Assembly: GCF_008807415.1 (NCBI RefSeq)
Contig: NZ_CP043626.1
Location: 3,968,001-4,032,000 of the forward strand
Reading direction: 5' to 3'
Origin: Pseudomonas denitrificans (nom. rej.)
GTDB lineage: Bacteria; Pseudomonadota; Gammaproteobacteria; Pseudomonadales; Pseudomonadaceae
DNA: 64,000 nucleotides
Shown: piece after piece, positions 1-64,000 of the stretch
Numbering within the stretch: the stretch's first letter is position 1
Layout of the letters: every line of letters begins with the position of its first letter
Notes under the pieces: model-generated
What the model saw: only the letters and a program-made list of their open reading frames with translations
What the model was told of the DNA's origin: nothing
The model's database searches: none
Position numbers and translations under genes: made by a program

Positions 1-1158
1 TCCCACGGCAAGCCGCAACTGCGCCTGGAGCTCACCAGCCCGCGGCCGCTTTACCAGCAGGGCCAACAGTCCGTGCGGCTGTTCCTCTACCTGACGCTGG
101 CACTGCTCGGCGGCGCCATCCTGCTGGCCTATGTGGCGCTGGAGTTCCGCATCATCCGCCGCGTCACCAGCATGAACCGCGAGGTCGCGGTCATCGGCCA
201 GGACGACACGCCCTCGCGCCTGAGCCCCCAGGGCACGGACGAACTGGGCCAACTGGCGAACGAGATGAACCGCACCCTCGACCGCCTGGAACAGAGTGAG
301 GCGCGCGACCGGGCGATCCTCGACGCGATCCGCGACGGCTACTTCGAGATGGACACCAAAGGCATCATCCGCACCCTCAACCCGGCGCTGTGCCGAATGC
401 TCGGCTACAACGCCGAGCAACTGAGCGGCCAGCACTTCAGCATCCTGCTGCAGGAGCAGGACCTGCTCCGCGCTCGCAGCCTCTACCAGCAGGCCCGCGA
501 CGACGAGCAGGAAACCACCTTCTCCGCGCCCTTCAAGCGCCGCGACGGCCGCCTGGTCAGCTGCGAGACGCGGCTCTCGGCGATCCGTGACGGCCAGGGC
601 GAATTCCAGGGATTCCGCGGCATCCTGCGCGACATCAGCGACCAGGTGGCCTACCAGAAGCAACTCATCGACCTGGCCTACCGCGACACCCTCACCGAGC
701 TGGGCAACCGCAAGGCGTTCAACGAACAGTTGCAGCAGGCCGTCGTGCACAGCAACCGGGTCGCGCTGCTGTACATCGACCTGGACCGCTTCAAGCAGGT
801 CAACGACCGCTTCGGCCACGCCCTCGGCGATGCCCTGCTCAGCACGGTCGGTGAGCGCATGCGCGGCAGCCTGCGCCAGCCCGACCAAGCCTTCCGCCTG
901 GGCGGCGACGAATTCGCCGTGCTGCTGGAGAACGCCGAGCCGGATCAGGCCGAAGCCCTGGGCTTGCGCCTGCTGGCGGTGCTCGGCGCCGAATACCACC
1001 TGGGCGGCCAGGTGATCGACTTCGTCACCCCCAGCATCGGCATCGCCTTCTACCCACAGGATGCCGGCGACGCCGACGCCCTCACCCGCGCCGCCGACAT
1101 CGCCATGTACCAGGCCAAGCAGGAACGCAACCGCTGCTATCGCTACACGGCAGCCTGA
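1..1158 (+). CDS. Diguanylate cyclase, HAMP-PAS-GGDEF (5' truncated)
   Basis: The frame is open from base 1, so the gene starts before the window; 385 residues are visible. They begin with the end of a periplasmic sensor region, then a membrane helix (about residues 26-46), a HAMP linker (about 47-100), a PAS domain (about 100-215) and a GGDEF domain. The active-site GGDEF is intact at about residue 301. An RQPD allosteric I-site lies five residues before it, as in product-inhibited cyclases. The protein should make cyclic-di-GMP from two GTP at the inner membrane in response to a periplasmic signal. No EAL domain follows. By memory it resembles PA0847, which has a CHASE4 sensor; the sensor type cannot be checked here. 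Confidence 0.93.
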
Positions 1159-1255
1159 GCGCCGGCCCGCGAACACATACCCGGCAAAACAGACGGCTCG
1201 CCGGCCGTTCGCCGGGTCTGCTAAGGTCGCCTACGGTTCAACCCTGGAGAATCCG

Positions 1256-1996
1256 ATGTCCACCCTGAGCGGCCCGCAATACCTCAGCGAAGGCCTGAAA
1301 CTGATGATGCGCCCCGGCCTGCGACTGTTCGTCCTGCTGCCCCTGAGCATCAACATCCTGCTGTTCGTCGGCCTGATCGGCTTCGCCATCAACCAGTTCA
1401 GCCACTGGGTCGATTGGCTGATGCCCAGCCTGCCGGACTGGCTCAGCTTCCTGCAGTTCATCCTCTGGCCGCTGTTCGTGGCACTGGTGCTGCTGATCGT
1501 GTTCTTCACCTTCACCATGATCGCCAACATCATCGCCGCGCCTTTCAATGGCTTCCTCGCGGAGAAGGTCGAGGTGGTGGTGCGTGGCACCGATGACTTC
1601 CCCGAATTCAGCTGGGGCGAGCTGATGGCCATGGTGCCGCGCACCATCGGCCGCGAGCTGCGCAAGCTCGGCTACTTCCTGCCGCGCGCCATCGCGCTGT
1701 TCATCCTCAGCCTGATCCCCGGCCTGAACCTGATTGCCGCGCCGCTGTGGCTGATTTTCGGCGTTTGGATGATGGCCGTGCAGTACATCGACTACCCGGC
1801 GGACAACCACAAGCTGGGTTGGAACGAGATGCTCGCCTGGCTGCGCAGCAAGCGCTGGGCGTGCATGGGCTTTGGCGGCATCACCTACCTGGCGCTGCTG
1901 ATCCCGGTGGTCAACCTGGTCGCCATGCCCGCTGCCGTGGCTGGCGCGGTGCTGTTCTGGGTGCGTGAAGGCGGCGAGCAGGCGCTGGTGAAGTAA
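1256..1996 (+). CDS. cysZ: Sulfate transporter CysZ
   Basis: A 246-residue inner-membrane protein of the EI24/CysZ family, which supplies sulfate for cysteine synthesis. Hydrophobic stretches near residues 22-45, 63-95, 145-170 and 205-235 are separated by charged loops, as in the family. The ATG at 1256 follows a CTGGAG ribosome site and gives the expected N-terminus [14 protein letters not shown]. The frame stays open further upstream, but that part is low-complexity and reads through the preceding gene's end. It lies 97 nt after the cyclase gene and is probably transcribed on its own. Length matches the family. Confidence 0.9.
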
Positions 1997-2079
1997 TCAC
2001 CGACGCCGCCCGAGCCGCTGTCACCTATCGATCATCGCTCTGTCATCGGCGCGCCACCGCGCGCCGGGACACTGCAAGC

Positions 2080-3276
2080 ATGACCACGACTCCCCTGCGC
2101 ATCGCGCTGATCAGCGAAACCTTTCCGCCGGAAATCAACGGCGTTGCCAACACCCTTGGCCGGCTGGCCTCGGGGCTGTTGCGCCTCGGACACCAGATCC
2201 AGGTCGTGCGCCCGCGCCAGCAGGGCGACGAAGGCCGTCACAGCGATGGCGAACTCGTGCTCACCCGTGGCTGGCCGCTGCCCGGCTACCCCGGCCTGCA
2301 ATGGGGCCAGTCGTGCCTGCACAAGCTGCTGCGCCACTGGAACAGTACCCGCCCGGACGTGCTCTACATCGCCACCGAAGGCCCGCTCGGCCTCGCCGCC
2401 CTGCGCGCCGCGCGGCGCCTGCGGATTCCGGTGATCAGCGGCTTCCACACCAATTTCCAGCAGTACAGCGCGCACTACGGCTTCGGCCCGCTGATGCGCC
2501 TGGTGACGCTGTACCTGCGCTGGTTCCACAACCGCACCCAGCAGACCCTGGTGCCCAGCGCCAGCCAGTCGGTGGAGTTGCAACGGCGCGGTTTCGAGCG
2601 CCTGGCGCAGCTCTCGCGCGGCGTCGACAGCAAACTGTTCAACCCCGCCCGGCGCGACGAAGCGCTGCGCCGCGAATGGGGCCTGGGCGAGCGCGACGTC
2701 GCCGTGCTGCACGTCGGCCGGCTGGCGGCGGAGAAGAATCTGTCGCTGCTGGGCAGCAGCTTCCGCGCGCTGTGCGCGGCGCACCCGCAGCTCAAGCTGC
2801 GCCTGGTCATAGTCGGCGACGGCCCGCAGCGCACACAGCTGCAGAAGGAGTTGCCCGAAGCGGTGTTCTGCGGCCTGCAACGCGGCGAGGAACTGGCCCG
2901 GCACTACGCCAGTGGCGACCTGTTCCTGTTTCCCAGCCTGTCGGAAACCTTCGGCAACGTGGTCCTGGAAGCCTTGGCTTCAGGGCTGGGCGTGGTGGCT
3001 TTCGACCAGGCAGCCGCCGGCCAGCACATTCGCCACGGGCACAACGGCGTGCTCGGCGTGCCAGGGGAAGAGCAGAGCTTCTTCGAAGCCGCGAGCTGGT
3101 TGCTGGGCGACCCGGAGCGCCTGCGCCGGGTGCGCCTCAACGCGCGCCACCACGCCATCCATCAGGCGTGGGACACGGTGGTCGAGCGTTTCGAGGGCTA
3201 TCTGCAGGCAGCCTGCCGCACAGCCTTGCCGGGGAAGAACCCCGGCGGCCTGGGGCACCCTGAAATCCACAAATAG
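2080..3276 (+). CDS. GT4-family glycosyltransferase
   Basis: A 398-residue GT-B-fold glycosyltransferase. The N-terminal half opens with ISETFPPEINGVANT, the acceptor-side loop typical of GT4 enzymes. The C-terminal half carries the nucleotide-sugar site, with HVGRLAAEKN near residue 210 and the E-x7-E-like segment SLSETFGNVVLEALASG near residues 286-302. There is no signal peptide or membrane helix, so it is probably peripheral at the cytoplasmic face. Relatives include glycolipid-forming enzymes; sugar and acceptor cannot be told from sequence. It is convergent with degV with only 2 nt between the stop codons, so no separate terminator fits between them. Confidence 0.88.
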   Translation: MTTTPLRIALISETFPPEINGVANTLGRLASGLLRLGHQIQVVRPRQQGDEGRHSDGELVLTRGWPLPGYPGLQWGQSCLHKLLRHWNSTRPDVLYIATEGPLGLAALRAARRLRIPVISGFHTNFQQYSAHYGFGPLMRLVTLYLRWFHNRTQQTLVPSASQSVELQRRGFERLAQLSRGVDSKLFNPARRDEALRREWGLGERDVAVLHVGRLAAEKNLSLLGSSFRALCAAHPQLKLRLVIVGDGPQRTQLQKELPEAVFCGLQRGEELARHYASGDLFLFPSLSETFGNVVLEALASGLGVVAFDQAAAGQHIRHGHNGVLGVPGEEQSFFEAASWLLGDPERLRRVRLNARHHAIHQAWDTVVERFEGYLQAACRTALPGKNPGGLGHPEIHK

Positions 3277-3278
3277 GA

Positions 3279-4238
3279 TCAGGTGAAGGGCTTGGGCTCG
3301 GCGGCGAAGGACAGGCTCATGGCGCCCGCGCCGAGGTTGATGCCACCCGTGGGGCTGAGCATCGCCAGGTGTACCTGGATGCCTTTTGCCTCGCAGGCAT
3401 CCTCCAGCGCCGCGAATCCGGGCAGGTCGCGCAGGGCGGAAGGGTCGCCGGCGTAGCTCAGGCACATCTGCGGCGCCAGCAGCTCGCCCGCCTCGACCCG
3501 CGCACGGGCGAAGTTGAGCAGGCGCTCGGCGGACTTCTCGTAGTTCGGCGACACCGATACCGGCTTGTCCTCGCCCTGTACCAGGCTCAGCACCGGTTTC
3601 ATGTCGAGCATCGAGCCCAGGCCGAGGAAGGCACCGCGCAGGCGGTCGCCGATGCTGCTGCGGTCGCCCTTCTGGAAGCCCCGGCGGCGGATGTGCCCCA
3701 GGTCGCTGGCGACCAGGAAGGTGTTCATCTGCTGGCTGAGCTGTTCCAGGCGGGTGCGCACGGCGTTGGGATGCTGGTCTTCGCCGAGCAGGCGCACGCC
3801 TTCGGCGGCCAGCACGGCAAGGCCGGCGAACACGGTCTGGCTGTCGATCACCCGCAACGCGAACGGCCCGGCGATGCCGGCGGCGGCGCGGCGCTCCTTG
3901 TAGCTCTGCAGCAGGCTGAAGGAGGCCTGGGTGGCGTGCTCGAAGATCGGGCTGCGCTGGCTGGTCACGGTCAGGCAGATCACGTAGTCGAAGTCGGTGA
4001 CCAACTGCTCCAGGAACCAGTCGTGTGTCTGCGCCGGCGTCAGCGGTTCGCTGCCGTCCTCCGGGCCGACCTTGGGCAGGTCCTGGGAATAGAATTTGAG
4101 GGTGGTGTCGGGATCGCGGTCATCGACGATGTGCCGCTCGCCCACACGGATACCGATGGGCAGTACGCGAATGTTGTTGGCAGCAAGGAATTCCGGGGGA
4201 AGGTCACAGGTTGCATCGACCACCAAGCCGATCCGCAT
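3279..4238 (-). CDS. DegV family fatty-acid-binding protein
   Basis: A 319-residue DegV-fold protein. It starts with the family signature GLVVDATCDLPPE and has the TVTSQRSPI segment near residue 90 and the VIDSQTVFAGLAVLA segment near residue 150, which line the fatty-acid pocket in this fold. In Firmicutes such proteins (FakB) present fatty acids to the kinase FakA. Gamma-proteobacterial members usually lack that partner and their role is unclear. No DAK/FakA-type gene is seen nearby. It is a single gene transcribed from the region before 4260. Confidence 0.85.
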   Translation of the reverse strand: MRIGLVVDATCDLPPEFLAANNIRVLPIGIRVGERHIVDDRDPDTTLKFYSQDLPKVGPEDGSEPLTPAQTHDWFLEQLVTDFDYVICLTVTSQRSPIFEHATQASFSLLQSYKERRAAAGIAGPFALRVIDSQTVFAGLAVLAAEGVRLLGEDQHPNAVRTRLEQLSQQMNTFLVASDLGHIRRRGFQKGDRSSIGDRLRGAFLGLGSMLDMKPVLSLVQGEDKPVSVSPNYEKSAERLLNFARARVEAGELLAPQMCLSYAGDPSALRDLPGFAALEDACEAKGIQVHLAMLSPTGGINLGAGAMSLSFAAEPKPFT

Positions 4239-4426
4239 GTCTTACTCCTATGGCCGTATCCCGGCCTATTTTTGTGTGAACGCCGTCATACTCTGCCCGT
4301 TTCGGACTGGGAAGTCAGCATGCGGAAAGGTGGGTCTCGGAAAAGATTTGTAAACGCCTAGGACGGTGCTTTCAGACCATTCAGGCCATCAATACCACGC
4401 CATAACCGAGACGCTCCTGCGAAAAG

Positions 4427-4464
4427 CAAAAAGCCCCTGGCACCGAAGGCGCCAGGGGCTTTTC
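4427..4464 (-). terminator. Rho-independent terminator of the OYE reductase gene
   Basis: A 10-bp stem (4432-4441 with 4451-4460) has an interior mismatch and a GAA loop. It is flanked by an A-run on the plus strand, which is a U-run on the minus-strand transcript. It lies just downstream of the reductase stop at 4483. The rest of 4239-4426 holds only the degV upstream region. Confidence 0.85.
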
Positions 4465-4482
4465 ATTTCAACGAAGCGCCGA

Positions 4483-5595
4483 TCAGGCCAGCGACATCAG
4501 CGCATCGCGGCTGAAGGGCTTGATGTCCTCCAGGCGGCCGTCACGCACTTTCACTGCCCAGTCCGGATCGACCAGCAGGGCGCGGCCGACGGCTACCAGG
4601 TCGAACTCTTCCTTGTTCAGGCGCTCCAGCAGCCCGTCGATACCCGACGGCTGCGCGACTTCCTCGGTGTTGCCGAAGAAGGCGAGGAACTCGCTGCCAT
4701 CCAGGCCGACGTTGCCGACGGTGATGGTCGGTTTGCCGGTGAGCTGGCGGGTCCAGCCGGCCAGGTTGAGGTCGGAGCCTTCGAATTCCGGAATCCAGAA
4801 GCGGCGGGTGGAGCAGTGGAAGATGTCCACGCCGGCATCCGACAGCGGCTTGAGGAAGGCTTCCAGCTCTTCGGCGGTCTGCACCAGGCGGGCGCTGTAG
4901 TCCTGCTGCTTCCACTGGGAGAAGCGGAAGATGATCGGGTAGTCGGGGCCGACGGCCGCGCGCACGGCCTGGATCAGCTCGATGGCGAAGCGCGAACGGT
5001 TGGCCAGGCTGCCACCGTATTCGTCGGTGCGCTTGTTGCTGCCGTCCCAGAAGAACTGGTCGATCAGGTAGCCGTGGGCGCCGTGGATTTCCACGCCGTC
5101 CATGCCGATGGCCTTCGCGTCGACGGCGGCCTGGGCGAAGGCGGCGATGACGTCCTGGATGTCCTGCCTGGTCATCTCATGGACCAGCACGGTGCCGTCC
5201 TTTTCCTTGCCGCTGGGGCCGTAACCCGGAACGCTGGCGTCCGGCTCGGTACCCAGGCGGCGCACGGCGCCGACGTGCCACAGTTGCGGGACGATCTTGC
5301 CGCCTTCGGCATGCACGGCGTCGACCACCTGCTTCCAGCCGGCCAGGGCGTCTTCACCGTAGAAGCGCGGTACGTTCGGGTAACCGTTGGCGGCCTTGTG
5401 GTTGACCGTGGTGCCTTCGGTGACGATCAGGCCGACGCCGGCAGCCGCGCGGCGACGATAGTACTCGACCACCTGGGCATGGGGTACGCCGCCCGGGGTG
5501 AAGTTGCGGGTCATCGGCGCCATCACGATGCGCGTGGGCAGTTCCAGGCCGCCCAGGCGGAAGGGCGAGAACAGGGTGTCTACGGATGCGGTCAT
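4483..5595 (-). CDS. Old yellow enzyme family NADH:flavin oxidoreductase
   Basis: A 370-residue FMN-dependent ene-reductase with a TIM-barrel fold. The sequence shows FSPFRLGGLELPTRIVMAPMT at the N-terminus, the HGAH substrate-binding motif in VEIHGAHGYLIDQFF, and NKRTDEYGGSLANR. Such enzymes reduce activated C=C bonds or nitro compounds with NAD(P)H. An in-frame ATG exists at 5607, but the ATG at 5595 has GGAG six bases upstream and the longer one has no ribosome site. The upstream region carries a palindrome shared with the tetR-like gene promoter, so it is probably repressed by that regulator and induced by electrophiles. Confidence 0.9.
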   Translation of the reverse strand: MTASVDTLFSPFRLGGLELPTRIVMAPMTRNFTPGGVPHAQVVEYYRRRAAAGVGLIVTEGTTVNHKAANGYPNVPRFYGEDALAGWKQVVDAVHAEGGKIVPQLWHVGAVRRLGTEPDASVPGYGPSGKEKDGTVLVHEMTRQDIQDVIAAFAQAAVDAKAIGMDGVEIHGAHGYLIDQFFWDGSNKRTDEYGGSLANRSRFAIELIQAVRAAVGPDYPIIFRFSQWKQQDYSARLVQTAEELEAFLKPLSDAGVDIFHCSTRRFWIPEFEGSDLNLAGWTRQLTGKPTITVGNVGLDGSEFLAFFGNTEEVAQPSGIDGLLERLNKEEFDLVAVGRALLVDPDWAVKVRDGRLEDIKPFSRDALMSLA

Positions 5596-5614
5596 TGAGG
5601 TCTCCATGACGACC

Positions 5615-5630
5615 AGGCGACCGGTCGTCT
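5615..5630. promoter_or_regulatory. Probable TetR operator upstream of the OYE gene
   Basis: An imperfect 16-bp palindrome (7 of 8 base pairs match) centred on the perfect CGACCGGTCG at 5618-5627. The same GACCGGTCGTCTCG core recurs at 6270-6283 before the TetR gene itself. Two copies in front of the regulator and its neighbour are what an autoregulated TetR circuit would show. The assignment is inferred. Confidence 0.7.
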
Positions 5631-5664
5631 CGTTTTTGGAAAGGAAAATGATGACTCAGGCAGA

Positions 5665-6255
5665 TCAGGCCTGAAGCAGGTGCTCCAGGCGTTCGATAAA
5701 GCGCTCCACCGGTTTGAGCGAGGCACTGACTTTCATCCGTGCCAGCACGCCCTGCCAGGCGTTGCCGATGAACTCGGCGAGGGATTCGGCGTCTTCCGCT
5801 GCCGGCAGCTCACCAGCGCGCTGGGCGTCGATCAGGCAGCCACGCAAGGTGTCGATGGACTGCTGGAGGATGCCGTCGACCCGCTCGGCGATGGCCGGCG
5901 ACAGCTCGGCCATCTCGAAGCTCAGGCTGCCGATGAAGCAGTGGTATTCGAGCTTCTCCTGGCGGGCGAAATGCGCCAGCAGTTCGCGGTAATAGGTGAG
6001 GATGCGCGCACGCGGGCCCAGTGCCGGGTTGCCCAGCGCCTCGGCGTAGCGGGCCAGGCGCGGTGCGTACAGGTGCTCCAGGGCCTGCAGGGCGAAGTCT
6101 TCCTTGCTCTCGAAGTAGTGATAGAAGGAGCCCTTGGGGATGCCGGCGGCCTGGACGATGTCCTGTACGCCGGTGCCGTGGTAGCCGCTGCGGGTCATCG
6201 CCAGGGAGCCCTTGGCGAGGATCAGGTCGCGCTTGTCGAGTCGGATGCTGTTCAT
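5665..6255 (-). CDS. TetR family transcriptional regulator
   Basis: A 196-residue repressor. Residues 8-55 form the TetR helix-turn-helix (LAMTRSGYHGTGVQDIVQAAG followed by KGSFYHYFESKEDF). The remainder is the ligand-binding helical domain of usual length. The ATG at 6255 gives a normal N-terminus; longer open frames upstream run into the next gene's 3' region. It follows the OYE reductase on the same strand with 69 nt between, and both have the GACCGGTCGTC operator in front. It is most likely the repressor of the reductase and of itself, comparable to NemR. Confidence 0.9.
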   Translation of the reverse strand: MNSIRLDKRDLILAKGSLAMTRSGYHGTGVQDIVQAAGIPKGSFYHYFESKEDFALQALEHLYAPRLARYAEALGNPALGPRARILTYYRELLAHFARQEKLEYHCFIGSLSFEMAELSPAIAERVDGILQQSIDTLRGCLIDAQRAGELPAAEDAESLAEFIGNAWQGVLARMKVSASLKPVERFIERLEHLLQA

Positions 6256-6269
6256 GGGCGCAAGAATAT

Positions 6270-6283
6270 GACCGGTCGTCTCG
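6270..6283. promoter_or_regulatory. Second copy of the TetR operator
   Basis: GACCGGTCGTCTCG lies 15 nt before the TetR start codon and repeats the sequence in front of the OYE gene, in the same orientation and followed by the same T-run. It implies autoregulation. Confidence 0.65.
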
Positions 6284-6329
6284 CTTTTTCCAGCACCATT
6301 GATCGCAGTGATTTTCCTCCAGAAACGAA

Positions 6330-7220
6330 TCAGCGAATCGCCGGGCTTTCCAGCAGCTCTGCCAAGCCCTCCTGCAACAGTTCGCGCAGGCGCTCCACCA
6401 CTGCTTCCGGCTCGGCTTCGCTGCGGTGCAGGCACAGGCCCAGCGGCGCCATCAACGGCAGCCCGGCGCGCTCGGCGTCCAGCCGTTCGACGCTGGTAGG
6501 AAGGCCGATCGGTGTGCGCAGGCCGACGCCCAGCCCGGCGCCGACTCCCGCCCAGATGCCGGACAACCCGGCACTGGTGAACGCCACGCGCCAGGGGATA
6601 CCGGCGCGATCCAGCGCCGCCGTTGCCGCGCTGCGCAGCAGGCACGGCGCCTCCAGCATCACCAGTGGCAAGGGTTCCGCGCCGGGAGATGGGAGTGCGT
6701 CCGGCGCACCGATCCAGCATTGCGTCACGGCGCCAATGCGCTCCATGTGCGGCGTGCGTTCGCCCGTTTCCCAGGCCAGCGCCAGGTCCAGTTCACCGTT
6801 GCGCACACCTTCGATGAGCTGCTGATTGCGTGCCGTGCGTACCTCGATGCGCACCTTGGGGTGGGCGCGGGCGAAGCGCGCCAGCACGGCGGGCAGCAGG
6901 GTTTCGCCGAAGTCTTCCTGCAGACCAAGGCGCACCCGGCCTTCCAGCGAGCCACCGCGCAAGGCGCCGGCGGCTTCGTCGTTCAACTCCAGCAGCCGGC
7001 GGGCGTAGGCCAGCAGCGTCTCGCCCGCCTCGGTCAGCGCCATGCCGCGCCCCTCACGGCGCAGCACCGGAGTGCCGGCCTGCTCTTCCAGCTTCTTCAG
7101 CTGCGCGCTGACGGCGGAAGTGGAACGCCCCAGGCGATCCGCCGCGCGGGCGAAGCTGCCCAGCTCGATGCCGGTGACGAAGGTGCGCAGCACGTCGAGG
7201 TCGAAGTTGATGCGGGCCAT
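6330..7220 (-). CDS. LysR family transcriptional regulator
   Basis: A 296-residue LTTR. The winged helix-turn-helix is at residues 1-60 (FVTGIELGSFARAADRLGRS, SAVSAQLKKLEEQAG). The effector-binding domain follows to the C-terminus (LRLGLQEDFGETLLPAVLARF-type segment near 90-110). The ATG at 7220 is preferred over one at 7229 because AGGA lies 8 bases before it. It is divergent from a tautomerase gene over 107 nt that contain ATTCG...CGAAT half-sites, the usual arrangement for an LTTR controlling its neighbour. The inducer is unknown. Confidence 0.88.
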   Translation of the reverse strand: MARINFDLDVLRTFVTGIELGSFARAADRLGRSTSAVSAQLKKLEEQAGTPVLRREGRGMALTEAGETLLAYARRLLELNDEAAGALRGGSLEGRVRLGLQEDFGETLLPAVLARFARAHPKVRIEVRTARNQQLIEGVRNGELDLALAWETGERTPHMERIGAVTQCWIGAPDALPSPGAEPLPLVMLEAPCLLRSAATAALDRAGIPWRVAFTSAGLSGIWAGVGAGLGVGLRTPIGLPTSVERLDAERAGLPLMAPLGLCLHRSEAEPEAVVERLRELLQEGLAELLESPAIR

Positions 7221-7327
7221 GGCAACCATCCTGATTATTCGAACTATCGGTCAAATATTTCCCAATTTTCCGAATCAACTTGCCGGGCTAGCCTGAACTC
7301 GTCAATCACTCACCGAGGAACGGCGCC

Positions 7328-7735
7328 ATGCCTACCGTCCGCATCTCCCTGCTCAAGGGCAAGCAGCCCGACTACCTGCGCGAACTCGCCGACACCGTCT
7401 ACGACGCCATGCACGAGGCCTTCAACGTACCGGAAGGCGACCAGTTCGTGATGATCCACCAGCACGAGGCGGAAGAATTCGTCTTCAACCGCCACTACCT
7501 GGGCGGGCCGCGCAGCGACGACTTCGTGCTGATCGCCATCACCATCGGCCGGCCACGGGACTCGCAGACCCGGCAGGCGTTCTACCGGCGGCTGAACGCG
7601 TTGCTGGGCGAGCGACTGGGCATAGCCAGCGAGGACGTGATGGTGCAGATCACCAACAGCGACGCGGACGACTGGTCCTTCGGCGGCGGGCGCATGGGTG
7701 TGCTGACGCGTCCCGATGCGGTCAGTGCCAGCTGA
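7328..7735 (+). CDS. Tautomerase family protein
   Basis: A 135-residue member of the tautomerase superfamily. Pro2 would become the catalytic N-terminal proline after Met removal. The beta-alpha-beta core is visible as PTVRISLLKGKQPDYLRELADTVYDA, and a second half at residues 58-115 gives a fused-size subunit, larger than the ~62-residue 4-oxalocrotonate tautomerase. It probably isomerises a keto-enol intermediate, but no catabolic pathway genes are adjacent. It is divergent from the LysR gene that likely regulates it. Its last 14 nt overlap the convergent nitroreductase gene. Confidence 0.85.
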   Translation: MPTVRISLLKGKQPDYLRELADTVYDAMHEAFNVPEGDQFVMIHQHEAEEFVFNRHYLGGPRSDDFVLIAITIGRPRDSQTRQAFYRRLNALLGERLGIASEDVMVQITNSDADDWSFGGGRMGVLTRPDAVSAS

Positions 7736-8462
7736 CGCGCTGCTCCAGCGGAAAACGCAGGCGCGGGTTGTAGACACCGTTGTCGGCAGCCCGCCCGGCG
7801 GCCAGCAGCATGATCGGCACCGCGCCACGGGGAATCTGCAGCACCTTGCGCAGCCGCACCTCGTCGAAGCCCTCCATGGGGCAGGTGGCGTAGCCGTGGC
7901 TCTGCAGGGCGAGCATCAGGCTCTGCGCCGCCAGCGCGGTGGACTTCACCGCCCACAGGCGCATCTCGGCGTGGCTGTTGGGTTGGCGCATCAGTGCGCG
8001 GCGGCGGCCGACCACCGCATACAGCGCGCGCTTGAACAGCCCGCGCAGGCCGAACGCGCCCTGGTTGTACTGGAAGGGCGCGGTGCGCTGATAGAAGTCG
8101 CGCACCTTCTCCGGCACCTGCGGCTCGGGCCACTGGTCGAGGACGGCCGCGCAGGACTCGCGCCAGGTATCCGGCCGCGCCAGCACGGCAATCAGCACCG
8201 GCGCCGTGCGCGCCGCATTCTGCCCCAGGCACACCGGCGCCAGCTGGCGGCGCAGTTCGGCGTCACGGATCACCTGGAAGCTCCACGGCTGCAGGTTGCA
8301 GGCATTGGGCGCCAGCACTGCCTGCTCCAGGCAGTCGCGCAGCACGGCATCCGGCACCGGCTCATCGAGGAATCGCCGCACCGCGCGGCGCTGTTCGATC
8401 AGGGCGCGCAAGGCATCGGGGGTGGCGGGCAGACAGGCGGACTCAGCGGCGAAACGGCTCAT
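7722..8462 (-). CDS. Nitroreductase family protein
   Basis: A 246-residue FMN-dependent NAD(P)H oxidoreductase. It shows the family N-terminus RRAVRRFLDEPVPDAVL and the FMN-contacting APNACNLQPWSFQVI near residues 50-65, then a C-terminal segment MEGFDEVRLRKVLQIP. Members reduce nitro-aromatics, quinones or flavins. Its 3' end overlaps the tautomerase gene in convergent orientation, with no terminator between. Confidence 0.85.
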   Translation of the reverse strand: MSRFAAESACLPATPDALRALIEQRRAVRRFLDEPVPDAVLRDCLEQAVLAPNACNLQPWSFQVIRDAELRRQLAPVCLGQNAARTAPVLIAVLARPDTWRESCAAVLDQWPEPQVPEKVRDFYQRTAPFQYNQGAFGLRGLFKRALYAVVGRRRALMRQPNSHAEMRLWAVKSTALAAQSLMLALQSHGYATCPMEGFDEVRLRKVLQIPRGAVPIMLLAAGRAADNGVYNPRLRFPLEQRVSWH

Positions 8463-8574
8463 GGCGGGCTCCGGAAGCAGGTCGCCCGATTAAGCCGTCA
8501 CCCCTGGCGTGGAGCAAGACGAAAGGGAGAAATGCCGGCGGGATTGGCGCTTGCGCCCTCTCCCGCCGGGAGGA

Positions 8575-9060
8575 TCAGGCGCCCAGCGCCTTCTCGATGG
8601 CCTGGATCAGCGCCGGATCATCCGGCGTGGTGCGCGGGCTGAAGCGGGCCAGCACGCGGCCATCCGGGCCGAGGAGGAACTTCTCGAAGTTCCAGGTGAT
8701 GTCGCCGGGGAACTCGGCGCCCTCGCCCGCCAGCAGGCGGTACAGCGGGTGGCGCTCTGAGCCGTTGACCTCGAGCTTGCCCGACATCGGGAAGCTCACC
8801 CCGTAGTTCAGCGAGCAGAACGACTGGATCTCGGATTCGCTGCCCGGCTCCTGCCCGGCGAACTGGTTGCACGGCAGACCCAGTACCACGAAACCCTGAT
8901 CCTTGTATTGCTGGTAGAGCTGCTCCAGACCGGTGTACTGCGGAGTCAGGCCGCATTTCGAGGCGACGTTGACCACCAGCACGACCTTGCCCTTGAGCGG
9001 GGCCAGCGGCAGATCCTGGCCGTCGAGACCATGCAGCGTCAGATCGTGAAAAGCGCTCAT
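8575..9060 (-). CDS. Glutathione peroxidase
   Basis: A 161-residue thioredoxin-fold peroxidase of the Gpx/BtuE family. The catalytic tetrad elements are visible: Cys36 in NVASKCGLTPQY, Gln in LGLPCNQFAGQEPG, and WNF in ITWNFEKFLLG. It uses Cys rather than selenocysteine, so it most likely works with thioredoxin on organic hydroperoxides. The start at 9060 has AAGGAG nine bases upstream; the longer frame to 9165 lacks this support. It is a stand-alone gene downstream of slyD, from which a terminator separates it. Confidence 0.92.
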   Translation of the reverse strand: MSAFHDLTLHGLDGQDLPLAPLKGKVVLVVNVASKCGLTPQYTGLEQLYQQYKDQGFVVLGLPCNQFAGQEPGSESEIQSFCSLNYGVSFPMSGKLEVNGSERHPLYRLLAGEGAEFPGDITWNFEKFLLGPDGRVLARFSPRTTPDDPALIQAIEKALGA

Positions 9061-9193
9061 TGCTTGCTCCTTGAAGAGGTAGGCACAAAGTGCCCGCGCA
9101 GGGAGCGGACAACGCGTCCGTCGTGCTGCGCAATCCCAGTCGATACGGGAAAAATGCCCTGGCATTCTTTGCAGTTACAGCGACTTGCATGAG

Positions 9194-9215
9194 AAAGGCG
9201 CCCGAAGGCGCCTTT
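9194..9215 (-). terminator. Terminator after slyD
   Basis: A perfect 9-bp stem AAAGGCGCC/GGCGCCTTT with loop CGAA. It lies between the slyD stop (9280) and the glutathione peroxidase start. Upstream on the slyD transcript lie two further short hairpins (9221-9240 and about 9251-9270). Confidence 0.75.
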
Positions 9216-9279
9216 CACGATTGAGCGTAGCAGCTCAATGATGGCTTCACCCGGTCGGGGGCCGACCGGATGACAGTAA

Positions 9280-9765
9280 TCAGTGGTGGTGACCACCTTC
9301 GCCATGGACGTGGCCATGGGCAACTTCTTCGGCGGAAGCGTCGCGGATGTCGACCACTTTCACCTTGAAGTTCAGGCGCTGGCCAGCCAGCGGGTGGTTG
9401 CCGTCGACGATCACGTCATCGCCTTCGATGTCGCGGATGGTGACGATCTGCATGCCGCCGTCCGGAGCGGAGGCGTGGAACTGCATGCCGACTTCCAGCT
9501 CGTCCACGCCTTCGAACATTTCGCGGGTCAGGGTGGCAACCAGCTCGGCGCTGTACTCGCCGTAGGCATCGGCCGGCTCGACGGTCACGTCCAGCTCGTC
9601 ACCGACCTGCTTGCCTTCCAGGGCCTTTTCCAGGCCGCCGATGATGTTGTGGGCACCGTGCAGGTAGACCAGCGGAGCGCCGCCGGCGGAGCTGTCGATG
9701 ACCTCACCCGCGTCGTTGGTCAGGGTATAGTCGATGGAAACCGCCTTGTTGGCCGCGATCTGCAT
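9280..9765 (-). CDS. slyD: FKBP-type peptidyl-prolyl isomerase SlyD
   Basis: A 161-residue SlyD. The FKBP domain (residues 1-70 and 130-150) is interrupted by the insert-in-flap chaperone domain, and the protein ends in a short His-rich tail HGHVHGEGGHHH that binds Ni or other metals. It isomerises prolyl bonds, chaperones folding, and in E. coli feeds nickel to hydrogenase maturation. The tail is far shorter than in E. coli. Its start codon shares bases with the putative start of the divergent DUF3565 gene. Confidence 0.93.
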   Translation of the reverse strand: MQIAANKAVSIDYTLTNDAGEVIDSSAGGAPLVYLHGAHNIIGGLEKALEGKQVGDELDVTVEPADAYGEYSAELVATLTREMFEGVDELEVGMQFHASAPDGGMQIVTIRDIEGDDVIVDGNHPLAGQRLNFKVKVVDIRDASAEEVAHGHVHGEGGHHH

Positions 9766-10066
9766 GGTTCGAAACCTATCTGATATAGAAGTTGAGCGCG
9801 TAAGTTTACGCGGCGACGCCCCCGAATGCGACCCGAAGACGGACGGACGGGATCACGCGGCCCCGCCGCGCCTGCTTGACTTTCATCAGGACGACGACGG
9901 CCACTGGGTGGCAGTCTTGTCCTGCGGTCACACCCAGCACCTGCGCCACCAGCCACCCTGGCAGTCGCGGCCCTGGGTGCTGGACCCGCAGCAGCGCATG
10001 GCGCAGATCGGCCGCTGGTTCCCCTGCGGCTGGTGCGCCAAGGATTCCGACAGCAACAAGGAGTAG
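9764..10066 (+). CDS. DUF3565 family protein (start uncertain)
   Basis: Up to 100 residues. The conserved part is [27 protein letters not shown] followed by a CGWC near the C-terminus, so it is a small zinc-ribbon-like protein of unknown function. Homology should begin only near residue 40, and no ATG, GTG or good TTG lies close before it. The ATG at 9764 overlaps the slyD start codon on the other strand; another ATG is at 9734. Its stop is 2 nt before the ackA start, and the ackA ribosome site sits inside its last codons, so the two are almost surely co-transcribed. Confidence 0.7.
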
Positions 10067-10068
10067 GC

Positions 10069-11259
10069 ATGCCGGCTCGCAATATCCTGGTGATCAACTG
10101 CGGTAGTTCGTCGATCAAGTTCGCTCTGGTTCGAGAGGGACGCGACGATTTCATCCTCCACGGCCTGGCCGAACGCCTCGGCGCCAACGGCGCCAGCCTG
10201 CGCTGGCAAGGCGAGACCGACGAGCAGCCGCAGACCCTGGAGCTGCCCGGCGCCGACCACAAGGCCGCCCTCGCCCGCCTGTTGCCGCTGGTGGCCCGGG
10301 CCGCCCAGGGCGAGCTGCACGCCATCGGCCACCGCGTGGTGCACGGCGGCGAGCGCTTCACCCAGGCCTCGCGCCTGACCGAAGAAGTGCTCAGCGCCAT
10401 CCGCGAGACCTCGCCCCTGGCGCCGCTGCACAACCCGGCGAACCTGGTGGGCATCGACGCCGCCATGGCGCTCTACCCGGACCTGCCGCACATCGCGGTG
10501 TTCGACACCGCCTTCCACCAGAGCCTGCCCGAGCGCGCCTACCGCTACGCCATCCCCGAGCCGCTGTACCGCGAGCAGCACGTACGCCGCTACGGCTTCC
10601 ACGGAACCAGCCACCGCTACGTCAGCCACAAGGCCGCGGAAATGAGCGGGCTGGCCGTGGGCGACAGCTACTGGCTGTCCGCGCACCTGGGCAACGGCAG
10701 CTCCACCTGCGCCATCGCCAACGGCCAGAGCCGCGACACCAGCATGGGCCTGACCCCGCTGGAAGGGCTGATGATGGGCACCCGCTCCGGTGACGTCGAC
10801 CCGAACCTGCACAGCCACCTGGCGCGCACCCTGGGCTGGAGCCTGGAGAAGATCGACCACATGCTCAACCACGACAGCGGCCTGCTCGGACTGTCGGGGC
10901 TGTCCAACGACATGCGCACCCTGGAGAACGCCCGCGAGCAGGGCCACGCCAATGCGGCGCTGGCCATCGAAGTATTCTGTTACCGATTGGCCAAGTCCCT
11001 GGCCTCGCTGACCTGTGCGCTGCCGCGCCTGGACGGCATCATCTTCACCGGTGGCATCGGCGAGAACTCCGCGCTGGTGCGCAACCTCACGGTCAAGCAC
11101 CTGCACGTGCTCAATCTCGAACTCGACGGCGAAGCCAACGCCCGCTGCGTGCGCGGCGTCGGCGGGCCGATCCACCTGCCCGGCCACCCCCGCGTGCTGG
11201 TGATCCCCACCAACGAGGAAAAGCAGATCGCACTCGACACCCTGGCAGTGCTCGACTGA
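10069..11259 (+). CDS. ackA: Acetate kinase AckA
   Basis: A 396-residue ASKHA-fold kinase interconverting acetyl phosphate plus ADP with acetate plus ATP. The phosphate-1 signature [14 protein letters not shown] is at the N-terminus, followed by [12 protein letters not shown] near residue 90, [10 protein letters not shown] near 180 and the C-terminal [13 protein letters not shown] near 325. The start at 10069 has AAGGAG just upstream; a longer frame starting at 10033 lacks one. It is translationally close to the DUF3565 gene and followed by pta 61 nt later. Together they run pyruvate-dependent survival or acetate overflow through acetyl phosphate. Confidence 0.96.
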
Positions 11260-11320
11260 AGATTCATCGGTTGTGCCCCACAAGGGCAACTCCCACCCCC
11301 GCACGGCTTAAGGAGCCCGG

Positions 11321-13447
11321 ATGCACACCTTCTTCCTCGCGCCGACCGGTTTCGGTGTCGGCCTGACGTCTACCAGCCTGGGCCTGATCCGCGCCCTGCA
11401 ACGCGCCGGCCTGAAAGTCGGCTTCTTCAAGCCCATCGCCCAGCCCCATGCCGGGGACGACGGCCCGGAGCGCTCCAGCGAACTGGTCGCGCGCACCCAC
11501 GGGCTCAACGCGCCTACCCCGCTGTCGCTGTCCAAGGTCGAGCGCATGCTCGGCGACGGCCTGCTCGACGAACTGCTCGAGGACATCGTCGGGATGTACA
11601 ACCGCGCCGCCGTGGACAAGGACGTGATGATCGTCGAGGGCATGGTGCCGACCAAGCACGCCAGCTACGCCGCGCGTATCAACGGCCATCTGGCGCGCAG
11701 CGTGGACGCCGAGGTGATCCTCGTCTCCGCGCCGGACAACGAGACGGTGAGCGAGCTGTCCGACCGCATCGAAATCCTTGCCCAGCTGTTCGGCGGCCCG
11801 CGCGACCCGCACCTGGCCGGCCTGATCGTGAACAAGGTGCGCGGTGGCGAAAGCGACGACCTGCCGCGTGACGCCGAAGAAGCCGCAAGGCTGTTCGGCG
11901 AACGCCTGAAGGAACACTCCCCGCTGCTGCGCGACGGCGATGTGCGCCTGCTCGGCTGCATCCCCTGGCAGGACGAGATGAACGCCCCGCGCACCCGCGA
12001 CGTGGCCGACCTGCTGGACGCCAGCGTGCTCAACGCCGGCGACTACGAACAACGCCGCGTGCAGAAGATCATCCTCTGCGCGCCCTCGGCGCCCAACACC
12101 GTGCACCTGCTCAAACCCGGCGTGCTGGTGGTGGTGCCGGGCGACCGCGACGACATCATCCTCGCCGCCTGCCTGGCCGCCATGAACGGCGTGCCGCTGG
12201 CTGGCCTGCTGCTGTGCTCGGGCCTGATGCCGGACGCGCGGATCATGGAGCTGTGCCGCAGCGCGCTGCAGAGCGGCCTGCCGGTGCTGACGGTGAAGAC
12301 CGGCTCCTTCGACACCGCCGGCGACCTGTCGCGGATGAACAAGGAAATCCCGGTGGACGACCGCGAGCGCGCCGAGCGCGTCACCGAGTTCGTCGCCGAA
12401 CACATCGACTTCGAGTGGCTCAAGGACCGCTGCGGCTCCCCCCATGAGCTGCGCCTGTCGCCGCCGGTATTCCGCTACCAGCTGACCCAGCGCGCCAACC
12501 GCGCCGACAAGCGCATCGTCCTGCCCGAAGGCAGCGAGCCGCGCACCGTGCAGGCCGCCGCCATCTGCCACGCCCGCGGCATCGCCCGCTGCGTGCTGCT
12601 GGCCAAGCCCGACGACGTGCAGGCCGTGGCGCAGATGCTGGGCATCGTGCTGCCCGAGGACCTGGAAGTGGTCGACCCGGACCTGGTGCGCAGCCGCTAC
12701 GTCGAACCCATGGTCGAGCTGCGCAAGGGCAAGAGCCTGAACGCGCCGATGGCCGAGCAGCAGCTGGAAGACAACGTGGTGCTGGGCACCATGATGCTCG
12801 CCCTGGACGAAGTGGACGGGCTGGTATCCGGCGCCATCCACACCACCGCCAACACCATCCGCCCGGCCCTGCAGCTGATCAAGACGGCGCCCGGCTACAA
12901 CCTGGTGTCCTCGGTGTTCTTCATGCTGCTGCCCGACCAGGTGGTGGTCTATGGCGACTGCGCGGTGAATCCCGATCCTTCGGCCAGTGACCTGGCGGAG
13001 ATCGCCCTGCAGAGTGCCGCCTCGGCGCAGGCCTTCGGCATCACCCCGCGGGTGGCGATGATCAGCTACTCCACAGGCGACTCCGGAACCGGCGCAGATG
13101 TCGAGAAAGTCCGCGAAGCTACGCGCATCGCGCAGGAAAAACGCCCCGATCTGTTGATTGACGGCCCCTTGCAGTATGATGCCGCCGCCATCGCCAGCGT
13201 GGGCCGCCAGAAGGCGCCCGACAGCCCGGTGGCCGGACGCGCCAACGTGTATGTGTTCCCCGACCTGAACACCGGGAACACCACCTACAAGGCGGTCCAG
13301 CGCAGTGCCGACTGCGTCAGCATCGGGCCGATGCTGCAGGGCTTGCGCAAACCGGTGAACGACCTGTCGCGCGGGGCGCTGGTGGACGACATCGTCTATA
13401 CCATCGCGCTGACGGCGATCCAGGCGGACAGCGGCAAGGACGGCTGA
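11321..13447 (+). CDS. pta: Phosphate acetyltransferase Pta
   Basis: A 708-residue long-form Pta with an N-terminal P-loop-like domain (TGFGVGLTSTSLGLIRAL, residues 8-25), a DRTGG middle domain (about 215-330) and the C-terminal PTA/PTB catalytic domain (about 385-705). Signatures include LPEGSEPRTVQAA and GAIHTTANTIRPALQ. It converts acetyl-CoA plus phosphate to acetyl phosphate. The ATG follows AAGGAG. It forms an operon with ackA, in the order ackA-pta. Confidence 0.96.
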   Translation: MHTFFLAPTGFGVGLTSTSLGLIRALQRAGLKVGFFKPIAQPHAGDDGPERSSELVARTHGLNAPTPLSLSKVERMLGDGLLDELLEDIVGMYNRAAVDKDVMIVEGMVPTKHASYAARINGHLARSVDAEVILVSAPDNETVSELSDRIEILAQLFGGPRDPHLAGLIVNKVRGGESDDLPRDAEEAARLFGERLKEHSPLLRDGDVRLLGCIPWQDEMNAPRTRDVADLLDASVLNAGDYEQRRVQKIILCAPSAPNTVHLLKPGVLVVVPGDRDDIILAACLAAMNGVPLAGLLLCSGLMPDARIMELCRSALQSGLPVLTVKTGSFDTAGDLSRMNKEIPVDDRERAERVTEFVAEHIDFEWLKDRCGSPHELRLSPPVFRYQLTQRANRADKRIVLPEGSEPRTVQAAAICHARGIARCVLLAKPDDVQAVAQMLGIVLPEDLEVVDPDLVRSRYVEPMVELRKGKSLNAPMAEQQLEDNVVLGTMMLALDEVDGLVSGAIHTTANTIRPALQLIKTAPGYNLVSSVFFMLLPDQVVVYGDCAVNPDPSASDLAEIALQSAASAQAFGITPRVAMISYSTGDSGTGADVEKVREATRIAQEKRPDLLIDGPLQYDAAAIASVGRQKAPDSPVAGRANVYVFPDLNTGNTTYKAVQRSADCVSIGPMLQGLRKPVNDLSRGALVDDIVYTIALTAIQADSGKDG

Positions 13448-13528
13448 AACCCAAGGCACGAGGGATGTGCCCAAGAACGCATCACGCGCCCGGCCGACCG
13501 GGCGCCTACGTACAAGGACCATTCCTCG

Positions 13529-14437
13529 ATGTTGAGTTTCCTCCCGCACACCCTGCGCGGCATCCTCGCCACCCTGATCCTGGTGACGAGCACGCTGTGC
13601 TGGTGCATTCCGCTGCTGGGCATGTCGATCATCAAGCTGCTGCTGCCCTTCAACGCCGCCCAGCTGGCGCTCAGCAAGATCATGAGCGTGATCGCCGAAA
13701 GCTGGATCACCTGCAACAAGGGCTGGATGAACCTGGTCCGCAACACCGGCTGGAACGTGCAGGGCCTGCAGGGGCTGCACTACGACCATTCCTACCTGGT
13801 CACCAGCAACCACCAGAGCTGGGTGGACATCCTCGTCCTGCAGTACCAGCTCAACCGCCGCATTCCGCTGCTGCGCTTCTTCCTCAAGCAGGAACTGATC
13901 TGGGTCCCGGTGATCGGCCTGTGCTGGTGGGCGCTCGATTTCCCCTTCATGAAGCGCTACACCAAGGCCTACCTCGCCAAGCACCCGGAAAAGAAAGGCA
14001 AGGACCTGGAAACCACCCGCAAGGCGTGCGCCAAGTTCAGCCGCATCCCGGTGGCGATCTTCAACTTCCTCGAAGGCACCCGCTTCACCCCCGCCAAGCA
14101 TGACGAGCAGAACTCGCAGTTCCGGCACCTGCTCAAGCCCAAGGCCGGCGGCATCGCCTTCGTCCTCGACGCCATGGGCGAGCAGCTGCGTACCCTGGTC
14201 AACGTGACCATCCATTACCCCGACGGCCGTCCGACCTTCTGGTGCCTGCTGTCCGGCCGCCTGCGCTCGGTGGTGGTGCGCTTCGAGGAGCTGGAAATCC
14301 CGCGTCAGTTCATCGGCAAGAGCTACGACCAGGACGAGGGCTACCGCGCCGAGTTCCAGCTGTGGGTGAACCAGCTGTGGGAACGCAAGGACCAGTTGCT
14401 GACCCAGCTGCACCGGGAATTCCCCGCCAAGGCCTGA
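13529..14437 (+). CDS. Lysophospholipid acyltransferase (PlsC-like, YihG type)
   Basis: A 302-residue inner-membrane acyltransferase. An N-terminal hydrophobic segment (residues 8-45) is followed by the HX4D catalytic box in TSNHQSWVDILVLQY (near residue 95) and by the FLEGTRFTPAKH acceptor motif (near residue 180). It probably acylates lysophosphatidic acid or a related lysolipid. The length and the NHQSWVD box fit the YihG/YihG-like branch rather than classical PlsC. A bidirectional terminator follows. Confidence 0.87.
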   Translation: MLSFLPHTLRGILATLILVTSTLCWCIPLLGMSIIKLLLPFNAAQLALSKIMSVIAESWITCNKGWMNLVRNTGWNVQGLQGLHYDHSYLVTSNHQSWVDILVLQYQLNRRIPLLRFFLKQELIWVPVIGLCWWALDFPFMKRYTKAYLAKHPEKKGKDLETTRKACAKFSRIPVAIFNFLEGTRFTPAKHDEQNSQFRHLLKPKAGGIAFVLDAMGEQLRTLVNVTIHYPDGRPTFWCLLSGRLRSVVVRFEELEIPRQFIGKSYDQDEGYRAEFQLWVNQLWERKDQLLTQLHREFPAKA

Positions 14438-14462
14438 CCGCTTTTGCAGAACAGCAAGAACG

Positions 14463-14490
14463 AAAAAGCCCGCCAATCGGCGGGCTTTTT
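14463..14490. terminator. Bidirectional terminator
   Basis: A GCCCGCC/GGCGGGC stem with loop AATC is flanked by A5 and T5. It sits between the convergent acyltransferase and OmpA-like lipoprotein genes and serves both. Confidence 0.9.
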
Positions 14491-14502
14491 CATGGGCAGT
14501 GC

Positions 14503-15216
14503 TTACTGCTGGTACTGCTGGGTCTGCGCGTTGGGCAGGGCCTTCAGGTTCACTTCCACGCGACGGTTCTGCGCGCGGCCGTTGACGTCGGCGTTGGACG
14601 CGATCGGCTGGTCCGGGCCCATGCCACGGGTGCTGACGCGGGAAGCGTCGACGCCCTGGGAGGTCAGGTAGGCGGCCACGGACTGCGCACGGCGCTGGGA
14701 CAGGTCCATGTTGTGCTGGCGGCTGCCGGTGCTGTCGGTGTAGCCGACGATCTCGACGCTGTTCTGGTTGAACTCCTTGAAGGAGTTGGCCAGGTTGTTC
14801 AGCGGGGTGTAGAAGGACGGCGCGATGTTCGCCGAATCGGTGGCGAAGGTGATGTTGCCCGGCATGATCAGCTTGATGTCGTCACCCTGGCGCTCGACCT
14901 GCACGCCGGTGCCCTGCATCTGCTGGCGCAGCTTGGCTTCCTGCTTGTCGGCGTAGTAGCCGTAGCCGGCGGCGGCGGCACCGATGGCGGCGGCGCCGAT
15001 CATCGCGCCCTTGCCACGGTTGTCATGGTTGATCGCGGCACCGGCGACGGCACCGGCCAGCGCGCCCAGCGCACCGTATTTGGCAGTCTTGCTCATGCCG
15101 CCTTCGGCCGGCGGGGCCTGGGTGTTGGGGTCATAGGGGTTCTGGGAGGCGCAACCGGCCATGAGGGCAAAGGCGGTGGCAGCCGCAACCATGGACAGAC
15201 TACGTGCGGTGAACAT
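14503..15216 (-). CDS. OmpA-family outer-membrane lipoprotein
   Basis: A 237-residue lipoprotein. Signal peptide with lipobox LMAGC gives Cys after about residue 20. A glycine-zipper stretch (GALGALAGAVAGAAINHDNRG then GAAAIGAAAAGYGYYADK) follows at about 45-85. The C-terminal OmpA peptidoglycan-binding domain has the GYTDSTGSRQHNMDLSQRRA signature. It resembles E. coli YiaD. It anchors the outer membrane to the wall. The ATG at 15216 has AGGAG eight bases upstream; the frame opens ten codons earlier but without a ribosome site. Confidence 0.92.
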   Translation of the reverse strand: MFTARSLSMVAAATAFALMAGCASQNPYDPNTQAPPAEGGMSKTAKYGALGALAGAVAGAAINHDNRGKGAMIGAAAIGAAAAGYGYYADKQEAKLRQQMQGTGVQVERQGDDIKLIMPGNITFATDSANIAPSFYTPLNNLANSFKEFNQNSVEIVGYTDSTGSRQHNMDLSQRRAQSVAAYLTSQGVDASRVSTRGMGPDQPIASNADVNGRAQNRRVEVNLKALPNAQTQQYQQ

Positions 15217-15301
15217 GTCGGATGACTCCTCGAAATAGCGAAACACCCATTAGCGGGCGGCAGGTTAGAGCTTAGGTCGTGCAAATAATTCCGTAGCAAC
15301 C

Positions 15302-15943
15302 TTAAGCGCGGATGAAGGGATTCTCCCTCATCTCGTCGCCCAGGTTGGTATCCGGGCCGTGGCCGGTGACCACGGTCGCGTCTTCGTCCAGCGAGTACAG
15401 GCGGTCGCGGATCGAGCGCTCAATGGTGGCGTAGTCGCCGCCCCACAGGTCGGTGCGGCCGATGCTGCGACGGAACAGCGTGTCGCCGGCGATCAGCAGC
15501 TTGTCCCTGGGGAACCAGAAGCTCATCGAGCCCGGCGTATGACCCGGCGTGTGCAGCGCCACGCCGCAGCCGCAGGCCAGTTCCTCGTCATCGGCCAGCC
15601 ACTGGTCCGGCGAAGGCACCGGAGTATAGGGGACGCCGAACATGCGGCATTGCATCTCCAAGTTATCCCAGAGGAACTGGTCGTCCTTGTGCAGGTGCAG
15701 AGTCGCGCCGGTCTTCTCCTTCATCTGCCCGGAAGCGAGGAAGTGGTCCAGGTGCGCGTGGGTGTGGATGATACTGACCACCTTCAGCCCCAGCGCGTCG
15801 AGACGCTGCAGGATGAGCTCGTGGTCGCCGCCCGGATCGACGACGATGGCCTTCTTCGTCAGCGGGTCGCCGATGATGGTGCAGTTGCATTGCAGGGGGC
15901 CGACGGGGAAGGTTTCGCGGATGAGGGTAGGCTGATCGATCAT
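15302..15943 (-). CDS. MBL-fold metallo-hydrolase (glyoxalase II-like)
   Basis: A 213-residue metallo-beta-lactamase-fold enzyme. Metal ligands are in THAHLDHFLASG (HxHxDH), in LHTPGHTPGS and in IAGDTLF, with a final His in VVTGHGPDT. The compact size without the glyoxalase II C-terminal helical domain fits the YcbL branch, which hydrolyses thioesters such as S-lactoylglutathione weakly. No physiological substrate can be assigned. It is divergent from the LuxR-type gene. Confidence 0.88.
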   Translation of the reverse strand: MIDQPTLIRETFPVGPLQCNCTIIGDPLTKKAIVVDPGGDHELILQRLDALGLKVVSIIHTHAHLDHFLASGQMKEKTGATLHLHKDDQFLWDNLEMQCRMFGVPYTPVPSPDQWLADDEELACGCGVALHTPGHTPGSMSFWFPRDKLLIAGDTLFRRSIGRTDLWGGDYATIERSIRDRLYSLDEDATVVTGHGPDTNLGDEMRENPFIRA

Positions 15944-16062
15944 CGGTTACTCCGGAGCGGTGAGCGGCCAGCGAAGCCGGCATGGCAGTCGGCGGCCGAA
16001 TGGCACCCATATTGCAGCAACTCACCCGGAAAAGAACAAGATCGAATGCAGAGAGCACGCCG

Positions 16063-16875
16063 ATGCAACTGAGCAACCTGCTGGCGACCCAGGCCAGTGC
16101 CGACTGGAACCAGAACCTGGCTCGGCTACTGGAGCACAAGGGCCACCCGGACTTCCCGGTGCTGCTGTCGCACAGCCTGCAACCGGTCCTGGCCCATGAC
16201 AACGTGATCATCAAGGCGTACCGCGGCGACGGTTGCCCGCGCATTCTCTACGAGGACTACCCGGACCAGCTCCACGCCGACTACATCGAGCGCTACCTCG
16301 ACGGCATGTATCGCCTGGACCCGGTGTCGAACTCGATTCGCGAGGGCATGAGCAGCGGCATCCTGCGCATCAACCAGCGCACCAGCCAGTTGCACGGCAG
16401 CGATTACTACAAACACTACTACCGCGAACTGCGCCTGGACGACGAGATCGACATTCTCTTCGACGATTGCGACGACACCGTGCTGGTGATGTCCATAGGC
16501 CGACGCCAGCGCCACCTCGCCAGCACCGCCGAACTGCGCGCCCTGCGCAACCTCTACCCGCTGTTGCGGTACCTGCTGGGCGGCTTCGCACAGAGCCGCG
16601 AAACCCTCGTCCAGCCGGAAGAGGAAGGCAGCCTCGCGCGGGCCCTGGCCTCCTTCGCAGGTGGCCTGCTGACGCCGCGCGAGCAGGAAATCGCCCGGCT
16701 GATGCTGCAGGGCAACTCCAGCAAACTGATCGCCCGCCAGCTGAACATCAGCCAGGCCACCGTCAAGGTGCATCGGCGCAACCTCTATACGCGGCTCGGC
16801 GTGCGCTCCGAGCTGCAACTCTGCGACCTGTTCCTGCGCCACTCCGCCAACGGCCTGCTGCCCCTGCCGCGCTGA
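16063..16875 (+). CDS. LuxR-type transcriptional regulator
   Basis: A 270-residue regulator. The C-terminal GerE helix-turn-helix is clear (about residues 203-262, LTPREQEIARLMLQGNSSKLIARQL then ATVKVHRRNLYTRLGV). The N-terminal 180 residues match neither a receiver nor an obvious autoinducer domain that I can recognise. The ATG at 16063 gives MQLSNLL; the frame is open to 15982 but that part looks non-coding. It directly precedes the deacetylase-transporter-porin genes on the same strand and is the likely activator of them. By memory PAO1 has a LuxR gene (PA3771) near its homologous deacetylase PA3774. Confidence 0.87.
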   Translation: MQLSNLLATQASADWNQNLARLLEHKGHPDFPVLLSHSLQPVLAHDNVIIKAYRGDGCPRILYEDYPDQLHADYIERYLDGMYRLDPVSNSIREGMSSGILRINQRTSQLHGSDYYKHYYRELRLDDEIDILFDDCDDTVLVMSIGRRQRHLASTAELRALRNLYPLLRYLLGGFAQSRETLVQPEEEGSLARALASFAGGLLTPREQEIARLMLQGNSSKLIARQLNISQATVKVHRRNLYTRLGVRSELQLCDLFLRHSANGLLPLPR

Positions 16876-16903
16876 TCCGCGCCTACCCACCCCGTATCGG
16901 CAC

Positions 16904-16920
16904 TGTTCCCGCCGGGAACA
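16904..16920. promoter_or_regulatory. Perfect operator-like palindrome TGTTCCC-N3-GGGAACA
   Basis: Two perfect 7-bp arms around GCC lie in the 183-nt gap between the LuxR-type gene and the deacetylase gene, 139 nt before the latter's start. The position suits an activator site, and the local LuxR-type regulator is the obvious candidate. A weaker inverted element GGGTGTATTTACCC lies at about 16958-16971. Confidence 0.5.
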
Positions 16921-17036
16921 CGGCTGCCTGTTGCCCGCCGGGGCCCCTACCCCCACGGGTGTATTTACCCTCTTCCGGCCCCTTCCTACTCTCGCCGTGC
17001 CTTGCCCAGTCCCGCTGCGCACGCTGCAACATCCCG

Positions 17037-17050
17037 AACAACAACAAGGA
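17037..17050 (+). promoter_or_regulatory. Hfq/Crc-type CA motif at the deacetylase ribosome site
   Basis: AACAACAACAAGGA matches the AAnAAnAA catabolite-activity motif bound by Hfq with Crc in Pseudomonas and runs directly into the AAGGA ribosome site. Translation would then be blocked when preferred carbon sources are present. Inferred from sequence only. Confidence 0.55.
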
Positions 17051-17058
17051 TCAAGCCA

Positions 17059-18189
17059 ATGACCACAGCATTCGTCTGGCACGAACACTACATGTGGCAT
17101 GACACCGGCAACTACGCCGGTCTGTTCACTCCCGGCCTGGGGGTCCAGCCCGGCCTGCATTTCGAGAACGCCGAAACCAAGCGCCGGCTTAAGAACCTGC
17201 TGGACGTCAGCGGCCTCGGCGAACGCCTGCTGGCGGTCAAGCCGCTGGCGGCGACCGAGGAGCAACTGCTGCGGGTACACACCCCCGGCTACCTCGCGCA
17301 CCTGCAGGAATTCAGCGCCGGGCGTGGCGGTGACGCCGGCGACAACACGCCCTTCGGCCACGGCAGCTATGACATCGCCCGGCTGTCCGCTGGCGGCGTG
17401 ATCCAGGCGGTCAAGCACGTGCTGCGCGGCGACGCGCGAAACGCCTATGCCCTGGTGCGGCCGCCGGGCCATCACGCCGAAGCGGACCGCGGCCGCGGCT
17501 TCTGCCTGCTGGCCAACGCCGCCCTGGCCGCCCATGTGGCGATGGCCGAACACGGTCTGGAACGCATCGCGGTGGTCGACTGGGACGTGCACCACGGCAA
17601 CGGCTCGCAGAGCATTTTCTGGGAAGACCCGCGCGTGCTGACCCTCTCCCTGCACCAGGAAGGCAACTATCCCCAGGACTCGGGCTTCGTCGACGAACAG
17701 GGCGCTGGCGCCGGCCGCGGCTTCAACCTCAACGTGCCGCTGCCGCCCGGCTGTGGCGAAGGCGCCTACCTGCATGCCTTCGACGAGATCGTGCTGCCGG
17801 CCCTGCGCGCCCATCGTCCGCAACTGATCCTGGTGCCCTGCGGCTTCGACGCCGGCGCCCACGACCCGCTCGGGCGGATGATGCTCCACGGCGACGCTTA
17901 CCGCGCGCTGACCGCCAGGCTGATGGCGCTGGCCGACCAGCTCTGCGATGGCCGCCTGGTGCTGTGCCACGAAGGCGGCTACGAGCCCAACTCGGTGCCC
18001 TACTTCGGCCTGGCCGTGATCGAGACGCTCAGTGGCATCGCCACTGACATCCAGGACCCGCACCTGGAGGCGATGCGCGCCCTCTCCGGGCAGCCCCTGG
18101 CCGCGCACCAGCGGCAGTGGATCGCCAACCTGCGCGCCCGCTACGACAGCCCCTTGCTCCCGGCCAGCCGGCAAAAGGTGGAAGCATGA
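17059..18189 (+). CDS. Class II histone deacetylase-like amidohydrolase
   Basis: A 376-residue zinc hydrolase of the arginase/deacetylase fold. The catalytic His pair is H138-H139 in RPPGHHAEADRGRGFC, the zinc ligands are D176 and H178 in VDWDVHHGNG and D264 in CGFDAGAHDPLG, and the transition-state Tyr is Y308 in HEGGYEPNSVP. The N-terminal HEHYMWHDTGNYAG places it with bacterial class II HDAC homologues (HDAH, PA3774) rather than the polyamine-specific AphA/AphB. It removes acetyl groups from a small substrate that cannot be identified here. Its stop overlaps the MFS start (ATGA), so the two are translationally coupled. Confidence 0.92.
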   Translation: MTTAFVWHEHYMWHDTGNYAGLFTPGLGVQPGLHFENAETKRRLKNLLDVSGLGERLLAVKPLAATEEQLLRVHTPGYLAHLQEFSAGRGGDAGDNTPFGHGSYDIARLSAGGVIQAVKHVLRGDARNAYALVRPPGHHAEADRGRGFCLLANAALAAHVAMAEHGLERIAVVDWDVHHGNGSQSIFWEDPRVLTLSLHQEGNYPQDSGFVDEQGAGAGRGFNLNVPLPPGCGEGAYLHAFDEIVLPALRAHRPQLILVPCGFDAGAHDPLGRMMLHGDAYRALTARLMALADQLCDGRLVLCHEGGYEPNSVPYFGLAVIETLSGIATDIQDPHLEAMRALSGQPLAAHQRQWIANLRARYDSPLLPASRQKVEA

Positions 18190-19364
18190 ACACCCTGACC
18201 GCTCCCCTGGTGCTCAATCCGGTGCAGCAACGCCTGCGCCTGCTGGCAGTGGTGCTGTTCTCCGCCATCGGCCCGCTGGTGCTGCTCACCGCACCGGCGC
18301 TGGCCAGCCGCTACATCGCCGAACTGGGCCTGGACAACCGCCAGGTCGGCTTCCTGTTCAGCATGGAGCTGGGGGCCATGGCGATCTCCACCATTCCCAC
18401 CTACTTCTGGATGCGCCGCTACAACTGGCGCCGGATCGCCGCGATCGCCGCTGCCGTGTTCCTTCTCGGCAACCTGCTCAGCGCCGTGCTGATGAGCACG
18501 GCGGCACCGTCCTATCCCTTGCTGGTGGCGCTGCGCTTCCTCACCGCGTTCTCCGAGGCGGCGCTGGTGCTGGTGTGCCTGGGCACCGCCGGCACCTTGC
18601 CGAACGCGGCGCGGGCATTCGGCCTGTGGGTCACCGGCCAGCTGGTGCTGGCAGCCCTGAGCCTGCAGTTCATGCCGTGGCTGTTCAGCCATTGGCGCGT
18701 CGCCAGCTTCTTCCTGCTGATCGCCGTGTTCACCGCCGCCTGCCTGCCGTTGATCCGCTCCCTGCCTGCGGGCAGCGACAATCAGGCCGAAGCCCTGCCG
18801 CCCAGCCAGGCGCGCGCCGCGCTGGGGAAGATCGCCCTGGGCATGACCGCGATCTTCCTGTTCTACCTCAGCCTCGCCGGCATCTGGACCTTCGTCGGCG
18901 AGCTGGCGCGGACCCAGGGCATCAGCGCCACGGACAGCTCCAGCGCCCTGGCCAGCGCCTCCCTGCTGGGCGTGGTCGGCGCTTCGCTGGCCAGCTGGAT
19001 CGGCATCCGTGGCCGGCGTGAGTGGCTGCTCGCGCTGGGCTACCTGGCCATGGCGTCGAGCCTGATCGGCCTGCTGGGAGACGTCTCGCTGCTGCGCTAC
19101 GTACTGGCGGCCTGCGCCTTCAAGTTCGCCTGGACCTTCGCCCTGCCGTTCCTCCTCGCGGCCATCAGCGACTACGACCGCCAGGGCGGCAAGCTGGTGG
19201 TGCTGGCCAACCTGGCGATCTGCGGCGGGCTCGCCGTGGGTCCTTCGCTGGCGGCCTGGCTGCTCGGCGAGACGGAGAACTTCAGCCTGCTGCTGCAGGT
19301 CTCCGCGGTCATCTGCGCGCTGTCGTTCCTGGCGATCCTGCCGCTGGCCCGCCGCCGCGCCTGA
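18186..19364 (+). CDS. MFS transporter
   Basis: A 392-residue transporter with about 12 hydrophobic segments and a short Arg-rich loop (FWMRRYNWRRIA) between helices 2 and 3, as in the major facilitator superfamily. The ATG at 18186 overlaps the deacetylase stop by four bases. The coupling suggests it imports the acetylated substrate of that enzyme, or exports its product. Substrate unknown. Confidence 0.88.
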   Translation: MNTLTAPLVLNPVQQRLRLLAVVLFSAIGPLVLLTAPALASRYIAELGLDNRQVGFLFSMELGAMAISTIPTYFWMRRYNWRRIAAIAAAVFLLGNLLSAVLMSTAAPSYPLLVALRFLTAFSEAALVLVCLGTAGTLPNAARAFGLWVTGQLVLAALSLQFMPWLFSHWRVASFFLLIAVFTAACLPLIRSLPAGSDNQAEALPPSQARAALGKIALGMTAIFLFYLSLAGIWTFVGELARTQGISATDSSSALASASLLGVVGASLASWIGIRGRREWLLALGYLAMASSLIGLLGDVSLLRYVLAACAFKFAWTFALPFLLAAISDYDRQGGKLVVLANLAICGGLAVGPSLAAWLLGETENFSLLLQVSAVICALSFLAILPLARRRA

Positions 19365-19448
19365 CCCGCTCCACCGCAACCTCGCGCCTCCCTCCGGCGT
19401 GCTTTCGGGCACGCCGCGAGCGGTTGCGCCCTGAACTCCTGCCATCCC

Positions 19449-19459
19449 AATAACAACAG
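19449..19459 (+). promoter_or_regulatory. CA-like motif before the outer-membrane barrel gene
   Basis: AATAACAACAG fits AAnAAnAA and lies 15-25 nt before the start codon, next to a weak ribosome site. It suggests the same Hfq/Crc control as on the deacetylase mRNA. Confidence 0.4.
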
Positions 19460-19473
19460 CGCAGAGCTCCCAC

Positions 19474-20796
19474 ATGAACAACCAGAACCTGGGTTCCTTA
19501 TCCACGCTCCTGCTCGCCTCCCTGACGAGCCTCGCCCACGCCGACAGTCACTACGAGAACGGCGACCTGCAGGCGGACTTCAGCCTGAGCAGCGGCGCCA
19601 CCTTCATCGACAGCCACAACGTCAACTTCGGCGCCGGCCAGCGCGACTATCGCAGCGGCGAGGTGAAGGGCGAGCGGGCCGTCTGGCAGGAAGCATTCCT
19701 CAAACCGGAAGCCAGCTTCCGCTACACCCTGGACCAGGACCTGCGCCTGGTCGGCGGCGCCTCGCTGGTCGCCGCGCATACCTTCGGCGACGGCGACGCC
19801 GGCGGTTACACGCGCAACTCGGACGGCAAGACCTCACTGGAAGAACTCTATGCCGGCATCGAGCGCGGCCCCTGGCGGCTGACCCTGGGCAACCAGAACT
19901 TCCGCGTCGGCACGGGCTTCATCCTCGCCGACGGCAACCTCGACCTGCTCGGCGAAGGAGCGTACTGGTCCGGCCCACGCACCGCCTTCCGCGATGGAGC
20001 CATCCTTGCCTATCGCGGCGGCGCACTGTCCGGCCAGGCGTTCAGCGTGCGCAACGACGACGACCTTGGCGGTGCCCGCTTCAGTGGTGCCAACCTCGAC
20101 TATCCCTTCCTGCGCGGCCAGCTCGGCCTGATGGCGCTGAAAGTCAGCGACGTCGGTAGCCAGACCAACCAGATAGCGCCGCGCAATGGCATGCAGGTGT
20201 ACAACCTGCGCTGGCTGGACGGCGGCTTCGAAGCCCTGCCGGAGCTGTCGATCAGCGCCGAGTACGGCCTGCAGACCGGCGAGGGCGAACAGGTGAGCTT
20301 TTCCGGCCACGCCTGGTATGTGCGCCTGGACTACGGCTTCGCCGACCTGCCCCTGCAGCCGAAGCTGACCTACCGCTATGCGCTGTTCTCCGGTGACGAC
20401 GACCCGAGTGACGACCGCCGCAAGAGCTGGGACCCGCTGAGCAAGGCCTACACCGAGCGTGGCTCCTGGGTGATCGGTGATGTGGTCGGCAACTACCTGC
20501 TCAACGACAGCAACGAGCGTGTACACATGTGGCGACTGGCCGGGCAGGTCGCGCCCGGCCTGAGCGCGGGCACGGTCTACTACCAGTTCTCGCTGGATGA
20601 GGAGAACTACTACGGCCAGCCGGTCAGCGACCGGCGCTTCGCCGACGAGGCGGCGGTGTACCTGGACTGGGCGGCGAGCAGCCAGCTGTTCGCGACACTC
20701 TCGTACAACTGGGTGAAACCCAAGGCCGCCGCTCGCGAAGTGTTCGGCAACGACACCTTCGATGCCCTGCAACTGTACGTCGGCTATCGCTTCTGA
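19474..20796 (+). CDS. Outer-membrane porin-like beta-barrel (OprD-sized)
   Basis: A 440-residue protein with a signal peptide ending near LAHA (residue 23), alternating amphipathic strands throughout and the C-terminal YVGYRF ending in Phe that marks barrel proteins. Length matches OprD-family porins (about 420-450). I do not see the most typical OprD N-terminal segment with confidence, so an AlgE-like or other barrel is possible. It lies 109 nt after the MFS gene on the same strand and would be the outer-membrane step of the same uptake route. Confidence 0.8.
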   Translation: MNNQNLGSLSTLLLASLTSLAHADSHYENGDLQADFSLSSGATFIDSHNVNFGAGQRDYRSGEVKGERAVWQEAFLKPEASFRYTLDQDLRLVGGASLVAAHTFGDGDAGGYTRNSDGKTSLEELYAGIERGPWRLTLGNQNFRVGTGFILADGNLDLLGEGAYWSGPRTAFRDGAILAYRGGALSGQAFSVRNDDDLGGARFSGANLDYPFLRGQLGLMALKVSDVGSQTNQIAPRNGMQVYNLRWLDGGFEALPELSISAEYGLQTGEGEQVSFSGHAWYVRLDYGFADLPLQPKLTYRYALFSGDDDPSDDRRKSWDPLSKAYTERGSWVIGDVVGNYLLNDSNERVHMWRLAGQVAPGLSAGTVYYQFSLDEENYYGQPVSDRRFADEAAVYLDWAASSQLFATLSYNWVKPKAAAREVFGNDTFDALQLYVGYRF

Positions 20797-20819
20797 AGCC
20801 GACGCCGCCCCAGTGATCA

Positions 20820-20845
20820 GCGCAGCTGCCGGGCGGCAGCTGCGC
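20820..20845. terminator. Strong hairpin between convergent genes
   Basis: Perfect 11-bp arms GCGCAGCTGCC/GGCAGCTGCGC with loop GGGC lie between the porin stop and the AraC-type gene stop. There is no U-run, so intrinsic termination is uncertain. Confidence 0.5.
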
Positions 20846-20856
20846 CGGTCCCGGGC

Positions 20857-21873
20857 TCAATCCTCGCGGTAGTCGGTGGGCAGCTTGCCGGTCCATTTGC
20901 GGAACGCCCGGCGGAAGTTCGACGGGTCGTTGAAGCCCAGCAGCAGCGCGATCTCGTAGAGCGGCAGGTGGGTCGTGGTGAGGTACTGCAGGGCCAGGCG
21001 CTTGCGCACGTCGTCGAGTACTTCCTGGTAGGTGGTGCCGAGGTTCGAGAGATGTCGGCGCAGGCTGCGCCCGCTGGTGTGCAGGTCGGCGGCCACGCTC
21101 TCCAGGTCGGGGAACTCGCCGGGGCGCGCCAGCAGCAGGCGGCGGATGCGGGTCAGCAGGCCTTCCTGCACATCCAGCGTGGCCAGCAGCGCCTCGCACT
21201 GCTGCTCGCACATCTGCACCGTGGCCGGGTTGGCCAGTGCCATGGGCCGCGCCAGGTACTCGCTGGGCAGGCCGATGAAGTGGAACGGCTGGTCGAACAG
21301 CACCTCGCAGCCAAACACCTCGGCGTAGCGTTCGACGTAATCCGGCTCGGCATGGGCAAAGCCGACGCTGACACCCTGCAGGGGTTCGCCCACCAGGAAG
21401 CGGGCAATGGTGTGCAGGCTGGTCATCAGGCCTTCGGCGGCGAAGCGGCTGGTGGGGCCCAGGGGAATCGACTCGCTGGCGCGCAGGTAGGACACCCCGC
21501 CGTCTTCCACCATCTCCAGGTCATAGGCCAGGCCGAGCACGCGGTAGTACTTCAGGGCGAAGCCGATGGCGCGCCCGAGGTTGGCGCTGGACAGCACCGC
21601 GTAGCCGAGGATGCCATGGGTGGAGACGTTCAGCCGCTGCCCCAGCAACAGGCCGAATGCCGGCTCGTTGCAGTGCACCAGGGCGGTGCTGGAGAGCTGA
21701 TGGAAGTCGATGAAGGACAGGCGGCCGTTGGGGCTCTGCAGCACCTCGGGGCGCACGCGGGCCAGTTCGAACAGGCGCACACGCGGCACGCCCAGCTCTT
21801 CGGCGAGGTCCAGGAGTGCCTGCGCATAGGCGACGGGCACCAGTTCGGCGGTGAAATTGAGCGGTTGTTTCAT
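20857..21873 (-). CDS. AraC family regulator (OruR-like)
   Basis: A 338-residue regulator with the N-terminal arabinose-binding-type domain of the PF12625 group (residues about 20-205) and a C-terminal AraC double helix-turn-helix (LHTSGRSLRRHLSNLGTTYQEVLDDVRKRLALQYL, then LLGFNDPSNFRRAFRKWTG). By memory the closest P. aeruginosa gene in this neighbourhood is oruR (PA0831), the ornithine-utilisation regulator. Ornithine control cannot be confirmed from sequence. It is divergent from the PF10118 gene, its likely target, over 88 nt. Confidence 0.87.
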   Translation of the reverse strand: MKQPLNFTAELVPVAYAQALLDLAEELGVPRVRLFELARVRPEVLQSPNGRLSFIDFHQLSSTALVHCNEPAFGLLLGQRLNVSTHGILGYAVLSSANLGRAIGFALKYYRVLGLAYDLEMVEDGGVSYLRASESIPLGPTSRFAAEGLMTSLHTIARFLVGEPLQGVSVGFAHAEPDYVERYAEVFGCEVLFDQPFHFIGLPSEYLARPMALANPATVQMCEQQCEALLATLDVQEGLLTRIRRLLLARPGEFPDLESVAADLHTSGRSLRRHLSNLGTTYQEVLDDVRKRLALQYLTTTHLPLYEIALLLGFNDPSNFRRAFRKWTGKLPTDYRED

Positions 21874-21961
21874 CGTTGTTCTTATGTTGACCGCTGGCCG
21901 GATATGACCGGAAAGTTGGCAGACAATAACCTTGTGACGCTTTCCCTACAAGCCCAGAGTA

Positions 21962-22834
21962 ATGACCATGGACAACCACAACAATGGAGCCGCCATGGCC
22001 AGCACCACCCCCGCAGGACTGGAGATCAAGCCCCGGCACATGGACTTCGATCTGCCCGATCCGCTGCCGCGTCACTGGCACAGTGGAGACGCCTTCAAGT
22101 CCCATCTGTTCGACGCCATGTCGGTGCTGTTCCCCGACGGCGAGCGCTTCTTCATCGACTCGGTGCGGCAGTTCCGCGACCAGATCAGCGACCCGGTGCT
22201 CAAGGAACAGATCCGTGGCTTCATCGGCCAGGAAGGCCACCACAGCCGCGAGCACCTGACCTACAGCCAGCGCCTGCGCGACCAGGGCTACGACATCACC
22301 GCCATCGAGAAGCGCGCCCAGGCGCGCATCCGCTTCACCCAGAAGAAATTCCCGGCCAAGCGCCAGCTGGCCGCGACCGCTGCGCTGGAGCACATCACCG
22401 CGATCATGGCCAACGGGCTGCTGACCGACCCGCGCACCATGGAAGGCGCCGACCCGGTGATGCAGCGCCTGTGGCGCTGGCACGCGCTGGAGGAGACCGA
22501 GCACAAGGCGGTGGCCTTCGACGTCTACAACCAGGTCTGCGGCAGCCGCAAGCTGCTGCGCCGGGCGATGCGCATGGCGACCTTCTTCTTCGTGCTGGAT
22601 ACCTTCCGTGGGCTGGTGCACATGCTCAAGGTCGACGGCCTGCTGTGGAACTGGCGCGTCTGGCGCGACGGCATCAAGTGGACCTGGGGCAAGCACGGCG
22701 TGTTCCGCCCGTTGCTGCGCGAGTACATGGACTTCTTCAAGTCCGACTTCCACCCCTGGCAGCACAACAACCTCGATGTGCTCTACGAGGTACGCAAGGA
22801 GTACGACGCGCAGCCGATGGCACACGCCGGCTGA
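21962..22834 (+). CDS. Predicted metal-dependent hydrolase (PF10118)
   Basis: A 290-residue mostly helical protein. Repeated acidic/His motifs, GERFFIDSVR, GQEGHHSREHL, ALEHITAI and HALEETEHKAVAFD, form the di-metal site of ferritin-like helical bundles, and this is the PF10118 family. A hydrophobic segment lies near residues 205-225. Function is unknown; such proteins often sit beside AraC regulators and lipid genes. The first ATG at 21962 is used; a second at 21995 (MASTTPAG) is possible and is closer to the conserved part. Confidence 0.85.
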   Translation: MTMDNHNNGAAMASTTPAGLEIKPRHMDFDLPDPLPRHWHSGDAFKSHLFDAMSVLFPDGERFFIDSVRQFRDQISDPVLKEQIRGFIGQEGHHSREHLTYSQRLRDQGYDITAIEKRAQARIRFTQKKFPAKRQLAATAALEHITAIMANGLLTDPRTMEGADPVMQRLWRWHALEETEHKAVAFDVYNQVCGSRKLLRRAMRMATFFFVLDTFRGLVHMLKVDGLLWNWRVWRDGIKWTWGKHGVFRPLLREYMDFFKSDFHPWQHNNLDVLYEVRKEYDAQPMAHAG

Positions 22835-22900
22835 CTCGCCCAGCGCTTCGAACACCGCCCCGCCCTGTCGGGGCGGTTTCGTTTCCGTCCCATTGCAGAC

Positions 22901-22938
22901 CGTAGGGCGGATAACGCTGGCGCATTATTCGCCCTACG
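22901..22938. repeat. Short palindromic repeat, GTAGGGCG type
   Basis: CGTAGGGCG at 22901-22909 is inverted at 22930-22938 with an inner ATAACGC...GCATTAT pairing. The same element, in a longer double form, occurs at 25131-25207. Confidence 0.75.
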
Positions 22939-22975
22939 AACTGCAGGAGCGCGCCAAGCAATCGGGAGCATCCGG

Positions 22976-23057
22976 GTAGGATGGGTGGAGCGCAGCGATA
23001 CCCATGCTGTCCACGCGAGGGAATCGATGGATATCGCTAAGCTCCACACCATCCTGC
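22976..23057. repeat. 82-bp palindromic repeat, GGATGGGTGGAGCG type, copy 1
   Basis: The left arm GTAGGATGGGTGGAGCG and the following AGCGATACCC are inverted at the other end (ATATCGCT, GCTCCACACCATCCTGC) with a few mismatches. Copy 2 is at 54554-54635. Both copies end just before an intrinsic terminator between genes. Confidence 0.8.
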
Positions 23058-23078
23058 GAAGATCGATCCGGCAGAACG

Positions 23079-23107
23079 AAAAAGCCCGGCACTTGGCCGG
23101 GCTTTTT
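23079..23107. terminator. Bidirectional terminator
   Basis: GCCCGGC/GCCGGGC stem flanked by A5 and T5, between the convergent PF10118 gene and the alpha/beta hydrolase gene. Confidence 0.9.
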
Positions 23108-23124
23108 CACCGAGCGATCAGCCA

Positions 23125-24063
23125 TCAGGCATGCAGGAAGCGCAACGCATCCGCCGCCGACTCCTCGGGGATTTCTTCCATCGGAATATGCCCCACACCC
23201 GGATAGACCTTCACCTCGATGCCCGGCACGTCACGCTGCCACATCGGCACATGGCGCGGCGAAATCCAGCGGTCGCGCTCGCCCCACATCAGCATCGTCG
23301 GCACCTTCAGCGCGGCGACGCGGTTGGGCGTGGTGGGCAGTTCCTCGCGGTTGGCTTTCACCAGCACGCGGAAGATGTCGATCATCGCGCGGCGGTTGCC
23401 CGGCCGGCGGCTGATGTCGTAGTAGCGATCGATCACGCCCGGCTTGATCTTGCGCGCATCGCCGTAGACTTCCTTGATGCCCTGGGCCACCAGGGCGCGC
23501 GGCATCCACATCGGCATCATGATCCCGGCGCCGGGCAGCACCGCGCTGGCGATCATCAGCGGCACCTTCTGCATGTAGTAGCCGGCCGGGTCGATGAGGA
23601 TCAGCCGCTCGACGCGGTGGGCGTTGGCCAGTGCGTAGTTCCAGGCGATGTAGCCGCCCAGGGAGTTGCCGGCGATGGACACGTGCTTGAGGTCCAGGCG
23701 GTCGAGGAACAGGCCGAACACCTTCACCAGGCGCTCGCCGTCGTACTCGCGGTCCTGGCCGCCGCCGGTGAGGCCGAAGCCGGGCACGTCGAGGCGGATG
23801 ATGCGGAAGTGCTCGGAAAGCTCGGCAACCCAGCCATCCCAGGTGTGCAGCGAGGCCATCACGCCGTGGACCATCACCAGCACCGGCTTGTCCGGGCTGC
23901 CTTCATCGCGGTAGTGGATATCGAAACCGTCGACGTGGATGAACTTCGAACCGGATTCGGGCGAAGCGTAGCGTGCCTTCAGCGCGGCCAGTGGCAGGGG
24001 GCCGAAACCATAGCGGGCCAGGCCCTCGGCCAGCGGCGGTTGCACAGACAATGTGGCGGTCAT
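23125..24063 (-). CDS. Alpha/beta-fold hydrolase
   Basis: A 312-residue hydrolase. The oxyanion-hole strand is MVHGVMASLHTWDGW (near residue 65), the nucleophile elbow is GNSLGGYIAW (Ser near residue 133), and the late acid and His fit WGERDRWISPRHV and VGHIPMEEIP. The catalytic triad looks complete. Substrate is unknown; the fold includes esterases, haloalkane dehalogenase-like and C-C hydrolases. By memory it corresponds to PA0829 next to PA0830, matching the PF10118 gene here. Confidence 0.87.
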   Translation of the reverse strand: MTATLSVQPPLAEGLARYGFGPLPLAALKARYASPESGSKFIHVDGFDIHYRDEGSPDKPVLVMVHGVMASLHTWDGWVAELSEHFRIIRLDVPGFGLTGGGQDREYDGERLVKVFGLFLDRLDLKHVSIAGNSLGGYIAWNYALANAHRVERLILIDPAGYYMQKVPLMIASAVLPGAGIMMPMWMPRALVAQGIKEVYGDARKIKPGVIDRYYDISRRPGNRRAMIDIFRVLVKANREELPTTPNRVAALKVPTMLMWGERDRWISPRHVPMWQRDVPGIEVKVYPGVGHIPMEEIPEESAADALRFLHA

Positions 24064-24226
24064 GGACGAGTGACTCCCGTGCTTGTTGTTCTAAAGGCTG
24101 AATCACACCACAGCGCCCGCGCCGCCGCGCCCAACCTAGGTAGTGTGATGGCCTGCCACGGGATGACGCAGGCCGCGCGCCCCGCTAACCTAGCCCGACC
24201 CGCCCTCGCGCAAGGAAAGCCCGTTC

Positions 24227-25099
24227 GTGCCGATCTTCACTCGCCGTTCGCTGTGGCCGCTGGCCGTGCTGTTGCTGCTCCTGTGCCGCCCTGCCCTGTC
24301 CGCCGACCTGTATTACCTGGGCCAGAAGATTCCCGACATCCAGCGCAACTGGACCAGCGCCGACTACCAGGTGCTGATCGACGCGCTGAAGAAGATCGAC
24401 GAGACCCAGGTCAACGGCCTGCCCCGGCGCAGCGGCGAGTTCACCGGGCCGATCTACCAGCGCATGGTCAGCGAGGAGAACTTCCGCCCGCAGCTGAACA
24501 TCTACGCCCCGCTGGAGCTGCGGCAGAACGAGGCGCGCGAGGTGCTGTTCAAGCTCAAGGAGCTGATGCGTCTGTACTTCAACTTCCGCGCCGCCAAGCA
24601 GCCCTATGGCGCCGAGGCGCTGGGCCTGATGAGCTACTCGCTGCGCGAACAGGCGATCCTGTTCAACCTGACGGTGGAATTCTGGATGACCCTGGCGCAG
24701 AGCGAGCAGCGCAACCCGGTGCGCCTGCAAGGCATGCAGGAAGCCAAGGCCGCCGCCTCGATGCTGACCAGCAGCGCGCTGGACTACCTCGGCCTCACCG
24801 CGCAGTTCGACCGCCAGGACCTGGTGCTCTACAGCGCCGAGCTGGCCAAGCAGTTGCCCGAACTCTTCATCCACCTGCCGCCTGAAGTGCGCGTGCAACT
24901 GCTGATGCGCGTGGATGAACTGTCGCAGAAGCACGCCTACCCGGAAGTGCGCGAGAACATGCGCGACCTGCTGCCGGTGCTGCAGGCGATCCAGGCGGAC
25001 GTGCAGAAGCAGCTGGCCGCCCCGGCCAAGGGGCAGTCTGTGCCCAAGGGGCTGGACCTGAGCGCGCCGCCGGAGGCGGAGAAGAAGAAAGGCATGTGA
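24227..25099 (+). CDS. Exported protein of unknown function
   Basis: A 290-residue protein I do not recognise. GTG start with AAGGAAAG upstream. A signal peptide (FTRRSLWPLAVLLLLLCRP, cleavage likely after ALSA at residue 25) sends it to the periplasm. The mature part is helical, with no Cys and no enzyme motif I can name, and ends in a Lys-rich tail. It is divergent from the alpha/beta hydrolase over 163 nt and followed by a repeat element, so it is probably monocistronic. Confidence 0.8.
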   Translation: MPIFTRRSLWPLAVLLLLLCRPALSADLYYLGQKIPDIQRNWTSADYQVLIDALKKIDETQVNGLPRRSGEFTGPIYQRMVSEENFRPQLNIYAPLELRQNEAREVLFKLKELMRLYFNFRAAKQPYGAEALGLMSYSLREQAILFNLTVEFWMTLAQSEQRNPVRLQGMQEAKAAASMLTSSALDYLGLTAQFDRQDLVLYSAELAKQLPELFIHLPPEVRVQLLMRVDELSQKHAYPEVRENMRDLLPVLQAIQADVQKQLAAPAKGQSVPKGLDLSAPPEAEKKKGM

Positions 25100-25130
25100 T
25101 CCTGGCGCCAGTCGAGAGGATTGCAGGGCC

Positions 25131-25207
25131 ATAGGGCGCATAACCCGGAACGGGTTATCCGCCGATTGCCTCGCGGCGGATAACGCTGGCGCGTTATCCG
25201 CCCTACG
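25131..25207. repeat. Double palindromic repeat, TAGGGCG...CGCCCTA
   Basis: Outer ends TAGGGCG/CGCCCTA are inverted. Inside are two hairpins: ATAACCCG/CGGGTTAT-like at 25140-25158, and GGATAACGC/GCGTTATCC at 25178-25199 with loop TGGC. It is related to 22901-22938 and sits between the exported protein gene and the LAL regulator. Confidence 0.75.
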
Positions 25208-25227
25208 ATCTTCGGAGCGGGGTCCCC

Positions 25228-27954
25228 CTAGCGCAACAACCCCAGCTCCTTCGCCCGCGCCACTGCCTGGGTGCGGCGTTCGACGCCGAGCTTGTCGTTG
25301 ATGTGGCGGGCGTGGCTCTTCACGGTGTGCAGGGAGATGAACAGCCGCTCGCTGATTTCCTGGTTCGAGCAGCCCTGGGCGATCAGTTCCAGCACCGCCA
25401 GCTCGCGCCCGCTCAGGCAATCGTTGAGCACCGCACCGCGCTCCGGCGGGGCCGGCAGGCGCTCACGCAGGGCGTCAATGGCCGGCGATGATGCCCGCAC
25501 GGCCAACTGCTCGCGCAACCATTGCGGATGCTGCAGCAGCACTTCATGCAACGGGATCAGCAGGCCGACTGCCAGACCGTTCAGGCACTCGCCCAGTTCG
25601 AAGGAAGCTTCGCGATCGCGACCGTCCTGCAGCAGCAGGGCGACCAGCTGGCCCTGGGCGAAGCGCGCCTGCAACTGCGCGCCGCCTTGCAGGGCACCGC
25701 TGGCCACGGCGCGCAGCCGCACCTCGGCATCGGTCATGCGGCCTTCGCGGCGTTCCAGCTGGGCTTGCAGCATCTCCACATTGCGCGGCAGCTGCGGCGA
25801 GCATTCCGGCGGAGTGGCCGGTTCATCGCCGGTGTAAGTGTCACGCAGACGCTCCAGCCACGCAGTGGCCAGTTCGACCTGGCCCTGGCCGAGCCAGAGT
25901 TCGCACTTGATCAGGGTAATCGCCGACAGGTAGTAGACCGGCGGGACGTCCCACACATGCATCATCCGCTCGACCTCGGCGAGGTGGGCGAAGGCGCGGG
26001 TGTAATTGCCCAGCCGCCCTTCCAGGCTGGCCAGCACGCAGAAGCCGATCACCAGGCTGATGTCGCGGCAGGCGCGGGCTTCCTCGATGCCGGCCTTGAG
26101 GCATTTGCGCGCCTCGTCCGGCTGCAGCGCCAGGCTGCGCAGGTAGCCCTGGTAAAGCATCAAGCGGCCACGCACCGCATAGCGTCGCTGGGAGGACAGG
26201 CCGGACAGCCGCGCCAGCCCCTGGCGCACTTCTTCCTCGGCGCGCAAAACCTCGCCGCGTGCCTGCAGAACGCGGGCCCGGTCGTAATGCACCATGGCTT
26301 CGAACAGCGGATTGCCGAAGCGCTGCGCCAGTTCCAGCGCTTCCCGGTTGAGCCCGCGGGCGCGCCACAGGTCGTCGCGCACGATGGCCAGGTTGCTCAG
26401 GGTCGACAGGCACAGCAGGCGCGGACCGAAGCGCTCCGGGCCGAGGCCGTGCATGGCCTCCTCGCAGTGCCGCTCGGCCGCTTCGATCTCGCCGCGGCCA
26501 CGGGCGATCACGCCCGCCAGCGCCTGCCATTGCGCGAGCAGGTCGCGCTGGGCCGTGGCATCGGCGGCGGGCAGGAAACGCGACAGCTGCGCCGCCAGTT
26601 CTTCGGCTGCATCCAGCTGGCAGGCCAGCGCCAGCGCCCAGCTGTACAGCACTATCAGCCGCGGCGTGCTGGCTAGCAGGCTGTCAGGCAGGTCCATCTT
26701 CCAGCGCAGCAGCGTGGCGACGTTCTGCTCGGCCAGCAGTTGTTCCTCGGACAGGCTCTGTACCAGGCTCGCCGCGACCTCCGGGTGGCCGGCGCGCAGG
26801 GCCTGCTCCACCGCGTCGTCGAACAGCCCCTGGGCGCTGAACCAGCGACAGGCGCGCAGGTGCAGCGCCGCTGCCGAAGGCCCGGAGCCGGGCAGCGGGC
26901 GCGCCAGCAGCAGGTCGGAAAACAGGTGGTGATAACGGAACCATTGGCCCTGCTCGTCCAGCGGCACGAGGAACACCTGGTGCTGCTGCAGGTGGCGCAG
27001 GATCGAGGCGCTGTCGTGGGCATCGCGCAACGCGTCGCACAGTTCGGCGGAGAAGCGTTCGAAGCGCGCGGTCTGGGCCAGGAACATCTGGACCTCCGGC
27101 GACTGCTTGTCGATCACCTCTTCCAGCAGGTAGTCACGGATCAGCTCTTCGGCGCCATGCACCGACAGATCGGGCACATTGGCCGCTAGCTCGTCGCCGT
27201 GGGCCAGCAACCACAGGCGCAGCCCGGCGATCCAGCCTTCGCTGCGCTCGACCAGGTTATCGAGGGCGTTGTCGTCGAGTTGCGCGCCGTTGGCGCTGAC
27301 CAGTTGCGCGGTTTCCTCAACAGTGAGGCGCAGGTCCTGTTCGGTGAACTCCAGCAGCTGCCGCGACAGGCGCAGGCGCGCCAGGTGCCAGTCCGGGCGC
27401 TGGCGACTGGTGACCAGCACGACCAGGCCAGCGGGCTGGTGATTGAGCAGGAATTGCAGGCAACGGTCGAGCACCGCGCCCTGGGCCAGGTGGTAGTCGT
27501 CGAGCACCAGCAGCAGCGGGCGGTCCACCGACAGGCTGTCCACCAGCTCATCGAGCAGGTCGTCGAGCCAGGCTTCGAAAGCGAACGGCTGGTGGCGCTG
27601 GCGCATCTTCAGCAGGGCCAGGGCTTCCTCGCCGAGGGTGGGAAAATGCAGGCGCAGGCCTTCGAGCAGGCGTTCGAGGAAACGTCCGGGGTCGCTGTCC
27701 CTGGCACTGAGCCCCAGCCACAGGCTGCGCCAGTGATCTTCCAGCGTCTGACAGAATTCGATGGCCAGCGAGCTCTTGCCGAACCCGGCCGGGGCGGATA
27801 CCAGTATCAGCCGTCCCTGCAGCCCCGCGGCCATGCGCTGGCACAGCCGCGAACGGGCGACGTGGCCATGCGGCAGCGGCGGTCGGAAGAAGCGGCTGCC
27901 GGCCGTACTGGGGGGAACATCGGTCAGACTTGGCAGAGTCGAGAAGTCGGTCAT
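25228..27954 (-). CDS. MalT/LAL-type LuxR regulator
   Basis: A 908-residue ATP-dependent activator. It has a Walker A motif in SAPAGFGKSSLA (about 53-63), a Walker B-like LLLVLDDYH (about 145-153), a long TPR-like helical sensor region (about 350-830) and a C-terminal GerE HTH (about 846-908, LSGRELAVLELIAQGCSNQEI then HTVKSHARHI). The ATG at 27954 is used; the open frame upstream begins only with a TTG. It lies downstream of the DUF1329-DUF1302 genes and probably activates them and the acyl-CoA ligase, as AlkS does for alkane genes. By memory it equals PA3921. Confidence 0.9.
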   Translation of the reverse strand: MTDFSTLPSLTDVPPSTAGSRFFRPPLPHGHVARSRLCQRMAAGLQGRLILVSAPAGFGKSSLAIEFCQTLEDHWRSLWLGLSARDSDPGRFLERLLEGLRLHFPTLGEEALALLKMRQRHQPFAFEAWLDDLLDELVDSLSVDRPLLLVLDDYHLAQGAVLDRCLQFLLNHQPAGLVVLVTSRQRPDWHLARLRLSRQLLEFTEQDLRLTVEETAQLVSANGAQLDDNALDNLVERSEGWIAGLRLWLLAHGDELAANVPDLSVHGAEELIRDYLLEEVIDKQSPEVQMFLAQTARFERFSAELCDALRDAHDSASILRHLQQHQVFLVPLDEQGQWFRYHHLFSDLLLARPLPGSGPSAAALHLRACRWFSAQGLFDDAVEQALRAGHPEVAASLVQSLSEEQLLAEQNVATLLRWKMDLPDSLLASTPRLIVLYSWALALACQLDAAEELAAQLSRFLPAADATAQRDLLAQWQALAGVIARGRGEIEAAERHCEEAMHGLGPERFGPRLLCLSTLSNLAIVRDDLWRARGLNREALELAQRFGNPLFEAMVHYDRARVLQARGEVLRAEEEVRQGLARLSGLSSQRRYAVRGRLMLYQGYLRSLALQPDEARKCLKAGIEEARACRDISLVIGFCVLASLEGRLGNYTRAFAHLAEVERMMHVWDVPPVYYLSAITLIKCELWLGQGQVELATAWLERLRDTYTGDEPATPPECSPQLPRNVEMLQAQLERREGRMTDAEVRLRAVASGALQGGAQLQARFAQGQLVALLLQDGRDREASFELGECLNGLAVGLLIPLHEVLLQHPQWLREQLAVRASSPAIDALRERLPAPPERGAVLNDCLSGRELAVLELIAQGCSNQEISERLFISLHTVKSHARHINDKLGVERRTQAVARAKELGLLR

Positions 27955-28124
27955 CGGCCTGGCTCTTGCTCTAGCTCTTATAGCGGTCAACGAAGGTCAC
28001 ACTGCCGTCCGAGCCTAGCCGCTCGCGGTCGGGAATAGAAGTCGATTTTGTTACCTTTGCTCACAACATGACCAGAAGGCGTCCTACATTCAGGCTTCCA
28101 TTCATCTGACAGATGATCTCCCAT

Positions 28125-28154
28125 AAAAAAACCGGCCCGAAGGCCGGTCTTTTC
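28125..28154 (-). terminator. Terminator after the DUF1329 gene
   Basis: ACCGGCC/GGCCGGT stem; the minus-strand transcript ends in a run of U (A7 on the plus strand). It separates the DUF1302-DUF1329 operon from the LAL regulator gene. Confidence 0.85.
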
Positions 28155-28186
28155 TCACCGCGGAACCACCCGTGGGGATCGGGGGA

Positions 28187-29554
28187 TCAGCGCACGCCTT
28201 CCTGGCGAAGCGCTGCCGGGGTGAAGTCGCTTTCCGAAGCGCTGTAGTTGAAGTCGTAGGCGGATTTCTCCTCGTTCTTCAGACCCAGCACCAGGTAGCG
28301 GCCGGACAGCAGGTCATACAGGGTTTCCGCGGTGTACCACGGTACCTGGTAGTTGTAGTAGTACTGGTTGAACGCCTCGGCGACGCGCCACAGGGTGCCA
28401 CGACCGTCGTAGTGGTCGATCTCCACGGCCTGCCAGGTGTCCTCGTCGATGAAGAAGTCACGCTTGGCGTAGATGTGACGCTCGCCCGGCTTCAGGGTGG
28501 CGGTCACGTGCCACACGCGGTGCAGCTCGTAGCGGGCCAGGTCCTGGTTCAGGTGGCCGGGCTTGATGATGTCCGAATACTTCAGCTTCGGATCATCCAT
28601 CTTGTAGTTGTTGTACGGGATGTACAGCTCCTGCTTGCCCACCAGTTTCCAGTCGTAGCGGTCCGGCGCACCGTTGTACATGTCCAGGTTGTCGGAGGTA
28701 CGCAGGCCGTCGGCGGCGGTACCCGGGCCGTCGTAGGAAACCTGCGGAGCGCGGCGAACGCGGCGCTGGCCGGCGTTGTAGAGCCACGCCAGGCGCGGTT
28801 CCTTCACCTGGTCGAGGGTCTCGTGCACCAGCAGCACGTTACCGGCCAGACGCGCCGGAGCGGTTACACGCTGCTTGAAGTAGAAGAGCACGTTGCTCGG
28901 CTTGCTGGCGTCGTAGTCCTTCAGGTCGGTACGGAAGACGAACTCGTCCTGGAAGTACACCAGCGAGTAGGAGCCGTTGACCTGCGGGGTCGCCTGGGTC
29001 ACCAGACGGCGCACGTGGCCGCCGCGGTAGCGGGTGATGTGGTTCCAGATGACTTCCAGGCCGTCCTTCGGAATCGGGAAGGGGTTGGCCACCTGGAAGT
29101 TCTCCAGGCCGTTGCCGCCCTGCAGCAGCTTGGTCGTGGTGGCGTTCTTCCTGGTCGCTTCCAGCACGTTGTCCGGCACGGTGGCGGTACGGTGCGTGGT
29201 GTAGACCGGCATCTTGTAGGTGTCGGGGTAGCGCTTGAACATGGCCTGCTGGCCAGGGGTCAGCTTGTCCTTGTACTGGTCCATGTTCTGCGCGGTGATG
29301 GTGAACAGCGGCTTCTCGCTGGCGAACGGATCGCTGAGGAAGCCCTTGCTGTCAGCGGTGCCGGCGTTCTTCGCCAGGCCACCGGTCCATGCCGGAATGC
29401 TGCCGTCGGCGTTGCCGGCCTTTTCCGCGCCCATGGGAGTCAGGGTGGAGCCCAGCTTCGCCGCTTCATCGGCAGAGACGGCCGCCATCACCTGGGAGGC
29501 GATGAGGCTGAGCGCCAGGGCGCCCGTGTGCAGCAGGATCTTTGTTGTTCTCAT
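28187..29554 (-). CDS. DUF1329 family exported protein
   Basis: A 455-residue periplasmic protein. A signal peptide (MRTTKILLHTGALALSLIAS, cleavage near VMA-A at about 24) precedes a DUF1329 domain over the rest, structurally LolA/LolB-like by family knowledge. DUF1329 and DUF1302 genes are nearly always adjacent and serve hydrophobic-substrate uptake or outer-membrane lipid transport. The ATG at 29554 follows an AGGA; a longer frame runs into the spacer. AACAACAAA immediately after the start codon is a CA-type Hfq/Crc motif. Confidence 0.9.
   Translation of the reverse strand: MRTTKILLHTGALALSLIASQVMAAVSADEAAKLGSTLTPMGAEKAGNADGSIPAWTGGLAKNAGTADSKGFLSDPFASEKPLFTITAQNMDQYKDKLTPGQQAMFKRYPDTYKMPVYTTHRTATVPDNVLEATRKNATTTKLLQGGNGLENFQVANPFPIPKDGLEVIWNHITRYRGGHVRRLVTQATPQVNGSYSLVYFQDEFVFRTDLKDYDASKPSNVLFYFKQRVTAPARLAGNVLLVHETLDQVKEPRLAWLYNAGQRRVRRAPQVSYDGPGTAADGLRTSDNLDMYNGAPDRYDWKLVGKQELYIPYNNYKMDDPKLKYSDIIKPGHLNQDLARYELHRVWHVTATLKPGERHIYAKRDFFIDEDTWQAVEIDHYDGRGTLWRVAEAFNQYYYNYQVPWYTAETLYDLLSGRYLVLGLKNEEKSAYDFNYSASESDFTPAALRQEGVR
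29541..29550 (-). promoter_or_regulatory. CA motif at the DUF1329 start
   Basis: On the minus strand GAACAACAAA overlaps codons 2-5 of the DUF1329 gene and contains AAnAAnAA. A similar TAACAAAAAA lies just before the DUF1302 ribosome site (31661-31670). Both suggest Hfq/Crc repression of the operon. Confidence 0.45.
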
Positions 29555-29720
29555 TCGTTTATCGTCCTCGTTGAGTCTTTGCCCACCGCGCTGGCCGCCC
29601 TTGCCGGATGCTTTCGCCAAGACGGGGCACGGTTTTGTCTGCTGCCCCGCGCGACCGGGTCACCCGGCCGTGCGGATGGCCCGCCGCGAGGGCGGGCCGC
29701 TTGCCGGTTGAACGGCCGGC

Positions 29721-31643
29721 TTAGAAAGTCACACCGAAGCTCAAGCTGACGAAGTCACGGTCATCGACGGTGGAGTACTTGCCGTCGAAGTAGTTGGTGT
29801 AGGCCAGGCTTGCGGTGTAGGTGTTCAGGTAGTCGGCATCCACGCCCAGGCTGACCGCCTTGCGGCCTTCCTCGAAGTTGCCGCCAGGACCGGGGGAGTA
29901 ACCGTCCACGTCGTGGGACCAGGCCACGTTGGGCTTGAGGTTCACGCCGGCGAACACATCGTTGTAGTCCCAGATCGCACGGGCGCGGTAACCCCAGGAG
30001 TCAGCGGTGGTGAAGCCGTCGCTTTCGCAGTTGCGGCTGACGTTGTTGGCATTGGCGGTGCCCAGGGTCGACACGTTGAGCGCTTCGCAGGTCGAGCGGC
30101 CGTTGAGGCTGCCGTTCAGCGGGCCGGGGCCGAAGATCGGGTCGCGGCCATAGCGCGCCTTGTTCTGGCTTTCCAGGCCGCCGACGTGGGTCCAACCGAC
30201 CTCGCCCACCAGGGTCAGACGCTCGGCGCCCATGACCTGGTCGAAGAAGTGGGTGAAGGTGGTCTGCAGCTGGGTGACTTCCTTGCGGCGGTAGCCGTGC
30301 AGGTCTTCACCCGCGGTGCCGGTCAGCACGGAGGCGTTGTCGTAGACATGGTTGCCGCCGATGGAGACCGGGTCCAGGCCGGAGTACAGGATGTCGGTGG
30401 TGTTCAGCTGCACCGGGGCGTTCGGACGGTAGCTGATCTCGCCCTGCCAGGCGGTACCGGTGGGCAGCGTGGTGGAGAAGCTCAGGCCGTACAGGCGGAT
30501 GTCTTCGGGGTACTCGATGAAGTAGCTGGAGTTGCCCGCCATCGCCGCCGCGCCGGCCTGGGCCGCCAGGGACGGGCTGATCGCCGCGATGTTGGTGATC
30601 AGCTGGTTGATCTGCGCAACCTTGGAGGCATCGGCGCCACGGCCGGAGAAGATCGGCAGGCGGCTGTGGTAGTTCATGTAGTAGCCGCCGAACTCGGTGT
30701 TCAGGCTGTCGGCGAAGTACTTCAGGGAGAAGCCGTACTGGCCACTGTCGCGGGCGTCGCGGTCCGGGCCACGTCGCACCACGATACCTTCATTCCAGGG
30801 CGACGGAGTCAGCGCCAGGCTCGGGCCGAGCAGGGAGTTCAGGGTATTGATCGAGGCCTGGTTGTTGGTCAGCACCGCCAGGTTCTGGGTGCAACCGTCA
30901 GCCACGACGTCCGGCTGGGAGAAGAAGGTGCCGCAGTTGTCGACCACCGTCTGGTCCCACTCCAGTTGGTAGAAGCCTTCGGCGGAGAGGTTCTCGGTGA
31001 GGTTCTGCGACAGGTAGAACATGTTCACCGGCACCAGGGCTTCCTTGATCTCGGAACCCGGGCGGCGGAAGGCGGTGACGTCGAACGGGTTGATCACGCT
31101 GATGCCGTTCTGGATGAAGGTGCTCTCGCCCCAGTTCACCACCTGCTTGCCCAGGCGCACGGTGCCCGGCAGGTCGGCGATGTTGTAGTTGTGGTAGATG
31201 AAGGCGTCGAGGATTTCCGCGCCGGAGGCCTGGGCGGCTTCCTTGCGGTTGTGGTCGGAGAGCGGCTTGAACTCGGTGTTCTCGTCCTTCTGCTCGAAGT
31301 CGTACCAGTACTTGCCGCGGACGAAGACACCGGTGTCCTGATATTTCAGTTCAAGGTCGTGGATGCCCTTGAAGATCTTCGAGAAGGTCTTGCCGGCCTT
31401 GTAGTTCAGGTGGCCATCGTCGGAGGTCTGGGACAGCCCCTTGCCGCCGTTGTTCACGCCGATGAGGTTGCTGTTCGGATTCTGCGTCGACCAGCTGGCC
31501 CCCACGGACAGCGTCGAGTCGAACGAACCTTCGATTTCCCCGATGTTGAAGCTGACGGCGGAAGCCGGCGTCGCCAGCGTGGATGCCAGGCTCACTGCCA
31601 GCGGCAACCGTGCCAGGCGCCAGATATGTTGCATGGTTTTCAT
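29721..31643 (-). CDS. DUF1302 family outer-membrane protein
   Basis: A 640-residue protein with a signal peptide (RLPLAVSLASTLATPASA, cleavage near residue 29). The mature part has alternating beta strands, a DUF1302 domain and a C-terminal LSFGVTF ending in Phe, as in barrel proteins. It probably forms an outer-membrane channel for hydrophobic compounds. The ATG at 31643 has GGAG eight bases before it. The downstream DUF1329 gene starts 166 nt later on the same strand and appears to share its promoter. Confidence 0.88.
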   Translation of the reverse strand: MKTMQHIWRLARLPLAVSLASTLATPASAVSFNIGEIEGSFDSTLSVGASWSTQNPNSNLIGVNNGGKGLSQTSDDGHLNYKAGKTFSKIFKGIHDLELKYQDTGVFVRGKYWYDFEQKDENTEFKPLSDHNRKEAAQASGAEILDAFIYHNYNIADLPGTVRLGKQVVNWGESTFIQNGISVINPFDVTAFRRPGSEIKEALVPVNMFYLSQNLTENLSAEGFYQLEWDQTVVDNCGTFFSQPDVVADGCTQNLAVLTNNQASINTLNSLLGPSLALTPSPWNEGIVVRRGPDRDARDSGQYGFSLKYFADSLNTEFGGYYMNYHSRLPIFSGRGADASKVAQINQLITNIAAISPSLAAQAGAAAMAGNSSYFIEYPEDIRLYGLSFSTTLPTGTAWQGEISYRPNAPVQLNTTDILYSGLDPVSIGGNHVYDNASVLTGTAGEDLHGYRRKEVTQLQTTFTHFFDQVMGAERLTLVGEVGWTHVGGLESQNKARYGRDPIFGPGPLNGSLNGRSTCEALNVSTLGTANANNVSRNCESDGFTTADSWGYRARAIWDYNDVFAGVNLKPNVAWSHDVDGYSPGPGGNFEEGRKAVSLGVDADYLNTYTASLAYTNYFDGKYSTVDDRDFVSLSFGVTF

Positions 31644-31682
31644 CGACGCTACTCCATGTGTTTTTTGTTATGAGTAGCGGCG

Positions 31683-31732
31683 ACTATATCCAGCGTCCTA
31701 AGGCACTTGATCGCTCTAAAGTGTGATTTGTC
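31683..31732 (-). promoter_or_regulatory. Promoter of the DUF1302-DUF1329 operon with activator box
   Basis: The -10 TATAGT (minus strand, 31683-31688) is preceded by a weak -35. The box GACAAATCACACTTT (31718-31732) lies 30 nt further up. The same box and -10 with identical spacing occur before the acyl-CoA ligase gene at 33577-33626, so a common activator, probably the LAL regulator, is inferred. Confidence 0.6.
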
Positions 31733-31790
31733 TTACAAAGGCCCTGACTAGACGCTTGCGCAGGCCCCGAGGTGGCGTGATCACTGGGCT

Positions 31791-31822
31791 GCGTCGTGCC
31801 AAGCGCTTGCTTGGCACGACGC
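31791..31822. terminator. Perfect 14-bp stem-loop after the acyl-CoA ligase gene
   Basis: GCGTCGTGCCAAGC (31791-31804) is perfectly inverted at 31809-31822 with loop GCTT. It lies downstream of the ligase gene stop at 31851. No U-run follows on either strand, so it may pause or stabilise the transcript rather than terminate it. Confidence 0.5.
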
Positions 31823-31850
31823 CCGAAAACCGTGACTTGCCGGTCGTCGG

Positions 31851-33533
31851 TCACACCGTGGAGAGGAAAGCGCTGCCAGCCTCCTGCCATTGGGCGATGT
31901 CTACCCGGATACGCTTCTTGTCGAGCTTGCCGACACTGGTCTTGGGAACTTCAGTAACAACGGCGATCTGCGAGGGAATGGCCCACTTGTTGATGTGGCC
32001 CTGCTCGACGAAAGGCTTGAGGTGTTCGCGCAGCGCCTTGGCGTCCAGCGCCTGGCCGTCGCGCAGCACCAGCAGGGCGAACGGGCGCTCGCCCCACTGC
32101 GGGTCGGGCACGCCGACCACGGCCACCTCGCGCACCGCCGGGTGACGGCTGATGAGGTCTTCCAGCTCCAGGGACGACAGCCACTCGCCGCCGGTCTTGA
32201 TCACATCCTTGATCCGGTCGCGGATATCGATGAAGCCCATGCCATCGAGGGTCGCCACGTCGCCAGTGTGCATCCAGCCGCCGGCCCAGAGTTCTTCGCC
32301 CTTCTCCGGCTCGCGGAAATATCCCTGGGTCAGCCAGGGCGCGCGCAGCACCAGCTCGCCCTGGGATTCGCCGTCGGCCGGGTGGAACTGGCCGTGCTCG
32401 TCCATGATCGCCGCCTCCACCAGCGGCACCGGCACGCCGGCCTTGATGCGGTAGGTAGTGCGTTCATCCTCGCTGCCGGCGCAGAGTTCCTGGTTGAGGT
32501 AGCCACAGGAAATCAGCGGACAGGTCTCGGACATGCCGTAGGCCGCCGTGAGCTGGATGCCGCGGGCCTTGGCGGCGTCGTACAGCGCGTGGTTGAGGGC
32601 GCTGCCGCCGATGATGATCTTCAGCCCGCCGAAGTCGTGATCCTTGGCGCCGGCGGCGTTGAGCATCATCTGCAGGATGGTCGGCACGCAGTGGGAGAAG
32701 GTCACCTTCTCCTCGCGGATCAGCTTGCACAGCAGCTCCGGCTCGTAACGGCCCGGATACACCTGCTTCACCCCCAGCATGGTCGCCACGTAGGGCACGC
32801 CCCAGGCGTGGACGTGGAACATCGGGGTGATCGGCATGTAGACGTCGTCGGTGCCCATCAGGCGGATGCTGTCCAGGCTGCCGATGGTCGCGGCCATCGC
32901 CAGGGTGTGCAGCACCAGCTGGCGGTGGGTGAAGTACACACCCTTGGGGTTACCGGTGGTGCCGGTGGTGTAGAAGGTGGTCGCCACCGAGTTCTCGTCG
33001 AAGTCGGGGAAGGCGTAGCGTGGGCTGGCGGCAGCCAGCAGGGTCTCGTACTCACCGACGCAGTTGGGCAGCGTGCTGCTCTTGTCGGTGCCGTCGGTGA
33101 TCAGCAGGGTCTTTTCCACCGTGGTCAGTTGCCCGGCAATGCCCTGGTAGAGCGCGGCGAACTCGCTGTTGACCAGCACGAAGCGGTCGTCGGCGTGGTT
33201 CATGGTGTAGAGGATCTGCTCCGGCGAGAGGCGGATGTTGATGGTGTGCAGCACCGCGCCGATCATCGGGATGGCGAACATACACTCCAGGTAACGGTGG
33301 CTGTCCCAGTCCATCACCGCCACGGTGTCACCGGCCTTCACGCCGGCCTCGCTCAGCACATTGGCCAGGCGCGCGACGCGCTCGTTGAAGGTGGCATAGC
33401 TGTAACGCACGGTGTCGCGGTAGACGATTTCCCGGCCTTTCTCGTAACGGCTGCCCGACAGCAGCAGGCTCTTGATCAACAGCGGGTACTGGTAGGCGTT
33501 CTGTGCAGCGGGGATGACGCGGGTTTTCAGCAT
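31851..33533 (-). CDS. Medium-chain fatty acid CoA ligase
   Basis: A 560-residue ANL-superfamily ligase forming acyl-CoA from fatty acid, ATP and CoA. The AMP-binding P-loop is FYTTGTTGNPKGVYFTH (near residue 190), followed by AAYGMSETCP, WMHTGDVATLDGMGFIDIRDR and the C-terminal lysine in VGKLDKKRI. The ATG at 33533 gives MLKTRVIPAAQNAYQYPLLIK, typical of this subfamily, and has GAGAG upstream; the open frame goes 24 codons further without support. By memory equals PA3924. It is divergent from the thiolase gene. Confidence 0.93.
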   Translation of the reverse strand: MLKTRVIPAAQNAYQYPLLIKSLLLSGSRYEKGREIVYRDTVRYSYATFNERVARLANVLSEAGVKAGDTVAVMDWDSHRYLECMFAIPMIGAVLHTINIRLSPEQILYTMNHADDRFVLVNSEFAALYQGIAGQLTTVEKTLLITDGTDKSSTLPNCVGEYETLLAAASPRYAFPDFDENSVATTFYTTGTTGNPKGVYFTHRQLVLHTLAMAATIGSLDSIRLMGTDDVYMPITPMFHVHAWGVPYVATMLGVKQVYPGRYEPELLCKLIREEKVTFSHCVPTILQMMLNAAGAKDHDFGGLKIIIGGSALNHALYDAAKARGIQLTAAYGMSETCPLISCGYLNQELCAGSEDERTTYRIKAGVPVPLVEAAIMDEHGQFHPADGESQGELVLRAPWLTQGYFREPEKGEELWAGGWMHTGDVATLDGMGFIDIRDRIKDVIKTGGEWLSSLELEDLISRHPAVREVAVVGVPDPQWGERPFALLVLRDGQALDAKALREHLKPFVEQGHINKWAIPSQIAVVTEVPKTSVGKLDKKRIRVDIAQWQEAGSAFLSTV

Positions 33534-33576
33534 GGCGTACGCACTCTCAAGGCTGGATCTCATCAGGATGAGACCG

Positions 33577-33626
33577 ACTCTAGAGCGCCCCGTGTGTCCA
33601 TTCATCAGTCAAAAGAGTGATTTGCC
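33577..33626 (-). promoter_or_regulatory. Promoter of the acyl-CoA ligase gene with activator box
   Basis: The -10 TAGAGT (33577-33582, minus strand) and the box GGCAAATCACTCTTT (33612-33626) are spaced exactly as at the DUF1302 promoter. The box also lies inside an AGAGT...ACTCT inverted pair (33614-33635) between the ligase and thiolase genes, so it may serve both directions. Confidence 0.6.
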
Positions 33627-33733
33627 GATGACTCTATGGCCACATCCGGTCACGCGGTAGAATCCTGACGCCCGGTCGTTCACGCCCGGTACCCAGATAG
33701 CGCATCACAACAAGAGCGAAGAAGAGGTTAGTC

Positions 33734-34909
33734 ATGTCCGAGATCGTCATCGTCAGCGGCGCCCGTACTCCCATGGGCGGCTTCCAGGGCAGCCTGGCCG
33801 GCGTTTCCGCCGTCGACCTGGGCGCCATCGCCATCCGCGAAGCCATTTCCCGTGCCGGCATCCAGCCCGAGGACGTGCAGGAAGTGATCATGGGCAACGT
33901 ACTGCCCGCCGGTCTGAAACAGGGCCCGGCCCGCCAGGCAGCGCTGAACGCCGGCCTGCCCGCCGCCACCGGCTGCACCACCATCAACAAGCTCTGCGGC
34001 TCGGGCATGAAAGCCGTGATGCTGGCCCACGACCTGCTCAAGGCCGGCACCAACAGCGTGATGGTCGCTGGCGGCATGGAAAGCATGTCCAACGCCCCCT
34101 ACGTCATCGAGAAGGCCCGCACCGGCCTGCGCATGGGCCACGGCGAGATCAAGGACCACATGTTCCTCGACGGCCTGGAAGACGCCCGCACCGGCCGCCT
34201 GATGGGCTCCTTCGCCCAGGAAACCGCCGACAAGTACAACGTCACCCGCGAAGAGATGGACGCCTACGCCATCGAATCCCTGCAGCGCGCCCAGGCCGCC
34301 ATCAAGGACGGCTCGCTGGATTCGGAAATCGTCCCGGTCACCGTCACTACCCGCAAGGGCGAGACCGTGGTGAAGGACGACGAGCAGCCGCTCACCGCCA
34401 ACCTGGACAAGATTCCCGGCCTGCGCCCGGCCTTCCGCAAGGACGGCACCATCACTGCGGCCAACGCCAGCTCCATCTCCGACGGCGCCTCCGCGCTGGT
34501 CCTGATGACCGCTGAAGAAGCCGCGCGCCGTGGCCTGAAGCCGCTGGCGAAGATCGTCGCCCACGCCACCCAGAGCCAGGACCCGGCCGAGTTCACCCTG
34601 GCCCCGATCGGCGCCATGACCAACCTGTTCAAGAAGGCCGGCTGGAGCAAGGACGACGTCGACCTGTTCGAGATCAACGAAGCCTTTGCCATGGTCACCA
34701 TGCTCGCCATGCGCGAACACGGCCTGGACCACGCCAAGGTCAACGTCTACGGCGGCGCCTGCGCCCAAGGTCACCCGGTCGGCTCCACCGGCTCGCGCAT
34801 CATCGTCACCCTGATCAACGCCCTGCAGAAGAAGGGCGGCAAGCGTGGCGTGGCCTCGCTGTGCATCGGTGGCGGCGAAGCCACTGCGGTGGCGATCGAG
34901 CTGGTCTGA
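33734..34909 (+). CDS. Acetyl-CoA C-acyltransferase (thiolase)
   Basis: A 391-residue thiolase with the full catalytic set: C88 in NKLCGSGMKA, H347 in CAQGHPVGSTGS and C377 in LCIGGGEA. It condenses or cleaves acyl-CoA with acetyl-CoA. The sequence is closest in style to degradative/acetoacetyl-CoA thiolases with no extra domains. It is divergent from the acyl-CoA ligase and completes a short beta-oxidation module. The upstream leader contains an AACAAGA A-rich stretch before the ribosome site. Confidence 0.95.
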   Translation: MSEIVIVSGARTPMGGFQGSLAGVSAVDLGAIAIREAISRAGIQPEDVQEVIMGNVLPAGLKQGPARQAALNAGLPAATGCTTINKLCGSGMKAVMLAHDLLKAGTNSVMVAGGMESMSNAPYVIEKARTGLRMGHGEIKDHMFLDGLEDARTGRLMGSFAQETADKYNVTREEMDAYAIESLQRAQAAIKDGSLDSEIVPVTVTTRKGETVVKDDEQPLTANLDKIPGLRPAFRKDGTITAANASSISDGASALVLMTAEEAARRGLKPLAKIVAHATQSQDPAEFTLAPIGAMTNLFKKAGWSKDDVDLFEINEAFAMVTMLAMREHGLDHAKVNVYGGACAQGHPVGSTGSRIIVTLINALQKKGGKRGVASLCIGGGEATAVAIELV

Positions 34910-34925
34910 CCCTCGAACCGGCATG

Positions 34926-34952
34926 AAAAAGGGGCGCCTCGGCGCCCCTTTT
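34926..34952. terminator. Bidirectional terminator
   Basis: GGGGCGCC/GGCGCCCC stem with a TC loop, flanked by A5 and T4, between the convergent thiolase and LysE-type genes. Confidence 0.9.
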
Positions 34953-34972
34953 CATTTCGCTCCGGCCGCGGC

Positions 34973-35602
34973 TCAGCGCAGTTCGGTGAACGCCAGCTTG
35001 ATCCCCAGCCCCACCAGCACCACGCCCATCATCCGATCGAACCAGTGCCCCATGCGGGCAAAACCGGCGCGCACCCGTTGCTGGCTGAACAGCAGCGCCA
35101 CCAGGCAGAACCAGGCGGCGGTCGCGCAGGCCAGGTACACGCCATAACCGGCCTGCACCAGCAGCGGCGTGTGCGGGTTGATCACCACGGTGAACAGCGA
35201 GAGGAAGAACAACGTGGCCTTGGGGTTCAGGCCATTGGTAACGAAGCCGGCGACATAGGCACCGCGTGCGCTGCGGGCGACCGGCGCGGCAACTGCTTCT
35301 ACCGCCGACGGGTCAGCCGGGCGCGCCCGCAGCGCCTTGAAGCCGATGTACAGCAGGTACGCCGCCGCCAGCCATTTCAGGGCGTTGAACAGCACGATGG
35401 ACTGCGACACGATCAGGCCGATGCCCAGCAGCGAGTAGGTGACGTGCAGGAAGATCGCGCTGCCCACGCCCAGCGCCGTCCAGGTGCCGGCGCGACGGCC
35501 GTGGGTCACGCTCTCGCGCACCACCACGGCGAAGTCCGGGCCGGGGCTGGCCACCGCCAGCAGGTGAATGAACGCCACCGTGAGAAATTCCGCCCAGTAC
35601 AT
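34973..35602 (-). CDS. LysE/RhtB family exporter
   Basis: A 209-residue inner-membrane protein with about six hydrophobic segments and the family N-terminal signature LLAVASPGPDFAVVVRESVTHGRRAG. Such exporters expel amino acids or their homoserine-lactone-like derivatives. The substrate cannot be set from sequence. It is transcribed alone, ending at the shared terminator. Confidence 0.88.
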   Translation of the reverse strand: MYWAEFLTVAFIHLLAVASPGPDFAVVVRESVTHGRRAGTWTALGVGSAIFLHVTYSLLGIGLIVSQSIVLFNALKWLAAAYLLYIGFKALRARPADPSAVEAVAAPVARSARGAYVAGFVTNGLNPKATLFFLSLFTVVINPHTPLLVQAGYGVYLACATAAWFCLVALLFSQQRVRAGFARMGHWFDRMMGVVLVGLGIKLAFTELR

Positions 35603-35679
35603 CGCGCCTCCGAACAGCCGCCGAGAAAGCTCCCACTTCTATACGACTCGACGGGGCTCCGACAAGTGCCGGAACGGCC

Positions 35680-37134
35680 TCAGCGTGCGGCCGCAGAGGA
35701 TACCCCGTGCAATACCGGCAGCTTGTCCAGCGGACACGACTGCCAGGGCGACAAGTGCTCGGCAAACGGGCTGATGCCATCGAGCAACACCATGCCACTA
35801 CGCAGCAACTGCCGGCCGGCATCCCGATCCTGATTGGCCAGCGCATGGCCAACCACCACCGAGACCAGGTACTGCTCCCAGTCGGCGAATGCCGAGCGAG
35901 CCCGCTGCGCCATGTGACGCAGGGCATTCCACAGACTCGCCTCGTCCAGCAGGCCGGCGGCGAAGGCCAGGCGCGCGCCGAAGGCGGCCCGCTCCAGGTC
36001 GTAGGCCAGCACCGTGCGACATCCGTCCACCAGCGCAGGGTCATGTCCGGCCTTGAGCAGAGCCCGGCGCGCCTGCTCGAAGCGCTCCTGGCCGGGCTCG
36101 CCAGCGGTAACGTTCAGGCGGCCAACGCTGCGCTCCAGCAGGGCATCGAAGCGTGCCCGGCTGCCAGTATCCAGCAGCCAGTGCAGACGCTCCTTCACTT
36201 GCCCCTTGCCTTCGGCGCGCCAGTGCTGCGTCAGCCACAGGCGATGCAGTTCAGACTCCTCGGGGGCAATCGCCAGTCGATCGGAACGAACGCCGGCGCT
36301 CAGTGCAATCAGCGAGCCGAAGGACAGCAGGGACTGGCGAGGCTGGCAGGTGTACAGCGGAATCTCGTGCTCGATCTGCAGGACCACGTCGTCTACGCGA
36401 ATGCCCGCCAGCGGGTTGAGCCGCCATTGCCCTGCGCCCTCCATCAGTTCCTTGTAGGCACGGATGGCCAGCGGGCCCTGTTGGCCGTCGCGTTGCAGCG
36501 TGGCCCGCACCAGCACATAGGAAGCGCCATAGGCCTGCCAGTCGCCGAACTGGCGCACGGCGGCTTCTGCGACCCAGGCCAGGCAAAGCCAGGCCTCGTC
36601 CTCGGCTAGATAGCCGCAGGCATGGCAGCGCCGCGCCAGCCAGGCGATGCACTCGTAGTCGTGGGCCGCCATGGAAAGGTCTTTCGGCAGGGCCAGACCG
36701 GCCTTGCCCCAGGCCTGCTTTGCACGCTGCCAGCGCAAACGCTGCTCGCCGTCAAAGGCGCTCGGTTCGTTGCGTTGCAGACGGCGAAAATCCTCGTCCA
36801 GCGGCAGGCTGTGCGCTTCCAGCAGCATGCCCTGCAGCGTATCGCGCGCCGATTGGCCATCGCGGATGCCCCAGTATTCCGCCAGGTCAGCCTGCAGGCG
36901 CTCGGCCATTTCGCCGCGCTCGCGTATCAGAGCTGTTCCCGCCGGCCCTTCGCAGGCGTCCATCAGGGCGCCGAAGCAGAGCAGCGGTTCTGGGCCACTG
37001 CCGCGCACCGGCTTGCGGCGCCGTGTCCGGGGAAAGGACGCGGAAGAACCAACACGGGACCAGACCCGTGCGCTCCAGACACCAGCGGTCGTGATGCCAA
37101 AGGCAGTCAGACCGGAGATCAGCCAACCCATCAT
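35680..37134 (-). CDS. Tandem DUF1266 protein
   Basis: A 484-residue protein. A short N-terminal hydrophobic segment (residues 3-20) may anchor it. Two related halves follow: FGDWQAYGASYVLVRATLQ with an upstream GYLAEDEAWLCLAWVA near residues 175-215, and FADWEQYLVSVVVGHALANQ with AFAAGLLDEASLWNALRHM near residues 390-450. This fits two DUF1266 units (family of E. coli YbeU/YbeR). Function unknown. Two adjacent ATGs (37134, 37131) are possible; GAGG lies nine bases before the first. It is divergent from hprA over 219 nt. Confidence 0.78.
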   Translation of the reverse strand: MMGWLISGLTAFGITTAGVWSARVWSRVGSSASFPRTRRRKPVRGSGPEPLLCFGALMDACEGPAGTALIRERGEMAERLQADLAEYWGIRDGQSARDTLQGMLLEAHSLPLDEDFRRLQRNEPSAFDGEQRLRWQRAKQAWGKAGLALPKDLSMAAHDYECIAWLARRCHACGYLAEDEAWLCLAWVAEAAVRQFGDWQAYGASYVLVRATLQRDGQQGPLAIRAYKELMEGAGQWRLNPLAGIRVDDVVLQIEHEIPLYTCQPRQSLLSFGSLIALSAGVRSDRLAIAPEESELHRLWLTQHWRAEGKGQVKERLHWLLDTGSRARFDALLERSVGRLNVTAGEPGQERFEQARRALLKAGHDPALVDGCRTVLAYDLERAAFGARLAFAAGLLDEASLWNALRHMAQRARSAFADWEQYLVSVVVGHALANQDRDAGRQLLRSGMVLLDGISPFAEHLSPWQSCPLDKLPVLHGVSSAAAR

Positions 37135-37353
37135 CGCGAGTCACCTCGAGGTTTAGATGGGCTCAATCTACGAAGGCAACGCCTCGCCGCAGATGAGGAG
37201 AAACTGAATCGTCTGTCAGACTTTTCACTCAAACGTCTAACCTCAGTGCAGTTCGCTCCGCCCCTCGCGACGCGGGCAGCCTGGGTTGTTAGCCGGCGAC
37301 GTTGCGCCGAAAATCCCCTTCACCCCGCCCTTCCGATCAAGGTGTCATCGCTC

Positions 37354-38319
37354 ATGAATCCTCCTCGCGCCGTCTTCCTCGACCACGCCTCCCTCGACCT
37401 CGGCGACCTCGACCTCGCGCCGCTGCGCGCGCCGTTCGGCGAACTGGTCCTGCACGGGCGCAGCGACACGCAGCAGGTGGCCGAGCGACTGCAGGGCGCG
37501 CAGGTAGCGATCAGCAACAAGGTGCGCATCGGCGCCGAGGTGTTCGGGCAGTGCCCGGAGCTCAAGCTGATCCTGGTGGCCGCCACCGGCACCAACAACG
37601 TCGACCTCGAAGCCGCCCGCCAGCACGGCGTGACCGTGAGCAACTGCCAGGGCTACGGCACCCCATCGGTGGCCCAGCACACCCTGATGCTGCTGCTCGC
37701 CCTGGCCACGCGCCTGCCGGACTACCAGGCGGCGATCCGCGCGGGGCGCTGGCAGAAGGCGCCGCAGTTCTGCCTGCTGGACTTCCCCATCGTCGAACTG
37801 GAAGGCAAGACCCTCGGCCTGCTCGGCCACGGCGAACTGGGCGGCGCGGTGGCGAAACTGGCCGAAGCCTTCGGCATGCGCGTGCTGCTCGGCGCCCTGC
37901 CCGGACGCCCGGCGCGCGCCGATCGCCTGGCGCTGGACGACCTGCTGCCGCAGGTCGACGCCCTCACCCTGCACTGCCCGCTGACCGACGCCACGCGCAA
38001 CCTGATCGGCCAGCGCGAGCTGGACCTGATGAAGCCCGGCGCCTACCTGATCAACACCGCCCGCGGCGGGCTGGTCGACGAGCAGGCGCTGGCCGACACC
38101 CTGCGCCGTGGCCATCTCGGCGGCGCGGCCTTCGACGTGCTCAGCGTCGAGCCCCCGCGGGACGGCAACCCTCTGCTGGCCGGCGACATCCCGCGCTTCA
38201 TCCTCACCCCGCACAGCGCCTGGGGCAGCCGCGAGGCCCGACAGCGCATCGTCGGCCAGTTGAGCGAGAACGCCGCCGGCTTCTTCACTGGCGAGCCGCG
38301 CCGGGTGGTGGCGCCATGA
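37354..38319 (+). CDS. hprA: D-2-hydroxyacid dehydrogenase (glycerate/hydroxypyruvate type)
   Basis: A 321-residue NAD(P)-dependent dehydrogenase. The Rossmann motif is LGLLGHGELGGAVAKLAEAFG (near residues 150-170). Catalytic Arg, Glu and His fit NTARGGLVDEQAL (near 232), DVLSVEPPRDGNPLL and TPHSAWGSREA (near 288). It probably reduces hydroxypyruvate or glyoxylate. The ATG at 37354 gives the normal N-terminus; the open frame upstream is artefactual. By memory equals PA4626. It is translationally coupled (ATGA) to the next gene. Confidence 0.9.
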   Translation: MNPPRAVFLDHASLDLGDLDLAPLRAPFGELVLHGRSDTQQVAERLQGAQVAISNKVRIGAEVFGQCPELKLILVAATGTNNVDLEAARQHGVTVSNCQGYGTPSVAQHTLMLLLALATRLPDYQAAIRAGRWQKAPQFCLLDFPIVELEGKTLGLLGHGELGGAVAKLAEAFGMRVLLGALPGRPARADRLALDDLLPQVDALTLHCPLTDATRNLIGQRELDLMKPGAYLINTARGGLVDEQALADTLRRGHLGGAAFDVLSVEPPRDGNPLLAGDIPRFILTPHSAWGSREARQRIVGQLSENAAGFFTGEPRRVVAP

Positions 38320-39080
38320 GCCTGCATCTGGTCTGCGGCGACGGCGCCGCCGAAGCCCTGCATCGGGCCGTCGAGGCAGGCGTGCTGACCGAAAAGAAAA
38401 TCCGCGTGATGCCGGACGACCTGGCGGTCGGCCCACTGAGCGATGTGGATAACCCGCCCTGCCAGCAGCGCGCTGCGTTCTGGCATGCGCTGGGCGGCGA
38501 AGTCCTGCGCGAGCGGGAAATCGCCAGCGAGATGGCCACCGAGGTGAACTGGCTGCACAGCCCGGACGTCGCCTCCGTCACCCTCTGGCACGGCGACAGC
38601 GCCAGCGAGCAACTCCTGCTGCGCCGCGTCTGCGCTTTGCTGCCAGCGAACATCATCCTGCGCAGTGTCGGCGCCGGCAGCGGCCAGTGCCGCAGCGAGG
38701 ACCGCCACGCCATTGCCATGCTGAAACCCGTCGAACTGGCCAACGCCCTGGCCGCCAGCCACGAACTGGACGCCGCCGAGCGCCAAGTCCTGGCGGCGGA
38801 CTGGCAGCGCGCCCTGGCGGAAAACGCCGAGCTGCGCCTGTGGCTGGATGGCCAACTGAGCGGCACCGGCTACGCCCACATCGACCGCATCCTGCTGGAC
38901 AGCGCGAGCGAGTCCTGGCGCCCGGTGCAGTCGCTGATCGGCCCGACCATGGCCTACGTCGACGGCCTGTTCGTCAGCGACCTGCTTGCCGCCTGGCGCC
39001 TGCGCGAACAAGTCGCGGCCGGGGCGCTGGAACTGCGCGGCGACGACTTCTGGAAGAACGCCGAGGTGCGGCTCGCCTAG
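38316..39080 (+). CDS. DUF1835 domain protein
   Basis: A 254-residue cytosolic protein that opens with [19 protein letters not shown] and [15 protein letters not shown], the DUF1835 signature, and continues with [22 protein letters not shown]. Function unknown. The start overlaps the hprA stop by four bases, so the two are co-expressed. The downstream rsmC gene follows 53 nt later. Confidence 0.85.
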
Positions 39081-39133
39081 GCTCGGCCGCGGCAGCCCTG
39101 CTAAACTCGCGCCCTTTTTCGCCAGGAGGCCGC

Positions 39134-40135
39134 ATGTCCAACGCCCCCACCAGTGAAGTGCTGCTGCGCCAGATCGAGCGCTTCCAGGGCCGCGTGCTGC
39201 TCGCCGGCCTGCCTGCCGACGGCCTGCTCGGCGAGCTGCCGCAGGCCCAGGGCTGGAGCTGGCATGCCGGCGAAGCCCGGCAACTCGAAAGCCGCTACGC
39301 CGGCCGTTGCCATTTCGGCGCCACACCGCCTGCCGGCCAGTTCGACGCGGCCGTGCTGTTCCTGCCCAAGTCCCGCGAGCTGACCGACTACCTGCTCGCC
39401 GCGCTGGCCAGCTGCGTGCCGGACGGCGAGCTGTACCTGGTCGGCGAGAAACGCGCCGGCGTCGAACGCGCCAGCAAGCAGCTCGGTGAGTTCGGCCGCG
39501 CCAGCAAGCTGGACAGCGCCCGCCACTGCCAGCTGTGGCACACGCACATCGACGGCGCGCCGACCGCGCCGGACCTGCATGCCCTCGCGCAACGCTACGA
39601 ACTGCCACTGGCCGATGGCCCGCTGCAGGTCATCACCCTGCCAGGCGTGTTCAGCCATGGTCGCCTGGACCGCGGCAGCGCGCTGCTGCTGGAACACCTG
39701 GACAAGCTGCCAGCCGGCCACGTGCTGGACTTCGGCTGCGGCGCCGGGGTGCTCGGCGCCACGCTCAAGCGACGTTATCCACAGAGCCGCCTGACCCTGC
39801 TGGACGTCGACGCCTTCGCCGTCGAGAGCAGCCGCCTGACCCTGGCCGCCAATGGCCTGGAGGGTGAAGTGATCGCCGGCGACGGCATCGACGCCGCGCC
39901 GGAAGGCCTCGCTGTCATCGTCAGCAACCCACCCTTCCACCAGGGCGTGCACACCAGCTACGCCGCCACCGAACACCTGCTGCGCCAGTCGGCACACCAC
40001 CTGGCGTCGGGCGGCGAGCTGCGCCTGGTGGCCAACAGCTTCCTGAAATACCCGCCGCTGATCGAACAGCACCTGGGCCCCTGCCGCACCCTGGCCGAGG
40101 CCGACGGCTTCCGTATCTACAGCGCCCGGCGCTGA
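39134..40135 (+). CDS. rsmC: 16S rRNA (guanine1207-N2)-methyltransferase RsmC
   Basis: A 333-residue two-domain protein. The N-terminal half is a degenerate methyltransferase-like domain. The C-terminal half has the SAM motif [18 protein letters not shown] (near residue 200) and the catalytic [11 protein letters not shown] (near residue 263, NPPF). It methylates G1207 of 16S rRNA in the 30S subunit using SAM. The ATG at 39134 follows AGGAGG; the longer frame lacks one. By memory equals PA4627. Confidence 0.93.
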
Positions 40136-40212
40136 TCCAAGGCTCGCACTACACTCCACCGAGCCCGCTGGATCGGCGCATCGCCGCTCGCCCTGAACTA
40201 TCGAGGACACCC

Positions 40213-41712
40213 GTGAACCGAAGAATTAGAGATGACGTCGAACTGACTTTCGCCATGGGGCCGAAGGAGAAGCCGCATCATCTGAAGCGCTCCCTCAAGC
40301 CGCGCCACCTGAACATGATCGCCATCGGCGGCTCCATCGGCACCGGCCTGTTCGTCGCCTCCGGCAGCACCATCGCCACTGCCGGCCCCGGCGGTGCGCT
40401 GCTGGCCTACGCGCTGATCGGCCTGATGGTGTTCTTCCTCATGACCAGCCTCGGCGAGCTGGCGGCGTACATTCCTGATTCCGGCTCGTTCTGCACTTAT
40501 GGCAGCCGTTTCATCGACGATGGCTTCGGTTTCGCCATGGGCTGGAACTACTGGTACAACTGGGCGGTGACCATCGCCGCCGAGCTGGTGGCGGCGCAGC
40601 TGGTGATGAAGTTCTGGTTCCCGGAGGTCTCGGGCATGTACTGGAGCGCCGGCTTCCTGGCCATCATGTTCATGCTCAACTTCTTCTCGGTGAAGGGCTT
40701 CGGCGAGAGCGAGTTCTGGTTCGCGCTGATCAAGGTGGTGGCCGTGGTGATCTTCATCGGCATCGGCCTGGCCAGCATCATCGGCATCATGCATGGCATC
40801 GACAGCCCCGGTTTCAGCAACTTCACCAGCGGTGACGCACCCTTCGTCGGCGGCCTGCAGGCGATGATCGGGGTGGCGATGATCGCCGGCTTCTCCTTCC
40901 AGGGCACCGAGCTGATCGGCGTCGCCGCGGGCGAGTCGGAGAACCCGCAGAAGTCCATTCCCATCGCCATTCGCCAGGTGTTCTGGCGAATCCTGATGTT
41001 CTACATCCTGTCGATCTTCGTCATCGGCATGCTGATCCCCTACACCGATCCGAACCTGCTCAAGACCGACAGCAGCGACATCAGCACCTCGCCCTTCACC
41101 CTGCTGTTCGAGCGCGCGGGCCTCGCCGCCGCGGCGGGCGTGATGAACGCGGTGATCCTCTCGGCGATCCTTTCGGCGGGCAACTCGGGCATGTACGCCT
41201 CGACCCGGATGCTCTACACCATGGCCACCCAGGGCAAGGCACCGCGCCTGTTCACCCAGGTGTCCGCGAGCGGCGTGCCGCGCTACGCCCTCTACGCCAC
41301 CACGCTGATCGGCGCACTGTGCTTCCTCACCAGCTTCATCGGCGACAAGACCGTCTACACCTGGCTGCTCAACGCCTCGGGCATGTGCGGCTTCATCGTC
41401 TGGCTGGGCATCGCCGTGTCGCACTACCGCTTCCGCAAGGGCTTCGTCCTGCAAGGCGGCAACCTCAACGACCTGCCCTACCGCGCCAAGTGGTTCCCCC
41501 TCGGCCCGCTGTTCGCCTTCACCCTGTGCCTGATCATCACCCTGGGGCAGAACTACCAGGCCTTCGTCGGCGAGCACGTGGACTGGGCCGGGCTGGTCGC
41601 CACCTACATCACCATCCCGCTGTTCCTGGCGATCTGGCTGGGTTACCGCTTCAAGAACGGCACCCGCTTCATCCGCTACGAAGACATGGACATCCGCCCC
41701 ACCCGCGACTGA
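40213..41712 (+). CDS. lysP: Amino acid permease, lysine-specific type
   Basis: A 499-residue APC-superfamily transporter with 12 hydrophobic segments and the first-helix signature RHLNMIAIGGSIGTGLFVASG. The arrangement and SGSFCTYGSRFIDDGFGFAMGWNYW match basic amino acid permeases such as LysP. GTG start at 40213 with GAGGA upstream; an ATG 14 codons later (MGPKEKPHHL) is possible. By memory equals PA4628. A perfect 24-bp palindrome follows the stop codon. Confidence 0.88.
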   Translation: MNRRIRDDVELTFAMGPKEKPHHLKRSLKPRHLNMIAIGGSIGTGLFVASGSTIATAGPGGALLAYALIGLMVFFLMTSLGELAAYIPDSGSFCTYGSRFIDDGFGFAMGWNYWYNWAVTIAAELVAAQLVMKFWFPEVSGMYWSAGFLAIMFMLNFFSVKGFGESEFWFALIKVVAVVIFIGIGLASIIGIMHGIDSPGFSNFTSGDAPFVGGLQAMIGVAMIAGFSFQGTELIGVAAGESENPQKSIPIAIRQVFWRILMFYILSIFVIGMLIPYTDPNLLKTDSSDISTSPFTLLFERAGLAAAAGVMNAVILSAILSAGNSGMYASTRMLYTMATQGKAPRLFTQVSASGVPRYALYATTLIGALCFLTSFIGDKTVYTWLLNASGMCGFIVWLGIAVSHYRFRKGFVLQGGNLNDLPYRAKWFPLGPLFAFTLCLIITLGQNYQAFVGEHVDWAGLVATYITIPLFLAIWLGYRFKNGTRFIRYEDMDIRPTRD

Positions 41713-41727
41713 TCCGACGCGCAGGCT

Positions 41728-41751
41728 TGCCCAAGTCCCGGGACTTGGGCA
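41728..41751. repeat. Perfect 24-bp palindrome after lysP
   Basis: Arms TGCCCAAGTCCC and GGGACTTGGGCA abut with no loop. It lies 15 nt after the lysP stop and just before the riboswitch. There is no U-run, and the zero-base loop is atypical for a terminator. It may be a protein-binding site or a lysP mRNA end. Confidence 0.7.
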
Positions 41752-41761
41752 GAATGCGCCC

Positions 41762-41960
41762 CGTCCTAGGGGAGTAGTCTCCCGCGAGCGCCCTGCTCGC
41801 CCGGTACGCGTCAACACACTTGGTCCACAGACCATGGCGCGTACGATCCAGGCCTGCAGCGTTCAGGCCGGGGTTTGACAAGACCTATGACACGAGCAAC
41901 CTGACCCGGGGCGGGCAGGTGGCGCGTGTCATGGTGATTAGTCGACCCGCCCCCTTAGGA
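41762..41960 (+). ncRNA. yybP-ykoY-type manganese riboswitch
   Basis: The leader of the UPF0016 gene contains the GGGGAGTAG motif (41770-41778), the conserved CGTCAACACACTTGG (41809-41823) and flanking helices, as in the yybP-ykoY aptamer that binds Mn2+. Downstream, ATGACACG pairs with CGTGTCAT (about 41887-41932), and the GGGGCGGG at 41909-41916 can pair with CCCGCCCC at 41945-41953, next to the AGGA ribosome site. That fits ligand-controlled translation. The end of the aptamer is approximate. Confidence 0.82.
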
Positions 41961-41966
41961 AGTCTG

Positions 41967-42548
41967 ATGGAATCCCTCTTCGTCCCCACCCTGATCGTTG
42001 CCCTCGCGGAAATCGGCGACAAGACGCAATTGCTCGCGCTCGTCCTCGCCGCGCGCTTCCGCAAGCCCTGGCCGATCATCGCCGGGATCATCGCCGCCAC
42101 CCTGGCCAACCACTTCGCCGCCGGTGCCGTCGGTAGCTGGGTCGCCTCGTTCTTCTCGGAAAGCACGCTGAGCTGGGTGCTGGCCGTGTGCTTCCTGGCG
42201 GTCGCTGGCTGGACCCTGATTCCGGACAAGCTGGATGACGACGAAGAAGGTTCGCTGAAGAAATTCGGTCCGTTCCTCACCACCCTGATCGCCTTCTTCC
42301 TCGCCGAGATGGGCGACAAGACCCAGGTCGCCACCGTGATGCTGGCCGCGCAGTACCCGCACTTCTGGCTGGTGGTCATCGGCACCACGCTGGGCATGCT
42401 GATCGCCAACGTACCGGTGGTCCTGGCGGGCAACTTCGCCGCCGAGCGCCTGCCGCTGAACCTGATCCGCCGCCTGGCCGCCGCCGCCTTCGCGATCCTC
42501 GGCCTGGCTGCCGTGTACCACGCGCTCAAGCTCTCCGGAGTGTTCTGA
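41967..42548 (+). CDS. UPF0016/GDT1-TMEM165-like manganese exporter
   Basis: A 193-residue inner-membrane protein of two repeats, each with the ExGDK(T/S)Q signature: ALAEIGDKTQLL (about residue 14) and LAEMGDKTQVATV (about 114). About six hydrophobic segments. The family exports Mn2+ (or exchanges cations) across the membrane. The preceding Mn riboswitch supports a role in manganese efflux. AGGA six bases upstream sets the start. By memory equals PA4629. Confidence 0.9.
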   Translation: MESLFVPTLIVALAEIGDKTQLLALVLAARFRKPWPIIAGIIAATLANHFAAGAVGSWVASFFSESTLSWVLAVCFLAVAGWTLIPDKLDDDEEGSLKKFGPFLTTLIAFFLAEMGDKTQVATVMLAAQYPHFWLVVIGTTLGMLIANVPVVLAGNFAAERLPLNLIRRLAAAAFAILGLAAVYHALKLSGVF

Positions 42549-42559
42549 CCGGCCGCTTT

Positions 42560-42640
42560 CGTCGGGAGGCTGGCGCGCCGGCCAATGCCTGTGTATCGCC
42601 CGCGATACACAGTGGCGCCTGAAGCCTCCCACGACAAAGG
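42560..42640. repeat. Long nested hairpin between the Mn exporter and SnoaL-like genes
   Basis: CTGTGTATCG (42589-42598) is perfectly inverted at 42603-42612 with loop CCCG, nested within GGCGC (about 42572-42577) and GGCGCC (42614-42619), and further out GTCGGGAGGC (42561-42570) against GCCTCCCACGAC (42624-42635). It could be a terminator for the exporter gene or a mobile repeat. Confidence 0.6.
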
Positions 42641-42648
42641 ATGTCGCC

Positions 42649-43092
42649 ATGCCGGAAAAAGACCTGAAGAAAGTCGCCCGCCACCACATCGACCTTGCCT
42701 GGAACAAGGGACACCTGGCGCTGGTGGAGCAGCTGCACAGCCCGGACTTCATCTACAAGAGCGCCTTCACCGCCCAGCCGCTGGACAACGCCGGCTACCG
42801 GGCGTTGGTGGAGGAGATCCGCAGTGGCATGGAGGACCTGGAAGTGGCCGTGGAGGAATGCATCCGCGAGGGCAACAAGGTCTTCACCTGGAGCACCCTG
42901 ATGGGCAGCATCGCCCGCCCGGTGCTGGGCTACCCGGCCAGCGACCGCATCGTCAGTATCTCGGCCATGGGCTTCTGGACCTTCAACAGCCAGAACCAGG
43001 TGCAGGAGCTGTGCACGCTGTTCGACATGGAAAGCTTCCGCGCGCAGATGGGGCTGCCCAATCGGCCCTTTGCGGAGAAGGCGCTGCCCTGA
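42649..43092 (+). CDS. SnoaL-like (NTF2-fold) protein
   Basis: A 147-residue polyketide cyclase/SnoaL-like protein. It shows the NTF2-fold pattern LAWNKGHLALVEQLHSPDFIY, VEEIRSGMEDLEVAVEEC and a C-terminal strand WTFNSQNQVQELCTLFD. Catalytic identity cannot be set; the family includes ester cyclases, isomerases and non-enzymatic proteins. AAAGGA lies upstream of the ATG. A bidirectional terminator follows. Confidence 0.82.
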   Translation: MPEKDLKKVARHHIDLAWNKGHLALVEQLHSPDFIYKSAFTAQPLDNAGYRALVEEIRSGMEDLEVAVEECIREGNKVFTWSTLMGSIARPVLGYPASDRIVSISAMGFWTFNSQNQVQELCTLFDMESFRAQMGLPNRPFAEKALP

Positions 43093-43097
43093 CAATG

Positions 43098-43127
43098 AAA
43101 AAGCCCGGCCATGAGCCGGGCTTTTTT
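43098..43127. terminator. Bidirectional terminator
   Basis: GCCCGGC/GCCGGGC stem flanked by A5 and T6, between the convergent SnoaL-like and SDR genes. Confidence 0.9.
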
Positions 43128-43209
43128 CATTCACTTCCACGCTCTACGCGGCACATACGGCTCTCGCAGGGAGCTCCGTAACAGCTCGCTCCTACAAAGA
43201 CAGCCGAAG

Positions 43210-44193
43210 TCAGAGGTAGTCGTTGGCGTGGAACCAGGAAATGGCCCGCTCCAGCGTGTCTTCCAGCGGCACATGCGACTCGAAGCCCAGCTCCTCGCGG
43301 GCCTTGCGGCCGTCGAGGAACTGCCCGCCGGCCATCACCTCGATGGCGGTGTCGTCCAGCAGCGGCATCTTGCCGGTCAGGCGGTAGCGCCAGCGGCCCA
43401 GGGTCGCCAGCGCGCGGGCGCGGTGCAGCGGCATCGGGGTCGGCGCCGGCTTGCCCAGCAGCTTGGCGATGGTGCTGGTCAGCTCGCCCATCTCGATATT
43501 GTGCCCGGTGAGCAGGTAACGCTCCCCCACCCGGCCTCGCTCGAGCGCCTTGAGCAGACCACGCCCGGCCTCGGAGGCATCGATGACGTTCCGCCGGCCC
43601 GGCACGTAGTGCAGCATCTCGTCGCGGCCGATGGCGGTGATCAGGCGCCCGGTGGTCGGGCCGATGTCCAGTTCGCCCAGCACCATGCCGGGAATCCCGA
43701 TCACCACCGGCAGGCCGCCACGAGCCTGTTCGCGGGCCTGTTCGTCCAGCGCCCACTTGCACATCACGTAGGCGCTCTTGCCGGTGGGCAGGCCTTCATA
43801 GAACAGCCCCTCATGGCCCGGCAGCCCCTGAGGGTGCGAAGGCATGGCGAAGGCCGAACCGACGTAGAGGATGCGCGGTACTTTCGCCTGCAGGCAGGCG
43901 GCGTAGAAATGATTGGTCAGGTCCAGTGCGCTGGCCACTTCCTCCTGCCAGCGACGCGGGCGCACCGGGTAGTAACCGGCGCTGAAGATCACCGCGTCGA
44001 GCCCGCTGAGCGCGCGGGCCATGCCCTGGTGATCGAAGAGTTCGGCTACCCGGCACTCAGGCTCGAGGTAGGCCAGGCGCTGGATCTGCGACGAGGGTCG
44101 GTGGATCAGCACCAGCTGGTGGCCGGCCGCCTTGATCGCGCGGGCGGCGTGGTGGCCCAGGAGCCCGGTGGCTCCGAGTACAGCGATTTTCAC
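43210..44193 (-). CDS. Extended SDR NAD-dependent epimerase/dehydratase family
   Basis: A 327-residue extended SDR. GATGLLGHHAARAI gives the Rossmann glycines at the N-terminus. VGSAFAMPS, SAYVMCKWALDEQ (YxxxK, Tyr near residue 142) and GIPGMVLGELDIGPTT follow. The catalytic core is present. It probably reduces or epimerises a sugar nucleotide or a flavanone-like substrate; specificity cannot be read. It is a single gene. Confidence 0.88.
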   Translation of the reverse strand: MKIAVLGATGLLGHHAARAIKAAGHQLVLIHRPSSQIQRLAYLEPECRVAELFDHQGMARALSGLDAVIFSAGYYPVRPRRWQEEVASALDLTNHFYAACLQAKVPRILYVGSAFAMPSHPQGLPGHEGLFYEGLPTGKSAYVMCKWALDEQAREQARGGLPVVIGIPGMVLGELDIGPTTGRLITAIGRDEMLHYVPGRRNVIDASEAGRGLLKALERGRVGERYLLTGHNIEMGELTSTIAKLLGKPAPTPMPLHRARALATLGRWRYRLTGKMPLLDDTAIEVMAGGQFLDGRKAREELGFESHVPLEDTLERAISWFHANDYL

Positions 44194-44285
44194 GGGTGCT
44201 CCCTGTTCACTGGATAAAGCGGCGCAACCTTACGCCGCTCCTGGCCGTTCGAGAGAATCACGAACCCCTGCTGCAAAAACACTGT

Positions 44286-45107
44286 TCAGCGGGTCTTGGC
44301 CTGCTCGTAGAGCGGCATGACCTTCGGGATGGCGGCCTGCAGGTTGGCCATCCGCGTACTGTCCGCCGGGTGCGTGCTGAGGATTTCCGGCGGAGCTTCA
44401 CCGTTCGACGCCTGCCCCATCTTCTGCCACAGGGTCATCGCGGCGTTGGGGTTATAACCGGCTCGCGCCGCCAATTCCAGGCCGATCAGGTCAGCTTCGT
44501 TCTCATTCTGCCGGCTATTGGGCAACGTCAGGCTGTATTCGACCACCTGGTGGGCCATGTCCACGCTGCTCTGCCCCAGCCCCAGCAGCGCGCCGCCAAT
44601 GCCCAGCCCCATCTGCTCCGCATAGGCGCGGGACATGGCTTCACGGCCGTGCTCACGCAGGGCGTGGGCGATCTCGTGGCCCATCACCGCGGCCAGTTCG
44701 TCGTCGGTGAGCTTGAGCTGATCGATCAGCCCGGTGTAGACGATGATCTTGCCGCCCGGACCGCAGTTGGCGTTGAGCTCGTCGCTCTTGATCACGTTGA
44801 CTTCCCACTGCCAGGACGGCGCGTCGGAACGGAAGGCGCCGGTCTGCGGGATCAACCGCGCGGCGATGGCCTTCACGCGCTTGGCGTCATTGCTGCTGGC
44901 ATCCAGCTTGCCGGCCTTGGAGGCCTCACCGAGGGTCTGCTGGTAGGACTGCGCATACATCTGGTCGACCTGGGCGCTGGACAGCATGCTGAACATGTTC
45001 TGCTTGCGATCGACGCCGACGACACCGCTGCTGGTGGTGTTCACCTGCTGGCAAGCGGTGAGCAGCAGGGCTGCGGCCAGGCCTGCGACACGAAAAACTC
45101 TGGGCAT
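44286..45107 (-). CDS. M48 family metallopeptidase lipoprotein
   Basis: A 273-residue outer-membrane lipoprotein protease. Lipobox LLTACQ at about residue 18 marks the signal peptidase II site. HEIAH near residue 143 is the zinc-binding HExxH, and NENEADLIG (near 190) supplies the third ligand. It resembles LoiP/YggG. The ATG at 45107 has GGGAGAG upstream; the frame opens earlier without a site. By memory equals PA4632 and neighbours the chemoreceptor, as in PAO1. Confidence 0.91.
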   Translation of the reverse strand: MPRVFRVAGLAAALLLTACQQVNTTSSGVVGVDRKQNMFSMLSSAQVDQMYAQSYQQTLGEASKAGKLDASSNDAKRVKAIAARLIPQTGAFRSDAPSWQWEVNVIKSDELNANCGPGGKIIVYTGLIDQLKLTDDELAAVMGHEIAHALREHGREAMSRAYAEQMGLGIGGALLGLGQSSVDMAHQVVEYSLTLPNSRQNENEADLIGLELAARAGYNPNAAMTLWQKMGQASNGEAPPEILSTHPADSTRMANLQAAIPKVMPLYEQAKTR

Positions 45108-45536
45108 GTTGCTCTCCCGAAACAATGCAATCTCCCACGGACAGCGCGCATGGTAGGCCCACCCCCGATGCCCGGCAACTGGCAGGAAACAGCCGGCGCA
45201 GCAGTGACTTAGGAAACCGCACCGACGCATCGGAAGGTGCCGGGGGCGCCTGTCGTGGCGTACGCGGTGCGCGGCATCGCGCCTGCGATCCACACCCGCG
45301 AGCTAGCCGCGGCCAGCGTCTGATCTCACCCTGGAAACCAGGATGTCGAGACGCTCGCCACGGCCAGATAATTTCATTTTGACATCACATGCTAGACCTC
45401 CCGGTCAGCGCCGACAATCCTGCGACAGGCGGCGAACAGCCGCGTTACAACCCATTACAACGGCCGCCTAAGGAAAATCCCCGGACCTGCCGATACAGAT
45501 AGACACGCAGACCTCTGACGCATTCCGGGTACCCGT
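45108..45536. other. 429-bp divergent intergenic region with a nested hairpin
   Basis: The region lies between the M48 lipoprotease and the chemoreceptor genes and carries both promoters. I see no convincing ORF; a plus-strand frame at 45125-45382 has no ribosome site and low-quality composition. At 45306-45321 and 45349-45364 two 16-nt arms pair with only two mismatches, around an inner CCTGG/CCAGG hairpin (45330-45342), which is discussed as a possible structured RNA. The rest shows no clear motif. Confidence 0.5.
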
Positions 45537-47669
45537 ATGAAATTCAAGTCGATCCAGTTTTCCGTGGTGGCGTTGGCAGGTGCCAGCGTTCTGGCAGTGG
45601 TCGCGGCGCTGGTGCTTTACGCGCTGTTCGCCGGCTCGCGGACTCAGGCGCTGGTGCAGGAGCGTACCCAGGCGCTGCTCGAGCAGGTGATCAACGATCG
45701 CCTGGTGGCGATCGCGCGCGGCCAGGTCGCGCAAATCCAGCGCGAACTGGAATACCCGCTCACCGTTGCCCGCGACCTCGCCAACACCAACGCCCTGCTC
45801 GACGAAACCGACGCCAACGGCCAGCCGCTGCTGGGCATCGGCCGCGCCGGCATGTCCAACCTGCTGCGCCAGACCGTGGCGCAGAACCCCAAGCTGCTCG
45901 ACGCCTTCGCCGGCTGGGAACCCAACGCCTTCGCCGGCAACGACAGCCAGTACTCCGGCCTGCCCGGCTACGACGCCAGCGGCCGCTTCATGCCCTGGTG
46001 GTACCGCAAGGACGGCGGCCTGACCGTGGAAGCCATGGGCGACACCCTGGAAAGCCAGAAAATGCAGCCTACTGGCGTGCGCGAAGGCGAGTACTACCTG
46101 TGTCCGAAAGAGAAGCACCAGCCCTGCATCATCGACCCGGCGCCCTACGAGATGGCCGGCAAGATGGTGCTGATGTCCTCGTTCAACGCGCCGATCATGG
46201 TCAAGGGTCAGTTCAAGGGCACCGTCGGCGTGGACCTGTCGCTGGACTTCATCCAGGACCTGCTCAAGACCGCCGACAGCCAGCTCTATGACGGCGCCGG
46301 CGAGATGGCGCTGATCTCCACCAACGGCCGCCTGGTCGCCTACACCAAGGACCCGGCCAAGCTCGGCGAACCCGCCAGCAGCGTGCTGGACGCCAGCGAA
46401 GTGGCCAACCTGGCCAAGCTCACCCTCGACCAGCCGCTGACCTCGGTGGACAAGGAACACGGCCACATCGAGCTGTTCCTGCCCTTCACCATCGCCGACT
46501 CCGGCGCGCGCTGGACCCTGATGCTGCAACTGCCGCAGGAAGCCGTGCTGGGTGACCTGAACCAGCTGCAGAGCGACCTGAAATCCCAGCGCGACAGCGA
46601 CACCCTGGGCATGACACTGGTCGGCCTGCTGATCGCCGCCATCGGCCTGGCCGTGATCTGGCTGGTCGGCCATGGCATCGCCCGCCCGCTGCGTCAGCTG
46701 GTCGGCATGCTCGACGATATCGCCCAGGGTGAAGGCGACCTGACCCGCCGCCTGACCAGCGACCGCGCCGACGAACTGGGCTCCATCGCCAAGGGCTTCA
46801 ACACCTTCCTGGGCAAGCTGCAGGGCATGATCGGCCAGGTGGTGACCTCGGTGCAGCACGTCAGCGATTCCTCCGAGCACACCGCTGACATCGCCATCCG
46901 CACCAACCAGGGCGTGCAGAAGCAACTGGCGGAGATCGAGCTGGTGGCCACCGCCGTCCACGAGATGACCGCCACCGCCCAGGACGTGGCGCGCAACGCC
47001 ACCCATGCAGCCGAAGCGGCCAACCATGCCGACCAGGCCGCGCACCACGGCAAGCGCATCGTCGAGAGCAGCTCCACGGCGATCCAGGCGCTGGCCAGCG
47101 AGATCGGCCGCGCCGTGGGCGTGGTGCAGTCGCTGGCCCGCGACAGCGAGAACATCAACGCGATCCTGGTGGCCATCCGCGGTATCGCCGAACAGACCAA
47201 CCTGCTGGCGCTTAACGCCGCCATCGAGGCTGCCCGCGCCGGTGAACAGGGCCGCGGCTTCGCGGTGGTCGCCGACGAGGTGCGCAACCTGGCGCAGAAG
47301 ACCCAGCAGGCCACCGAGGAAATCCAGTCGATGATCCAGCAGCTGCAGAACGGCACCCGCGAAGTGGTGCACGTGATGCAGCAGAGCCAGGACAAGACCG
47401 AGGACAGCGTGCGCCACGCCGGCGAGGCGGCCCAGGCGCTGGAGTCGATCACCCAGGCGGTGTCGGTGATCAACGACATGAACACCCAGATCGCCAGCGC
47501 CGCCGAGGAGCAGAGCGCGGTGGCCGAGGACATCAACCGCAACGTCAGCAACATCGGCATGGTCGCCAACCAGGTGGCCGGCGGCGCCGACGAGGCCTCC
47601 CAGGCCAGCGCCGAGCTGACCAAACTGGCCGAGCAGCAGCGCCGGCTGGTGAATCAGTTCAAGGTGTAG
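45537..47669 (+). CDS. Methyl-accepting chemotaxis protein (CACHE sensor)
   Basis: A 710-residue chemoreceptor. TM1 is at about residues 10-33, a large periplasmic dCACHE-type sensor at about 35-355, TM2 near 358-382, then HAMP (about 382-435) and the cytoplasmic MCP signalling hairpin. The tip [24 protein letters not shown] is at about residue 550, and the heptad-rich stems on both sides carry methylation sites. There is no C-terminal GWEEF-like pentapeptide, so CheR/CheB would not tether that way. CACHE sensors bind amino acids, organic acids or polyamines; the ligand is unknown. By memory equals PA4633. Confidence 0.94.
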
Positions 47670-47733
47670 ATCCAGCCCTGCGCACTGATCGCATCGGAGC
47701 AACTGTCTTCATCTGAAAGGCCGTGCCAGTGCG

Positions 47734-47868
47734 CCCCCTCACCCCAGCCCTGGCTGCGCGCCCCGCTCCTGAGGGAGAGGGGGCAGATCGTGCCGGCTGA
47801 TGCCATGGTTTCATCCTGCACCGAACGGTCCCCTCTCCCGCTTGCGGGAGAGGGTTAGGGTGAGGGGC
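47734..47868. repeat. CCCCTCACCC...GGGTGAGGGG repeat
   Basis: CCCCTCACCC at one end (from 47735) and its inverse at 47858-47867 flank an inner CCCTCTCCCG/CGGGAGAGGG hairpin (47831-47854, loop CTTG). This is a common intergenic palindromic family in Pseudomonas and relatives. It lies between the chemoreceptor gene and the SRAP gene. Confidence 0.8.
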
Positions 47869-47890
47869 TCTTGATCCTTGGGGTGCGTCG

Positions 47891-48502
47891 TCAGGCGGGG
47901 GTCAGGCATTCCGGCCCATTGCAGGTCGGGTCATTGATGAAATTCGCCAGCGCCTGCACGCGCAGCCGCGCCTGGGGCAACTGCAGCAGTTCCAGCAAGC
48001 GCGCGGCGGGCGTCGCGTTCGACAGCCATTGCGCCTGCTCCTGCACATCGAGAATCAGCGGCCGGCGCATATCGCCCGCCGCCTGGGTGAGCATCGCCAC
48101 GCTGTAATAGGTGTGGCCTTCCACCGGATACGCCTCCCACACCCCCGCAAAACAGATCAACCCGCCTCCGGAAACCCAGTGCGGCCGCTTGCGCACGCCG
48201 AGCCACTCATAGAAGCCATTGGCCGGCAGCAGGCAGCGACGCTGGGCGAAGGCATCGCGGAACATCGGCTGTTCAACGATGGTTTCCGTACGGGCATGGG
48301 CGGGGGTTCGCGACAGGTCCTTCAGCCAGGCCGGCGTCAGTCCCCAGCGCGCGAGGTCGGCATGGCGCGCGCCGTTCTCCTCGCGCAGCATGAGCACGCG
48401 GGCGCCGGGCGCGACGTTCCACTGCGGCTGCAGGTCGGCAGGGAAGCCGGCGTTTTCGGCAAGCTCGCGGTTCCAGCGGAACAGGGCGTAGCGGCTGGTC
48501 AT
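47891..48502 (-). CDS. SRAP (YedK/HMCES) domain protein lacking catalytic residues
   Basis: A 203-residue protein with the SRAP fold across its length: WNVAPGARVLML, ARWGLTPAW, TETIVEQPMFRDAF, RRCLLPANGFYEW and FAGVWEAY. SRAP enzymes bind abasic sites in ssDNA through a thiazolidine formed by Cys2. Here residue 2 is Thr, the Asn of NARxE is His69, the His of the HxRMP motif is Asp144, and only the Glu of GFYEW (E99) is kept. So it is probably not a cross-linking enzyme. The start at 48502 (MTSRYALFRW) is consistent with the family's immediate N-terminus; the frame opens 30 codons earlier, but no Cys follows there either. Confidence 0.9.
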   Translation of the reverse strand: MTSRYALFRWNRELAENAGFPADLQPQWNVAPGARVLMLREENGARHADLARWGLTPAWLKDLSRTPAHARTETIVEQPMFRDAFAQRRCLLPANGFYEWLGVRKRPHWVSGGGLICFAGVWEAYPVEGHTYYSVAMLTQAAGDMRRPLILDVQEQAQWLSNATPAARLLELLQLPQARLRVQALANFINDPTCNGPECLTPA

Positions 48503-48524
48503 TGGGACTCGTCGGGGGAGAAGG

Positions 48525-48791
48525 TCAGCAAAGCAGGACGCCGGGACCGCCCTCGTGATCGTCGGCGCAGCCCGGCAAGGGTTGCGCGGCATTGTACGCG
48601 GCGATCAGTTCGCGCGCCTGCTCGGCCACGTCATCCTCCACCCACAGGTGCAGCAGGCCCAGGCCCGGCAGCTCGCCGATGCCGCCGACCAGATGGCGTC
48701 CGCCCAGGTGCGACGAAATGCCCTCGTTGGCCAGCATGCCGCCCAGCAGCTCGGCTTCGATCAGGTCGGCGGGTTCGTAGATTCGCTGCAT
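48525..48791 (-). CDS. DUF2007 putative signal-transducing protein
   Basis: An 88-residue protein with the DUF2007 pattern RIYEPADLIEAELLGGMLANEGI, then LHLWVEDDVAEQARELIAAYN. Function unknown. Its ATG overlaps the TGA of the preceding CPXCG gene by one base, so they are translationally coupled; the SRAP gene follows on the same strand 22 nt later. Confidence 0.82.
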   Translation of the reverse strand: MQRIYEPADLIEAELLGGMLANEGISSHLGGRHLVGGIGELPGLGLLHLWVEDDVAEQARELIAAYNAAQPLPGCADDHEGGPGVLLC

Positions 48792-48973
48792 CAATCGTCC
48801 TCGCGCTGGACTTCCAGGGTCCAGTCCACGCCGTCGGTGTGGAGCTGGAACAGGATCGGCCGGCAACACACCGGACAATCTTCATAGTAGCTCTGGTCGC
48901 CCCCGGAGAGGTCAAGCACGGCCTCGGCCGGCTCACCGCAATAGGGACAGGAATAGTCCTGACTTTCGAGCAT
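48791..48973 (-). CDS. CPXCG-motif cysteine-rich small protein
   Basis: A 60-residue protein with paired cysteines C9/C12 (CPYCG) and C33/C36 (CPVC, followed by C37). These form a zinc-ribbon-like metal site. Family function unknown. It opens a small operon with the DUF2007 and SRAP-like genes. It is the first gene on the minus strand next to the divergent acyltransferase. Confidence 0.85.
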   Translation of the reverse strand: MLESQDYSCPYCGEPAEAVLDLSGGDQSYYEDCPVCCRPILFQLHTDGVDWTLEVQREDD

Positions 48974-49114
48974 CGCTGGTTCCCCCGTGACTTCCGTTTA
49001 TAATCGCGCGGTCTTTTTGGGTGCCCGCCTGGCCGGTGAGTCGGCGGCATACCCATCCGGGCCGTCTATTTCGCGGCCTGTCCCGTGATACCCCGAGAAT
49101 TCATAGAGAGCATG

Positions 49115-50272
49115 ATGGGCGAGTTCGAAGCCATCCGACCGTACAACGACGCCGAAGTCCCGGCTGTCCTGCAGCGCCTGCTGAGCGATGACGCCTTCCT
49201 CGGCGCGCTGGCGCGTTACCGTTTCCCGCGTCTGTCCGGTCCGTTCGGCTGGCTGCTCAGACCTCTTATAGCCCATCGGCTGGCCCGCGAAGTCACCGGC
49301 ATCCGCAGCGTCAGCGAGCTGCAGCACAAAGTCGAGCCCTACGTCGACCGGACCATCGAGCACGCCACCGACGGCGTCACCTATTCCGGCGTCGAGCGCC
49401 TGCAATCCGGCCGTGCCTACCTGTTCATCGCCAACCACCGCGATATCGTGGTCGACCCGGCCTTCTGCAACTACGCGATCTACCACGCCAAGCTGCCGAC
49501 GCCGCGCATCGCCATCGGCGACAACCTGCTGCAGAAGTCCTTCGTCAGCGACCTGATGCGCCTGAACAAGAGCTTCATCGTGCACCGCTCGATCAGCGGT
49601 CGGCGCGAGAAACTGGCGGCGTACCAGAACCTCTCGGCCTACATCAATCACTCGATCTGCCAGGACGGCCAGTCGATCTGGATCGCCCAGGCCGAGGGCC
49701 GCGCCAAGGATGGTGACGACCGCACCGATTCGGCGATCCTCAAGATGTTCCACATGAGCCGCAAGGACGAGCCGTTTGCCGAGGTGGTTCGCCAGCTGCA
49801 CCTGATTCCGGTGTCCATCAGCTACGAATACGACCCCTGCGATGCCGCCAAGGCCCGCGAGCTGTTCACCCGCGCGACCACCGGCGAATACACGAAGGCG
49901 CCGGGCGAGGACGACCGCAGCATCGTGCAGGGCATCACCGGCTACAAGGGCCGGGTGCACATCAACTTCGGCGAGGAGATCACCGGCGACTTCGCCGACG
50001 CCAAGCAGCTCGCCGCCGAGCTGGACAGGCAGATTCTCGGCAACTACCGGTTGTTCCCGGTGCACTACCTCGCCTACGAGGCCTCCGACCTGCGCGACGC
50101 CGCGCTGAACGTGCCGCGCGCCGAGACCCTGTTCAAGGCCGAGGAACTGCAGCGTGCGCGCACCGAATGGGAGCGCCGCCTGGGCGAATGCCCCGCGGAG
50201 CAGCGCGGCCACCTGATCCTGCAGTACGCCAACCCGGTGCTGAACCAGTACCGGCTCAAGCAGCAGGCATGA
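49115..50272 (+). CDS. Glycerophospholipid acyltransferase-like protein
   Basis: A 385-residue cytoplasmic/membrane-bound acyltransferase. The HX4D box is in FIANHRDIVVDPAF (near residue 110), followed by IHRS-like FIVHRSISGRREKL and the IAQAEGRAKDG acceptor segment (near 195). The start at 49115 (MGEFEAIRPY) has GAGAG at a short distance; an ATG at 49112 and a GTG at 49085 are also open. It resembles the 1-acyl-glycerol-3-phosphate acyltransferase superfamily; the exact acceptor is unknown. Confidence 0.82.
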   Translation: MGEFEAIRPYNDAEVPAVLQRLLSDDAFLGALARYRFPRLSGPFGWLLRPLIAHRLAREVTGIRSVSELQHKVEPYVDRTIEHATDGVTYSGVERLQSGRAYLFIANHRDIVVDPAFCNYAIYHAKLPTPRIAIGDNLLQKSFVSDLMRLNKSFIVHRSISGRREKLAAYQNLSAYINHSICQDGQSIWIAQAEGRAKDGDDRTDSAILKMFHMSRKDEPFAEVVRQLHLIPVSISYEYDPCDAAKARELFTRATTGEYTKAPGEDDRSIVQGITGYKGRVHINFGEEITGDFADAKQLAAELDRQILGNYRLFPVHYLAYEASDLRDAALNVPRAETLFKAEELQRARTEWERRLGECPAEQRGHLILQYANPVLNQYRLKQQA

Positions 50273-50298
50273 AAAAAGGCGCCCTCGGGCGCCTTTTT
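50272..50298. terminator. Bidirectional terminator
   Basis: GGCGCC/GGCGCC stem region with flanking A6 and T5, right after the acyltransferase stop and before the convergent small membrane protein gene. Confidence 0.85.
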
Positions 50299-50313
50299 CA
50301 ATTCACTGATGAC

Positions 50314-50592
50314 TCAGAGCCGGGTGCTGTACCAGCTCACCGTCACGGCCAGGGCCATGCAGGCGAAACCGAAACGGTAGAAGAAGCGGTTCATCCGCGC
50401 GGTCGGCTCGACGCTGTCCAGCGGCACCGGCGCGATTTCGCTCTCGGCGGCCAGGCGCGCCAGGGCGAGGCGCTCGCGGCGGCGGGTCGCCAGCAACAGC
50501 CAGCCTCCGGCCAGGGCGAAGAACAAGGCCAGGTCATTCACGATACGACCGGGATGGGCCTGGAAAAGACTCCAGAGCGCCTGCAGCGACAT
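50314..50592 (-). CDS. Small membrane protein of unknown function
   Basis: A 92-residue protein with two hydrophobic segments (about residues 16-34 and 69-87) separated by a charged loop RRRERLALARLAAESEIAPVPLD. GGAGG five bases before the ATG at 50592 supports the start. I do not recognise a family. It is convergent with the acyltransferase and shares its terminator. Confidence 0.75.
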   Translation of the reverse strand: MSLQALWSLFQAHPGRIVNDLALFFALAGGWLLLATRRRERLALARLAAESEIAPVPLDSVEPTARMNRFFYRFGFACMALAVTVSWYSTRL

Positions 50593-50854
50593 CACAACCT
50601 CCGCTTCAGAACTGCACGCCAACGACTTCGAAGCAAAGCGGGGTCAGTCTGGACGAACGGGCTTGGCCCGTCATGGATGAGAAACAATCGACGCGCATTT
50701 TATCCGCTGGGCCGCCATCGCAGCCAGCACGCAACGCTTATTTACGACGAGCGTAAGAGTTATCGAGAAAGGGTCTAAGACCTCTCCCGCGTCCTGGCAC
50801 GTTGCTGGCTTCAACGAATTCTGCAAACCCGGTCTTTCGCCAAGGAGATTCGCC

Positions 50855-51061
50855 ATGCTCGACATCGTCCCCCACGAAAACGCCTACCTGATCGAACACC
50901 TGGAAGAAATCGAAGCCGTGGTCGTCGAACTCTCGTTCAACGTCCAGGACGACCACTGGCTGGTCTACACCCAGGCCTGCGGCCACGAACACCTGGACCT
51001 GCCGGAAACCGACGAGCGCATGCGTTCGTTCGAGGTCGACCCGTACCGCCAGGCCGCCTGA
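50855..51061 (+). CDS. Small acidic protein of unknown function
   Basis: A 68-residue acidic protein with AAGGAG eight bases before the ATG and a downstream terminator. It contains CGHEHLDLPETDERM near its end. No family recognised. A likely -10/-35 lies in the 262-nt gap before it, which otherwise holds no gene. Confidence 0.75.
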   Translation: MLDIVPHENAYLIEHLEEIEAVVVELSFNVQDDHWLVYTQACGHEHLDLPETDERMRSFEVDPYRQAA

Positions 51062-51084
51062 TCGCCCCGATCTGCGCCCATGAC

Positions 51085-51110
51085 AAAGCCCGCCATTCGG
51101 CGGGCTTTTT
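51085..51110. terminator. Bidirectional terminator
   Basis: GCCCGCC/GGCGGGC stem flanked by A3 and T5, between the small acidic gene and the convergent YajG-like gene. Confidence 0.85.
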
Positions 51111-51123
51111 CATGTCCGATCGA

Positions 51124-51711
51124 TCAGCGCTGGTTCAGCGTCTGGCCGATGGTCGGGTCCTTGAACACGCGGGTCAGCGCGTCGCTGAGCACGTCGCTCA
51201 CCAGCTTGGTATTGGTAGCCTGGTTGGGCGCCATGCCGAAACGCTGGTTGGTCGAGGCGCCGTAGCGGCCGCTGTAGCGACGGGTGCCGCTCTGCACGTC
51301 GGCGCGGAAGGTGGCGCCGATGTCGGCCTCGGTGACGTACATGCCTTCCTTGGGCGACTGGTACTTCAGCTCGGCCAGGGTCAGGGTCAGTTGCGGCGCA
51401 TTGTAGGCGTTGGCCGACGGGGTGAAGCCCAGCAGGCGCACGGCGGTTTCAGCCTGCAACTGCAGCTTGGGGATCACGTCTTCGCTGCGCACGGTCAGCT
51501 GGCTGGTTTCCGAATACAGGCCACCACGGGTACCCAGCGCGGTGCTCGGGCGACCGTCGACGACTTTCACCACCACCGGCTGGCCCTGGCCAACGGCGGC
51601 GACCGGGCCCTTGAACTCGGGCGTCGGGTTGAGTTGTTGCGGGCTGAGGGCGCAGCCGGTCAAGGTCAGGCTGGCGGCAGCGATAAAGCCGAGCAACAGG
51701 CGAGGCAGCAT
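51124..51711 (-). CDS. YajG family lipoprotein
   Basis: A 195-residue lipoprotein. Lipobox TLTGCALS puts the lipidated Cys at about residue 18. The mature domain has the YajG pattern GQPVVVKVVDGRPSTALGTRGGLYSET. Function unknown, probably outer-membrane. The ATG at 51711 has GGAGAG six bases upstream; the ATG at 51717 has none at a proper distance. It starts the divergent region shared with mqo. Confidence 0.87.
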   Translation of the reverse strand: MLPRLLLGFIAAASLTLTGCALSPQQLNPTPEFKGPVAAVGQGQPVVVKVVDGRPSTALGTRGGLYSETSQLTVRSEDVIPKLQLQAETAVRLLGFTPSANAYNAPQLTLTLAELKYQSPKEGMYVTEADIGATFRADVQSGTRRYSGRYGASTNQRFGMAPNQATNTKLVSDVLSDALTRVFKDPTIGQTLNQR

Positions 51712-52514
51712 GCTCATCTCTCCATGGGGTAAGCGATGGCCGGCAGTATACCGGCGGGCAGCGCGGTCAGATAGCGCTTGGCCATTGGACGCGGAACCCG
51801 TTCTCAGGGTTCCCTGGCCGCGCGTCGATAGGCCGCCTTGACCCACCTGCAGGCAAGACGCACCGGGAGGGAGCACAAATGGTCAATCAAGGGGTAGACA
51901 CTAGGAAAAAAGTCTAAGGTGCAGAGCTTTTTTTTGTGTTTCGCCGTTATAATCGCCCCCCGATTATAAGGACGCCTCCTGGTCGGGCCCCGCACGATGC
52001 CGACACACCGTGTCTCGCCTCTGCCACCCCTCAAAGAGAGTCGCCACTCGCCTCGGTCACTGGCCGTCGCGCTTTGTACGTTCGTTGCGCAGAACTTGGC
52101 AAGGATGCAGCCGCCCCCTCCGCACGGAGACCGGACCGGCCCGCGACGACGATCCCCTTTGAGCTTCACGCCTCCAAAAGAGCGTGATCGAAGGTTTTTC
52201 ACTACTTCACGAGAGTGTGGCGAGCAATGAAGAGTTTTGCGTTGGTAGCACCATTGACGTCTGACCCCGCAGCACTGAATCGCTTTTTCGGCACCGGAAG
52301 CCGCGCATAAGCGCCACTTTCGGATGCACTTGCGGATGAATTCGTCTGTCCGTGGATTGCCGAGAAGGTGCGCATTTCCCCTCCTCCGATCCCGGCCCGA
52401 GACATTCCGCGAAAGGTCCTTTGCGACCTGAGAAGAATTCGGACATGCGGCTTTCGCGCAACGAGCGCAAGGCCCCTGTCACAACTGGCTGCTGATAGTT
52501 TTGGAGACGCGTTA
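51712..52514. other. 803-bp leader/intergenic region before mqo
   Basis: A long region between the YajG-like gene and mqo. At 51947-51969 a perfect 9-bp inverted repeat (TTATAATCG/CGATTATAA, loop CCCCC) includes a TATAAT -10 on both strands. A 27-codon ORF on the plus strand at 52227-52310 (MKSFALVAPLTSDPAALNRF...) has no strong ribosome site and could be a leader peptide. The mqo frame is open from 52368, but the real start is 52515. I see no other gene. Confidence 0.5.
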
Positions 52515-54008
52515 ATGGCGCAGAACGAAATCGAATCGATGGACGTGCTGCTGGTCGGCGCCGGCATCATGAGCGCAACCCTGGCTGTCCTGCTCAAGGA
52601 AGTCGATCCGGGCGTCAAGCTCGAGATCGTCGAACTGCAGGAATCCGGAGCCATCGAGAGTTCCAACCCGTGGAACAACGCCGGTACCGGTCACGCCGGC
52701 CTCTGCGAGCTGAACTACACCCCGCAGGCGGCTGACGGCTCGATCGACATCAAGAAGGCGGTGAACATCAACGCCCAGTTCGAGGTGTCCAAGCAGTTCT
52801 GGGCCTACCTGACCGGGAAGGACGCCTTCGGCGCACCGCGCAACTTCATCAACCCCGTTCCGCACATGAGCTTCGTGCGTGGCAAGGACATTCCGTTCCT
52901 GAAGAAGCGCCATGAGATGCTTGCCCAGCACCATGCCTTCTCCTCGATGGAATACACCGAGGACCGCGCCAAGATCGCCGACTGGGCCCCGCTGACCATT
53001 CCCGGCCGCCCGGCCGACGAGCAGGTCGCGATGACCCGCGTGGAAAGCGGCACCGACGTCAACTTCGGCGCCCTGACCAACCAGCTGCTGAGCTACCTCT
53101 CCAGCCGCGAAGGCAGCGAAGTCCGCTACTTCCAGAAGGTCGTGGGTCTCGAGCGCTCCGGCGACGGCTGGCTGGTGGACATCAAGAACACCCAGACCGG
53201 CGATGCCCGCAAGGTCAAGGCGAAGTTCGTCTTCCTCGGCGCCGGCGGCGGCGCGCTGCCGCTGCTGCAGATGTCCGGCATCCCGGAAAGCAAAGGCTTC
53301 GGCGGCTTCCCGGTGAGCGGCCAGTGGCTGCGTTGTGACAACCCGGAAGTGGTCAAGCACCACCAGGCCAAGGTCTACAGCCAGGCTGAAGTGGGCGCCC
53401 CGCCGATGTCCGTGCCGCACCTGGACACCCGCGTGGTCGAGGGCAAGACCTCCCTGCTGTTCGGCCCGTACGCCGGCTTCTCCACCAAGTTCCTGCGCCA
53501 CGGTTCGTTCCTCGACCTGCCGCTCTCGGTGCGCACCAGCAACCTGCTGCCGATGCTCGCCGTGGCCCGCGACAACATGGACCTCACCCGCTACCTGGTG
53601 AAGGAAGTCATGCAGTCCATGGACCAGCGTATCGAAGCCCTGCGCAAGTTCTACCCGGAACTGAACCCGGCCGACTGGCGCCTCGAAACCGCTGGCCAGC
53701 GCGTGCAGATCATCAAGAAGGACCCGAAGAAAGGCGGCATCCTGCAGTTCGGCACCGAACTGGTAGCGGCCCAGGACGGCAGCATCGCCGCCCTCCTCGG
53801 CGCCTCGCCGGGTGCTTCGGTCACCGTCTCAATCATGCTGGGCCTGCTGGAGCGCTGCTTCCCCGAGCGCTACAAGTCGGCCGAGTGGACCGCGAAGCTC
53901 AAGGAGATCTTCCCGGCCCGCGAGAAGCAGCTGGAAACCGACGCCGCGGTGTACCGCGAAGTCAACCAGATGACCGCCGACCGTCTGCAGATCGTCGCCG
54001 CGTCCTGA
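52515..54008 (+). CDS. mqo: Malate:quinone oxidoreductase
   Basis: A 497-residue FAD-dependent membrane-peripheral enzyme that oxidises malate to oxaloacetate and passes electrons to quinone. The N-terminal dinucleotide-binding motif is [19 protein letters not shown], and family segments [33 protein letters not shown] and [16 protein letters not shown] are present. The ATG at 52515 has GGAG eight bases before it. By memory equals PA4640 (mqoB). A terminator follows. Confidence 0.95.
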
Positions 54009-54022
54009 GTGCCGCACTCATG

Positions 54023-54050
54023 AAAAAGCCCGCCATCCGGCGGGCTTTTT
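54023..54050. terminator. Bidirectional terminator
   Basis: GCCCGCC/GGCGGGC stem with an ATCC-like loop, A5 and T5 on either side, between mqo and the convergent VOC gene. Confidence 0.9.
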
Positions 54051-54071
54051 CGTATCCGTGGTCAGCGCGGT

Positions 54072-54473
54072 TCAGTGGCAGCTGACCATCCAGCCGACGC
54101 CGAACCGGTCGGTGAGCATGCCGAAGCGCTGCGCCCAGAAGGTCTTCTCCAGCGGCATCTCCACCCGCCCCTCCTCCGCCAGGGCGGCGAATGCCTGCTC
54201 CGCCGCCACCACGCTGCGCAGCGTCAGGTGCAGGGAAAAGCCATTGAAAGCCGCGTTGTGCTCGCCGCGACCATCGGACAGGAAGACTTCCGTCTCGCCG
54301 ATCTGCAGGCTGGCGTGCATCACCTTGTCCAGCCAGCCATCGGGCACCGACGACGGTCCCGGCGCCTCCTCGAAGCGCATCAGGCCTCCGAGCTGGGCGC
54401 CCACCGCGCGTTGGTAGAAGGCAATGGCCTCATCGGCGCGACCATGGAAAAACAGATAGGGCTGTACTTGCAC
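54072..54473 (-). CDS. VOC family (PhnB-like glyoxalase fold) protein
   Basis: A 133-residue protein of the PhnB/YjdN group of the VOC superfamily: VQPYLFFHGRADEAIAFYQRAVGA at the N-terminus and RFGMLTDRFGVGWMV at the C-terminus. Function is not established for this group; canonical metal ligands are poorly conserved in PhnB-like proteins. Confidence 0.87.
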   Translation of the reverse strand: MQVQPYLFFHGRADEAIAFYQRAVGAQLGGLMRFEEAPGPSSVPDGWLDKVMHASLQIGETEVFLSDGRGEHNAAFNGFSLHLTLRSVVAAEQAFAALAEEGRVEMPLEKTFWAQRFGMLTDRFGVGWMVSCH

Positions 54474-54553
54474 GGCTTCGTCCTCGCCTTGTCGTTATCG
54501 TTCTGAGGGAAAGTCTAGGCGGGGATTCGCGGAGATGTCCGGCGAGTCTGTTC

Positions 54554-54635
54554 GTAGGATGGGTGGAGCGCAGCGATACCCGTGCGGTCCGCAGCTCGGA
54601 AGTGATGGGTATCGCTACGCTCCACGCCATCCTAC
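54554..54635. repeat. 82-bp palindromic repeat, GGATGGGTGGAGCG type, copy 2
   Basis: GTAGGATGGGTGGAGCG and AGCGATACCC on the left are inverted on the right (GGGTATCGCT, GCTCCACGCCATCCTAC) with few mismatches. It is the better-preserved of the two copies (other at 22976-23057). A terminator follows 28 nt later. Confidence 0.85.
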
Positions 54636-54663
54636 TTCGAGTTTTCCTGCTGAACTCGCGCAT

Positions 54664-54690
54664 AAAAAAGCCCGCACAGGGCGGGCTTTT
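54664..54690 (-). terminator. Terminator of the PA4642-family gene
   Basis: GCCCGC/GCGGGC stem with A6 on the plus strand, directly downstream of the PA4642-family stop at 54707. Confidence 0.85.
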
Positions 54691-54706
54691 CAGCGGTTCG
54701 CAGCGA

Positions 54707-54994
54707 TCAGCCGCGAGCAGCCTTGATCACTTCGATGTAGGGCTCGGCCTGTCGCTGGTCCTGGATCAGGGCGATGAAGTCCTGGCCCTGGGCATCCTTG
54801 GCGGACAGGTCGTAGCCGGCTTCGACGAAGAAGCCGACGAAGCGCTCGAAGTCGTCGATGCGCAGGCCGCGGTAGGCCTTGACCAGCTTGTGCAGGGACG
54901 CCGGGGTGTCGTCGGCCGGTTCCACGTCGAGGAACAGCTTGATGGCGTCGTCGTTGATCTCTTCGCCAATCACCTGCTTCTTGTCTTTACGCAT
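54707..54994 (-). CDS. PA4642 family protein
   Basis: A 95-residue acidic protein matching the Pseudomonas PA4642 family by its whole pattern (MRKDKKQVIGEEINDDAIKL then YRGLRIDDFERFVGFFVEAG). Function unknown; probably helical and cytosolic. It is transcribed toward its own terminator. Confidence 0.85.
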   Translation of the reverse strand: MRKDKKQVIGEEINDDAIKLFLDVEPADDTPASLHKLVKAYRGLRIDDFERFVGFFVEAGYDLSAKDAQGQDFIALIQDQRQAEPYIEVIKAARG

Positions 54995-55092
54995 CGCTCG
55001 CTTCTCTCTACGGCTGTCTCGGGGATCGCGGCCGGCAACGGCTCAGGCCGGGCACCACGGGTCGGGCAGTTTAACCCTGCGCCGGGCGCGGC

Positions 55093-55587
55093 TCAACGCG
55101 CGCGAATGGCGCCGGTGTGCAGGTCGGCCCAGATATGGCCGTTGCCGTAGGTGAGGAACTGCACGTAGACGGTGCCGTTGCGCAGCAGGTCGAGCAGCTG
55201 TGGATAAGCCGCCTGCGGGTAATACAGGCTGAGCACGCGGGTCTTCTCGTCGTAGACGGGCTTCTTCAGGCTCTTGCCCTCGGCGTCGAAGCTGATGACC
55301 ACCTGGCTGATCTGCGCCCCCTTGTTCAGCGGCTTGCCCTTCAGGCGCAGCAGCGACGGCGTGGTGATCGGGATCGGCTGCTGGTTGGACTGGCGCTGGT
55401 TGCCCAGCACCACGCTGTATTCGGTGACCTGCAGCAGTTGCTGCTGCTCCGGCTCGCCCTGGCGCAGGCTGGCGTCGTCCGGGGGCAGGAACTGGCTGTG
55501 CATCGGCGCGGCAACGGTCATCCCCGCAAAGCCAAGCGGAAGGCAGAACAACAGCGCCAGCACGGCGCCCGACATGCGAACGGACAT
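55093..55587 (-). CDS. Exported protein of unknown function
   Basis: A 164-residue protein with a signal peptide (VRMSGAVLALLFCLPLGFAG, cleavage near AAP at about residue 28). The mature part is beta-rich (YSVVLGNQRQSNQQPIPI, VISFDAEGKSLKKPVYD). I do not recognise a family. Three start codons in a row (55593, 55590, 55587) are possible; the last has GGAGG at five bases. It is on the minus strand upstream of the PA4642-family gene. Confidence 0.75.
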   Translation of the reverse strand: MSVRMSGAVLALLFCLPLGFAGMTVAAPMHSQFLPPDDASLRQGEPEQQQLLQVTEYSVVLGNQRQSNQQPIPITTPSLLRLKGKPLNKGAQISQVVISFDAEGKSLKKPVYDEKTRVLSLYYPQAAYPQLLDLLRNGTVYVQFLTYGNGHIWADLHTGAIRAR

Positions 55588-55723
55588 CATCACCTCCGCG
55601 GGACAGGGCCGAGCACTCTAGCATGCGCCCGAAGCGCCACGACAGGCGCACATGGCAAGCCTGTCGATACATTGATAGCCTTCGAAGTCAGGCATATCTC
55701 ACATCGACACAGGCCCATCCTCG

Positions 55724-56641
55724 ATGCTGCACAACGTCTCCGACCTCGACCTGCGCCTGCTGCGCATCTTCGCCTGCGTGGTGCGCTGCGGCGGGTTCTC
55801 CGCCGCGCAGGGCGAACTGGGCATGGGCCAGTCGACCATCAGCACGCACATCGCCAGCCTGGAGACGCGCCTGGGCTATCGCCTGTGCGAACGCGGCAAG
55901 AGCGGCTTCCGCCTGACCGAGAAAGGCGAGCGGGTACTGGACTATGCGCAGAGCCTGTTCGCCGCGCTGGGCGACTTCCGCGATCAGGTGCAGTCCCTCG
56001 CCGGACGCCTGGTCGGCGAGCTGCACCTGGGCCTGGCCGACAACATCGCCACCCTGCCCGAGGCACGCATCCACCAGACGCTGGCGCGCTTCAACCGCCG
56101 CGATCAGGACGTGCGCCTGCATTTCCTCATCGAATCCTCCAGCGAACTGGAGCGTCTGGTGCTCAACGGCCGCCTGCATCTGGCCATCGCCTGCTTCAGC
56201 CGGCGCCTGCCGAACCTGCGCTACGAGCCGCTGTACCACGAGCGGGTAGCCGTGTTCTGCGGGCGCGAGCATCCGTTGTTCGACAAGTCAGTGAAGGACG
56301 CCGCAGAGCTGGAAAGCTGCGACTGGATCCAGCACGGCTATGCGGTGGCCGACGTGCAGTTGCCCGCCGATCCGCAACGCAGCACGGCCTTCGCTCAGCA
56401 CATGGAGGCGGTACTCCACGCCGTACGCGCCGGCACGCATCTGGGCTACCTGCCCACGCACTACGCCGAGCGCTGGGTGGAACAGGGCGAGATGCGCGCG
56501 CTACTGCCAGACAGCCTCGGCTACGGCATCACCCACAGCCTGGTGGTGCGCGACGAGCCGGGGCACAACGAAGCGCTCCAGGCGCTGGTCGAGGACCTGC
56601 GCCTGGAGCACGGGGTGACGCCGATCAGCGCGGCGCAGTGA
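55724..56641 (+). CDS. LysR family transcriptional regulator
   Basis: A 305-residue LTTR with the N-terminal HTH at residues 10-60 (IFACVVRCGGFSAAQGELGMG, STISTHIASLETRLG) and an effector domain. It is divergent from the exported protein gene and converges with an aldehyde dehydrogenase gene, overlapping it by 17 nt at the 3' ends. The convergent layout makes control of that neighbour possible but not shown. Confidence 0.9.
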   Translation: MLHNVSDLDLRLLRIFACVVRCGGFSAAQGELGMGQSTISTHIASLETRLGYRLCERGKSGFRLTEKGERVLDYAQSLFAALGDFRDQVQSLAGRLVGELHLGLADNIATLPEARIHQTLARFNRRDQDVRLHFLIESSSELERLVLNGRLHLAIACFSRRLPNLRYEPLYHERVAVFCGREHPLFDKSVKDAAELESCDWIQHGYAVADVQLPADPQRSTAFAQHMEAVLHAVRAGTHLGYLPTHYAERWVEQGEMRALLPDSLGYGITHSLVVRDEPGHNEALQALVEDLRLEHGVTPISAAQ

Positions 56642-58049
56642 TGTGCTTGATGTCGAAGAACGCCGACAGGCCCCACGGCCCCAGCTCGCGGCCGATGCCA
56701 CTGCGCTTGCCGCCGCCCCAGGAGGTCTGCGGGAACACCACTTGCGGCGAGTTCAGCCAGACGTTGCCAGCCTCCAGGTGCTCGGCGACGCGCTGGGCGC
56801 GTTCGAGGTCGGCGCTGCACACGGTGGCAGCCAGGGCGAAGTCGCTGTCGTTGGCCTGAGCCAGGGCATCCGCTTCATCAGCGAAGGTGCGCACGCACAG
56901 CACCGGGCCGAAGATTTCCTCGCGCCACAGGCGGCTGTCCGCCGGCACGTCGGTGTACACGGTCGGCTGGATGAACCAGCCCTCGGCCGCTTCGCCGCCA
57001 GTCAGGCAGGCCAGGCCTTCATCGCGGGCCACGGCGAAGTAGTCGAGCACCTTGCGGTACTGCGCTTCGCTGGTCATCGGGCCCATGTCGGTCTCGCCCT
57101 GCAGCGAATCACCGACGCGCAGGCCTTCCACCGCAACCTTCAGCTTCGCCAGCAGCGGCTCGGCAATGGACTCCTGCAGCAGCAGGCGCGAGGTGGCGGA
57201 GCACATCTGCCCGGCGTTCCAGTAGACGCCGGCGATGATCCACTGCACGGCCTCGTCCAGGTCGCAGTCCTCGAACACCAGGATCGGCGACTTGCCGCCC
57301 AGCTCCAGGCCCACCGGCAGGGTGCGCGCGGCAGCGGCTTCCATGACCTTGCGGCCGACGACGTTGCTGCCGGTGAAGGACAGCTTGGCGATGCCCGGAT
57401 GGCTGCACAGCGCGGCGCCGGCATCGGCCAGGCCCGGCACCAGGTTCAGCACGCCGGCCGGCAGGCCGATGGCGTCGGCGATCTCGCCCAGCACCAGCTC
57501 GATCAGCGGGGTGATCTCCGAGGGTTTGAGCACCACGGTGCAGCCTGCCGCCAGGGCCGGTGCAACTTTCCAGGCGCTGGTCACCAGCGGGAAGTTCCAC
57601 GGCACGATCAGGCCGACCACGCCGATGGGCTCGAAGCGGGTCTGCGAGCGGTAGCCGGCGTCCGGCAGGGCCACTTCGGCGTTCTGCCGGGCGTCCAGCT
57701 GCTCGGCCAGTTCGGCGTAGTAGCCGAAGGTGGCGATGGCGTCGCCGATATCGATTTCCGCTTCCAGGCGCGGCTTGCCGCTGGCCTGCATCTGCAGGGC
57801 GATCAGCGCTTCACTGCGCGCTTCGAGCTGTTCGGCGAAGGCGCGCAGGTAGCCGGCACGCTGGGCGGCGCTGGTCAGTTTCCAGTCGGCGAAGGCACGC
57901 TTGGCGGCAGCGACGGCGCGCTCCACGTCGGCTACGCCAGCGCAAGCGACTTCCGGCAGCGCTTCACGGGTGGCAGGAGCGGTCGGGCGCAGGACGGCGC
58001 CGCTGTCGGCGGGCTGCCATTGACCATCGATATAAAGAAGACGGGACAT
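56625..58049 (-). CDS. Aldehyde dehydrogenase (betaine-aldehyde-like)
   Basis: A 474-residue NAD(P)-dependent dehydrogenase. The cofactor fold includes PWNFPLVTSAWKVAPALAAG, FTGSNVVGRKVMEAAA, the catalytic Glu region LELGGKSPILVFEDCD, and the nucleophile Cys in NAGQMCSATSR (near residue 280). It oxidises an aldehyde to its acid. GAGG lies six bases before the ATG at 58049; the open frame extends upstream without a start. Specificity not fixed by sequence. Confidence 0.9.
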   Translation of the reverse strand: MSRLLYIDGQWQPADSGAVLRPTAPATREALPEVACAGVADVERAVAAAKRAFADWKLTSAAQRAGYLRAFAEQLEARSEALIALQMQASGKPRLEAEIDIGDAIATFGYYAELAEQLDARQNAEVALPDAGYRSQTRFEPIGVVGLIVPWNFPLVTSAWKVAPALAAGCTVVLKPSEITPLIELVLGEIADAIGLPAGVLNLVPGLADAGAALCSHPGIAKLSFTGSNVVGRKVMEAAAARTLPVGLELGGKSPILVFEDCDLDEAVQWIIAGVYWNAGQMCSATSRLLLQESIAEPLLAKLKVAVEGLRVGDSLQGETDMGPMTSEAQYRKVLDYFAVARDEGLACLTGGEAAEGWFIQPTVYTDVPADSRLWREEIFGPVLCVRTFADEADALAQANDSDFALAATVCSADLERAQRVAEHLEAGNVWLNSPQVVFPQTSWGGGKRSGIGRELGPWGLSAFFDIKHITAPR

Positions 58050-58200
58050 GCGAACCTCGGACGGTTGTCTGGTGAGGGCCGCAGGATAGGCGGGGCATTC
58101 ATCGACAAAAATGCGAGTCAGCCCATGCTTGCATCGACAGAATTTGATGTGTAGCAGCGGGCCATGCCCGCGAATCGCGCCCGTCGGGCGCGCTCTCGAA

Positions 58201-58677
58201 TCAGGCCGGGAACTGCGAACGCATCCAGTCCAGGTACTCGGCAGCGCCCGCCTCACCCTCGCGCGGCGCCCATTGCCCGCGTTCGTCCTCGCCCAGCGGC
58301 ACGAAGGGACCGGCCTTGGCTTCGAACATGATGCTGTCCGGCTCCAGCGCGACGATGGCATGGAAGGTGCCCGGCGGCAGGTCCGCACCGACGCACTCGC
58401 CCCCCGCGCGCAGCACGCGGGTGGTCAGCAGTTCGCCGCTATCAGAGAAGATCAGCAGGCCCAGCGCGCCTTTCACGACCAGCAGGCTCTCGGCCTTGTC
58501 CGGGTGACGGTGGCAATGCGGCGGGATGTAGCTGTCGGGCTGCAGCGCATTGAGCAGGCGATGGCAGGGCTCGGTCTGCTCGTGGAAGTTGTGGTTCTGC
58601 CGGCGCCGGGGGCTGGCGGCGGCACGGGCCGCGACCTCGTCGAACAGCGCACTGTCGAGAAAACGCAGCCCGCTCAT
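58201..58677 (-). CDS. WbuC family cupin metalloprotein
   Basis: A 158-residue cupin. The metal ligands are HCHRHPDKAESLLVVKG (His pair and Glu) and the later His in GTFHAIVALEPDS. WbuC proteins occur next to LPS or carbohydrate genes, but here it sits beside hpt. By memory equals PA4644. Function unknown. Confidence 0.87.
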   Translation of the reverse strand: MSGLRFLDSALFDEVAARAAASPRRRQNHNFHEQTEPCHRLLNALQPDSYIPPHCHRHPDKAESLLVVKGALGLLIFSDSGELLTTRVLRAGGECVGADLPPGTFHAIVALEPDSIMFEAKAGPFVPLGEDERGQWAPREGEAGAAEYLDWMRSQFPA

Positions 58678-58679
58678 CT

Positions 58680-59237
58680 TCAGAGACCTTTGACGGCGAA
58701 GATGCCGGCGGCGTTACGCCAGTAGCCCTTGTAGTCCATGCCGTAACCGAAGATGTAGCGGTCGATGCAGGACAGCCCCACGTAGTCGGCCTTCAGGTCC
58801 GGGCGGGCCTTGCGGTCGTGGTCCTTGTCGATCAGCACGGCGGTGTGCACGCGCTTGGCGCCGGCATGCTTGCAGAAGTCCATGATCGCCGAAAGGGTGT
58901 GCCCTTCGTCGAGGATGTCGTCGATGATCAGCACTTCGCGGTCGATGAAGGAGATTTCCGGCTTGGCCTTCCAGAACAGCTCGCCACCGGTGGTCTCGTT
59001 GCGGTAACGGGTCGCATGCAGGTAGGAGGCTTCCAGCGGGAAATTCAGCAGCGGGAGCAGCTTGCCGGAGAAGATCAGGCCACCGTTCATCACGCAGAAC
59101 ACCACCGGGTTGGTGTCGGCCAGCGAGCCGTTGATGGCCTCGGCCACACGGGCGATGGCGGCCTCTACCTCGGCGTTGGTGTACAGGCAGTCGGCTTCGG
59201 CCATGACTTGGCGGATGTGCGCGAGATCGACGGACAT
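58680..59237 (-). CDS. hpt: Hypoxanthine-guanine phosphoribosyltransferase
   Basis: A 185-residue purine-salvage enzyme that makes IMP/GMP from hypoxanthine/guanine and PRPP. The PRPP-binding motif is [20 protein letters not shown] (near residue 100). Length fits Hpt-type enzymes. It is 2 nt from the WbuC gene on the same strand and divergent from upp, giving a purine/pyrimidine salvage cluster. Confidence 0.93.
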
Positions 59238-59392
59238 GGGGGTTCTCCCGTGAAAAAGTGCGCAAAGGTACCTATCGGCGTGCCACGGAGCAAGGGTCAG
59301 CGGACGAATGTCGCCGACAATCGTGGCCCAAGGTAGCTAGGATGCATTACGCTACCGCAATTTTTTTGCCAGCCCGTCCGGAGAACCCGTCC

Positions 59393-60031
59393 ATGCCCGT
59401 CCTCGAGATCCGCCATCCCCTGATCCGCCACAAGATCGGACTGATGCGCCGTCACGATATCAGTACCAAGAATTTCCGCGAGCTGGCCCAGGAAGTGGGC
59501 GCCCTGCTGACCTACGAGGCGACCAAGGACCTGCCGCTGGAAAACTACGAGATCGAAGGCTGGGCCGGCCCGGTACAGGTCGAGAAAATCGCCGGCAAGA
59601 AGATCACCGTGGTGCCGATCCTGCGCGCCGGCATCGGCATGCTCGACGGCGTGCTCAGCCTGATTCCGGGTGCCAAGGTCAGCGCCGTGGGCGTGGCGCG
59701 CAACGAGGAAACCCTCGAAGCGCACACCTACCTGGAAAAGCTCGCGCCGGACATCGCTGAGCGCCGCTCGCTGATCATCGACCCGATGCTGGCCACCGGC
59801 GGCTCGATGGTCGCCACCATCGACCTGCTCAAGAAAGCCGGCAGCAAGGACATCCGCGCCATGGTGCTGGTGGCCGCTCCCGAAGGGATCAAGGCAGTCA
59901 ACGATGCGCATCCGGACGTGCTCATCCTGACCGCTTCCATCGACCAGTGCCTGAACGAGAACGGATACATCATGCCGGGCCTGGGCGACGCCGGTGACAA
60001 GATCTTCGGCACCAAGCAGAAGGAAACCTGA
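59393..60031 (+). CDS. upp: Uracil phosphoribosyltransferase
   Basis: A 212-residue pyrimidine-salvage enzyme converting uracil plus PRPP to [25 protein letters not shown] is the PRPP loop, and the C-terminal [12 protein letters not shown] binds uracil. The start at 59393 gives [20 protein letters not shown]; a longer frame runs into the promoter region. The next gene starts four bases after the stop. Confidence 0.96.
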
Positions 60032-60034
60032 TAG

Positions 60035-61336
60035 ATGGCCGATGAATTCAACGAACCGCTGTGGCGCCAGATCATCTCTGGCGCACAGATGCTCTTCGTG
60101 GCCTTCGGCGCGCTGGTGCTGATGCCGCTGATCACCGGCCTGGACCCGAACGTCGCGCTGTTCACTGCCGGCTTCGGCACCCTGATGTTCCAGATCGTCA
60201 CCGGCCGCCAGGTGCCGGTGTTCCTGGCCTCGAGCTTCGCCTTCATCACCCCGATCATCCTCGCCAAGGGCCAGTTCGGCCTGGCGGCGACCATGGGCGG
60301 CGTGGTGGCGGCGGGCTTCGTCTACACCTTCCTGGGCCTGGCGGTGAAGGTCAAGGGCACTGGCTTCATCGACCGCCTGCTGCCGCCGGTGGTCATCGGC
60401 CCGGTGATCATCTCCATCGGCCTGGCCATGGCTCCCATCGCCGCCAACATGGCGATGGGCAAGGCCGGAGACGGCACCGAGCTGATCCCCTACAAGACCG
60501 CCATGTTCATCTCCATGCCGGCGCTGCTGACCACCCTGATCGTCGCCGTGTTCGGCAAGGGCATGCTGCGCCTGGTACCGATCATCGCCGGCGTGCTGGT
60601 GGGCTATGGCCTGTCCTTCGCCTTCGGCGTGGTCGACGTGGCGAAGATCGTCGCTGCGCCCTGGCTGGAGCTGCCGAAGTTCACTGCGCCGGAATTCAAC
60701 TGGCAGGCCATCCTGTTCATCGTTCCGGTGGCGCTGGCCCCGGCCATCGAGCACATCGGCGGCGTCATCGCGGTGGGCGGCGTGACCGGCAAGAACTACC
60801 TGAAGACCCCGGGCCTGCACCGCACCCTGCTGGGCGACGGCATCGCCACCTCCGCTGCCGGCCTGTTCGGCGGCCCGCCGAACACCACCTATGCCGAAGT
60901 CACCGGCGCGGTGATGCTGACCAAGAACTACAACCCGAAGATCATGACCTGGGCGGCGGTGTTCGCCATCAGCCTGGCCTTCGTCGGCAAGTTCGGCGCC
61001 ATCCTGCAGAGCATCCCGGTCCCGGTGATGGGCGGCATCCTCTGCCTGCTGTTCGGCACCATCGCCTCGGTGGGCATGAACACCCTGATCCGCCACAAGG
61101 TGGACCTGTCCCAGGCGCGCAACCTGTGCATCGTCTCGGTCACCCTGGTGTTCGGCATCGGCGGCGTGCTGATCGGCACCGGCACCGGCCCGGACGACTT
61201 CGGCCTGAAGGGCATCGCCCTGTGCGCGATCGTCGCCATTTTGCTCAACCTGATCCTGCCCGGCGAAGAAGGCTGGGAGAACAAGGCGCTGGAACAAGGC
61301 GCCGGCGACTCCTCCGCTGACAAGCCCGCCGAGTGA
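60035..61336 (+). CDS. uraA: Uracil permease
   Basis: A 433-residue NCS2/UraA-type symporter with about 14 hydrophobic segments. The FGGPPNTTYAEVTGA motif near residue 275 is the substrate-binding helix-9 signature. It imports uracil with protons. AAGGA precedes the ATG. Co-transcribed with upp (3 nt apart). A GC-rich hairpin without U-run follows (61342-61365). Confidence 0.93.
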   Translation: MADEFNEPLWRQIISGAQMLFVAFGALVLMPLITGLDPNVALFTAGFGTLMFQIVTGRQVPVFLASSFAFITPIILAKGQFGLAATMGGVVAAGFVYTFLGLAVKVKGTGFIDRLLPPVVIGPVIISIGLAMAPIAANMAMGKAGDGTELIPYKTAMFISMPALLTTLIVAVFGKGMLRLVPIIAGVLVGYGLSFAFGVVDVAKIVAAPWLELPKFTAPEFNWQAILFIVPVALAPAIEHIGGVIAVGGVTGKNYLKTPGLHRTLLGDGIATSAAGLFGGPPNTTYAEVTGAVMLTKNYNPKIMTWAAVFAISLAFVGKFGAILQSIPVPVMGGILCLLFGTIASVGMNTLIRHKVDLSQARNLCIVSVTLVFGIGGVLIGTGTGPDDFGLKGIALCAIVAILLNLILPGEEGWENKALEQGAGDSSADKPAE

Positions 61337-61497
61337 GGCAGCGGCGCCGCCGGAAGGCGGCGCCGAAGCCCACGTAAAGTTGGGCGAACGCCACATGCCG
61401 AACACGGTCCATTCAGCATGACAGTTCGATTCCGACAGGAGGCACTGCCCATCCGCTTCGCCTCGCTCGTCCCGTTTTCCCCGTCGCAGGTGCGCCC

Positions 61498-62496
61498 GTG
61501 AGCCGTGCCGCGTGGCTGCTGCTCGGCCTGATCGGCGCCTCGCTGATCCCCCTCGCCATCGGCGGCCGGGAGATGCTCGAGCATGTCCTGGCCTTCCCCC
61601 TCGACCAGTTGCTGATCATGTTCGGCATGATCTGCCTGTGCTGGCTGATCAACGCGCAGAAGCTGCGGGTGCTGCTCAATGGCCGCGCCGGCGAGATCGG
61701 CAAGGTGCGCTCGGTGGGCATCATCATGGCCTCGGAGTTCGCCTTCTACGCCACCCCCGGCGGCACCGGCGGCCCGCTCACCCTGATGGCCCTGCTCGCC
61801 CGCCACGGCATGCGCCCGGCGCACAGCAGCGCGATCTTCGCCGTGGACCAGTTGAGCGACCTGCTGTTCTTCCTCTGCGCACTCGCGGCGGTGCTGGTGT
61901 GGGCACTGTCGCACAGCGTCAGTCCGAACCTGGAGACGTCGCTGATCACCAGCGGTGTGCTGCTGGGCGGGATCTTCTTCGGCGTGGTACTGCTCGCGCG
62001 CTTCCAGCGCCGGGTGATCAGGGCCAACGGCCGGCTGTTCGAACGCCTGGGGATGAAACCGCGCACACGCCTGCACTGGGCGCGCAAATGCCTGCACTTC
62101 CGCGACACCCTGGTGAGCTGCCTGCGCCAGCCCAAGCGCCGGCTGCTGCTGATCTTCTTCTTCACCTGCTGCCACTGGGTGCTGCGCTTCTCGGTGCTCT
62201 ACATCACCCTCAAGGCGCTGGGCGTGGACCTGCACTGGGCCTGGGCCTTCCTGATCCAGCTGCTGTCGCTGGCCGCGGGTCTCGCCACGCTGCTGCCGGG
62301 TGGCGCAGGAGGCACGGAGCTGACCAGCGCCGCACTGCTCGCCCCGCTGGTGGGCAAATCCACGGCGGCCGCGGCCATCCTGATCTGGCGCGTGGTGACC
62401 TACTACTTCTACCTGGTGATGGGCGCACCGGTATTCGCCCTGATGGCGGGCCGGCCGCTGCTGCGCAAGCTGATGGGGCTGCGGGAAAGCGCCTGA
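61498..62496 (+). CDS. Lysylphosphatidylglycerol synthase/UPF0104-type membrane protein
   Basis: A 332-residue inner-membrane protein with about eight hydrophobic segments and the family motifs EFAFYATPGGTGGPLTLMAL (near residue 85) and TLLPGGAGGTELTSAA (near residue 265). It resembles the flippase domain of MprF without the synthetase domain, so it may move a lipid across the membrane. GTG start at 61498 preceded by a weak site; the start is uncertain. Role unknown. Confidence 0.82.
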   Translation: MSRAAWLLLGLIGASLIPLAIGGREMLEHVLAFPLDQLLIMFGMICLCWLINAQKLRVLLNGRAGEIGKVRSVGIIMASEFAFYATPGGTGGPLTLMALLARHGMRPAHSSAIFAVDQLSDLLFFLCALAAVLVWALSHSVSPNLETSLITSGVLLGGIFFGVVLLARFQRRVIRANGRLFERLGMKPRTRLHWARKCLHFRDTLVSCLRQPKRRLLLIFFFTCCHWVLRFSVLYITLKALGVDLHWAWAFLIQLLSLAAGLATLLPGGAGGTELTSAALLAPLVGKSTAAAAILIWRVVTYYFYLVMGAPVFALMAGRPLLRKLMGLRESA

Positions 62497-62499
62497 GGA

Positions 62500-62685
62500 T
62501 CAGTCGCCGGAAGGCTTGTCGTCTTCGGACGGCGCCTCGGGTTTGAGTGAATCCCAGAGTTCAGCGGCGCCGGGAAACTCGGTGCCGTCCTCGTCGCTCA
62601 AGGCTTCGGGATCGTAGCGGCTGGTACAGCCTTCGCCCAGGGTGGGCGGCGGGGTGGCGGTGCCTGGGTTCTTCGGGTCACTCAT
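62500..62685 (-). CDS. Small acidic protein of unknown function
   Basis: A 61-residue, Pro- and acidic-rich protein. GGAG lies nine bases before the ATG at 62685; a second ATG at 62694 has none. The 3' end is 4 nt from the convergent flippase gene. No family recognised. Confidence 0.6.
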   Translation of the reverse strand: MSDPKNPGTATPPPTLGEGCTSRYDPEALSDEDGTEFPGAAELWDSLKPEAPSEDDKPSGD

Positions 62686-62772
62686 GCTGACCATCTCCGT
62701 TGAGCGCAGCGCCCGCCGTCAGGCGACGGCGGGAGCATGCGGAGTACCCAGTCTAGAACGAAACCGGGTGGA

Positions 62773-63624
62773 TCAGTCGAATACCACGGTCTTGTTGTCG
62801 TGCACCAGCACGCGGTCTTCGAGGTGGTAGCGCAGGCCGCGGGCCAGCACCAGCTTCTCCACATCCTTGCCCAGGCGCACCAGGTCTTCGATGTTGTCGC
62901 GGTGGCTGATGCGCACCACGTCCTGCTCGATGATCGGGCCGGCGTCCAGTTCCTCGGTCACGTAGTGGCAGGTCGCACCGATCAGCTTCACGCCACGCAG
63001 CGACGCCTGGTGGTACGGCTTGGCACCAACGAAGGACGGCAGGAAGCTGTGGTGGATGTTGATCACCTGGTGGCGGTACTTCTGGCACAGGTCCGGCGGC
63101 AGGATCTGCATGTAGCGCGCCAGCACCACGTTGTCGGCCTGGTGCTCGTCGATCAGGCGCGACACCTGTTCGAAGGCCGGCTGCTTGTTCTTCGGGTCCA
63201 CCGGGACGTGGAAGTACGGAATGCCGTGCCACTCCACCATGCTGCGCAGGTCATCGTGGTTGGCGATCACGCAGGGAATCTCGCAATCCAGCTCGCCGCT
63301 GTGCCAGCGGTGCAGCAGGTCGGCCAGGCAGTGCGATTCGCGGCTGGCCATCAGCACGACGCGTTTCTTCACCGAGGAGTCGGTGATGCGCCACTCCATG
63401 GAGAACTCGCGGGCAATCGGGGCGAAGGCCTGGCGGAAACCGTCGATATCGAACGGCAGGGAGTCGGCACGAATCTCATGCCGCATGAAGAACCAGCCGT
63501 TGTCGTTGTCGGAATGGTGACTGGCCTCGGTGATCCAGCCGTTGTAAGTGGCCAGGAAATTACTCACCTTGGCGACGATGCCGACCCCGTCGGGGCAGGC
63601 GATCACCAGTCGGAAAGTGCGCAT
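62773..63624 (-). CDS. purU: Formyltetrahydrofolate deformylase
   Basis: A 283-residue enzyme hydrolysing 10-formyl-THF to THF and formate. It has an N-terminal ACT domain (about 1-85) and a formyltransferase-type domain with IHHSFLPSFVGA and GATCHYVTEELDAGPIIEQ, which hold the catalytic Asn-His-Asp set. By memory PAO1 has purU1 next to mvaT, as here. Confidence 0.94.
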   Translation of the reverse strand: MRTFRLVIACPDGVGIVAKVSNFLATYNGWITEASHHSDNDNGWFFMRHEIRADSLPFDIDGFRQAFAPIAREFSMEWRITDSSVKKRVVLMASRESHCLADLLHRWHSGELDCEIPCVIANHDDLRSMVEWHGIPYFHVPVDPKNKQPAFEQVSRLIDEHQADNVVLARYMQILPPDLCQKYRHQVINIHHSFLPSFVGAKPYHQASLRGVKLIGATCHYVTEELDAGPIIEQDVVRISHRDNIEDLVRLGKDVEKLVLARGLRYHLEDRVLVHDNKTVVFD

Positions 63625-63881
63625 GGGTGTACTCCAGATACATCGCGAAGGCCGCCATTCTAGCGGCTCGAGGGAAAAGATCAGCCATTGCCACGATGCG
63701 CCGACGAGAGCCAGTTCGATGCATTGCGAGTGCTGCGATTAATTACCGGCGAATGAACTAGTTAAACAAGTCGACAATTACCGACAAAACTTTTCCCAAG
63801 CATTTACTTGAACAACTTCGCTGACTATTATGTCTGCTACAAACTTTCCGCCACCGCTGGACCCAGAACAAGGTACCCAAC

Positions 63882-64000
63882 ATGTCGCTGATCAACGAGT
63901 ACCGCGCTACCGAAGAAGCCATCAAGGAACTTCAGGAGCGCCTGAAATCCCTGGAACAGGACGACAAGCTGAAGAAAGAGCTTGAGTTCGAAGAGAAACT
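63882..64000 (+). CDS. mvaT: MvaT, H-NS-like xenogeneic silencer (3' truncated)
   Basis: Forty residues are visible, and they match the known P. aeruginosa MvaT N-terminus from memory (MSLINEYRATEEAIKELQER, then the charged coiled coil LKSLEQDDKLKKEL). This is the oligomerisation coil; the AT-hook-like DNA-binding domain lies beyond the window. MvaT silences AT-rich horizontally acquired genes. The 257-nt upstream gap is unusually AT-rich for this genome, which fits autoregulation by MvaT or its paralogue. Confidence 0.95.
   Translation, partial: MSLINEYRATEEAIKELQERLKSLEQDDKLKKELEFEEK

Follow-up and report, generated by a model that had tools for sequence, protein, structure and literature searches.

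The window, that is, the whole 64-kb stretch of DNA that was analysed, carries three genes on one strand in the order CPXCG, DUF2007 and SRAP, and an acyltransferase gene diverges upstream of them. The features of this locus are as follows.

47891..48502, minus strand: SRAP-fold gene of 203 amino acids with Thr2, His69 and Glu99 and without the catalytic His (translation; Pfam PF02586, 140.6 bits; predicted model and structure match; alignment).
48497..48499, minus strand: codon 2 (Thr) of the SRAP gene, at the place of the canonical cross-linking Cys2 (translation; the structure alignment begins at residue 2 of YedK and HMCES).
48525..48791, minus strand: DUF2007 gene (PF09413) of 88 amino acids, directly upstream of the SRAP gene (Pfam, 44.9 bits, run on 48531-48791).
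48791..48973, minus strand: gene for a Cys-rich CPXCG protein (PF14255) of 60 amino acids, the first of the three same-strand genes (Pfam, 82.6 bits).
49085..50272, plus strand: divergent acyltransferase gene (PF01553), a conserved landmark of the locus (Pfam; synteny).

The neighbours identified by Pfam in the window are CPXCG, DUF2007, acyltransferase and MCP genes, and genes for a chemotaxis receptor and for an M48 peptidase often lie downstream of the locus. Among the 109 distinct SRAPs linked to the acyltransferase (i.e., with an acyltransferase match within 2.5 kb), 93 are found near DUF2007 and 90 near CPXCG, and one or the other is missing at part of the loci. Four canonical SRAPs of family f20 also have a divergent DUF2007 gene, located 1-2 kb away and without the acyltransferase; wherever wider regions were read, this gene is on the opposite strand. 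The SOS-regulated SRAP operons are described, in the accessible part of their source, as having umuDC, imuAB-dnaE2 and dinB as neighbours (PMC3765255), and the window locus differs from them in that simple patterns find no LexA box and no mutagenic polymerase gene of the umuDC, imuAB-dnaE2 or dinB type lies beside the SRAP gene. The pattern CTGT-N6-10-ACAG has no match in the 64-kb window, and a second LexA-type pattern with one mismatch allowed has a single match at 24308, versus 7.9 expected by chance, and none near the operon. A promoter and terminator scan of 47600-49200 returned nothing. None of the families in the PADLOC defence models matches SRAP, DUF2007 or CPXCG, and assignment to an anti-phage defence system was ruled out on this ground. 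The match to PHROG 1599 (function unknown; 6.2e-34) says only that phages carry SRAPs.

By profile and fold, the window protein is a member of the SRAP superfamily: its PF02586 match of 140.6 bits compares with a curated cut-off of 27.1, and its predicted model matches SRAP structures. Proteins of this type are named SOS response-associated peptidase or abasic site processing protein in databases, and the close named relatives are from Pseudomonas, such as that of P. nicosulfuronedens at 92%. Three of the four canonical active-site residues are nevertheless absent, as Thr2 replaces Cys2, His69 replaces Asn75 (YedK numbering) and no counterpart of His160 is found; in the alignment, the loop that bears His160 in YedK is shorter by six residues and contains no His. 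The catalytic Glu (Glu105 of YedK) is retained as Glu99. Because Cys2, Asn and His, which define the canonical cross-linker, are all lacking, the window protein is, judged by its residues, outside the canonical cross-linking SRAP enzymes, and without Cys2 it probably does something other than its well-studied cousins.

The preliminary description had already reported the MTSR start with Thr in place of Cys2, His69 in place of the conserved Asn, the retained Glu99, an intact fold in an unbroken gene and the CPXCG and DUF2007 neighbours, and our translation, alignment and model agree with all of these. Its reading of HxRMP as DMRRP stands as far as the loss of the catalytic His is concerned, but in naming Asp144 it over-reads a loop deletion: as the alignment has it, Asp144 is a leftover of the six-residue deletion at a freely drifting position. 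As a substitute catalyst, Asp144 was ruled out by the 35 changes at position 144 within the main group described below. A true start elsewhere with a Cys at position 2, which the same description had named as one finding that would overturn it, was sought in the upstream open frame, where no Met, Val or Leu is followed by Cys; this and the orthologue L010, in which just three open-frame codons precede MTSR, rule out a wrong start masking Cys2. A sequencing error or pseudogene was ruled out by full-length relatives at 86-98% identity and a dN/dS of 0.129.

In the main Pseudomonadaceae group (n = 83), residue 2 is Ser in 32 proteins, Cys in 29 and Thr in 22, residue 69 is His in 72 and Gln in 11, Glu99 is present in all 83 and the His loop is deleted. 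Arg4, Pro32, Trp53, Trp59, Arg71, Glu73, Trp100 and Arg146 are each found in 83 of 83. Among the query and the listed 120 of its 1458 matches (n = 121), residue 2 is Cys in 56, Ser in 43, Thr in 21 and Ala in one, residue 69 is His in 107 and Gln in 14, and Glu99 is present in all. On a 111-protein tree constructed with the four sites excluded, the 83 main-group proteins require seven changes at residue 2 (always within Ser, Cys and Thr), four at residue 69, none at residue 99 and 35 at residue 144; Glu99 is one of 31 of the 202 main-group positions without change. The locus SRAP is at least as constrained as the canonical SRAPs, Halopseudomonas included, because its median dN/dS is 0.129 in the MTSR group, 0.219 in the MTAR group and 0.208 in Halopseudomonas, versus 0.301 for the canonical SRAPs of the genus. 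All 83 main-group and all 19 Halopseudomonas proteins share Cys199, which lies in an ECLTP motif, while 44 of 58 canonical SRAPs have Leu there. Since long branches meet in a separate tree of 96 of 109 rows, from which 13 near-duplicate canonical rows were left out, we draw no conclusion from it on kinship between the Halopseudomonas SRAPs and L101 or on whether Ser2 or Cys2 is ancestral.

The active site was also compared with the locus in 170 distinct SRAPs (109 linked and 61 unlinked) from loci picked for spread, not randomly. The complete Cys-Asn-Glu-His set is found in none of the 109 linked SRAPs versus 56 of the 61 unlinked ones. Five unlinked SRAPs lack the set: L045 and L048 each deviate at one residue, L067 and L111 belong to the main group but no acyltransferase gene was found beside them, and the fifth is L101. 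Among the linked SRAPs, L099 has a His at the place of the catalytic His within the shortened loop. Residue 2 of the 109 linked SRAPs is Ser in 46, Cys in 36 and Thr in 27, encoded only by codons of these three amino acids, with both types of Ser codon occurring. The start pattern used for the 170 proteins allowed residue 2 to be C, S, T, A, G or V, and the L194 and L200 ORFs, both with Cys after the start codon, were left out for having no recognised start; a pattern permitting any residue 2 returned just C, S and T and one A. As a rough yardstick, given the mechanical choice of ORFs, 41 long non-overlapping ORFs of the window have Cys, Ser or Thr at residue 2 in seven cases and a residue permitting Met removal in 19.

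The window SRAP is matched in 289 of 298 Pseudomonadaceae genomes (E<=1e-20), and all 25 genomes of the genus contain at least one SRAP. A single SRAP match is found in five of these 25 genomes, and all five proteins, when read, are of the locus type; a single match is likewise found in 23 of 37 Halopseudomonas genomes, several of these 23 being incomplete, and the 18 of these 23 proteins that were read are locus-type. The search for a second, canonical SRAP that the preliminary description had proposed yielded two in the window genome (a single 6.88-Mb contig), both with Cys2-Asn-Glu-His. Its suggestion that the window protein regulates a canonical SRAP is disfavoured: because this SRAP is the sole match in the genomes just counted, a role consisting of such regulation is unlikely. 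In the survey for a conserved Thr or Ser at position 2 that it had also proposed, Ser and Thr are common among main-group proteins but Cys2 is kept by 29 of the 83. One of the canonical SRAPs of the window genome (L001, G000:C1:379379-380032) lies between lysozyme-like and CinA-like frames (named by eye) in a prophage- or pyocin-like setting. As additional SRAP frames are split, partial or stop-containing in four genomes of the genus (G003, G005, G007 and G008), the copy at the locus seems to be stable while the others are gained and lost. The locus SRAP (L104) of genome G095, which is labelled as the same species as the window genome, is just 64% identical and has Cys2, so that either the species label may be wrong or the assembly mixed.

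The Halopseudomonas locus SRAPs (n = 19), whose group name rests on P0123 of Halopseudomonas aestusnigri, 100% identical to the L072 protein, resemble the window protein in locus, fold, residue 2 (Ser in 14, Thr in five) and the absent His. They differ from it in having Leu (11), Ile (3), Val (3) or Met (2) in place of Glu, which is lost in 19 of 19, mostly Ser in place of Asn (residue 69 is Ser in 17, Thr in one and Asn in one) and often no Arg71, which is lost in 12. A predicted model retains an intact fold (pLDDT 94.9) with no catalytic residue left, and a dN/dS of 0.208 indicates purifying selection on the gene. A second large set without Cys2, comprising P0175, P0183-P0301 and L101 and named from Salinicola, Halomonas, Chromohalobacter and others, has a conserved HCARAE motif. 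Like the window protein, P0175 and its relatives are without Cys2 and His, but among the listed 120 of 261 matches 113 have Ala2, 118 have Cys at the Asn place and all lack Glu as well as His, with Val, Ala, Leu or Ile at the Glu place; the sole DNA locus read, that of L101, is without a DUF2007 or acyltransferase neighbour. Family f8 (n = 9) has Cys2, Asn and no His, and Glu is replaced by Gln in five proteins and by Asp in four. Five f8 proteins of about 201 residues (L129-L133) are encoded at the acyltransferase locus and keep Cys2 and Asn, with Gln for Glu and Ala or Gly for His.

The accessible part of a study of YedK (PMC9436759) reports that Cys2 reacts through its N-terminal amine to give a Schiff base, after which the thiol closes a thiazolidine. 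The C2A and C2S mutants are described there as forming a borohydride-trappable Schiff base but no stable cross-link and as behaving as Glu-dependent AP lyases, the C2A rate dropping 25-fold with E105Q and 2.5-fold with H160Q. Glu105 is presented as the key catalyst, His160 as serving ring opening and needed for efficiency, and the effect of N75A as very modest.

Because the main group appears to keep what a Schiff base would need (a Cys, Ser or Thr N-terminus, Glu99, a hydrogen-bonding residue 69 and the pocket arginines) and to drop what is needed for stable trapping or fast ring opening only, we tentatively favour, for the Glu99 group, the reading that this SRAP lineage was freed from stable thiazolidine trapping and that its N-terminal amine, together with Glu99, would give a reversible imine or an AP lyase. 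Counted in its favour are the zero changes at Glu99, the confinement of residue 2 to Ser, Cys and Thr, the His or Gln at residue 69 and the dN/dS of 0.129 in the MTSR group. We propose that the gene belongs to an ancient, locus-bound lineage of Pseudomonadales SRAPs in which the stable cross-linking of abasic (AP) sites via a thiazolidine was abandoned; the fold is preserved, whereas the catalytic His and, within this genus, Cys2 are missing. Any of Thr, Ser and Cys as residue 2 allows the initiator Met to be removed, and this removal would expose the Thr2 alpha-amine within the pocket of the SRAP fold. Single-stranded DNA would then be bound at the AP site via the group-invariant Arg4, Pro32, Arg71, Trp100 and Arg146, and Glu99 would promote attack of the amine on C1' to form a Schiff base. 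As Thr or Ser could not close a stable thiazolidine, the adduct would be transient and would end in hydrolysis (reversible shielding) or beta-elimination (AP lyase), and His69 or Gln69 may assume the job of Asn75 in holding the N-terminus. In Halopseudomonas, where Glu is also lost, only binding could remain; because purifying selection acts on the gene there although all 19 proteins have lost Glu, imine chemistry would not be required for a role common to the entire lineage. Several points speak against the imine or lyase reading: residue 2 is small in Halopseudomonas too, and the limit at this residue may be steric; Glu99, as one of 31 unchanged positions, could be structural; the window protein lacks the His that YedK needs for efficient ring opening; and an AP lyase cutting single-stranded DNA would be costly at replication forks.

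It is also quite possible that the protein is a true pseudoenzyme that binds or shields single-stranded or AP-site DNA with no covalent step, its remaining Glu being structural. Such binding without covalent chemistry fits the Halopseudomonas SRAPs, with their Glu lost as well, although the loss of Arg71 in 12 of the 19 makes DNA binding there itself unsure. In the main group, Glu99 and the Cys, Ser or Thr N-terminus are never lost in 83 proteins, although His and Cys are, and the YedK C2A and C2S mutants, as far as the accessible text describes them, still form a Schiff base and act as Glu-dependent AP lyases (PMC9436759), both of which count against a pseudoenzyme. It appears unlikely that the fold has been recruited to a different ligand or partner, such as DUF2007 or CPXCG, and has ceased to act on abasic DNA. 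In favour of this reading, DUF2007 and CPXCG accompany most acyltransferase-linked SRAPs (93 and 90 of 109), two patterns find no LexA-type box at the operon as an SOS gene would have, and Cys199 is invariant in both large groups where most canonical proteins have Leu. Against it, the main group shows no change in the residues of the SRAP pocket and the DNA side, DUF2007 or CPXCG is missing from part of the loci and gene neighbourhood by itself shows no interaction. Very improbable is an ordinary suicide cross-linker that relies on a thiol elsewhere in the protein (Cys199 or Cys90, for example) or on an oxazolidine with Thr2, for while Cys199 is present in 83 of 83 main-group proteins and the Cys2 kept in 29 could close a thiazolidine, Cys199 is near the C-terminus, the stability of an oxazolidine should be far lower and YedK without the Cys2 thiol gives no stable cross-link, as recounted above.

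Cys2 is called "absolutely conserved" in the founding description of SRAPs, in the part accessible (PMC3765255), yet natural Ser2 and Thr2 forms occur in a lineage that most of the sampled Pseudomonadaceae genomes carry, and two further groups lost the whole catalytic set but keep the protein. No paper on SRAPs without Cys2 was found in the literature searched, outside which most subscription journals lie; the accessible part of PMC7789669 mentions DUF159 and holds nothing of use here. The locus SRAPs are natural counterparts of the YedK C2A, C2S and E105 mutants and thus offer a direct test of a conserved SRAP role beyond stable cross-linking. Because some of the genomes have no SRAP match besides the locus SRAP, its annotation as SRAP misleads the inference of AP-site protection.

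YedK of E. coli and human HMCES are the canonical SRAPs and cross-link abasic sites through a thiazolidine. Compared with them, the window protein has Thr2 for Cys2 and His69 for Asn75, lacks His160 and six loop residues and is 203 rather than about 222 amino acids long. It resembles the laboratory mutants C2A and C2S of YedK, as described in the accessible text (PMC9436759; 8d2m), in having no thiol at residue 2 and a retained Glu, with a predicted Schiff-base or lyase behaviour, and differs from them in being natural and conserved and in also lacking Asn and His. T4 pyrimidine dimer glycosylase (endonuclease V) performs its lyase step via the amine of an N-terminal Thr, according to the part of its source consulted (PMC3285167), and the window protein may be likened to it in the proposed use of an N-terminal Thr alpha-amine as Schiff-base nucleophile; this is an analogy only, as sequence and fold are unrelated as far as seen, and its absence from the structure matches listed for the window protein excludes nothing. 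A bolder proposal, possible but doubtful, is that a natural Pseudomonadaceae SRAP replaced its suicide cross-linking with a reversible or turnover reaction via the exposed N-terminal Thr or Ser amine and Glu, with Halopseudomonas as a fully non-catalytic end stage, and thereby converged on the chemistry of T4 endonuclease V on an unrelated fold.
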